Virus record (IMG/VR): IMGVR_UViG_3300038825_000928
Span: 1-27,836 of that record
Reading direction: 5' to 3' (one strand)
DNA from: a virus
Length of the DNA: 27,836 nucleotides
Made by a program: the position numbers and the translations under genes. Below the pieces are notes generated by a model. That model was not told where the DNA came from. It saw only the letters and a program-made list of their open reading frames with translations, and made no database searches. Below are positions 1-27,836 of this stretch, piece after piece (position 1 is the stretch's first letter; every line of letters starts with the position of its first letter).

Positions 1-10
1 GGGGGGCAGG

Positions 11-43
11 GGCTGACGTCAACAGGGAGGAAAATCGTCAGCC
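11..43 (-). other. 8-bp perfect inverted repeat, possible leftward terminator
   Basis: GGCTGACG (11-18) and CGTCAGCC (36-43) are perfect inverted repeats around a 17-base loop, just past the last leftward gene (stop 56-58). A transcript could form an 8-bp stem there. There is no U-run after it, so a normal intrinsic terminator is doubtful. The loop holds AACAGGGAGG, a ribosome-site-like string on the plus strand, but no start codon follows. Only the window edge is visible. Confidence 0.25.
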
Positions 44-55
44 TAACGCAGGTTA

Positions 56-202
56 CTATATTGCGCAGAGTAATGCTAGGACCGCCACAGCGCCTGCTAC
101 AGTCACAAAGACAGCCGCCAGCGCTGCCACTACAGCAGCAGCCATCTTGGCTCTTCTGCTGGCTCTCTGCGCCTCTGCGAGCCTCTGAAAGTGGTCAATC
201 AC
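56..202 (-). CDS. 48-residue single-pass membrane protein (holin candidate)
   Basis: A small leftward frame starts at GTG 202-200, which overlaps the stop of the preceding gene (GTGATTGA junction), and ends with TAG at 56-58. The first 19 residues are polar and basic (RLAEAQRASRRAK). From Met20 to the end is one hydrophobic run rich in Ala and Val (MAAAVVAALAAVFVTVAG, then AVAVLALLCAI). This reads as a cytoplasmic amphipathic head plus one transmembrane helix. It is the last gene of a leftward block that includes an endolysin and a lipoprotein, so a holin or other lysis role is possible but is inferred from context only. The internal ATG at residue 20 could be an alternative start. No family was recognised. 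Confidence 0.4.
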   Translation of the reverse strand: MIDHFQRLAEAQRASRRAKMAAAVVAALAAVFVTVAGAVAVLALLCAI

Positions 203-527
203 GACGACCAATTGCCTTTCTCAAACCGGGCAAAAATTTGCTCTTTATTAGCTGGCCACGGTAATAAGATATTCCTAGTTCATCGCAGGCGGTCTTCAGC
301 GTTTTGCCAGCCAACAGAAGAGGTTTTAATCGTGCAGCATCTGCCCGATATTCCTCCACCGACCTGCTAGACCCCCCGCCGATGCTTGGCGTTTGACGCA
401 AGTTAAACCCGCGCGCAATTTGTTTCTGTCTCCCCTCGTCAGCCAGCTTTGCCATCAAACGGCCCACCTCAAATTCAGTCGGCGGTCGGCCCAACGTCTC
501 GTTCATTTTTTCGAGATAATTAATCAC
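195..527 (-). CDS. Hypothetical protein, possible HTH
   Basis: The frame is open from an ATG at 578, but that start would overlap the upstream 58-residue gene by 59 bp. GTG at 527-525 is preferred: it overlaps that gene's TAA by 8 bp and has AGGGAG seven bases upstream. The product is 110 residues. The middle is Gly/Ser rich (SIGGGSSRS). The C-terminal third (residues about 70-105, with GKTLKTACDELGISYYRG) resembles a helix-turn-helix that recognises a repeated pattern, followed by a basic tail. The function is unknown. It could be a small DNA-binding accessory protein. The stop overlaps the GTG of the following membrane ORF by 8 bp. Confidence 0.6.
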   Translation of the reverse strand: MINYLEKMNETLGRPPTEFEVGRLMAKLADEGRQKQIARGFNLRQTPSIGGGSSRSVEEYRADAARLKPLLLAGKTLKTACDELGISYYRGQLIKSKFLPGLRKAIGRRD

Positions 528-696
528 TGATTGTCTCCCTGTATGCTCTGAGCCGTTCACAGGCGATATGATGTTCATGGATAGCGTTCAGTTCCTCGTC
601 ATGGCGAGCTTGGGTTTCCAGCACTCTGCGCTTGGTAATTTGCACCTCGCGTTTGAGGTGCTTGAGGTGCGCGTCTTGTTCTGGGGTCAATACCAT
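520..696 (-). CDS. 58-residue helical hypothetical protein
   Basis: ATG 696-694 opens a frame that ends with TAA at 520-522. It starts inside the end of the upstream 75-residue gene (10-bp overlap, ATGGTATTGA) and its stop overlaps the GTG of the next gene, so it fits neatly into the coupled string. The product is strongly charged and predicted helical (for example HLKHLKREVQITKRRVLE), probably one long coiled-coil-like helix with several His. There is no signal peptide or membrane segment. No family was recognised. The perfect packing between its neighbours is the main evidence that it is real. Confidence 0.6.
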   Translation of the reverse strand: MVLTPEQDAHLKHLKREVQITKRRVLETQARHDEELNAIHEHHIACERLRAYRETISD

Positions 697-914
697 TCCT
701 TGGTGTCTCCATCCGCGTGCGCATCACTCCAGCCCGCTTTGTAAGCCGACAACTCGGCATCCGTCAGCGCCGCTTTCCCAATACGGATGCCTTTGAACGT
801 GCCTCCAATATAACGGTGTGGGTCAAATTTTTTTCCGTAATATCGGTCTGCACCGCCCCGATCATAGGCTCCGCCGTGACGTCGGTCGTGGTCATAGGTG
901 GCATCAATCTTCAT
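687..914 (-). CDS. Small hypothetical phage protein, Tyr/Gly-rich
   Basis: The product is 75 residues. ATG 914-912 is preceded by CAACAGGAGAAACGAC, the strong ribosome site used repeatedly in this block. The N-terminus is rich in Asp, His, Arg, Gly and Tyr (HDRRHGGAYDRGGADRYYG), followed by a conserved-looking FDPHRYIGGTFKG and an acidic end with AYKAGWSDAHADGD. The pattern ADxYYGxxFxPHxYxGG followed by an AYxAGW segment resembles small phage proteins of unknown role that I have seen in other phages, though I cannot name a family. It lies between the lipoprotein gene and the 58-residue gene. Confidence 0.65.
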   Translation of the reverse strand: MKIDATYDHDRRHGGAYDRGGADRYYGKKFDPHRYIGGTFKGIRIGKAALTDAELSAYKAGWSDAHADGDTKEWY

Positions 915-931
915 GTCGTTTCTCCTGTTGA

Positions 932-1273
932 TTAGCAGCGGCGCGCGGCCTCTGATTTCATGGCGTTCACTTCGCCTTTCGCGCGGGCGATTGCCTCCTC
1001 ATTGTCATCGGTTGCAGCGAGGAACAGTAGCGCAGGGGCGAACAGTACCAGACCGACACCCATCGCGACTGCATCCGCATCAGCATCGCTCTGCTGTTCT
1101 GCTGTGGCTGCGCTCAACGCCGCCTCAGCGTCAACGATGTCAGTTCGCAGCCGGGAGCAATCTGTTGCGCTGTATGTACTAGACGGGACGTGTGCCGCCT
1201 CAATGTTAGATGGCTGCGTAGCGCAGGCAGAGAGCGCGATGGTGGCAGCGGTGATGATGGTTGCAGTTTTCAT
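932..1273 (-). CDS. Phage lipoprotein with one membrane segment
   Basis: The frame is open from 1405, but ATG 1273-1271 is chosen because CAACAGGAGAACTGAA precedes it and the protein then begins with a signal peptide. The product is 113 residues. Residues 1-16 (MKTATIITAATIALSAC) form a lipoprotein signal with lipobox LSAC, so Cys16 should be lipidated after cleavage. Further on is a second hydrophobic stretch (AVAMGVGLVLFAPALLFLAA), then a charged tail ending in Cys. It is probably anchored in the cell envelope. Position in the lysin block makes a spanin-like, lysis or superinfection-exclusion role possible, but nothing in the sequence decides between them. Confidence 0.7.
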   Translation of the reverse strand: MKTATIITAATIALSACATQPSNIEAAHVPSSTYSATDCSRLRTDIVDAEAALSAATAEQQSDADADAVAMGVGLVLFAPALLFLAATDDNEEAIARAKGEVNAMKSEAARRC

Positions 1274-1280
1274 TTCAGTT

Positions 1281-1309
1281 CTCCTGTTGGCGTGGGGGCC
1301 GAAGCCCCC
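1281..1309 (-). promoter_or_regulatory. UUCG hairpin plus strong ribosome site, copy 1
   Basis: Read leftward, GGGGGCUUCGGCCCCC (1309-1294) forms a 6-bp stem closed by a UUCG tetraloop, then CAACAGGAG (1289-1281) gives the ribosome site of the lipoprotein gene. It lies between the stop at 1315 and the ATG at 1273. The same unit occurs twice more (2408-2436, 2698-2727). With no U-tract it is more likely an RNA stability or processing element than a terminator. Confidence 0.6.
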
Positions 1310-1314
1310 GTTTG

Positions 1315-1599
1315 TTACATCTGTTCTATGTAACGGACTGCAGCGGCAGCGCTCGTTACTGGGACAAAGCGCTGCTCGCTGTCCACATCCCACTGAACGA
1401 ACCATTCGTTCTCTGCGCCTCCAGAGGCGCGGCCACCGATGATGGTGAAGCGGTAGCCGCTGGCCTCACCGACCCATTTGCCTCCGCCAGCTTTGGAGAT
1501 TTCAGTAATGCGTTGCGGGTAGTGGACACGGCCATTGATCTTGAGAGTGTTCAGGCAGCAATGCTTCACGTCGTTAGCGGTGTAGGTCATCGTGGTCAT
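1315..1599 (-). CDS. Hypothetical protein, 94 residues
   Basis: ATG 1599-1597 follows AAGGAGAGACGAAA, a good ribosome site, a short distance downstream of a promoter (see 1626-1683). It is therefore the first gene of the left-hand transcript. The product is a soluble, mixed alpha/beta protein with a pair of Cys near the N-terminus (VKHCCLN), a Gly-rich turn (KAGGGKWVGEAS) and an Ala-rich helix near the end. There is no signal peptide and no recognised family. Another ATG three codons on could also serve. Confidence 0.6.
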   Translation of the reverse strand: MTTMTYTANDVKHCCLNTLKINGRVHYPQRITEISKAGGGKWVGEASGYRFTIIGGRASGGAENEWFVQWDVDSEQRFVPVTSAAAAVRYIEQM

Positions 1600-1625
1600 T
1601 TTCGTCTCTCCTTGTTGATATAAAT

Positions 1626-1683
1626 AACATACGGGATGCGAATAATAACTTCAACCCCCTATTGTAAATTATTTTAACTTTTT
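1626..1683 (-). promoter_or_regulatory. Leftward promoter P1 with upstream AT-rich box
   Basis: Read leftward: -35 TTGAAG (1654-1649), a 17-bp spacer, -10 TATGTT (1631-1626), then a short leader to the ribosome site before 1599. Ten bases upstream of the -35 is an AT-rich 20-bp box (1683-1664, core GTTAAAATAATTTAC) that is nearly symmetric. The box, spacing, -35 and -10 are repeated at 2892-2949. The box overlaps the end of the lysin gene, whose TAA lies inside it. It could be an UP element or a regulator site. Confidence 0.6.
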
Positions 1684-2118
1684 GGGCCGGTGCTTTGGGA
1701 CCGGTGAACAGGCTGGCAAGGCGCACGTTCCATCGTTGTAAAACACATGGCTTCCGACAATGCCCCGGAACTGCATCTCAGCGGCCCATGAGGGGCTAAC
1801 GTCGGTCGTATGGTAGTGAGTGCCCCCATGACCGATGATGTTGCCTGACAGGGCGTCTCTGGCGATCTGCTGGGCTGTTGCCCATGCCTCCGAGTCGGTC
1901 GGCGTATCGCTCCGGCCATCGCACCAGAAACTGAACTGGCAGTCATAAGCCTTCGGTCCGCGATCTTCCTGCATGACGCCGCAGATTGTGTTCGGCCATT
2001 GGTGGCTGTAGGTGCGCGTCAGCACGACCTCTGCGACTGCAAGCTGGCCTTCAATCGGCTCACCCCGCGCTTCGTGATAGACGGTCAGCGCAAGGCATGT
2101 GGCGGCTTCAAGGATCAT
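1669..2118 (-). CDS. Cell wall hydrolase, SleB/Hydrolase_2 type (endolysin)
   Basis: This is a 149-residue peptidoglycan hydrolase of the Hydrolase_2 (SleB) family, which cleaves the glycan backbone. Family hallmarks are visible in order: LTVYHEARGEPIEGQLAVAE (residues about 11-30, with the expected catalytic Glu in HEARGE), WPNTICGVM, CQFSFWCDG, an AW..A..IA helix, and GGTHYHT. There is no clear signal peptide, so release would need a holin or the host export route. The C-terminus is basic (KHRPKKLK). The start ATG 2118 overlaps the stop of the upstream gene (ATGA), with AAGGGG as a possible ribosome site. It is the most likely lysin of this phage. Confidence 0.85.
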   Translation of the reverse strand: MILEAATCLALTVYHEARGEPIEGQLAVAEVVLTRTYSHQWPNTICGVMQEDRGPKAYDCQFSFWCDGRSDTPTDSEAWATAQQIARDALSGNIIGHGGTHYHTTDVSPSWAAEMQFRGIVGSHVFYNDGTCALPACSPVPKHRPKKLK

Positions 2119-2399
2119 TGTACCGCCCCTTCTAAGATTTGCTCTTTCATCTCGGCCAGCGCCTCATTTGCGCAATCTGCCAGTTCATGCCAGTCGACCA
2201 TGTCGAAGCAACTCCCCAGCAGGCTTAGTGTCAGACCGCTTAAAGGCTTGTGATCCATCTCAAAATTCTCGACGGCTTCTTCTAACTGTTTTGGCGTGAC
2301 GTGATATATTTCTTCCTCTGCAAAATCTTGAACCAGCATGTCCATGTGCCAACTTTCGACTAAAAAAGTCTCTTGGTTTTTCCACCCGTTGTATTTCAT
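2115..2399 (-). CDS. DUF7249-like small phage protein
   Basis: The frame is open from 2561, but ATG 2399-2397 is used because CAACAGGAGGACCGAAA precedes it. The product is 94 acidic residues beginning MKYNGWKNQETFLVESWH. This matches my memory of a common phage family (DUF7249-like) starting KYNGWTNYETW with a helical acidic body. The rest is helical, with a DMVDWHELADCANEALAEM segment. The function is not known. It directly precedes the lysin, overlapping its start by 4 bp, so the two are translationally coupled. Confidence 0.65.
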   Translation of the reverse strand: MKYNGWKNQETFLVESWHMDMLVQDFAEEEIYHVTPKQLEEAVENFEMDHKPLSGLTLSLLGSCFDMVDWHELADCANEALAEMKEQILEGAVQ

Positions 2400-2407
2400 T
2401 TTCGGTC

Positions 2408-2436
2408 CTCCTGTTGGTGGTAGGGGCCGAAGCCCC
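2408..2436 (-). promoter_or_regulatory. UUCG hairpin plus strong ribosome site, copy 2
   Basis: Read leftward, GGGGCUUCGGCCCC (2436-2423) is followed by CAACAGGAG (2416-2408). The unit separates the stop at 2443 from the ATG at 2399. It is the same design as 1281-1309, with a 5-bp stem. Confidence 0.6.
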
Positions 2437-2442
2437 CGGTTG

Positions 2443-2691
2443 TTATGCTGAAAATCCAGCAGCAAAATACTTATCTGCGATAGGGTCGTAGTCTCCGCTG
2501 CGAACCATATTGACCAGAGAATATATGGCGTTGGGGTAAAACAGCGACCGCCCCAGCCCATAATGCTTCACCACTTCCCTTGCGTAATCTTCTGCCTTGT
2601 TAATCACGTCGTCATCTTCGATGGCTAGGCACATATCAGACCAAAGCTCTCCGTCGCCCCACATGTTGCCTTCTCTACTTGATAAGATCAT
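2443..2691 (-). CDS. Hypothetical acidic protein, 82 residues
   Basis: ATG 2691-2689 follows CAACAGGAGAGACAG. The product is an acidic, helical protein with several Trp and Tyr (MWGDGELWSDMCLAIEDDD near the N-terminus, then YAREVVKHYGLG and YSLVNMVRSGDYDPIADKYF). It has no signal peptide, membrane segment or recognised family. It lies between two UUCG-hairpin units in the transcript from the promoter at 2892-2949. Confidence 0.6.
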   Translation of the reverse strand: MILSSREGNMWGDGELWSDMCLAIEDDDVINKAEDYAREVVKHYGLGRSLFYPNAIYSLVNMVRSGDYDPIADKYFAAGFSA

Positions 2692-2697
2692 CTGTCT

Positions 2698-2727
2698 CTC
2701 CTGTTGGTTAGTGGGGGCCGAAGCCCC
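2698..2727 (-). promoter_or_regulatory. UUCG hairpin plus strong ribosome site, copy 3
   Basis: Read leftward, GGGGCUUCGGCCCC (2727-2714) then CAACAGGAG (2706-2698), between the stop at 2734 and the ATG at 2691. This is the third copy of the repeated intergenic unit. Confidence 0.6.
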
Positions 2728-2733
2728 TTAATT

Positions 2734-2865
2734 TTAGGCGCGACGGCGAACAAGCGTTCCCCAATCCTCCACGATCTCTTTGGCTTTTTCGTCTGCTTCG
2801 CGCTGGCTGGACGCCGTTACAGTGATGATGCGTCCGTTAAATGTGGCGAATTTGTAGGTGGTCAT
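2734..2865 (-). CDS. 43-residue hypothetical protein, first gene after promoter P2
   Basis: ATG 2865-2863 opens a 43-residue frame ending TAA at 2734-2736, with GGAGA a few bases upstream. It starts MTTYKFATFNGRIITVTA, two short beta strands, then a charged helix (QREADEKAKEIVEDWG) and a basic end (LVRRRA). The beta-beta-alpha pattern and the position right after a promoter support it as a real gene. The Thr/Tyr start resembles that of the gene after promoter P1. The function is unknown. Confidence 0.6.
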   Translation of the reverse strand: MTTYKFATFNGRIITVTASSQREADEKAKEIVEDWGTLVRRRA

Positions 2866-2891
2866 CTCATCTCTCCGTTGTTGATATAAGT

Positions 2892-2949
2892 AACATATAG
2901 GGGCGCAGTGGGAACATCAACACCCTGCTGTAAATTATTTTAACTTTTT
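2892..2949 (-). promoter_or_regulatory. Leftward promoter P2 with upstream AT-rich box
   Basis: Read leftward: -35 TTGATG (2920-2915), a 17-bp spacer, -10 TATGTT (2897-2892), then TTATATCAAC and the ribosome site of the 43-residue gene. The AT-rich box (2949-2930) sits the same 10 bases above the -35 as in the copy at 1626-1683. It should drive the 43-, 82- and 94-residue genes and the lysin. Confidence 0.6.
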
Positions 2950-3006
2950 TTTGTGGGGTCATATTTTGTGCCTTGCGTCGCCGCTCTGGCAACATATGGT
3001 AGCAAC

Positions 3007-3444
3007 ATGATACACTCGGTGCAGTTCGTCGTCTCTGGCGACCCAATCGGAAAAGCGCGACCCCGTTTTACGAAGGGCGGGCGCGCCTATACCCCGACAA
3101 AAACACGCGCTTACGAGGAGGAAATCCGGCAGGCGTGCTGGCTAGAGATGCAGGAACAAGGACTACAGCCGACAACCCGGCGCGTGTCCGTTATCCTGAC
3201 GGCGTTCTTTGCAGTGCCAAAGTCGTTCTCTAAATCTCGCAGGCTGGAGGCAGAGGCAGGCATCATCATCCCACCTCGGCCCGATATTGATAACATCTGT
3301 AAGGCGCTTCTGGACGGCTGCAATGGCATTGCTTACGCAGACGATAAGCAGGTCTGGCATCTCGCTGCATTTAAACGATATTGCGAAGCAGGTGTGCCGC
3401 CGGGTCTAACAGCTAAAATTCAGTGGGACTCGTCCAGCGAATAG
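3007..3444 (+). CDS. rusA: RusA-type Holliday junction resolvase
   Basis: RusA cuts four-way DNA junctions made during recombination or replication and resolves branched phage DNA before packaging. The 145-residue product begins MIHSVQFVVSGDPIGKARPR, the usual RusA beta strand and GxPxxKxRPR motif. The catalytic block PPRPDIDNICKALLDGCNG, then AYADDKQV, lies around residues 97-120 and holds the conserved Asp residues. The frame extends back to a GTG at 2953, but ATG 3007 gives the family's normal N-terminus. The ribosome site is weak (GGTAG). It is the only rightward gene in the left arm, facing the recombination operon, and its last 25 bp overlap the HNH gene on the other strand. Confidence 0.85.
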   Translation: MIHSVQFVVSGDPIGKARPRFTKGGRAYTPTKTRAYEEEIRQACWLEMQEQGLQPTTRRVSVILTAFFAVPKSFSKSRRLEAEAGIIIPPRPDIDNICKALLDGCNGIAYADDKQVWHLAAFKRYCEAGVPPGLTAKIQWDSSSE

Positions 3445-3707
3445 CTGTGGTCTGGGCCGTAAAGTTCGCGCCATCGTTTCGGCTCTCGATGTATCGCGAC
3501 TTTGCTCGTATCAAAATGGCCTTGATGGTGACCCTCACAGAGCGGAATAGCGCGGCGGTCGGAAGTCTTAGCAAAAGAAAACCGGTCGTGGATGACGTGA
3601 TGCGCCTGCGTAGGTGACATCTGCGGCAGGTAGAACGCCTCGCAAATGCAGCACGGTTGCTCATGCAGCCACGCTAGAAACTTTGGGTCAGACTTCCGCT
3701 TTGGCAT
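3420..3707 (-). CDS. HNH-like nuclease, DUF968/Ref-like
   Basis: The 95-residue protein carries a Cys pair CCIC (near residue 20), QAHHVIHDR and IPLCEGHHQGHF. This arrangement (CxxC, AHH, PLCxxHH) is typical of DUF968 and Ref-like HNH proteins found in phage recombination regions, where the Cys/His set binds zinc and the His residues make up the nuclease site. It probably nicks or cuts DNA during recombination. The start at 3707 overlaps the end of the upstream DUF1367-like gene by 20 bp. The 3' end overlaps the opposing RusA gene by 25 bp. Cutting activity is inferred, not shown. Confidence 0.7.
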   Translation of the reverse strand: MPKRKSDPKFLAWLHEQPCCICEAFYLPQMSPTQAHHVIHDRFSFAKTSDRRAIPLCEGHHQGHFDTSKVAIHREPKRWRELYGPDHSYSLDESH

Positions 3708-4104
3708 TGATTAACTCCAAGGGGTCAGTCCCGATTGCCCCGGCCAGTTTAGCCATTGCCTGCTCGAAGAAGACGTTAAACTCCGCTTGAGTCATTCTAT
3801 ACATCGCGATGCTGTCTGGCACATACATCACGCCGCCAAACTCCGAAGCGCGCGTCTGATAATAGCCGAGCGCAAACTTTAGGTCTTGATGGAGATGCTC
3901 AGACGTCGGCCATTTGCCGGTGGACTTCACAGCTTTGCCTAGCACCGACCAGTAGAGCTTGTGATGCGGTGTAGAGCGCTTGGATACATGGACCAGATCA
4001 TAGACCGCGCTTGCCGGTGCGCTTGCCAACTGCTCGGCATCATATGCGGTCAGGGGAGACAAGCCCCTCTGACCGTTCAGCTTCACTGTGATGGGTGGCT
4101 TCAT
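3688..4104 (-). CDS. DUF1367/NinB-region phage protein
   Basis: The product is 138 residues. The central KLYWSVLGKAVKSTGKWPT, then LHQDLKFALGYYQTRASEFGG, then VPDSIAMYRMTQAEFNVFFE resembles DUF1367 proteins, which sit beside ninB/rusA-type genes in lambdoid phages. The biochemical role of DUF1367 is not established. NinB is a possible alternative but the C-terminal pattern fits less well. The start overlaps the HTH gene's stop (ATGA). This placement supports a role in recombination or late DNA metabolism. Confidence 0.5.
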   Translation of the reverse strand: MKPPITVKLNGQRGLSPLTAYDAEQLASAPASAVYDLVHVSKRSTPHHKLYWSVLGKAVKSTGKWPTSEHLHQDLKFALGYYQTRASEFGGVMYVPDSIAMYRMTQAEFNVFFEQAMAKLAGAIGTDPLELINAKAEV

Positions 4105-4298
4105 TGGAGGCTGTATCGCGCGATATATTTTCCACTCGGCAACTTTTCTTTGATGGTCATTATGTCATGCCCGTCCGTTCGCAACTCATGTATGCGAGAC
4201 GCCAGCCGAAAACAGTTATATTTCGTGAGCGCTTCAATCGGCGTCAACGCATCGCCCCGCTGCAAATGAGCTAAGATTTGTTTGTTTTGGCTATCCAT
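4101..4298 (-). CDS. HTH_39-like helix-turn-helix protein
   Basis: This 65-residue protein is one small winged-helix-like domain: QILAHLQRGDALTPIEALTK, then CFRLASRIHELRTDGHDI, then a beta hairpin IKEKLPSGKYIARYSL. That matches the HTH_39 family of small phage DNA-binding proteins. It probably binds DNA, but a target cannot be named. It starts on the last base of the upstream gene's stop (TGATG) and its own stop overlaps the next start (ATGA), so it is tightly coupled in the recombination operon. Confidence 0.7.
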   Translation of the reverse strand: MDSQNKQILAHLQRGDALTPIEALTKYNCFRLASRIHELRTDGHDIMTIKEKLPSGKYIARYSLQ

Positions 4299-4489
4299 CA
4301 GTTTTCCTCCAGCGCTCGGTTGGACATCAGAGCATAAATTTCATCTCCACCGTCCACCGCAATTGCGCGAATGTCTGTCAAGCTACGCTCAAGTTGCAAG
4401 ATACGACCAACCAACTTCTGGTAGCTTGGAGCATCATAAATTTCAGGGGCATCTCTGTGGGCTATGATGCGGTCCCTAACATCAGCCAT
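4298..4489 (-). CDS. Hypothetical protein, 63 residues
   Basis: The product is a small acidic helical protein (RIIAHRDAPEIYDAPSYQKL, then LQLERSLTDIRAIA, then GGDEIYALMSNRALEEN). It has no recognised family, membrane segment or metal-binding pattern. It starts on the last base of the SSB stop codon (TAATG), so it is translated in coupling with SSB. The position suggests an accessory in the annealing/recombination module. Confidence 0.6.
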   Translation of the reverse strand: MADVRDRIIAHRDAPEIYDAPSYQKLVGRILQLERSLTDIRAIAVDGGDEIYALMSNRALEEN

Positions 4490-4839
4490 TAGAACGGTAT
4501 CTCGTCGTCGAGATCACCGAGGCTCTTAGCTGGAGGAGCTGCCCCCTCAGATCGCCTGCCTCCGCCGAGCGTGACGTTGCTGGCGTTGACCTGAAAATAG
4601 GTCTTGCCGTTATATTCCCGCGTTCCCAGTTCCCCGCTCACAGCGACGCTGCTCCCCTTTGTGATATACTGCGCCACAGCCTCGCCCGCCTTTCCCCAAT
4701 AGGCCACTTCGAAGAACATGGCCTCCTTTGTGCGGCGGTCATTGACGGCCACGGTAAAGCCGCAAACCTTCTGGCCCCCCTGCGTTGTTCGCAGTTCGGC
4801 ATTCTTTGTGCAGTTTCCGTAAATGTTGATATTTTTCAT
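4489..4839 (-). CDS. ssb: Single-stranded DNA-binding protein
   Basis: The 116-residue OB-fold protein coats single-stranded DNA during replication and recombination. Visible features are the N-terminal strand NINIYGNCTKNAELRTTQGG, FTVAVNDRR, FFEVAYWGKAGEAVAQYITKG with the usual aromatic residues, and VSGELGTREYNGKTYFQVNA. A short linker leads to the acidic tip DLDDEIPF. That tip is the SSB tail that recruits partner proteins. The protein is shorter than host SSB (about 160-180) because the linker is short, which is normal for phage versions. The start overlaps the ERF stop (ATGA). Confidence 0.92.
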   Translation of the reverse strand: MKNINIYGNCTKNAELRTTQGGQKVCGFTVAVNDRRTKEAMFFEVAYWGKAGEAVAQYITKGSSVAVSGELGTREYNGKTYFQVNASNVTLGGGRRSEGAAPPAKSLGDLDDEIPF

Positions 4840-5420
4840 AGCCCCAGTTCCGTCTCTCTAGTTGTCCACATAAATTCTAGTCGCGCCGCAAACTCCTGAT
4901 CGACCGGCTTAAGGTCGGCAATAAGTGCGTTCGCCTTGCCTGCCATTCCGCTCAGTTGCTCCGCCGTGGCCTGCTCAATAAATCGCGACAGCTTCTGCGC
5001 TCGCTCCATGACGTCAGGCTGTTGCGGCTGCTCCGGCTGCGCACGTCCTGCTGCCCGGTTGCCGTCATCATCCTCCAGCGGAACGCCAGATACAGCGCAC
5101 AGACCATAGCGACGCGCGTAGGTGATGGCGCTGCCAAGGGACTGCATGTCACCCTGTTTGAAAGCGAGATAGACTCGGCTGGTGAACATGTCCGGTGCGG
5201 CAGCTTGGTGGATAAACCGCGTCTCTATGTACTGCCCGAACTCATCAGCACCCCCGGTCTGCACGATGGCAAAACCATTGGCATGGAATGGCGGGTAAAC
5301 GGCTGACTGGACCGCGCTCAGGTCAGCGTAGTTGGATTTAAAGAACGGGTTCTTGGCGCTCTTCAGCGCCGCCCCCATCTCGCTCTGGGCCTTGATAAAG
5401 GCTGAAATCGCGTCTGTCAT
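4836..5420 (-). CDS. erf: ERF-family single-strand annealing recombinase
   Basis: ERF proteins anneal complementary single strands and drive phage recombination and genome circularisation. The 194-residue product starts with the family pattern (MGAALKSAKNPFFKSNYADLSAVQ), has GFAIVQTG, and carries the core QSLGSAITYARRYGLCAVSG with LEDDDGNRA (residues about 100-130), the most conserved ERF block. The C-terminal third is Pro/Gln rich then helical, as expected for the less conserved oligomerisation and partner region. The ribosome site GAGGATAAA precedes ATG 5420. It lies between Gp157 and SSB, the usual grouping. Confidence 0.9.
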   Translation of the reverse strand: MTDAISAFIKAQSEMGAALKSAKNPFFKSNYADLSAVQSAVYPPFHANGFAIVQTGGADEFGQYIETRFIHQAAAPDMFTSRVYLAFKQGDMQSLGSAITYARRYGLCAVSGVPLEDDDGNRAAGRAQPEQPQQPDVMERAQKLSRFIEQATAEQLSGMAGKANALIADLKPVDQEFAARLEFMWTTRETELGL

Positions 5421-5899
5421 TTTATCCTCATGGATACAGTGTCGGCTCCGATGTCGAGCGTGGCGCCCGGCACATCTTCCCCGGCTTCGAGTTGTTTTTT
5501 GATTGCTGTTTTATCCGCAGTGCGGACGGTCTTAGTCAGTTGTGTGGGTATCTCCTCCTCGTTGGTTATAGTGACGCTGGCGCGTCCCTTACGCTTGCTG
5601 ATGGTTGCCAGCGGGTGCGGAATTTTATCCTGCCCAGTGGCTTCCATAACAGCCATGATTGCATCATTTACCGCCCGGCGTTTGCTCTGCAAGCGTGACG
5701 CTCGGTCAGCGAAAACCTTGGACATTTCCTTCGCGGCGGTGGCATGGTGATCGGCTTCGACCGCCTCACAAATCAGGTACTCGACGACATCCATCACATC
5801 TGTTTCGCCATCGAGCGTGTCCCAATACAGCGTTTCGTCATCGCTGTAGTCGCGCAGCATCTCAGCCACCTGTTCAATAGTTACCAAATCAATTCGCAT
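5417..5899 (-). CDS. Siphovirus Gp157-like protein
   Basis: ATG 5899 (MRIDLVTIEQ) is chosen over the upstream ATG at 5941 because GGAGG lies just before it. The product is 160 residues. The middle is a long helical region (AVEADHHATAAKEMSKVF, then ASRLQSKRRAVNDAIMAVME) followed by beta-rich LATISKRKGRASVTI and the C-terminal KQLEAGEDVPGATLDIGAD. This helical-then-KRK/V-PGA layout is that of the Siphovirus Gp157 family, usually found before ERF or RecT annealases. Its precise activity is unknown. It overlaps the upstream gene by 11 bp and the ERF start by 4 bp. Confidence 0.75.
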   Translation of the reverse strand: MRIDLVTIEQVAEMLRDYSDDETLYWDTLDGETDVMDVVEYLICEAVEADHHATAAKEMSKVFADRASRLQSKRRAVNDAIMAVMEATGQDKIPHPLATISKRKGRASVTITNEEEIPTQLTKTVRTADKTAIKKQLEAGEDVPGATLDIGADTVSMRIK

Positions 5900-6086
5900 T
5901 GTGTTCCTCCAAGCAGCGCTCGACGCCAGCGGCGATGACACTGTAAGAGTCCGCCGGGAAAGCAGCTTTCAGGAAGTTCTCATATTCAATCTCGCCAGCA
6001 TCCATCTGCTTGCGCAACGCTTTGTTATGCTCATGTATCGCAAGATGGATGTAACTTTGCAGTTCGTATGGTGCGGGTTGTTTCAT
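5889..6086 (-). CDS. Hypothetical protein, first gene of the leftward operon
   Basis: ATG 6086 (MKQPAPYELQSYIHLAIHEH) follows CAGGAGGAGAAAAC, a strong ribosome site. The frame extends farther up, but that would run through the divergent control region. The product is 65 residues, helical, with charged ends (KALRKQMDAGEIEYENFLKA, then GVERCLEEHNAN). It has no recognised family. As the first gene under the divergent control region it is expected to be expressed early. Confidence 0.65.
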   Translation of the reverse strand: MKQPAPYELQSYIHLAIHEHNKALRKQMDAGEIEYENFLKAAFPADSYSVIAAGVERCLEEHNAN

Positions 6087-6102
6087 GTTTTCTCCTCCTG
6101 TT

Positions 6103-6143
6103 CTGTTGCAAGCAATATCCGGCTCTGTTACAGATTGCAACAG
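6103..6143. promoter_or_regulatory. Divergent control region with 9-bp inverted operator
   Basis: CTGTTGCAA (6103-6111) and TTGCAACAG (6135-6143) are perfect inverted repeats between the two divergent starts (6086 and 6167). A third palindrome, CTGTTACAG, lies between them (6125-6133). Each arm contains TTGCAA, which can act as a -35. Rightward, TACAGA (6129-6134) is 17 bp after the left arm. Leftward, TATTGC (6117-6112) is 17 bp after the right arm. Both -10 matches are weak. A protein on the arms would block both promoters. The same core recurs in the origin iterons at 6653-6719. Confidence 0.55.
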
Positions 6144-6166
6144 GCAAAGCAAAGGAGCCATTAGAA

Positions 6167-6352
6167 ATGTCAGATCGTATTATAATTTTGGGCGCGGATG
6201 AACTGCGCGAAAAGCTGACGGACCGTCGAGCGTCAGTGGTCGCGGAGCGTAGCGGATTGACGTATATGACAATCCATCGTCTAAAAAACGGGCAGCAGAC
6301 ATCGCTCAAGACGCTGCAAAAATTGACTGAATATTTTGAGCAGCATCCGTAA
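6167..6352 (+). CDS. Small XRE-like HTH regulator
   Basis: The 61-residue protein has one helix-turn-helix: ELREKLTDRRASVVAERSGL, then TYMTIHRLKNGQQTSLKTLQ, then KLTEYFEQ. This is the Cro/CI-type fold stripped to the DNA-binding domain. ATG 6167 is used because AAAGGAG sits ahead of it. Upstream in-frame starts would run through the operator. Position beside the 6103-6143 inverted repeat makes it the natural candidate to bind there and switch between leftward recombination and rightward replication genes. It could be Cro-like. No partner repressor is seen in the window. Confidence 0.7.
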   Translation: MSDRIIILGADELREKLTDRRASVVAERSGLTYMTIHRLKNGQQTSLKTLQKLTEYFEQHP

Positions 6353-6384
6353 TCCAGCGTTAGAACAATACTTGGGAGAGACAG

Positions 6385-7032
6385 ATGAGTCATTACATGA
6401 CCGCACTCGCCATGAAACAGACTGGGCTAAAGCCAGCGGCAAAGATCGTTCTGTACTGGCTGGCAGATCACTTCAACGGGGAGACAGGACTTTGCTTCCC
6501 CAGCTTGAAGAAGTTAGCTGATGAATGTGAGATGGATAAATCGACAATCGTTCGTCACTTGAAAGCACTAGAGGAAGCCGGGTTGATCCAGCGACAGGTT
6601 AGAACGCGAGTGAATGGATCGCAGACAAGCACGTCATATCTACTGCACCTGACCCCTGTTGCAAAACGCGACAGCCCCTGTAGCAAAACGCAACAGCCCC
6701 CTGTTGCAAAATGCGACCCCCATAACCTTGTAATAAATAACCTTGTAAATTTAACCTCTTATACGTTCGACGATGCGTGGTCTGCATATCCTCGTAAGGT
6801 AGGGAAAGGGGCTGCACGGAAGGCTTGGGAGAAGGCACAGGCAAAGGTGTCACCCGACGTTCTCAGCGCCAAGCTGGCGGAATACGTTGACAGTCTTGCA
6901 GGGGCAGACCCAAGGTACATTCCGCATCTAAGCACATGGCTCAACGGCGAGCGATGGGAAGATACAATAGAAAAGCGCCAGCAATCGGGCTTCCGATCTA
7001 TGGTGGCGGAACTCGCGATGGGAGGTGAGTGA
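6385..7032 (+). CDS. O-like replication initiator with internal origin
   Basis: This 215-residue protein matches the lambda-O type. Residues 1-90 form a winged helix (AAKIVLYWLADHFNGETGLC, then FPSLKKLADECEMDKSTIVR, then HLKALEEAGLIQR). Residues 91-127 are a linker encoded by origin repeats. Residues 128-195 contain FDDAWSAYPRKVGKGAARKA and YIPHLSTWLNGERWED, seen in many phage initiators and their helicase-recruiting ends. It should bind the iterons, melt the AT-rich stretch and bring the loader and host helicase. The ribosome site is GGAGAGACAG. No helicase or polymerase lies in the window, so host enzymes are probably used. Confidence 0.8.
   Translation: MSHYMTALAMKQTGLKPAAKIVLYWLADHFNGETGLCFPSLKKLADECEMDKSTIVRHLKALEEAGLIQRQVRTRVNGSQTSTSYLLHLTPVAKRDSPCSKTQQPPVAKCDPHNLVINNLVNLTSYTFDDAWSAYPRKVGKGAARKAWEKAQAKVSPDVLSAKLAEYVDSLAGADPRYIPHLSTWLNGERWEDTIEKRQQSGFRSMVAELAMGGE
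6653..6719 (+). repeat. Three 22-bp origin iterons inside the initiator gene
   Basis: The copies lie at 6653-6674, 6675-6696 and 6698-6719. All begin CCCCTGTtGCAAAAcGC and most bases match. Each is a partial palindrome CTGTTGC-N5-GCAACAG. Spacing is 22 then 23 bp, so copy 2 is read in a different frame (PCSKTQ) from copies 1 and 3 (PVAKRD, PVAKCD). The conservation is therefore at the DNA level. This mirrors the iterons inside the lambda O gene. Confidence 0.8.
6720..6766 (+). other. AT-rich putative DNA-unwinding element of the origin
   Basis: Right after the iterons is a stretch very poor in G and C containing a 12-bp direct repeat ATAACCTTGTAA (6722-6733 and 6737-6748, 15-bp period), then AATTTAACCTCTTATAC. 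It encodes the low-complexity NLVINNLVNL linker. An AT-rich segment beside iterons is the usual melting site of a phage theta origin. That function is inferred. Confidence 0.6.
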
Positions 7033-7385
7033 TGGTCGATGACAGAGCAAAGCACAGAGCTTGGATTGCGGTCAAAGCACAGGCGCTGATGAGCCGGTAT
7101 TTTCAGATGCCGCAGGATGAACTTGTGGAGCGTGAAATACTGAGGGGCTGGATGGACACGCTAGAGCCATTTAGCCGGGAGGAGATTGAGACAGCGTGTA
7201 ACCGCTATCTCATCAAATACCCGTCTAAGCGCCCGCATGAGGGTCTTCTGCACAATATGATAGTGCAGCGCCGCCGTGACATGAAACCGGCTCCAGTGGC
7301 CGTGCTAGAGCCTCCAAGGCCACAGCAAGCGGTCGAAGACAGACGCAAGGCGGCAGCAGAGATAATGGCAAAATTCAGGCACTGA
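7032..7385 (+). CDS. Probable replicative helicase loader
   Basis: The product is 117 residues. ATG 7032 overlaps the initiator's TGA by one base (TGATG). A GTG one codon earlier is also possible. The N-terminal domain (residues 8-72) is helical with the pattern W..VK.QALMSRYFQMPQDE, ILRGWMDTLEPFSREEIETA and RYLIKYPSKRPHEG. This recalls G39P-like loaders, in which a small helical domain precedes a flexible helicase-binding tail. The Pro-rich linker (PAPVAVLEPPRPQQ) and basic helical end (RRKAAAEIMAKFRH) fit that plan. Position right after the initiator, like lambda P after O, is the strongest argument. Sequence identity alone would not prove it. Confidence 0.55.
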   Translation: MVDDRAKHRAWIAVKAQALMSRYFQMPQDELVEREILRGWMDTLEPFSREEIETACNRYLIKYPSKRPHEGLLHNMIVQRRRDMKPAPVAVLEPPRPQQAVEDRRKAAAEIMAKFRH

Positions 7386-7401
7386 AAAGGATAAAATCGC
7401 A

Positions 7402-7959
7402 ATGGCAAATACCGGGATACTGACACCCGCTGAACTGCGCAAGCTGATCACTTATGACCCAGATACTGGCGAGTTGACTTGGCTTAAACGGCCAGTCGGA
7501 ATGTTCGTGTCTGAGAGAGCTTTCAGAGCGTGGAACACGCGCTTTGCCGGGACGCCTTCCTTCACCATTAAAAAGAAGGGTTATATTGAAGGTAAAATTT
7601 TTAATCGGGATTATCTTGCACACCGAGTTGCATGGGCCATTCAGATGGGCGTATGGCCTGCCGACCAGATCGACCACATCAACGGAGATAAAGCCGACAA
7701 TCGCATTTCAAACCTTCGTGTGGTGACGAGCTTAGAAAACTCACGAAATCAGAAGATGAGAAAAAATAATACGTCAGGCGTGATGGGAATCCATTGGCAC
7801 AAGCGTGACAAAAAATGGATGGCGGGTATCTGCGTTGAAAATAAGAAAATTTACCTCGGACGCTTTGATTGCTTGGAAGAAGCAAAGGCCGCTAGAGCCG
7901 CAGCCGAGGTCAAGTACGGCTTCCACGAAAACCACGGGAGGATTTATGAAAAGCATTGA
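7402..7959 (+). CDS. HNH homing endonuclease with AP2 domain
   Basis: This 185-residue free-standing HNH endonuclease shows HRVAWAIQMGVWPADQIDHI, then NGDKADNRISNLRVVT (residues about 75-110), the HNH_3 core with His and Asn ligands. It then has NNTSGVMGIHWHKRDKKW, then GRFDCLEEAKAARAAAEVKYG, the AP2-type DNA-binding domain. Such genes spread by cutting homologous sites lacking them. It separates the replication genes from the HD gene and its sequence looks more A+T-rich than its neighbours, consistent with insertion. The ribosome site is GGATAAAATCGCA. It overlaps the next gene by 14 bp, so insertion did not break it. Confidence 0.85.
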   Translation: MANTGILTPAELRKLITYDPDTGELTWLKRPVGMFVSERAFRAWNTRFAGTPSFTIKKKGYIEGKIFNRDYLAHRVAWAIQMGVWPADQIDHINGDKADNRISNLRVVTSLENSRNQKMRKNNTSGVMGIHWHKRDKKWMAGICVENKKIYLGRFDCLEEAKAARAAAEVKYGFHENHGRIYEKH

Positions 7960-8455
7960 GCCATCAGAACTCTGGCTGTCCGGTCGCGTGACGCGCTGGC
8001 ATACCAACCCGCGCATGGCAGGCACTGGGGACCGCCTAGACGGACATCATGCGCGGGTTGCGCAGATAATCCTGCAATACCACCCAGACCCCTCAGCCGA
8101 TCTTCTGCGCGCCGCTCTGACGCACGACGCCGGTGAGATGATCGTTGCTGACTTGCCGGCAGATTTCAAACGCGAAAAGCCAGAAATTGCAGCGCGTCAT
8201 TACCGGGAGGAGATTGCAGCGCGAGACAGGATCGCTGGGGAATTTCCTGATTTGGATGACGACGATGATGCGTGGCTGCGATACGCCGACCGCCTCGACG
8301 CTTTCTTATGGGCGCAATTTCATGGGGAGGATATGCGCCAACTTGACTGGCGATTGGCCCGCGAAGAAATCGCTAGACTTGCCTCCATGCTTGGCACCAT
8401 CGTCGATGATGGCGCGTGGGATGGTTTCGATAAGAACGAGGTCGTGCCGCTATGA
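7946..8455 (+). CDS. HD-domain nucleotidase, YfbR-like
   Basis: ATG 7946 (MKSIEPSELWLSGRVTRWH) has GGGAGG upstream. The product is 169 residues. The HD signature is clear: H in RWHTNPRM, LDGHHARVAQIIL, LTHDAGEMIVADLP (the HD pair), and YADRLDAFLW for the distal Asp. This order matches YfbR-like 5'-deoxynucleotidases and related HD phosphohydrolases, which remove phosphate from nucleoside monophosphates with a divalent metal. In a phage it would tune the nucleotide pool, possibly to favour modified or phage DNA synthesis. Substrate choice cannot be read from the sequence. Confidence 0.75.
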   Translation: MKSIEPSELWLSGRVTRWHTNPRMAGTGDRLDGHHARVAQIILQYHPDPSADLLRAALTHDAGEMIVADLPADFKREKPEIAARHYREEIAARDRIAGEFPDLDDDDDAWLRYADRLDAFLWAQFHGEDMRQLDWRLAREEIARLASMLGTIVDDGAWDGFDKNEVVPL

Positions 8456-8715
8456 TCAACCCGTGGGCAAATAATGGACGAAAACGCCGGACAGACGTGG
8501 ACCGCAAGGCCAAGCGGGCAAACGGCGAGAGTCTCCACCAGTCAACAGCCAGCACCTACCTGCGCCGTTGCGGCCTAAAAACAGGGTCTCTGTTGCAACA
8601 TCTGACGGACGAGAAAATCACTTGGCTTGCGCGAAACGTCCCAGCGGGAATGACAGTCGGCGAGTTTCTCGCCACCGCCTTGCTGGATGACGCGATGGCG
8701 GAGGACGAGGAATGA
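8452..8715 (+). CDS. Hypothetical protein, 87 residues
   Basis: The start overlaps the HD gene's stop (ATGA). The N-terminus is basic (NGRKRRTDVDRKAKRANGES). The C-terminal half is acidic and helical (LLQHLTDEKITWLARNVPAG, then MTVGEFLATALLDDAMAEDEE), reminiscent of small phage proteins that carry a degenerate HTH, but the match is too weak to name. A copy of the operator/iteron core, CTGTTGCAA, lies inside it (8590-8598, within palindrome TGTTGCAACA). Confidence 0.6.
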   Translation: MINPWANNGRKRRTDVDRKAKRANGESLHQSTASTYLRRCGLKTGSLLQHLTDEKITWLARNVPAGMTVGEFLATALLDDAMAEDEE

Positions 8716-8951
8716 CTGGCGACCAAGCGCTGCCAGAACGCAGGCTGTGGTCCGCTGTTCTCGAAACAGCCGTCCGTGATACACTGAGGCCAATGCCAGA
8801 GGATGAACCCGGTTCATACGCAAATGTCGTGCGCTGGAGGCAAGATCGGGCCTATATCAAAACAGCCGACTTTTCTGATATATGTTCGCTGGCAGGTTTC
8901 GAATCAGAATATGTGCGCAAGCACGTCATTGCAAAAATGGTAGAGGATTAA
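8712..8951 (+). CDS. Small phage protein with DF..(I/V)C.LAG motif
   Basis: This 79-residue protein reads RLWSAVLETAVRDTL, then an acidic loop, then RAYIKTADFSDICSLAGF and EYVRKHV. The pattern W.AV...A..D, then ...DF..IC.LAG.....V is common in small alphaproteobacterial phage and prophage proteins of unknown role, probably a single HTH-like domain. The start overlaps the upstream stop (ATGA). I cannot assign a function. Confidence 0.6.
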   Translation: MTGDQALPERRLWSAVLETAVRDTLRPMPEDEPGSYANVVRWRQDRAYIKTADFSDICSLAGFESEYVRKHVIAKMVED

Positions 8952-8957
8952 AACAAG

Positions 8958-9470
8958 ATGGGTAAAGCAGGAGAATTTCCCGCATATAAAAAGGCTCAGG
9001 TATCAGAACTGATACCATACGCACGAAACAGTCGGACGCACTCTGAGGCGCAAGTCTCAAAGATTGCATCGTCCATCAAGGAGTTCGGCTTCCTTAATCC
9101 CGTGATTACTGATGGGCAAAAGGGCATCGTAGCAGGTCACGGTCGCCTTATGGCTGCGCAGAAGATCGGCATGGACGAAGTGCCGACGATTGACGCAAGC
9201 CATCTCACAGAAGCCCAGCGCCGCGCATACGTCATTGCAGACAACCGGCTGGCACTAGATGCGGGGTGGGATGATGACCTGCTGAAAATTGAATTGCAGG
9301 ACTTAGATCGCGAAAGCTTTGACCTGACGTTGACGGGGTTCGAGTTGGGAGAATTATCTAATATGTTTTTAGAGAATAACCCGGCAGAAGCGCCAGATGA
9401 CTTCTCAGAAGTTGATGAGACCGATATGTCGCACATCTGCCCAAAGTGCGGGTTTGAGTTTGATGGCTGA
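8958..9470 (+). CDS. ParB-like nuclease-domain protein, stand-alone
   Basis: The 170-residue protein has a ParB/Srx-type domain in residues about 12-85: SELIPYARNSRTHSEAQVSK, IKEFGFLNPVITD, IVAGHGRLMAAQKIG, DEVPTI. It then has RRAYVIADNRLALDAGWDDD and a single CPKCGFEF near the C-terminus. In many phages this domain is fused in one chain to an N4/N6 adenine or cytosine methyltransferase. Here it stops just after the CPKC motif and an unrelated C5-methyltransferase gene overlaps it by 8 bp. It may guide or regulate the modification enzyme or act as a nuclease; the role is inferred. Confidence 0.75.
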   Translation: MGKAGEFPAYKKAQVSELIPYARNSRTHSEAQVSKIASSIKEFGFLNPVITDGQKGIVAGHGRLMAAQKIGMDEVPTIDASHLTEAQRRAYVIADNRLALDAGWDDDLLKIELQDLDRESFDLTLTGFELGELSNMFLENNPAEAPDDFSEVDETDMSHICPKCGFEFDG

Positions 9471-10536
9471 ATATAAAATTCCAACCGTCAAGGAGCTGCG
9501 GAGCGCGACAGAGAGCGGCAACCATAAGTTTGAGGTTGTCTCTCTATTCGCGGGAGGAGGAGGCTCGTCTACGGGCTATAGAATGGCCGGAGGAAAGGTT
9601 TTAGCCGTCAATGAGTTTATGCCAGAGGCAGTTAAGACCTACACGGCGAACTGGCCGACGACACAAGTTCTGCCCAACGATGTTCGCAAGCTATCAGGGC
9701 AAGACATTCTTAAAGCTATTGGCAAAAATCAAGGTGATTTAGACATCTTGGATGGTTCGCCGCCATGTTCGGCCTTTTCAACCGCAGGCATTCGAGACAA
9801 GGGTTGGGGCAAGAAAAAGAAGTATTCAGACGCAGAGCAGGAAAATGTTGAGGACTTGTTTTTCGAGTATATCCGCGTTTTGCGAGACATCCGACCAAAA
9901 GTATTTGTGGCCGAAAATGTCAGCGGGTTGGCAAAGGGCGTGGCTAAGGGTTATTTGAACGAAATCCTGCGAGAACTAAGGCAAAGCGGCTACGAAGTCT
10001 CATGCAAGATACTTGACGCGCAATGGCTTGGTGTTCCTCAAAAGCGGGCGCGCACAATCTTTGTTGGGGTTCGAAACGACCTATGGAGACCTGAGTTTAA
10101 GGGTAAGTTGCATCCAAAGCCCTATGGAGAAAGGCCGACGCTCAGGCAGGCGTTTGAGGGGCTTGCTTTTACGGACAAGGACCGAGAGCAGACTGAAATG
10201 TCAAAATATGCAACTTTTAGAGAGTTGATAAAACTTCCGAGGGGTGGGGAAAGCAAGAAATATTTTCAGCTTGTCAAAGCTAACCCTACTTCGGTTTCCC
10301 GTTGTGTGACTGCTAGCTCAGGGGCCTTGTCAATCGCTTGCGTAAGGCATTGGGACAATAGAGCGTTTAGCGTTTCCGAGGTGAAGCGCATTATGTCTAT
10401 TCCTGATGACTATATTTTGACGGGGACGTATCAACAGCAGGTAGAGCGCCTTGGACGTATGGTTGCGCCGTTCATGATGAAAGCCGTGGCAGAAAACATC
10501 TTAGAACTAGGAGTGTTAAATGCAGATACCAAGTGA
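9463..10536 (+). CDS. C5-cytosine DNA methyltransferase (or related alkyltransferase)
   Basis: The 357-residue enzyme places a one-carbon or related group on C5 of cytosine in a target DNA site, using a SAM-type cofactor. Motifs in order: I FAGGGGSSTGYRMAGG (29-44), IV SPPCSAFSTAG with catalytic Cys102, VI AENVSGL (150-156), VIII QKRARTIFVGVR (193-204), a target-recognition region (about 215-290), and X ERLGRMVAPFMMKAVAENIL (328-347). ATG 9463 overlaps the ParB stop by 8 bp. Motif X normally reads GN(S/A)V; here Asn is Arg332. That Asn contacts the cofactor, so a non-standard cofactor is possible. No cognate restriction endonuclease is nearby, so host-restriction avoidance or DNA protection is likely. 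Confidence 0.88.
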   Translation: MAEYKIPTVKELRSATESGNHKFEVVSLFAGGGGSSTGYRMAGGKVLAVNEFMPEAVKTYTANWPTTQVLPNDVRKLSGQDILKAIGKNQGDLDILDGSPPCSAFSTAGIRDKGWGKKKKYSDAEQENVEDLFFEYIRVLRDIRPKVFVAENVSGLAKGVAKGYLNEILRELRQSGYEVSCKILDAQWLGVPQKRARTIFVGVRNDLWRPEFKGKLHPKPYGERPTLRQAFEGLAFTDKDREQTEMSKYATFRELIKLPRGGESKKYFQLVKANPTSVSRCVTASSGALSIACVRHWDNRAFSVSEVKRIMSIPDDYILTGTYQQQVERLGRMVAPFMMKAVAENILELGVLNADTK

Positions 10537-11173
10537 AGGCTCATGGTCATTTGATGCCAATGGAATTGCAGACGCATTTGATGCTCATGTAAGAGAGCAG
10601 CTTCCTTGGTATGACTTGGCGACGGATGCTCTTGTTCATATTGCGCGGCATTACATTCCAGAAGGCGGGATAGCTTATGACATAGGCGCATCAACGGGCA
10701 ATGTAGGACGTGCTATTAAAGAAATACTAGAAGACAGATCAGCAAAACTTATTGCCGTCGAAAAGTCAGAGGAAATGTCGAAGCGGTACAATGGGCCGGG
10801 TAATCTTATCGTCGCAGATGCGAATGAAATTGAATTTGAACCCTTTGACTTTGGGGTTGTTTTCCTCGCGGCTATCTTCATGCCGGTGACAAAGCGCAAA
10901 ATCTTATTAGATAACATGACCAAAAGGTTAAGAGACGGCGGAGCAATCGTGCTTGTAGAGCGCATGGAGGCAGGAACAGGTTATCCTTCAACAATCAGTG
11001 CGAGAATAACGCTCGCAAATAAATTAAAGTCAGGCGCGTCTGCTAATGATATAATATCCAAAGAACTAAGTCTTAGCGGAGTGCAGAGGCCAATGTCTCA
11101 AGGTGAGATACCTGATAACGCCGTCGAGTTTTTTAGATTAGGGGATTTCGCTGGCTGGATTATTCAAGGATAG
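10520..11173 (+). CDS. CmoA-like SAM-dependent methyltransferase-fold enzyme
   Basis: The 217-residue class I fold has AYDIGASTGNVG as motif I (52-63), AVEKSEEM after strand 2, and FGVVFLAAIFMPVTKRKILL, then GGAIVLVERM. The start GSWSFDANGIADAFDAHVRE and order of strands align with CmoA, which makes carboxy-SAM from SAM and prephenate, better than with ordinary methyltransferases I know. From memory, CmoA Arg199 that holds the carboxylate falls at Glu182 here, which argues against identical chemistry. It overlaps the methyltransferase gene by 17 bp, so the two are co-translated. It looks somewhat A+T-richer than the terminase genes that follow. It could instead methylate another substrate. 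Confidence 0.6.
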   Translation: MQIPSEGSWSFDANGIADAFDAHVREQLPWYDLATDALVHIARHYIPEGGIAYDIGASTGNVGRAIKEILEDRSAKLIAVEKSEEMSKRYNGPGNLIVADANEIEFEPFDFGVVFLAAIFMPVTKRKILLDNMTKRLRDGGAIVLVERMEAGTGYPSTISARITLANKLKSGASANDIISKELSLSGVQRPMSQGEIPDNAVEFFRLGDFAGWIIQG

Positions 11174-11177
11174 AAAA

Positions 11178-11570
11178 ATGGGACGTAAGCCGAAAATCTT
11201 AACCGACGAGCAGCGAGCGCAAGTAGAGGCACTAGCTGCGTATCTATCGCAGGAACAAATCGCCGATTATTTTGGCATTGGTAAAACAACATGGTTTGCC
11301 ATGATGAATCGCGACCCTGACATTTCCGAACGCTATAAAAGAGGCAAGGCAAAAGCTATCGTTGCTGTAGCGCAGGGTCTTCTTCAAGATGCTAGAAATG
11401 GGGATAGGCTATCACGAATGTTCTATCTCAAAACGCAAGCTGCATGGCGGGAAACAACCGCTCATGACCATTCATCAAGCGACGGAACTATGGTTCCTGA
11501 AACTATAATTATCCGAGCAGCAGAAGATATTAACATCGACGAAGCAGATGACGAAGAGCGCCTCCATTGA
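11178..11570 (+). CDS. Terminase small subunit
   Basis: The 130-residue protein binds the packaging site and directs the large subunit. The N-terminal helix-turn-helix reads LTDEQRAQVEALAAYLSQEQ, then IADYFGIGKTTWFAMMN. A basic helix (RYKRGKAKAIVAVAQGLL) and an RLSRMFYLKTQAAWRET segment follow, common in small terminases of this type. The acidic tail (INIDEADDEERLH) probably contacts TerL. It starts four bases after the CmoA-like stop and overlaps TerL by 23 bp. Confidence 0.8.
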   Translation: MGRKPKILTDEQRAQVEALAAYLSQEQIADYFGIGKTTWFAMMNRDPDISERYKRGKAKAIVAVAQGLLQDARNGDRLSRMFYLKTQAAWRETTAHDHSSSDGTMVPETIIIRAAEDINIDEADDEERLH

Positions 11571-12771
11571 CCTGCCGCCGAGCCTTGTCCCGGTCTACGC
11601 GCCGCTGAGAGGCTCCGCACAGTACCGAGCGACATATGGAGGGCGAGGCTCTGGCAAGTCACAATCAGCAGCACTCATGGCGGCAGTGTGGGGCTTCGCA
11701 GAACCTCTGCGCATTCTCTGCACCCGTGAACTGCAAGTCAGCATTAAGGATAGCTTCCACCGCGAGGTAAAGGACGCCATCGAACGAACCCCATGGCTGG
11801 CGGCTCACTACGACGTCGGCGTCGATTATCTTCGCGGTCGCAACGGCACTGAGTTCGTCTTTCGCGGGCTTCGTCATAATAGCAGCAGCATCAAGTCGCT
11901 CGCGGGCATTGACCTGACGATTGTGGAAGAGGCCGAGGACGTACCGGAGGATAGTTGGCTGGCGCTAGAGGCTACAGTGTTTCGGAATCCCAAATCGGAA
12001 CTATGGGCGCTCTGGAACCCGCGCAGCGATGCTTCCCCGGTAGATAAACGCTTTCGACAGACGCCGCCAACCGGTGCTATCATTCAAGAGATAAACTGGT
12101 CTGGAAACCCATTCTTTCCTCCGAACCTCAACCTGCTACGGCAGAGAGAGCAGCAGCGCCTAGACCCGGCGACCTATGCCCATATCTGGGAGGGGGCATA
12201 TCTCCAGAACAGCGATGCGCAGGTATTTGCCAACAAGTTTGAGGTCAGAGAGTTTGAGCCGCAACGACAGTGGGACGGGCCATACTACGGGCTAGACTTC
12301 GGTTTCGCCCAAGACCCGACCGCAGCCATAGAGTGTTATCTGCACAACGATTGTGTATATATACGCAGAGAGGCTGGCCGCGTCGGCTTAGAGATTGACG
12401 ACACGCCAGCATTCCTGCGGGAGCGAATGCCGTTGATTGAGCAACACACAGTGCGGGCTGATAGCGCCAGACCAGAGAGCATCAGCTATCTGCAACGGCA
12501 CGGCATCTCCAGTATCAAGCCGGTTAAGAAATGGGGCGGCAGTGTAGAAGACGGCGTTGCCTTTATAAAATCGCGTGACCGTGTTATCTTACATCCTGAC
12601 TGTGCGGAAACTGCGCGAGAGTTCCGCCTATACTCGTATAAGCAAGACCGCCTAAGCGGGGATATAATGCCGAAGATAGTCGATGCTAACAACCACTTCA
12701 TCGACGCTCTGCGATATGCTCTCCAGCCGATGATTGGCGGGACGTCTCAACAAGTCTTCGGAGTGCTCTGA
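11548..12771 (+). CDS. Terminase large subunit (ATPase-nuclease)
   Basis: This is the 407-residue packaging motor. The ATPase half has Walker A GGRGSGKS (31-38), Walker B DLTIVEEAED (122-131) with the catalytic acid, and motif III-like LWALWNP (152-158). The nuclease half shows YGLDFGFAQDPTAAIEC with Asp250, RADSARPESI with Asp305, and DANNHFIDALRYALQ with Asp386, the RNase H-type metal set. The PBSX/Terminase_3 type is suggested by the GxRGSGKS and NPFFPP patterns. It cuts concatemers and drives DNA into the prohead. It ends on TGATG with the portal start. Confidence 0.9.
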   Translation: MTKSASIDLPPSLVPVYAPLRGSAQYRATYGGRGSGKSQSAALMAAVWGFAEPLRILCTRELQVSIKDSFHREVKDAIERTPWLAAHYDVGVDYLRGRNGTEFVFRGLRHNSSSIKSLAGIDLTIVEEAEDVPEDSWLALEATVFRNPKSELWALWNPRSDASPVDKRFRQTPPTGAIIQEINWSGNPFFPPNLNLLRQREQQRLDPATYAHIWEGAYLQNSDAQVFANKFEVREFEPQRQWDGPYYGLDFGFAQDPTAAIECYLHNDCVYIRREAGRVGLEIDDTPAFLRERMPLIEQHTVRADSARPESISYLQRHGISSIKPVKKWGGSVEDGVAFIKSRDRVILHPDCAETAREFRLYSYKQDRLSGDIMPKIVDANNHFIDALRYALQPMIGGTSQQVFGVL

Positions 12772-14624
12772 TGGTCTGGCCTTTCAGCAAAAAAGAAACG
12801 GAAGTAAAGCAGCACCCAGCGGGGCAGTCTTTTCTAGTGAACGAAACTGTAAGCTGGCAGGGAGCGAACGACCGACGCGCCTACATCCGCGAAGGCTATC
12901 AGCTTAACGTCGTTGTCTATCGCGCTATCCGAGAGATTGTAGAGGCGTCTAAGTCCATCAGCTTTGAACTATGCCAAGGTGACGAGGTGCTGACAGAGCA
13001 TCCGGCGCTGACGCTCATGGCTCGCCCAAACCCGTGGCAGGCTTATGAAAGCTGGCTATCGGAGATGATAGTCAACCGAATGCTGTTCGGGGAAACCTTC
13101 TGTGTGGGAACCCCAGAAGGCCAGCCCGCAGAACTGTGGCCGCTCAATCCGATTGACATGGTGGTTAAGCCGGGGGCGCATGGACTGCCCAAGGCGTATT
13201 GCCACAAGAAGGGGAAGTCGGAGCAGTATTTCGCAGTGGACCAAGTGACTGGCGAAAGTCAGGTTTTCTATATCAAGTCGTATAACCCGGATAACTACTG
13301 GCGGGGACAATCGCCCCTCATGGCGGCTGCGCTCTCAGCAGATACGCACAATGCTGGCAGCAAGTGGAACTACAGCCTGCTCAAGAACAGCGCCCGACCG
13401 AGCGGCCTTGTTCGGTTCAAGGGCGGCTATCCCGGAGGTGAGTCCATCCAGAGAATGCGGGAGTATTTCAAGAACGCACTCAGCGGTGAGCGCAACAGTG
13501 GCGAAATACCGATGCTGGCCGACGATGCCGAGTTTGTCGAGATGAGCAAGACGCCGATGGATATGGACTTCATCAACACGATGAAAGAGACGTCCAAATA
13601 TGTCTCCTCTGCGTTCGGTGTTCCGCTGCCGCTAATCGACAACGACGCCAGCACGTTCAACAATCTGGAGCAGGCAAAAGAGCGCCTGTATACTGATACC
13701 GTCATCCCGCTGATGGACGAGTTTTTCGGAGGGCTGAATAACTGGTTGCTGCCTCGATTCGGGGAAGACCTCCACTTCAAACTGGACCTCGACAGCGTTT
13801 CCGCGCTGGAAGGCATCCGCCAGAAGCTGTTTGACCGTGCGGTATTGGCGTTTGAAAAAGGCGTTCTGACGCGCGAAGAGAGCCGTGTGATGATGGGCTT
13901 CCCATCCGAAGGCGAAGGGGAATACACGCCACTTCTGGCCCCTGTGATGGAGCAGAAGAGCGCAGAACAAAAGCAATCATTCAAGCCCCCAGCAGATGTG
14001 GTGAGCAACTACCGCAAGGGACTTGAGATGCACGAGGAAGGCTTGACTGGCGACGGTATTGAGCCAGCTACCATTCGCACAGCCACCCGCATCGTGAACG
14101 GCGGAAGCGTGTCGGACGAATGGGTCAGGAAGGCAAACAGATGGTGGGGAAGAAATGAACGTTTTCTTTCTGAGGAAAGGGATAGCGCGGCTTATGCTTC
14201 TGCAATGCTATGGGGTGGCGCGGCTGGTCGCGACTGGTATCGCGCCCGATACAACGAACTGGAGCGCGAGAGCAAAGACGAAGAAGTTAGCGACGCGGTT
14301 CGTGAGGGCCTTAAAAATAAGGTTGAGGAACACAACGAAGATGTCGGCGACGTTCCATCTAAGCGCACCAACCTGCGGACGTTGATTGCAGTCTTCCGCC
14401 GTGGAGTTGGGGCGTATAATACGAACCCCGGAAGCGTAAGGCCAAACGTCAACAGTGCTGACCAATGGGCTTATGCGCGGGTAAATAGTTACCTCTACGC
14501 ACTGAGGAACGGCAAGTTCCGCAGCGGCAAGCATGACACGGACCTACTGCCGGAAGGCCACCCGATGACGACGCGCAAGAGCGCCGGGGCTGAACTTCTT
14601 CGCAAGATCGCATATGGCTACTGA
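12771..14624 (+). CDS. HK97-type portal with C-terminal extension
   Basis: The portal ring is the DNA channel at the head vertex. Residues 1-400 are a normal portal body: RREGYQLN-type start (YIREGYQLNVVVYRAIREIV), HPALTLMARPNP, MLFGETFCVG, YWRGQSPLMAA, STFNNLEQAKERLY. Residues about 403-617 are extra. A first module reads FKPPADVVSNYRKGLEMHEE, then SVSDEWVRKANRWWGRN, then LWGGAAGRDWYRARY. A second reads LIAVFRRGVGAYNTNPG, then DQWAYARVNSYLYALRNG, then LLPEGHP. Both modules occur, sometimes separately, in other phage structural proteins. A role of the extension in assembly is a guess. It overlaps the next gene by 11 bp. Confidence 0.88.
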   Translation: MVWPFSKKETEVKQHPAGQSFLVNETVSWQGANDRRAYIREGYQLNVVVYRAIREIVEASKSISFELCQGDEVLTEHPALTLMARPNPWQAYESWLSEMIVNRMLFGETFCVGTPEGQPAELWPLNPIDMVVKPGAHGLPKAYCHKKGKSEQYFAVDQVTGESQVFYIKSYNPDNYWRGQSPLMAAALSADTHNAGSKWNYSLLKNSARPSGLVRFKGGYPGGESIQRMREYFKNALSGERNSGEIPMLADDAEFVEMSKTPMDMDFINTMKETSKYVSSAFGVPLPLIDNDASTFNNLEQAKERLYTDTVIPLMDEFFGGLNNWLLPRFGEDLHFKLDLDSVSALEGIRQKLFDRAVLAFEKGVLTREESRVMMGFPSEGEGEYTPLLAPVMEQKSAEQKQSFKPPADVVSNYRKGLEMHEEGLTGDGIEPATIRTATRIVNGGSVSDEWVRKANRWWGRNERFLSEERDSAAYASAMLWGGAAGRDWYRARYNELERESKDEEVSDAVREGLKNKVEEHNEDVGDVPSKRTNLRTLIAVFRRGVGAYNTNPGSVRPNVNSADQWAYARVNSYLYALRNGKFRSGKHDTDLLPEGHPMTTRKSAGAELLRKIAYGY

Positions 14625-16197
14625 ACTGGAGGAAATGGAAGAGGCGGCGACGCCTATCGTTTCCAAGACGCTCACAAGCCTAATGCGAGACATGCTCGCC
14701 CAGTATGAAGCGGACGACATGGTGAGCCTGCCGACGGATGCGAACGAGCGCGTGGGCAAGATGCTCAATGACGTTTATCAAATTGCCATGCGTGGCACTG
14801 GGCAGAACCTAGTTGATAATCTGAAGAACTGCTTCCCGCAGCTAGAAACCAAGCAGGATGAAGAAAGCCTGTTTGAGAAGTTGATAGCAGAATATCTGGA
14901 ACGGTTCGGCGCAGCGAAGATATTCCAAATCACTGAAACGACCCGCAAGCAAATTATGGGCGTGATTAAAGAAGGCCAAAAAGAAGGCTTGGGAAGTCAG
15001 CAAATTGCTGACCTAATGCGAGCAGCCATTCCCAGCTTCAGCCGCTCTCGTTCAATGCTCATTGCCAGAACTGAAACGCATGGCTCTTCTCAATTCGCAT
15101 CATTGCGCACTGCGCAGCAATCAACGCGACCGCTCGTCAAAAAATGGAACAGCGTCGAAGATGCACGGACTAGAAGCATCTTGATGGACGACACGCATGA
15201 CCATCGCGTCATAGATGGGCAGCGAGTAGCGCTTGAGCAATCGTTCATGGTGCCGACAATCTTTGGCACGAAAGAGCCTTTGTTATATCCCGGCGACCCA
15301 AATGGCACTGCTGGCAACGTCATCAATTGCCGTTGCTCTATGACCTATCGTCGAGCGGATAGAGACAGCGCAATAAGTGTGCCAACGGCGTCAGCAACTA
15401 GACGTTCTGGGCCGTTCGAATATGAATCCTTTGTTGCTCCGACGAGCGTGGCGGCAATGAATAAATTCATTACAGATAAAGGTCTTGCAGATTCCGCTGA
15501 TCTAAAAGGCCTAAACGTAAAAGCCACTGCTCCACAACTTAAAGCGATCCTTGAGGTAAAGGAAAGGTTTGGGTTGAAGCCGCTCGCCGGAATCGGGCCA
15601 ATAAGCAGATACCTGCCGAGAACAAGAACTGGGAAAAATGTCGAAGCGTCTGTGTATACTAATATCACGAACAGAGACACCGGAAATCGCGGCATTCTAA
15701 ACCTACCGACTAAGTTCGGGAAAGACTCTGACCAAATAGATTTGGCTAGGGGAGCGCGGAATCGCGTCTCTCTTTATCAAGACACACAAGAAGATAGCTG
15801 GCGGAATATATCAGCCACAATAGAGCCAGAAGAGTCACTTTCTGAAAGATACAACCAGATGAGAAATACAAGCCGCAGCGAGTATTTGTGGACGGTTGGC
15901 AATACAGAAGACCCAGAGCGCCGCCGAAATAGCACAATTTTTCACGAATATGGTCATGTCATTCATCTTACTGAGCGAGATTCCGACCTGTCGCGGGAAA
16001 TTAATAAGTTCCTAAAAACTAGAGAGCCAAGAAAAAACCATTGGGACATATTGGTGTCAAAGTACAGCAGCCAAGACGATGACGAATATATCGCGGAAAC
16101 CTTTGCGCTCTACATGATGGATGAGAGCGAGCATTACCGAATCCACCCAGAACTCCTAAAGTTATACAAGAGATATGATCGTGCAAATAACGCTTGA
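14614..16197 (+). CDS. Mu F-like head morphogenesis protein fused to a zinc metallopeptidase domain
   Basis: Residues about 80-246 are the MuF/SPP1 gp7-like domain: LIARTETHGSSQFASLRTAQ, KWNSVEDARTRSIL, DTHDHRVIDGQRVAL, GDPNGTAGNVINCRCSMTY. Residues about 265-527 are a separate domain with HEYGHVIH (zinc motif HExxH at 444-448) and DEYIAETFALYMM (Glu495, probable third ligand). MuF proteins often carry C-terminal toxin or enzyme domains that may enter the cell with the DNA, and this one looks like a metallopeptidase. The C-terminal half looks A+T-richer than the MuF half, which suggests a swapped-in module. ATG 14614 is kept; a second ATG at 14635 is possible. Confidence 0.8.
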   Translation: MATELEEMEEAATPIVSKTLTSLMRDMLAQYEADDMVSLPTDANERVGKMLNDVYQIAMRGTGQNLVDNLKNCFPQLETKQDEESLFEKLIAEYLERFGAAKIFQITETTRKQIMGVIKEGQKEGLGSQQIADLMRAAIPSFSRSRSMLIARTETHGSSQFASLRTAQQSTRPLVKKWNSVEDARTRSILMDDTHDHRVIDGQRVALEQSFMVPTIFGTKEPLLYPGDPNGTAGNVINCRCSMTYRRADRDSAISVPTASATRRSGPFEYESFVAPTSVAAMNKFITDKGLADSADLKGLNVKATAPQLKAILEVKERFGLKPLAGIGPISRYLPRTRTGKNVEASVYTNITNRDTGNRGILNLPTKFGKDSDQIDLARGARNRVSLYQDTQEDSWRNISATIEPEESLSERYNQMRNTSRSEYLWTVGNTEDPERRRNSTIFHEYGHVIHLTERDSDLSREINKFLKTREPRKNHWDILVSKYSSQDDDEYIAETFALYMMDESEHYRIHPELLKLYKRYDRANNA

Positions 16198-16369
16198 TGA
16201 AGCTATGGACATGTTGAGAGCAGCCAAGCCCGGTGAAGCCTTGAACACGGTTGATGAGATACGGAGTCTATATAAAGAAGATGATGCGGACGAGGTTTTG
16301 GGATGGCTGGAGGAAAACGCAATCCTAAAGGATGCAAGAGCCGAAGGCGAAATCTTTATCTCTCCTTGA
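16175..16369 (+). CDS. 64-residue acidic protein, possible immunity partner
   Basis: ATG 16175 overlaps the end of the MuF-metallopeptidase gene by 23 bp in another frame. The product is small and acidic (TLDEAMDMLRAAKPGEALN, then SLYKEDDADEVLGWLEENAI) with helical segments and no membrane segment. No family was recognised. Toxin-like MuF tails are often followed by a small immunity gene, and size, acidity and position fit that. This is inference only. A simple accessory head protein is the other option. The ribosome site is weak, so coupling to the upstream gene is likely. Confidence 0.55.
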   Translation: MIVQITLDEAMDMLRAAKPGEALNTVDEIRSLYKEDDADEVLGWLEENAILKDARAEGEIFISP

Positions 16370-16394
16370 GAAGATAACTCGTAAATAGGTGTCA

Positions 16395-16443
16395 CTTTGC
16401 AGAAATGCCCATTGATGCTATAGTTCTGGGCATCTTTGCAAAG
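16395..16443 (+). promoter_or_regulatory. 17-bp imperfect hairpin overlapping the protease ribosome site
   Basis: CTTTGCAGAAATGCCCA (16395-16411) pairs with TGGGCATCTTTGCAAAG (16427-16443) with one G-U and one mismatch, around a 15-base loop. The right arm ends in AAAG, part of the AAAGGTG before ATG 16451, so folding would hide the ribosome site. The loop contains GATGCTATAGT, a -10-like string, with only a weak -35 upstream. There is no U-tract, so a terminator is unlikely. Confidence 0.5.
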
Positions 16444-16450
16444 GTGCAGA

Positions 16451-17248
16451 ATGCCAGAACGCAACCCAACGGAAAGTCGTACTGAATGGCTAGAGCGCTG
16501 CATGGGCGATGCAGAAGCCGTTGCAGACTTTCCAAATAACGACCAACGCTTTGCGGTTTGCGTGAGCAAGTGGGACGAAAGGTCAGACGACATGGAAGTA
16601 GAGCAGAAGTCGCTAAACGTCAGCGTCAAGATGGTTGGCGAGGAAGGCCAGATTGAAGGCTACGGTGCGGTATTTGGCAACGTAGACAGCTACGGCGACG
16701 TCATCGAACCGGGCGCGTTCATGGAAACGCTTGGGATGCGCAAGCCAAAGATGCTCTATCAGCACCGCATGGAAGACCCCATTGGCGTCTGGGATGAATA
16801 CAAGGAAGACAGCCGTGGCCTGTATATGAAAGGCCGGATTGTCACCAAATCGACTAAGGGGCGCGACGCCTACGAACTAGTCAAAGCCGGGGCCATTGAT
16901 GGTCTTTCAATCGGCTATATTACAAGGGACTATGCGATGGACGGCAACAATCGCCGCCTCAAATCGGTAGACCTCATTGAAACGTCACTGGTGACCATGC
17001 CTGCCAACAGCGAGGCTATGGTAACATCTGTGAAGAACGCCGACGTGCGCGACGTAGAGCGCGCTTTCCGGCATCTAGGTTTCACCCGGTCAGAGGCCAA
17101 GGCCATGGCGTCGGCAGCGTGGAAGCGGCGCGATGATGTTCTGCGTGAGGCAGACGTTATCGTCCCAGAGGATAATCAGCGCGAGGTTGATGAACTCAAA
17201 GCCCTACTGTCTGAAACCCTGCAAAATTTTGGAGGACAAAATGTCTGA
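16451..17248 (+). CDS. HK97-family prohead protease (S78)
   Basis: ATG 16451 (MPERNPTESRTEWLERCM) is preferred over a TTG at 16436. The serine protease matures the capsid by trimming the MCP scaffold. The core is residues 60-190: GQIEGYGAVFGNVDSYGDVI, then YQHRMEDPIGVWDE with His105, AIDGLSIGYIT with Ser153, and DLIETSLVTMPAN. An added N-terminal module (residues 9-42) reads SRTEWLERCMGDAEAVADFP, then QRFAVCVSKWDE, a two-Cys pattern seen in other phage head proteins. The C-terminal helical tail (residues about 200-265) may be cleaved or contact the MCP. It overlaps the MCP by 8 bp. Confidence 0.88.
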   Translation: MPERNPTESRTEWLERCMGDAEAVADFPNNDQRFAVCVSKWDERSDDMEVEQKSLNVSVKMVGEEGQIEGYGAVFGNVDSYGDVIEPGAFMETLGMRKPKMLYQHRMEDPIGVWDEYKEDSRGLYMKGRIVTKSTKGRDAYELVKAGAIDGLSIGYITRDYAMDGNNRRLKSVDLIETSLVTMPANSEAMVTSVKNADVRDVERAFRHLGFTRSEAKAMASAAWKRRDDVLREADVIVPEDNQREVDELKALLSETLQNFGGQNV

Positions 17249-18467
17249 CTTTGCAGAAATCAAAGGGCTGGTTGAGCAGATCAACCAACCCCTCGTTGAC
17301 CTTCGCAAAGAGGTTGATGAACTGAAGAGCGGCTCAAAAGATGTCGTGACGCAGGAAAAGCATGACCGCATGTCGGCTGAGATCGTCGCTAAAATGGACG
17401 AGATGCAGCAGAAGCAGGCTAAACTTGAGGCAGCTATGCAGCGTCCCGGCGCAGCAGAAGAAGCCAAAGGTTTCGACGCTGACCATGAGGCCAAGCACCG
17501 CGATGCGCTTCGTGAATATATGGCTTACGGCAACCTGCCTGCTGGCTTCAAAGCTGGCTCGGAAGGCGTCGAAATTAAGTCTATGTCTACGGACATCAAC
17601 CCGGATGGCGGCTATCTGGTTCGCCCAGAACTGTCTGACACCATTGTGTCTCGTATCTTTGAAACCTCGCCTCTGCGTCAGGTTGCAAACGTCGAGCAGA
17701 CTGGTGCCAAGTCAATCGACATCCTGATTGATGACAACGAAGCAGCGGCTCGTTGGGTTGGTGAAGGCGCTTCTGGCGGCGAAACCGACACTCCAGAACT
17801 CGGCCAGAAAGTCATTGCGGCTCACAAGATCGAAGCTGACCCGCGCATGACGACTGAGATGATTGAGGATGCTTACCTCGACGTCGAAGCATGGCTGTCT
17901 GGCAAGGTTGCTGACAAGTTCGCACGGACGCAGAACAGCGCCTTTGTGAATGGCGATGGCGTGAACAAGCCGCGTGGTTTCCTGACATATGCTGCACAGG
18001 CTGTGTCTGGCACTTACGAGCGCGGTGCAATCAATCAGGTGAACATGGGTACAGCAGATGCGCTGAACGCCGATGGCTTGATTGCAGTGCAGAACGCTCT
18101 GAAGGAAGGCTATCAGGCTGGTGCAGTGTTCGGCATGAAGCGCACTACCTTCGGCGCAGCACTGCAACTGAAAGGGGCGGATAACTACTTCTTCTCCCCG
18201 GTGTTGCTGGCAAACGGTCAGGCAACTATGCAGCTTCTCGGCAAGCCCGTCATCTTCATGGATGACATGCCTGCTGTTGCTGCAAATGCTCTGTCAGTTG
18301 TCTACGCGGACTTCTCGGTGGCCTACACCATCGCGGATCGCGTCGGCCTGCAAATCCTGCGTGACCCATACTCCAACAAAGGCTTCGTGACCTATTACAC
18401 GACGCAGCGCGTTGGCGGTGACGTCACTAACTTCGATGGCATCGCCATCGGTAAAGTCGCAGCGTAA
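17241..18467 (+). CDS. HK97-fold major capsid protein
   Basis: ATG 17241 is used: GGAGGACAAA precedes it and the protein then starts MSDFAEIKGLVEQINQ. The product is 408 residues. Residues 1-95 are a coiled-coil delta/scaffold domain (EQINQPLVDLRKEVDELKSG, then ARMDEMQQKQAKLEA-like heptads). The HK97 fold runs from about 115: STDINPDGGYLVRPELSDTI, then WVGEGASGGETDTPELGQKV, DPRMTTEMIEDAYLDVEAWL, NGDGVNKPRGFL, and the C-terminal YADFSVAYTIADRVGLQILR with DPYSNKGFVTYYTTQRVGG. Cleavage by the upstream protease probably falls near residues 100-115. About 400 copies per head is the usual number for this family. Confidence 0.95.
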   Translation: MSDFAEIKGLVEQINQPLVDLRKEVDELKSGSKDVVTQEKHDRMSAEIVAKMDEMQQKQAKLEAAMQRPGAAEEAKGFDADHEAKHRDALREYMAYGNLPAGFKAGSEGVEIKSMSTDINPDGGYLVRPELSDTIVSRIFETSPLRQVANVEQTGAKSIDILIDDNEAAARWVGEGASGGETDTPELGQKVIAAHKIEADPRMTTEMIEDAYLDVEAWLSGKVADKFARTQNSAFVNGDGVNKPRGFLTYAAQAVSGTYERGAINQVNMGTADALNADGLIAVQNALKEGYQAGAVFGMKRTTFGAALQLKGADNYFFSPVLLANGQATMQLLGKPVIFMDDMPAVAANALSVVYADFSVAYTIADRVGLQILRDPYSNKGFVTYYTTQRVGGDVTNFDGIAIGKVAA

Positions 18468-18480
18468 GGAGACTTAAACA

Positions 18481-18930
18481 ATGGCTGTTTTTGACACCCG
18501 CAACGACGCCGAATATGGGATGGGCCTCTCGGCCACCCTGTCCGGCACCACCAAAGCCGAAGGCGATTGGATCGACATGCAGGGCTGGCAGAGCGTTACG
18601 TTCTCTGTTGGCACCGGCACGGTCACCGACGCTGGCACGGCCTCTGGCTTCTCGTTCCAAGTTGAGGAAGGCGATGACACCACGGACGCAGGCGCGACCG
18701 CAGTGGCTGATGCAGACCTTGTTGGCACCGAAGCTGCGCTGACCGTGACCTCGGACACGGACGACGACAAGATGATTGGCTCCATCGGCTACATCGGCAG
18801 CAAGCGTTATGTGCGCATGACTGCTGTTGGCACCACTGGCACCAACGCCGTTGTCAACGTCCATGCCACGAAGCGGATGGGTTCGAACATGGGTTCGGCA
18901 ACCATCGACAGCGGCACGGCTGCAACCTAA
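18481..18930 (+). CDS. Hypothetical protein, possible capsid decoration
   Basis: It starts 13 bp after the major capsid gene, with GGAG before the ATG. The product is 149 residues rich in Thr, Gly, Ala and Asp (VGTGTVTDAGTASGFSFQVE, GDDTTDAGATAVADAD), predicted beta strands, no Cys and no membrane segment. It ends MGSNMGSATIDSGTAAT. Position right behind the MCP and a beta-rich, low-complexity make-up are typical of head decoration or cement proteins. No family motif was recognised, so this remains a guess. Codon use is G+C-rich and strongly biased, as for a highly expressed gene. Confidence 0.65.
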   Translation: MAVFDTRNDAEYGMGLSATLSGTTKAEGDWIDMQGWQSVTFSVGTGTVTDAGTASGFSFQVEEGDDTTDAGATAVADADLVGTEAALTVTSDTDDDKMIGSIGYIGSKRYVRMTAVGTTGTNAVVNVHATKRMGSNMGSATIDSGTAAT

Positions 18931-18937
18931 CTAGGGC

Positions 18938-18957
18938 GGGGCGGCTTTGGTCGCCCC
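18938..18957 (+). terminator. Possible weak terminator after the capsid genes
   Basis: GGGGCG (18938-18943) pairs with CGCCCC (18952-18957) around an 8-base loop, just after the stop at 18930. ATCCTTTC follows, a poor U-tract. It may give partial termination, lowering neck and tail transcription relative to capsid. Confidence 0.4.
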
Positions 18958-18982
18958 ATCCTTTCACTGATAGGGGAATACC

Positions 18983-19558
18983 ATGTCGCAAATTAATTGG
19001 GACGAGATTCCCGAAGCATCCGAAGATGGCAAGAGAGCCGCTGACCTCATCATTCGCACCGATGCGGGAGAAGAGCGCCGCACCGGATATGATGGCGGAT
19101 GGCTTTACTTTGGTGACGCGACTCACACCTCCTCAAATAAACAAGCTATCAGCGCAGACACCGAGACGCTGCTTTCAATAGATGGCGCGAACGGCGACAC
19201 GAATACAAATTTCCGGCGAGGCGTCCCGCTTGACGTTTGGTCAAGCAATACTCTCCAGCCCCAAGCGACTGGCGAGGTCTACACAGTCAGCATTGACTTC
19301 AAGGTAGACAAGGCGACCTCAACACAGACGTTTGTTCACATGGCAGGCAAGATCGGCTCTGGCTACTCAACCTCCATCACTGATGAACGCAAGCCACTGA
19401 CCAAAGGTTCCGGCATAGAAGACTTCATAGTGTTCAACAAAATTCTGTTCGTGACGAACGCCTTCGGCGCTGAAGGGCTGCGCTTCTTCCTTACGTTCGA
19501 CGAAAATGTTAATGTATGGGACAAGGCAATCTTCATACAGCGGACGCACAGCCCATGA
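18983..19558 (+). CDS. Hypothetical structural protein
   Basis: ATG 18983 follows GGGGAATACC. The product is 191 residues, predicted mostly beta: RTGYDGGWLYFGDATHT, LQPQATGEVYTVSIDFKVDK, TFVHMAGKIGSGYS and LRFFLTFDENVNVWDKAIF. It has no Cys, signal peptide or recognised family. The location between capsid and connector genes and the beta-rich jelly-roll-like make-up suggest a head surface or fibre-type protein. Its stop overlaps the next start (ATGA). Confidence 0.55.
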   Translation: MSQINWDEIPEASEDGKRAADLIIRTDAGEERRTGYDGGWLYFGDATHTSSNKQAISADTETLLSIDGANGDTNTNFRRGVPLDVWSSNTLQPQATGEVYTVSIDFKVDKATSTQTFVHMAGKIGSGYSTSITDERKPLTKGSGIEDFIVFNKILFVTNAFGAEGLRFFLTFDENVNVWDKAIFIQRTHSP

Positions 19559-19773
19559 CCGAGATAAAAATGCTACGCACCCTTCCGGTCGCTCCGAACG
19601 GCATCAGGGTTGAGGTATGGCATGAAGGCTCGTCACATGAAGTGGACGATAAGCTTCTAAGCATTTTGATTGATGCAGGCGCGTGTGAGATTGTGACCAA
19701 GGCAATCCCAGTTGCACCAGAGAACAAGATGCGCAAGCGCGCAAGGCCAAGGAAGGCTGCAAACAATGACTGA
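19555..19773 (+). CDS. Small phage neck-region protein
   Basis: ATG 19555 overlaps the upstream stop (ATGA). The product is 72 residues starting MTEIKMLRTLPVAPNGIRVE, then VWHEGSSHEVDDKLLSILID, AGACEIVTKAIPVAPENK and a basic tail. The plan (strand, G-x-R-V, E-H-x-V-x-D-x-L, L-I-x-A-G-x-C-E) is common in small proteins just before the head-tail connector in alphaproteobacterial phages. The function is not known. Confidence 0.65.
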   Translation: MTEIKMLRTLPVAPNGIRVEVWHEGSSHEVDDKLLSILIDAGACEIVTKAIPVAPENKMRKRARPRKAANND

Positions 19774-19942
19774 CGATATTGACGAGGATGTTCCGTCTGA
19801 AGCCAAGCCGGAAGCAGTGAACGCAGAGCCGGGTGATTTATCATATTCTACTTATGAAGATTACCTTGCCAACACAGACAGCCCCGTGAGCCGCAGCAAG
19901 TGGCGACGCGAACAGGCGATGGCAAAGAGGGCTGAGGGATGA
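19766..19942 (+). CDS. 58-residue hypothetical protein
   Basis: ATG 19766 overlaps the upstream stop by 8 bp and its own stop overlaps the next start (ATGA). The N-terminal half is acidic and Pro-rich (TDDIDEDVPSEAKPEAVNAE), then YSTYEDYLANTDSPVSRSKW and a basic tail. It is largely disordered and has no recognised family. The two-way overlaps support translation. Confidence 0.6.
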   Translation: MTDDIDEDVPSEAKPEAVNAEPGDLSYSTYEDYLANTDSPVSRSKWRREQAMAKRAEG

Positions 19943-20577
19943 GATTCAACCGCAAGTCTGCCTATGTAACTGTCAGCACAGATAGCCCAGCTATCAGCAC
20001 AGCGGACATGAAGACCTTTCTGCGTGTCGATGGCAGCGCAGACGATGCGGTGATTGGGGCTTATGTTTCGACCGCTACAGAGGCTTGCAAGCAATATCTA
20101 CGTCTCGCACTTCTTACCGAAACTTTCGTAATGAAGGCTGATGGCTTCCAGTATGCTGGCGCTGATGACCGAATGCTTGCGCTTGGCCCCGGCGTGCATA
20201 CTGGCAGTCGGCCATATATTCTTGGCGGCGGTGAAACCTTTGACGTTGCTTATCCGCCGCTCCAGTCAGTGACCAGCGTAGAGACGTTCGACCGTTCAAA
20301 CAACGTCAGCACGTTCTCAAGCGACAAGTACCAAGTGGACCTGCAAAGCGGACGCATCTATCTGAACGAAGGCGAAACTTGGCCCAGTGACTTGCGAGCG
20401 CAGGACGCGGTGAAGATCACCTATGTTGCAGGGTACGGCAGCGGCTCTATACCTGACCCGATCCTGCAAGCCATTCGTGGCTATGTAGAGCAGCTATACG
20501 ACGGATGCGAAGGCATGACCGCAGAGATTAAGCGCCTTCTTAGCTTCTATCGTCGGGGGGACGAACTCGCGTGGTAG
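19939..20577 (+). CDS. Head-tail connector, gp6-like
   Basis: The 212-residue protein is a head-to-tail adaptor sitting under the portal. The first part has ADMKTFLRVDGSADDAVIGA, then YVSTATEACKQYLRLALLTE, the family helical start. A beta region (FDVAYPPLQSVTSVETFDRS) and a helical C-terminus (PDPILQAIRGYVEQLYDGCE, then IKRLLSFYRRGDELAW) complete the gp6/phiE125 gp8 pattern. It overlaps its neighbours on both sides. Confidence 0.8.
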   Translation: MRFNRKSAYVTVSTDSPAISTADMKTFLRVDGSADDAVIGAYVSTATEACKQYLRLALLTETFVMKADGFQYAGADDRMLALGPGVHTGSRPYILGGGETFDVAYPPLQSVTSVETFDRSNNVSTFSSDKYQVDLQSGRIYLNEGETWPSDLRAQDAVKITYVAGYGSGSIPDPILQAIRGYVEQLYDGCEGMTAEIKRLLSFYRRGDELAW

Positions 20578-20921
20578 CCTGCTGCTCAAAATACAATGCC
20601 CGCCAGCTTCGCACTGAGGTTTCGTTCCAAAGGGAAACCGACACCGCAGACAGCATGGGCGGCGTCATACGCAACTGGGCGGCAATCTCAGGTGCGCCAA
20701 CCCGTGCGATGGTCAAGCCCCTCACAGGGCGCGAGGTGTGGGGTTCTGACCGACTAGAGGCCATCGGGAACTATAAAGTGGTCACACGGTATTTCTCAGG
20801 GCTGACCGAGAAGGACCGCATTGTCATTGATAGCCGAAACGGTCAAATCAGATTCGTTGCCAATGTCGATTACATGGACGAATGGCTAGAAATAACCGTT
20901 CAGCTTGGACCAGCGACATGA
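20571..20921 (+). CDS. Head closure / head-tail adaptor
   Basis: The start is GTG at 20571, overlapping the connector stop by 7 bp. The product is 116 residues. It has LRTEVSFQRETDTADSMGGV, WAAISGAPTRAMVKPLTGRE, YKVVTRYFSGLTEKDRIVID and a C-terminal WLEITVQL. These are the strands of the SPP1 gp16-like head-tail joining family (beta barrel that seals DNA after packaging). It ends on the overlapping ATGA of the next gene. Confidence 0.75.
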   Translation: MVACCSKYNARQLRTEVSFQRETDTADSMGGVIRNWAAISGAPTRAMVKPLTGREVWGSDRLEAIGNYKVVTRYFSGLTEKDRIVIDSRNGQIRFVANVDYMDEWLEITVQLGPAT

Positions 20922-21403
20922 CGGTCACTTTGAATGTCACAGGCTCTGATGCGGTTCAGAAGGCACTAGAGAGTGCCAGCAAGGAAATCAGAGAAGAGGT
21001 TTCTGACGCTATCTTTGACTTTGCCACAGACGTGCAGCAAGGCATCGTAGAGTCGATTAATAAGGGGCCGAAAACTGGTCAGGTCTACGACAGCATCTTT
21101 CGAACCATCAATGGTCGTGCGGTTCCTGTTGCGCCACGCAGCGGCTCTGGGCTGTCCGCTACGCATCAGGCATCTGCGCCGGGACAAGCACCCGCCTCAG
21201 ACACAGGACGGCTTGCAAGCAGCATCACGCTTGAGGAAGAAGGGCAGTTTACGGTGACGGTTTTTGCGAAGGCAAAATATGCTGCCTATTTGGAGTATGG
21301 AACCCGCTCAATCGCACCTCGCCCATTTATGGTTCCAGCCAAGCAGAAGGCAGAGCCTGCGTTTAAGGAAGCACTTGAGAACGCACTGAAGGACTTGCTG
21401 TAA
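20918..21403 (+). CDS. HK97 gp10-like tail component
   Basis: ATG 20918 overlaps the upstream stop (ATGA). A start at 20882 is also open but less likely. The 161-residue product has VTGSDAVQKALESASKEIRE, then an adaptor-like helix, PRSGSGLSATHQASAPGQAP, DTGRLASSITLEE, and AKYAAYLEYGTRSIAPRPFM. The last motif (Y-G-T-R..APRPF) is the hallmark of HK97-gp10 neck/tail proteins. It sits between head closure and tail terminator as expected. Confidence 0.85.
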   Translation: MTVTLNVTGSDAVQKALESASKEIREEVSDAIFDFATDVQQGIVESINKGPKTGQVYDSIFRTINGRAVPVAPRSGSGLSATHQASAPGQAPASDTGRLASSITLEEEGQFTVTVFAKAKYAAYLEYGTRSIAPRPFMVPAKQKAEPAFKEALENALKDLL

Positions 21404-21831
21404 TGGAAACTGAAGGCATTCTTGGGGCGGTCTACGCCAAACTGGCCGCTGACAGCGACGTTAGCAGCTTTGCAGTGTCAATTGGCGTCGAGCATCCGCA
21501 GGATACAGACCCGGCAAATCTATCTGTCTTCCCCTACATCACGTTCTCAGCATCTGCGTCTAATCCGTTTGATGACAAAGACGCCGTTGGCGAGACTATT
21601 GTTGTCCAAGTGACGCCTTGGGGACGAGGCACAGGAACTAAAAGTGCGACGAAACAAGTGGCGGAAGGCGCAGACTTCATCCATGCGGCTCTTCATCGAG
21701 CTACGCTGACGGCGACAGGTACGAACATCATAAACTGTCTTTACCAGAGTTCACCGGGTATTATTGAAGACCCAGATGGGTTTACAAAATATCGCCCGAT
21801 GCTGTTCTCAATCACCTATCAAGATGCATAA
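21403..21831 (+). CDS. Tail terminator / DUF3168-like protein
   Basis: The start is on the last base of the upstream stop (TAATG). The 142-residue product reads GILGAVYAKLAADSDVSSFA, VFPYITFSASASNPFDDKDA, TIVVQVTPWGRGTGTKSATK, and a C-terminal MLFSITYQD. The order of a short helix, PY(I/V)xF and V.V..W fits the DUF3168/tail-completion family that caps the tail tube before the head is joined. Confidence 0.75.
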   Translation: METEGILGAVYAKLAADSDVSSFAVSIGVEHPQDTDPANLSVFPYITFSASASNPFDDKDAVGETIVVQVTPWGRGTGTKSATKQVAEGADFIHAALHRATLTATGTNIINCLYQSSPGIIEDPDGFTKYRPMLFSITYQDA

Positions 21832-21835
21832 CTAG

Positions 21836-21850
21836 GCATCAAGTTGATGC
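21836..21850 (+). other. Short perfect hairpin between tail genes
   Basis: GCATCA and TGATGC pair across a 3-base loop in the 61-base gap before the major tail protein. There is no U-tract. It may be an RNA processing or ribosome-spacing element. Nothing else was seen in the gap apart from the ribosome site AAAGGAC. Confidence 0.3.
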
Positions 21851-21892
21851 TGTGATATATTCCACTAAACCCAGAACGAAAGGACGGGCAAG

Positions 21893-22294
21893 ATGGCTGC
21901 TGAAGCTGGCCGCGACATGCGGATTGAATATGCGTCGGACGGGGCAACCTATGCCGACATTATCGGTGCGCGCACTGACACGCTCACCTTCAATAACGAA
22001 GCGATTGACATCACTGACAAGGATGACGATGGCGTTCGCAAATATCTTGATGACGTCGGCGTCAAGAGCATGACGTTAAGCGTCACGGGTGTCGCCAAGG
22101 GCAGCACGTACTCGGCGCTCGCACAGGCAGCAGCCTCAAGCACTGCGCTTCATTCCTTTAGGGTTTCGTTCGGCACGTTTGCGACCTACACTGGCTCGTT
22201 CTTCATCACCTCTTTCGAAGCGACTGGCGAGCAAGCGGATACTATTACGTTCACGCTATCGCTTGAAAGCGGCGGTGCAATCACAGCAGCATAA
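21893..22294 (+). CDS. Major tail tube protein
   Basis: This 133-residue protein (TP901-1-like) reads AAEAGRDMRIEYASDGATYA, DIIGARTDTLTFNNEAIDIT, then DVGVKSMTLSVTGVAKGSTY and FATYTGSFFITSFEATGEQA, ending TFTLSLESGGAIT. These are the paired strands and loop of tail tube proteins, ending in the S.SG strand. AAAGGACGGGCAAG precedes ATG 21893. It polymerises on the tape measure to make the tail. Confidence 0.85.
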   Translation: MAAEAGRDMRIEYASDGATYADIIGARTDTLTFNNEAIDITDKDDDGVRKYLDDVGVKSMTLSVTGVAKGSTYSALAQAAASSTALHSFRVSFGTFATYTGSFFITSFEATGEQADTITFTLSLESGGAITAA

Positions 22295-22306
22295 GGAGCA
22301 AATGAG

Positions 22307-22726
22307 ATGGGCGACATCACACTAACATGGGAGGGCGAGGACTACATTCTTTCCGACAGGAAGGCTTTTGAAGTTCTCGACGAGGTAGAAGAGGCAATGA
22401 GGATTGATGAGATCGTCGCGGGTATGCAAGCCCCGATGAGCGTCAACTTCACCAAGTTGTCTCGCGCCTACCAAGTGATGCTTGACGCGGCTGGGTGCCG
22501 TGCTGGAGTTCGTGAGATTCGCCGTGCGCTTTTGGGAAACCTGACGGGCGGCGAAAACTTTACGGAAGAAGACAGTGAGGCTGAACGTGCGCGCAAATCA
22601 GTTGCCCGCTTGCAGATGACTGTCACGGCACTCGGTCAGCTACTGATGGTAGTTATGGACGGTGCAGAGATTGAAGAGGCAGCAGAAGGTAGTTCTGTGG
22701 GAAAGGAGAAAGCGCCCGCTTCGTAA
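22307..22726 (+). CDS. Tail assembly chaperone, G-like (zero-frame product)
   Basis: The 139-residue chaperone binds the tape measure during tail assembly. It begins with ITLTWEGEDYILSDRKAFEV, then helical VEEAMRIDEIVAGMQAPMSV, ALLGNLTGGENFTEEDSEAE. The tail (VMDGAEIEEAAEGSS) leads to the slippery site at 22699-22705. GGAGCAA precedes the ATG. It is the expected partner of the -1 frameshift product that follows. Confidence 0.8.
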   Translation: MGDITLTWEGEDYILSDRKAFEVLDEVEEAMRIDEIVAGMQAPMSVNFTKLSRAYQVMLDAAGCRAGVREIRRALLGNLTGGENFTEEDSEAERARKSVARLQMTVTALGQLLMVVMDGAEIEEAAEGSSVGKEKAPAS

Positions 22727-22911
22727 AGTGGGCGTTTACGGTCGCTGTTAAGACCATTGGTCTCCAACCGTCAGAGTTCTGGAATATGAGGCCAAGGCAT
22801 TTCTGGTATCTGTTCCATGTGGAAAGAGAAGCGCAGGGTCGGTCCAAGAGTATACCGGGACACCTAGGCAAGAGCGAACACGAGCGGTTGCTTAGTATAA
22901 TAGAGGAATAA
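22307..22911 (+). CDS. Tail assembly chaperone GT, by -1 ribosomal frameshift
   Basis: After a -1 slip at GGGAAAG (22699-22705) reading continues from 22705 to TAA at 22909-22911. This adds 68 residues to the first 133, about 201 in all. The added part includes FVKWAFTVAVKTIGLQPSEF, then WNMRPRHFWYLFHVEREAQG, then LLSIIEE. The GL.P.EFW..(R/T)P..FW..L pattern is typical of the second tail chaperone in alphaproteobacterial phages and GTAs. Without frameshifting, no start codon would place this conserved frame in a normal gene. It ends one base before the tape-measure ATG. Confidence 0.8.
22699..22734 (+). promoter_or_regulatory. Programmed -1 frameshift signal (GGGAAAG plus hairpin)
   Basis: The slippery heptamer G-GGA-AAG is in the right frame (codons GGA, AAG), the same site used by lambda for gpGT. 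Seven bases on, CGCCCGCTT (22713-22721) pairs with AAGTGGGCG (22726-22734), nine pairs with one G-U around CGTA. The zero-frame TAA (22724-22726) is in the loop and stem edge. Confidence 0.75.
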
Positions 22912-22912
22912 A

Positions 22913-24880
22913 ATGGCTCTTCCCCCGATTGAAATTAAGTTCACAGCGGACACTAAGGGGGGAGAGGTCGGCATTAATCGCATTAAACGTGCGATGAAGG
23001 AAGCCGATGCTGCTGCGGAAGAATACAGACTTGCATTAGCGCAAGTTTCTCGCGCGGAAAAAGCAGGCGCTCTTACTGCCACGCAAGCAGCAAAAGCCGT
23101 CAAGCAAGCTGAATCAGCTTATAAGAAATCAGCAACCGCTGCTGCGTCATATATCGGCGCGACTGCTAAAGTCACAAAAGCGCAAAACGCGTCCGCAGCC
23201 ACTTCTAAGCTAAACTCACACGGTCTACGAAACGTGGCCTTGCAGCTTAACCAAGTTGGGCAGCAGTCAGCAGTCACGGGCGACTTCCTCGGCGCTCTAG
23301 CTATCCAGTTGCCGGATTTGTTTGCCGGGTTTGGCGGTCTTAAACTTGCCATCGGTGGCGCTGCTGTGGCTCTGGCTGTTGCGCTTGGTCCAGCCTTATT
23401 TCAGGCAATGGGCGCAGTACGCTCGTTTGAAGAGCAGATGGAGTCTCTGAGCGATACAATTTCAAATCTTGACGGTCAAGCAGACGACTTAAAAGAGACA
23501 GCAGAAGACTTGGCGGAGGCTTTTAAGGCCGCTACTCAGGAAAAGCTAACGAACGCGTTGGTGAAGGCCGAACTTAGTGCTGTGGAAGCCACTAAAGCAC
23601 TCAAAGAAAACGTGGCGAATGTTGACGTTTTAATTGATCGGTATGCGGCTCTTAGGGGAGAGGGACAGGAAAAATTTATATCCAAAGAAGCATTTGAAAC
23701 GACGGAAGCAAACCGTCTTGAAGGCGCTATTAAGCGTGTTGGGAAGGAATTAGGATTAGCTGTACCTGAAGCAGAAGAATTTATCCGTATTCTTAGGGAC
23801 CTCGACAAAGCCAAAGGCTTTGAAGAGCAAAGGGTACTAATCTCAAGATTTACTTCAATTCTAAAGGAGTCAGCCAATTTTAGTAAAGATTTAAGACAAA
23901 GTGTTATAAACACAATTATAGAAACCATTGATCTTACAAACCAAGTTATAGATGCGGAAGGGGCTGTACGAAATCTTAAAGACGTTATTGATCAATTAGC
24001 GCCTGCAATGTCAGCAGCTTCAAGAGAAGCAGCGATTTTCGGAGAGGCAATCTTCAGCGGCAGATCAAATGCTCCCAGCCAAGCACCTGCGCCTCGCGGT
24101 CGTCCATCTCGTGATAGGCCTCGTGGCGGGGGGCGTGGGCAGAGCGAAGAGCAAATTGCGGCTGAGAGGCTAGATAGAAGCATCAAGCAGTTGGAGGAAC
24201 GTCTTAATCGGGAGACGTCCACCGAGATGGAGTTGCTGGCAGAGCGTTTCCAGAAGCGAATGGACCTAATCAGTGAGGCTCAGGAGAAAGAGCGGATTGG
24301 TGACGCGGAAGCCAATGAACTAAAACTGCTGGCCGAGCAGGCATTCTTTAACAGTAAAAACGAGATTTTCCGCAAGTACGTCCAAGAGGCTATCCAAATT
24401 GCGCAAGAGGAAGCCGACAGGCTTGCGTCCATTGACGAACAAAAGAAGCAAGCGCGTAAATCGTTCTTGAATTCCATGCTTGCGCTCACATCTGGCTCAA
24501 GCAAGAAGCTGTTTAAAATTGTGAAGGCTGCGTCTATCGCCAACGCAGTCGTCGAAGGCTACGAAAGCGCCGTGTCCGCCTATAATAAGGGCATGAAGGT
24601 TGGTGGCCCGCCGGTCGCCGCATTGTTCGCAGCAACCTCTCTGGCGCGCACTGGGGCGCTGATTAAGTCTATCTCCTCCACTAGCTTTGGTGGAGGTGGT
24701 GGCGGTGCTGTAGGCGGCGGAGGAGCCGCAGGGGGAGCAGCAGAGGCGGCTCCAACCGTGTCTCGGAATGTCGCCATACAACTTTCTGGTGGGGACGTGT
24801 TCAGCCGTGACCAAGTGGTCGGGCTTATCAATCAGATTAACGAAGCCGTCGAAGATGGCGCAGTGGTGAGGCTCGCATGA
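22913..24880 (+). CDS. Tail tape-measure protein
   Basis: The 655-residue tape measure sets tail length. The N-terminus is helical (IKRAMKEADAAAEEYRLALA, then KAVKQAESAYKKSATAAASY). A hydrophobic stretch at about 125-168 (LGALAIQLPDLFAGFGG, then LAIGGAAVALAVALGPALF) fits membrane insertion during DNA entry. The middle (residues about 200-380) is A+T-rich and helical; one 60-base run (23881-23940) has only 14 G or C. The C-terminus has RLNRETSTEMELLAERFQKR coils, then a Gly-rich segment (FGGGGGGAVGGGGAAGG). The length predicts a tail of about 100 nm if 0.15 nm per residue holds. The short size compared with many siphophages is notable. Confidence 0.9.
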   Translation: MALPPIEIKFTADTKGGEVGINRIKRAMKEADAAAEEYRLALAQVSRAEKAGALTATQAAKAVKQAESAYKKSATAAASYIGATAKVTKAQNASAATSKLNSHGLRNVALQLNQVGQQSAVTGDFLGALAIQLPDLFAGFGGLKLAIGGAAVALAVALGPALFQAMGAVRSFEEQMESLSDTISNLDGQADDLKETAEDLAEAFKAATQEKLTNALVKAELSAVEATKALKENVANVDVLIDRYAALRGEGQEKFISKEAFETTEANRLEGAIKRVGKELGLAVPEAEEFIRILRDLDKAKGFEEQRVLISRFTSILKESANFSKDLRQSVINTIIETIDLTNQVIDAEGAVRNLKDVIDQLAPAMSAASREAAIFGEAIFSGRSNAPSQAPAPRGRPSRDRPRGGGRGQSEEQIAAERLDRSIKQLEERLNRETSTEMELLAERFQKRMDLISEAQEKERIGDAEANELKLLAEQAFFNSKNEIFRKYVQEAIQIAQEEADRLASIDEQKKQARKSFLNSMLALTSGSSKKLFKIVKAASIANAVVEGYESAVSAYNKGMKVGGPPVAALFAATSLARTGALIKSISSTSFGGGGGGAVGGGGAAGGAAEAAPTVSRNVAIQLSGGDVFSRDQVVGLINQINEAVEDGAVVRLA

Positions 24881-25680
24881 CCGTCATTCTTGAAAGCGGC
24901 TACTCTTTGCCGTCTGGCGATTACCCCCTTACCCATGCTCGTATCGGCCACACACTTAACTGGCTTGATGGTGGGACCGCAGTTGGGTCGAGTACTGCGA
25001 CCGGGTTCTTTGCTGATGCGCCTCTGAATACCTTGACCTATGAGCGATGGAAGCCGTCCAGCGTGGCGGCAACGTGGGAGTATAACCACGGCAGTGCGGC
25101 CGAGTGTGACTATGCTGCAATCGCCGCTCATACGATGGGAACAAACGGCAATAGCGTTCAAGCTCAGTATTACGACGGCGCTGCGTGGCAGGACCTATCA
25201 CCAGTGACCCCTGTTCCATCTGACGAGCCGATCATGTTTATCTTTGAGCCGGAGACACGCCAACGCTGGCGCATCAGCATCAATGGCGGCACCGCCCCCG
25301 AAATAGGCGTCATCAAGTTCGGCAGAGCGATGCAGATGGAGCGTCCTCTATATGGCGGTCATGCTCCTGTACCTATGGCGCGTGAGACAATCCTGCGCAG
25401 CAACTACAGCGAGACTGGCGAGTTCTTGGGTCGAACCAAGCAGCGGACATATCTACAGACTCAGTATGCTTGGGAGCATCTAACATCGACATGGGTGCGA
25501 GCGAACTGGCCCAACTTCCAGCTTGCGACAGAGGCTCAACCTTTTTTCATAGCGTGGCGTCCGACGACGTTTGGCGATGTAGCGTATGCACAACTCGATC
25601 AGGTGCCTGTCCCGTCAAACATGGGCATCAAAAACTATATGAGCGTCTCCATGAATATCAGAGCGCGCGCGTATGACTGA
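24877..25680 (+). CDS. Distal tail-like structural protein
   Basis: The start overlaps the tape-measure stop (ATGA). The 267-residue product is beta-rich: LNWLDGGTAVGSSTATGFFA, SSVAATWEYNHGSAAECDYA, IMFIFEPETRQRWRISINGG, then PLYGGHAPVPMARETILRSN and IKNYMSVSMNIRARAYD. Position directly after the tape measure and before the hub, and the ERP/NGG-type strands, fit a distal tail or tail-tip adaptor as in alphaproteobacterial siphophages and GTAs. No enzymatic motif is visible. Its stop overlaps the hub start by 8 bp. Confidence 0.7.
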   Translation: MTVILESGYSLPSGDYPLTHARIGHTLNWLDGGTAVGSSTATGFFADAPLNTLTYERWKPSSVAATWEYNHGSAAECDYAAIAAHTMGTNGNSVQAQYYDGAAWQDLSPVTPVPSDEPIMFIFEPETRQRWRISINGGTAPEIGVIKFGRAMQMERPLYGGHAPVPMARETILRSNYSETGEFLGRTKQRTYLQTQYAWEHLTSTWVRANWPNFQLATEAQPFFIAWRPTTFGDVAYAQLDQVPVPSNMGIKNYMSVSMNIRARAYD

Positions 25681-27583
25681 TTATCCAGCGGGCCGCGAGC
25701 CGATCCAGATTGTCGAGATTTTACAGCCGCTCTGTGAAAACCAGTTCGGCGTGTCTCCCTGCACGGCTACAGGCACCGCTGACACGAAGTGCTATAACAC
25801 TCGCGCCACTTGCCAAGACACCGCTAACTTCGCGCTAGGAACGCCGCTAAGCCTTTATTTCACAAAGGCGCAGTTTCTGCCGATCTTGCGGGAAGGCGCT
25901 CGCCAGTCTGACAACCCAGATGATTGGGTGGTTGATACTGGGTTTTGGAACGACGCAGGCGAGTGGTACGACACAGCGGTGTGGTTTGATACTGGCGAAG
26001 AGCAACTGAACCCGTTTGACCCGGTGAACAGCACCATGCCGGATTACATCTTCCCGGCACTTGTCAATGTATCGACCAGCCCGACTAAGATTAACTTGGC
26101 CGGGGCATCACGGGACAGCAAGGGGCTAGGCAATCGCGCGCTCTGCACCATTCGCTTCAAAGACTTCCAGCACACAGACCGGGTAGTCGACCCGTACATT
26201 AGCGGCAGAAGCTGGGAACCTCTATCGAAGGATCGTGGCTCGTTCTGGTCGCGCTGGCTGGTGCGGAACAAGTATCGCACGAACATGCAGGTCAAGGTGT
26301 ATGAGGGATACGCCGGACAAGACCTGTCAGAGATGTCAGTGCGTCTGTATTTCGTCCACAGCATCAGCAACCAGAACAGCGCAGGCGACATCACCCTACA
26401 GTGCAAAGATGTTCTGGCGCGCATAGAGGAGAGGCAGGCGCAGGCTCCGGTGGCTTCGCCGGGCGTTCTGTTTGCAGACATCACGGACGCCGACACTAGC
26501 TTTGAGGTGGCGAATGCTGTCTTAGCTGACTATGACGCCAGCGGCACTCTTCGGATTGGCGATGAGGTGATGACCTATACCAGCCGTGCAACGACCAGCA
26601 ACGGCGTGACCTTCTCCGGCGTGGTTCGCGGGACTGATAACACTGAAGCCAACTCTCACGGCTTCGATGCGTCCGTTCAGCAGTGCATTCGCTATACCGA
26701 GGCAGATGTAAACACGGTGCTGGTTGACCTGCTACAGACGCGGGGCGGCATTCCCTCAGAGTTCATGGCAGACTTCGTGGCAGGACAGCCAAGCGCCAAT
26801 GAGGTCAGAGACTATCTGGGCTTCACCAGAGCTACGCGGCTGCTCACCGAGCCGTTCAGCATTGCGAAGCTGGTCTCGGAAATGTCGGAGCAGTTCTCGT
26901 TCTACATCTGGTGGGAGGAGACTGAGCAGCGCGTTAAGCTGAAGACCATTCGCGGCTTTGATGAAGAGCCTGACACGCTCACTGATACCACCAGCATCAT
27001 CAGCGGCACCTTTGCTCTGAAGGACAAGCCACGCGAACGAGCGTCGCAAGTCTGGTTTTACTACACCTTGGAGAACCCAACCGAGGACGAGGAGAGCGTT
27101 AAAAATTACGAGAATCTGTATGTCATTGCTGATCTGGAAAGCGAGACGGATGAACTATACGGCAGTTCGTCGATTCGCACGATCAAGGGTGCTTGGACGA
27201 CGCAGAGCATCATCGCCCAAGCGACAGCAACTAAGCTGTCAAACAAGTATGTCGATACGCCAACCGAAGCCACGTTCCGAGTAGACATTAAGGATGGTGA
27301 CTACCAGATCGGCGACACGTTTTACGTTGACCACTACCTTGACGTTGACGAGTTCGGCACCCGACGCTTGCGCCCGTGGACCGTTCTGGCTCGCGAGGAG
27401 AAGGTGCCGAACGAGATCGTGCAATACATGTGCGAGGATACTGGCCTCTATGGGCGCATCTTCTTCATCATGGCGAATGGCAGCGGAGATTATGACCCCA
27501 ATGACGTGCCGTTTAAATCAGCGTATATAGGCAATGACAGTGGCTTGCTGAGCGACGGCAGCACAAGCGCAAAGATCGGATAA
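25673..27583 (+). CDS. Tail hub protein with N-terminal Cys cluster
   Basis: The 636-residue protein begins with PIQIVEILQPLCENQFGVSP and has four cysteines in the first 50 residues (C21, C30, C40, C47; CxxxxxxxxC, then KCYNTRATCQDT). Most of the chain is beta-rich: SGTLRIGDEVMTYTSRATTS, VTFSGVVRGTDNTEANSHG, then SFYIWWEETEQRVKLKTIRG and TFRVDIKDGDYQIGDTFYVD. Hub proteins such as lambda gpL and the RcGTA hub bind an iron-sulfur cluster through four Cys, and this set may do the same. It would sit at the tail tip above the fibre. The spacing and cluster type are inferred. Confidence 0.75.
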   Translation: MTDYPAGREPIQIVEILQPLCENQFGVSPCTATGTADTKCYNTRATCQDTANFALGTPLSLYFTKAQFLPILREGARQSDNPDDWVVDTGFWNDAGEWYDTAVWFDTGEEQLNPFDPVNSTMPDYIFPALVNVSTSPTKINLAGASRDSKGLGNRALCTIRFKDFQHTDRVVDPYISGRSWEPLSKDRGSFWSRWLVRNKYRTNMQVKVYEGYAGQDLSEMSVRLYFVHSISNQNSAGDITLQCKDVLARIEERQAQAPVASPGVLFADITDADTSFEVANAVLADYDASGTLRIGDEVMTYTSRATTSNGVTFSGVVRGTDNTEANSHGFDASVQQCIRYTEADVNTVLVDLLQTRGGIPSEFMADFVAGQPSANEVRDYLGFTRATRLLTEPFSIAKLVSEMSEQFSFYIWWEETEQRVKLKTIRGFDEEPDTLTDTTSIISGTFALKDKPRERASQVWFYYTLENPTEDEESVKNYENLYVIADLESETDELYGSSSIRTIKGAWTTQSIIAQATATKLSNKYVDTPTEATFRVDIKDGDYQIGDTFYVDHYLDVDEFGTRRLRPWTVLAREEKVPNEIVQYMCEDTGLYGRIFFIMANGSGDYDPNDVPFKSAYIGNDSGLLSDGSTSAKIG

Positions 27584-27586
27584 GAC

Positions 27587-27836
27587 ATGGCGACTTTTTC
27601 AACTATCGCAGATGGGTCAATAGACCAAGACAGCCCTATCACGCAGTCTCTTATGACTGCTTTGCGAGACAACACGCTGGCCATACAGCAGGGCGACGAC
27701 ACTGCGCCGAACATTGTCAGCAGAGCGCTCGGACTATCCATCGTGACTGGCTCCGCAACTCATACCAGCGCAACGACCAGCACCATATGCACCATGAACA
27801 CAGGCGTGGATGCGAACTTAGCAGACAGCAACTACG
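27587..27836 (+). CDS. Tail or fibre protein, cut by the window end
   Basis: ATG 27587 follows the hub stop by three bases (TAAGACATG). At least 83 residues are visible: MATFSTIADGSIDQDSPITQ, SLMTALRDNTLAIQQGDDTA, then SRALGLSIVTGSATHTSATT. The start, with DQDSPITQSLMTALRDN, is common in small tail-tip and fibre proteins of alphaproteobacterial siphophages (it also occurs at the start of repeated fibre domains). The rest lies outside the window, so the true length and role are unknown. Confidence 0.6.
   Translation, partial: MATFSTIADGSIDQDSPITQSLMTALRDNTLAIQQGDDTAPNIVSRALGLSIVTGSATHTSATTSTICTMNTGVDANLADSNY

Follow-up and report, generated by a model that had tools for sequence, protein, structure and literature searches.

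The window analysed here covers one IMG/VR record from end to end, a fragment 27,836 bases long, and its gene content marks the source as a tailed phage. Ahead of the terminase genes, which are followed by portal, protease, and capsid genes, lie three overlapping genes that encode a ParB-like protein, a C5-cytosine methyltransferase (C5-MTase) homolog, and a CmoA-like protein (Table 1). The ParB-like protein matches phrog_620 (1.6e-56), and its gene overlaps that of the C5-MTase by 8 bp. AGGAG stands directly upstream of the ATG of the CmoA-like open reading frame (ORF). The C5-MTase reading frame is open from 9397, and the alignment of close relatives from residue 1 supports a start at 9463. 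The SPPC motif with Cys102 is present in the letters of the window, as are three features named in the initial annotation: the motif X GRMV with Arg332, the 17-bp overlap, and Glu182 of the second protein. The conserved unit is longer than the range 9463-11173 given there and begins with the ParB-like gene at 8958.

Table 1. Features of the cassette and the adjoining terminase genes, in window coordinates.
Feature	Position	Strand	Evidence or remark
ParB_N-domain protein, 170 aa, cassette gene 1	8958..9470	+	Pfam ParB_N 2.7e-6
CmoX-type C5-cytosine carboxymethyltransferase (predicted), 357 aa	9463..10536	+	44% identity to SpCmoX; 8YF3 model match
SPPC motif, catalytic Cys102	9757..9768	+	TCGCCGCCATGT; aligned to SpCmoX S95-C98
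Motif X GRMV	10453..10464	+	GGACGTATGGTT; Arg332 aligned to SpCmoX Arg350
Arg332 codon, at the Asn position of methylating enzymes	10456-10458	+	
Overlap of C5-MTase and CmoA-like ORFs, 17 bp	10520-10536		ATGCAGATACCAAGTGA
CmoA-like putative carboxy-SAM synthase, 217 aa	10520..11173	+	TIGR00740 best model; fold
Lys181-Glu182 of CmoA-like protein	11060..11065	+	Aligned to E. coli CmoA Lys198-Arg199
Terminase small and large subunits	11178-12771		

The C5 enzyme resembles the carboxymethyltransferase CmoX

Carboxymethylcytosine chemistry was first shown in December 2025 for the Synechococcus phage S-B43 (genome MN018232), whose CmoX and CmoA make 5-carboxymethylcytosine (5cxmC) in GC motifs (Yang et al., PMC12783734). 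Arg350 of its CmoX (SpCmoX) contacts the carboxymethyl group of carboxy-SAM (Cx-SAM), and the wild-type enzyme accepts only Cx-SAM and cannot use SAM (PMC12783734). CmoY of S-B43, an AMP-forming amide ligase, then adds glycine to 5cxmC, and the phage DNA contains 5gcxmC and no 5cxmC (PMC12783734). The same study collected 5,615 CmoX candidates, drawn from IMG/VR and other sources; CmoA accompanies many of them and ParBc genes accompany some, so the family of the window's CmoX is probably included.

The C5-MTase of the window matches Pfam DNA_methylase (9.6e-53) and is 44% identical to SpCmoX over 356 columns. Among solved structures, the nearest to it in sequence is 8YF3 (3.3e-80), the S-B43 CmoX with Cx-SAM, which is also the top PDB match of its AF2 model (pLDDT 91) with an E-value of 1.6e-33, versus 2.6e-21 for M.HhaI. 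Residues F29, E51, F52, D73, SPPC/C102, and R332 align with the Cx-SAM and catalytic residues of SpCmoX named in PMC12783734, and at the position of SpCmoX Arg350 and M.HhaI Asn304 the window enzyme has Arg. In M.MpeI N374K, an engineered carboxymethyltransferase cited in PMC12783734, exchange of the motif X Asn for a basic residue permits Cx-SAM use; that enzyme is a Lys mutant of a CG methyltransferase, whereas the window enzyme carries a natural Arg and belongs to a phage family. Carboxymethyl transfer from Cx-SAM to DNA cytosine is thus the predicted activity of the window CmoX. The joint presence of a motif X Arg and an overlapping CmoA gene is not chance, because Arg332 is invariant across the CmoX alignment (39 rows) and the overlapping CmoX/CmoA pair recurs across the window clade, defined as relatives from about 60% identity up, and in Moraxella phage Mcat8.

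The motif X arginine is linked to CmoA

The linkage between the motif X Arg and CmoA was counted in a set recovered with C5-MTase queries, CmoA not being used, and reduced to 140 representatives at 90% identity. A CmoA homolog lies within 3 kb of 60/70 Arg-type C5-MTases and of 0/70 relatives with Met or Asn in motif X (GMSV, GNSV, GNAV, or GNCV; Fisher p 3.5e-29), and among loci whose two flanks each span 1.5 kb or more it accompanies 38/41 Arg-type and 0/42 non-Arg enzymes (p 1.7e-20); the p-values overstate independence, the representatives being related, but the non-Arg group separates without a single exception. Seven of the 10 Arg-type enzymes lacking a nearby CmoA have less than 1.5 kb on one side. 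The linkage counts are the opposite of the outcome that the initial annotation, in proposing such a survey, had named as counting against its reading, namely Arg-type enzymes that mostly lack a CmoA neighbor. An ordinary 5-methylcytosine (5mC) methyltransferase with an incidental Arg, beside an unrelated methyltransferase, would agree with a fold and motifs typical of C5-MTases, but the inability of wild-type SpCmoX to use SAM (PMC12783734) and the near-complete linkage, with CmoA beside none of the non-Arg relatives, make it very improbable.

Several related loci were also recorded. No CmoA was found near the C5-MTases of 82 phage loci with GMSV, in which Met takes the place of the motif X Asn (L352-L431, L187 4929-5996; Flavobacterium phages included). 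Exceptions that lie outside the CmoX family, a C5-MTase without the Arg beside CmoA, occur in two staphylococcal phages and in L151. The staphylococcal enzymes (L184 6491-7498 and L189 5684-6682) read VVGGVINQ in the motif X region, with neither Asn nor Arg, and in L184 an Asn_synthase-type gene lies between CmoA and the C5-MTase; in L151 (7100-8636) CmoA overlaps a C5-MTase with GFPC and with NGMTVP in place of GRxV. A GLMV C5-MTase in Methylophilales phage Melnitz-3 (L188 4010-6194) adjoins a Tet/JBP-type oxygenase, which suggests a 5mC-oxidation route rather than carboxymethylation. Alcaligenes phage Afa-NA1 (L192 4956-9500) has CmoA with a D12 adenine methyltransferase 2.5 kb downstream and no C5-MTase in its genome.

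The CmoA-like protein and the loss of Arg199

The initial annotation had likened the second protein to CmoA, and this resemblance holds: residues 6-150 match E. coli CmoA (4gek, 2e-10), and the best NCBIfam model is TIGR00740 CmoA (1.9e-13, 50.6 bits). The score is under the curated cut-off of that model (50.6 versus 193.3 bits), as is that of SpCmoA (115.6 versus 193.3 bits), a proven synthase. We rejected the cut-off failure as counter-evidence, and by this comparison the cut-off does not define phage Cx-SAM synthases, because proven SpCmoA lies below it too. The structure model has its highest TM-score (0.83-0.84) to 4gek, although by E-value the methyltransferase CysG is slightly better than CmoA and ranks first. 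Compared with E. coli CmoA, which serves the tRNA cmo5U pathway (PMC3663124), the window protein keeps the fold and Tyr39, Asp62, Gly64, and Ser66 of the SAM site; it differs in having no CmoB partner, in the change of Arg199 to Glu, and in a C-terminal third that is shortened and diverged.

Arg199 of E. coli CmoA is the ligand of the carboxylate (Byrne et al., PMC3663124), and the initial annotation had held its replacement by Glu182 against Cx-SAM synthesis. Alignment confirms the replacement, but the argument fails, since proven SpCmoA aligns with Lys187-Glu188 at the E. coli Lys198-Arg199 site. The kcat of SpCmoA is ten-fold above that of E. coli CmoA (PMC12783734). Glu occupies the Arg199 site in 88/88 CmoAs of the window type and in 27/29 sequences of the S-B43 type. 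We therefore set aside the loss of Arg199 as evidence against synthesis; judged by alignment, the residue is not required in phage CmoAs, because SpCmoA has Glu188. Given how common Glu is at this site, Arg199 is unsuited for rejecting phage CmoAs. Candidates for a new carboxylate ligand are Arg162 and Arg190, both invariant among window-type CmoAs, and, in the S-B43 type, Arg192. We call the second protein CmoA-like, with Cx-SAM synthesis from SAM and prephenate as its predicted activity.

Another reading is that this protein is a downstream methyltransferase, for example a CmoM-like enzyme acting on the carboxyl of 5cxmC, while a host CmoA supplies Cx-SAM. In favor of this reading, E. coli CmoA is able to supply SpCmoX (PMC12783734), the window protein shares no more than 20% identity with SpCmoA in a pairwise comparison, its Glu replaces Arg199, and its fold matches to small-molecule methyltransferases about equal those to CmoA. 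Yet CmoA is both its best sequence family and its best TM-score, the same Glu is found in proven SpCmoA, and the CmoA gene tracks the Arg of CmoX, as a cofactor supplier would. We regard the downstream role as improbable and retain the assignment as a putative Cx-SAM synthase.

A conserved cassette with no detectable amide ligase

ParB, CmoX, and CmoA are common to 30-32 loci of the window clade (ParB family in 30, CmoA family in 32), and the other neighbors vary; beyond this trio, terminase genes alone recur in many loci. Mcat8 (KR093632) contains an unannotated cassette with the order ParB–CmoX–CmoA and overlaps as in the window, followed likewise by a small gene and then terminase. Its CmoX is 65% and its CmoA 48% identical to those of the window; outside the cassette the phage is different, and its host is Moraxella. 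The S-B43 system shares with the window the C5-MTase fold, SPPC, the motif X Arg, and a nearby CmoA homolog with Glu at the Arg199 site. The window differs from S-B43 in its ParB–CmoX–CmoA order with overlaps and in a shorter CmoA, and its clade in having a ParB-like gene in front and no CmoY.

SpCmoY homologs were found near CmoX in 0/36 entries of the window clade (some of them duplicates), compared with 26/52 other CmoX loci (3 kb on both sides). Whole-record searches for the Asn_synthase domain and SpCmoY homologs found none in the 27.8-kb window, in nine IMG/VR contigs of the clade (13-49 kb), or in the complete Mcat8 genome; the same search recovered the ligase in 3 positive-control records. 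Two bacterial genomes with the cassette (L165 and L166) have other Asn_synthase-domain genes and no SpCmoY homolog. Alternatively, 5cxmC could be converted to an amide, comparable to 5gcxmC of S-B43, by a ligase outside the fragment or by an unrecognised enzyme, and this amide would then be the final base. The absence of 5cxmC from S-B43 DNA and the SpCmoY homologs in half of the other CmoX loci favor an amide, but with no such homolog near CmoX in the clade, no ligase in complete Mcat8 or the nine contigs, and just terminase genes recurring in many clade loci outside the trio, we consider it unlikely. Because no ligase is detectable in the window clade, complete Mcat8 included, its modification pathway likely ends at bare 5cxmC, although the window itself is an incomplete genome.

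Other arrangements of these genes were also seen. Seven clusters (L059, L062, L066, L068-L070, and L076) have two tandem CmoX genes each, sometimes with CmoA and CmoY. In Streptomyces phage TurkishDelight (L185 5887-9354), ParB, a CmoX with GRAV, and CmoA occur together with a glutamine-amidotransferase/Asn-synthase protein, a gene set that would fit the formation of a primary amide from 5cxmC.

phrog_5475, a second protein found beside CmoA

A scan with CmoA also returned loci without CmoX that carry phrog_5475, a protein of about 500 aa with ParB_N and a methyltransferase-like region, which is unrelated to C5-MTases and in some members includes a Methyltransf_23-like stretch. A scan with phrog_5475 only gave 80 loci, 79 of them with a CmoA homolog alongside (the exception is L212), and over all 89 loci without CmoX (L103, L104, L106-L110, L121, L125, L134, L137, L143, L152, L153, L164, L190, and L206-L276) CmoA adjoins it in 88. 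Four weak C5-MTase matches occur in the 89 loci, and the two inspected (L109 and L125) look like ordinary GYPC/GNAV enzymes; none of the 89 has a SpCmoY homolog. The CmoA beside phrog_5475 is of the window's type, at about 50% identity. The complete phages Gordonia Evaa, Aeromonas HJ05, and Pseudomonas SM1 carry phrog_5475 with more distant CmoAs, and no C5-MTase was found anywhere in these three genomes.

N4/N6 methyltransferases were considered as the CmoA partners in CmoX-less loci and rejected, the partner being phrog_5475, which has no N6/N4 Pfam match. A published preliminary search gave no CmoA-tied N6 or N4 carboxymethyltransferase candidates (PMC12783734). ParB–Methyltransf_23 fusions in phages have been noted, in the passages of PMC12704722 that describe them, with no mention of CmoA. 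From its neighborhood, phrog_5475 is a candidate Cx-SAM-dependent and probably DNA-modifying enzyme.

Proposed mechanism and significance

Taking together gene anatomy, homology, residue conservation, gene linkage, and the ligase absence in relatives, we consider it highly probable that the window encodes a compact CmoA–CmoX-type cassette for the modification of phage DNA, with bare 5cxmC as its likely product. The CmoA-like enzyme would use prephenate, as known CmoAs do, to convert SAM to Cx-SAM. The Arg332 enzyme would then flip the cytosine of its presumed target sequence out of the DNA, Cys102 would attack C6, and the carboxymethyl group would be transferred to C5 to give 5cxmC, which may protect the phage DNA against nucleases of the host. 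A helper function on DNA is probable for the ParB-like protein. The route to 5cxmC that the initial annotation had proposed, from a CmoA-type protein and a motif X Arg enzyme, is supported: it is the chemistry shown for the S-B43 homologs, the window CmoX retains the cited residues, and most Arg-type enzymes have a CmoA neighbor; it was right in kind, yet the chemistry is already in print (PMC12783734). Beyond that study, the present analysis resolves the objection from Arg199, quantifies the linkage, and adds the ligase-free clade and phrog_5475 as a lead.

The ligase-free branch can now be set beside the published system, with Mcat8 as a named complete genome for it. The link between phrog_5475 and CmoA points to further Cx-SAM-dependent modification that is unreported in the published survey (PMC12783734). 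We tentatively suggest, at slightly less than even confidence, that phage CmoA supplies transferases of more than one kind, with phrog_5475 as a second class and bare 5cxmC as the terminal base in the window clade. If so, this second class of Cx-SAM-dependent enzymes would be one that has not been described, and if bare 5cxmC is indeed final, the carboxylate itself, beyond being a mere handle, would make a natural phage base.
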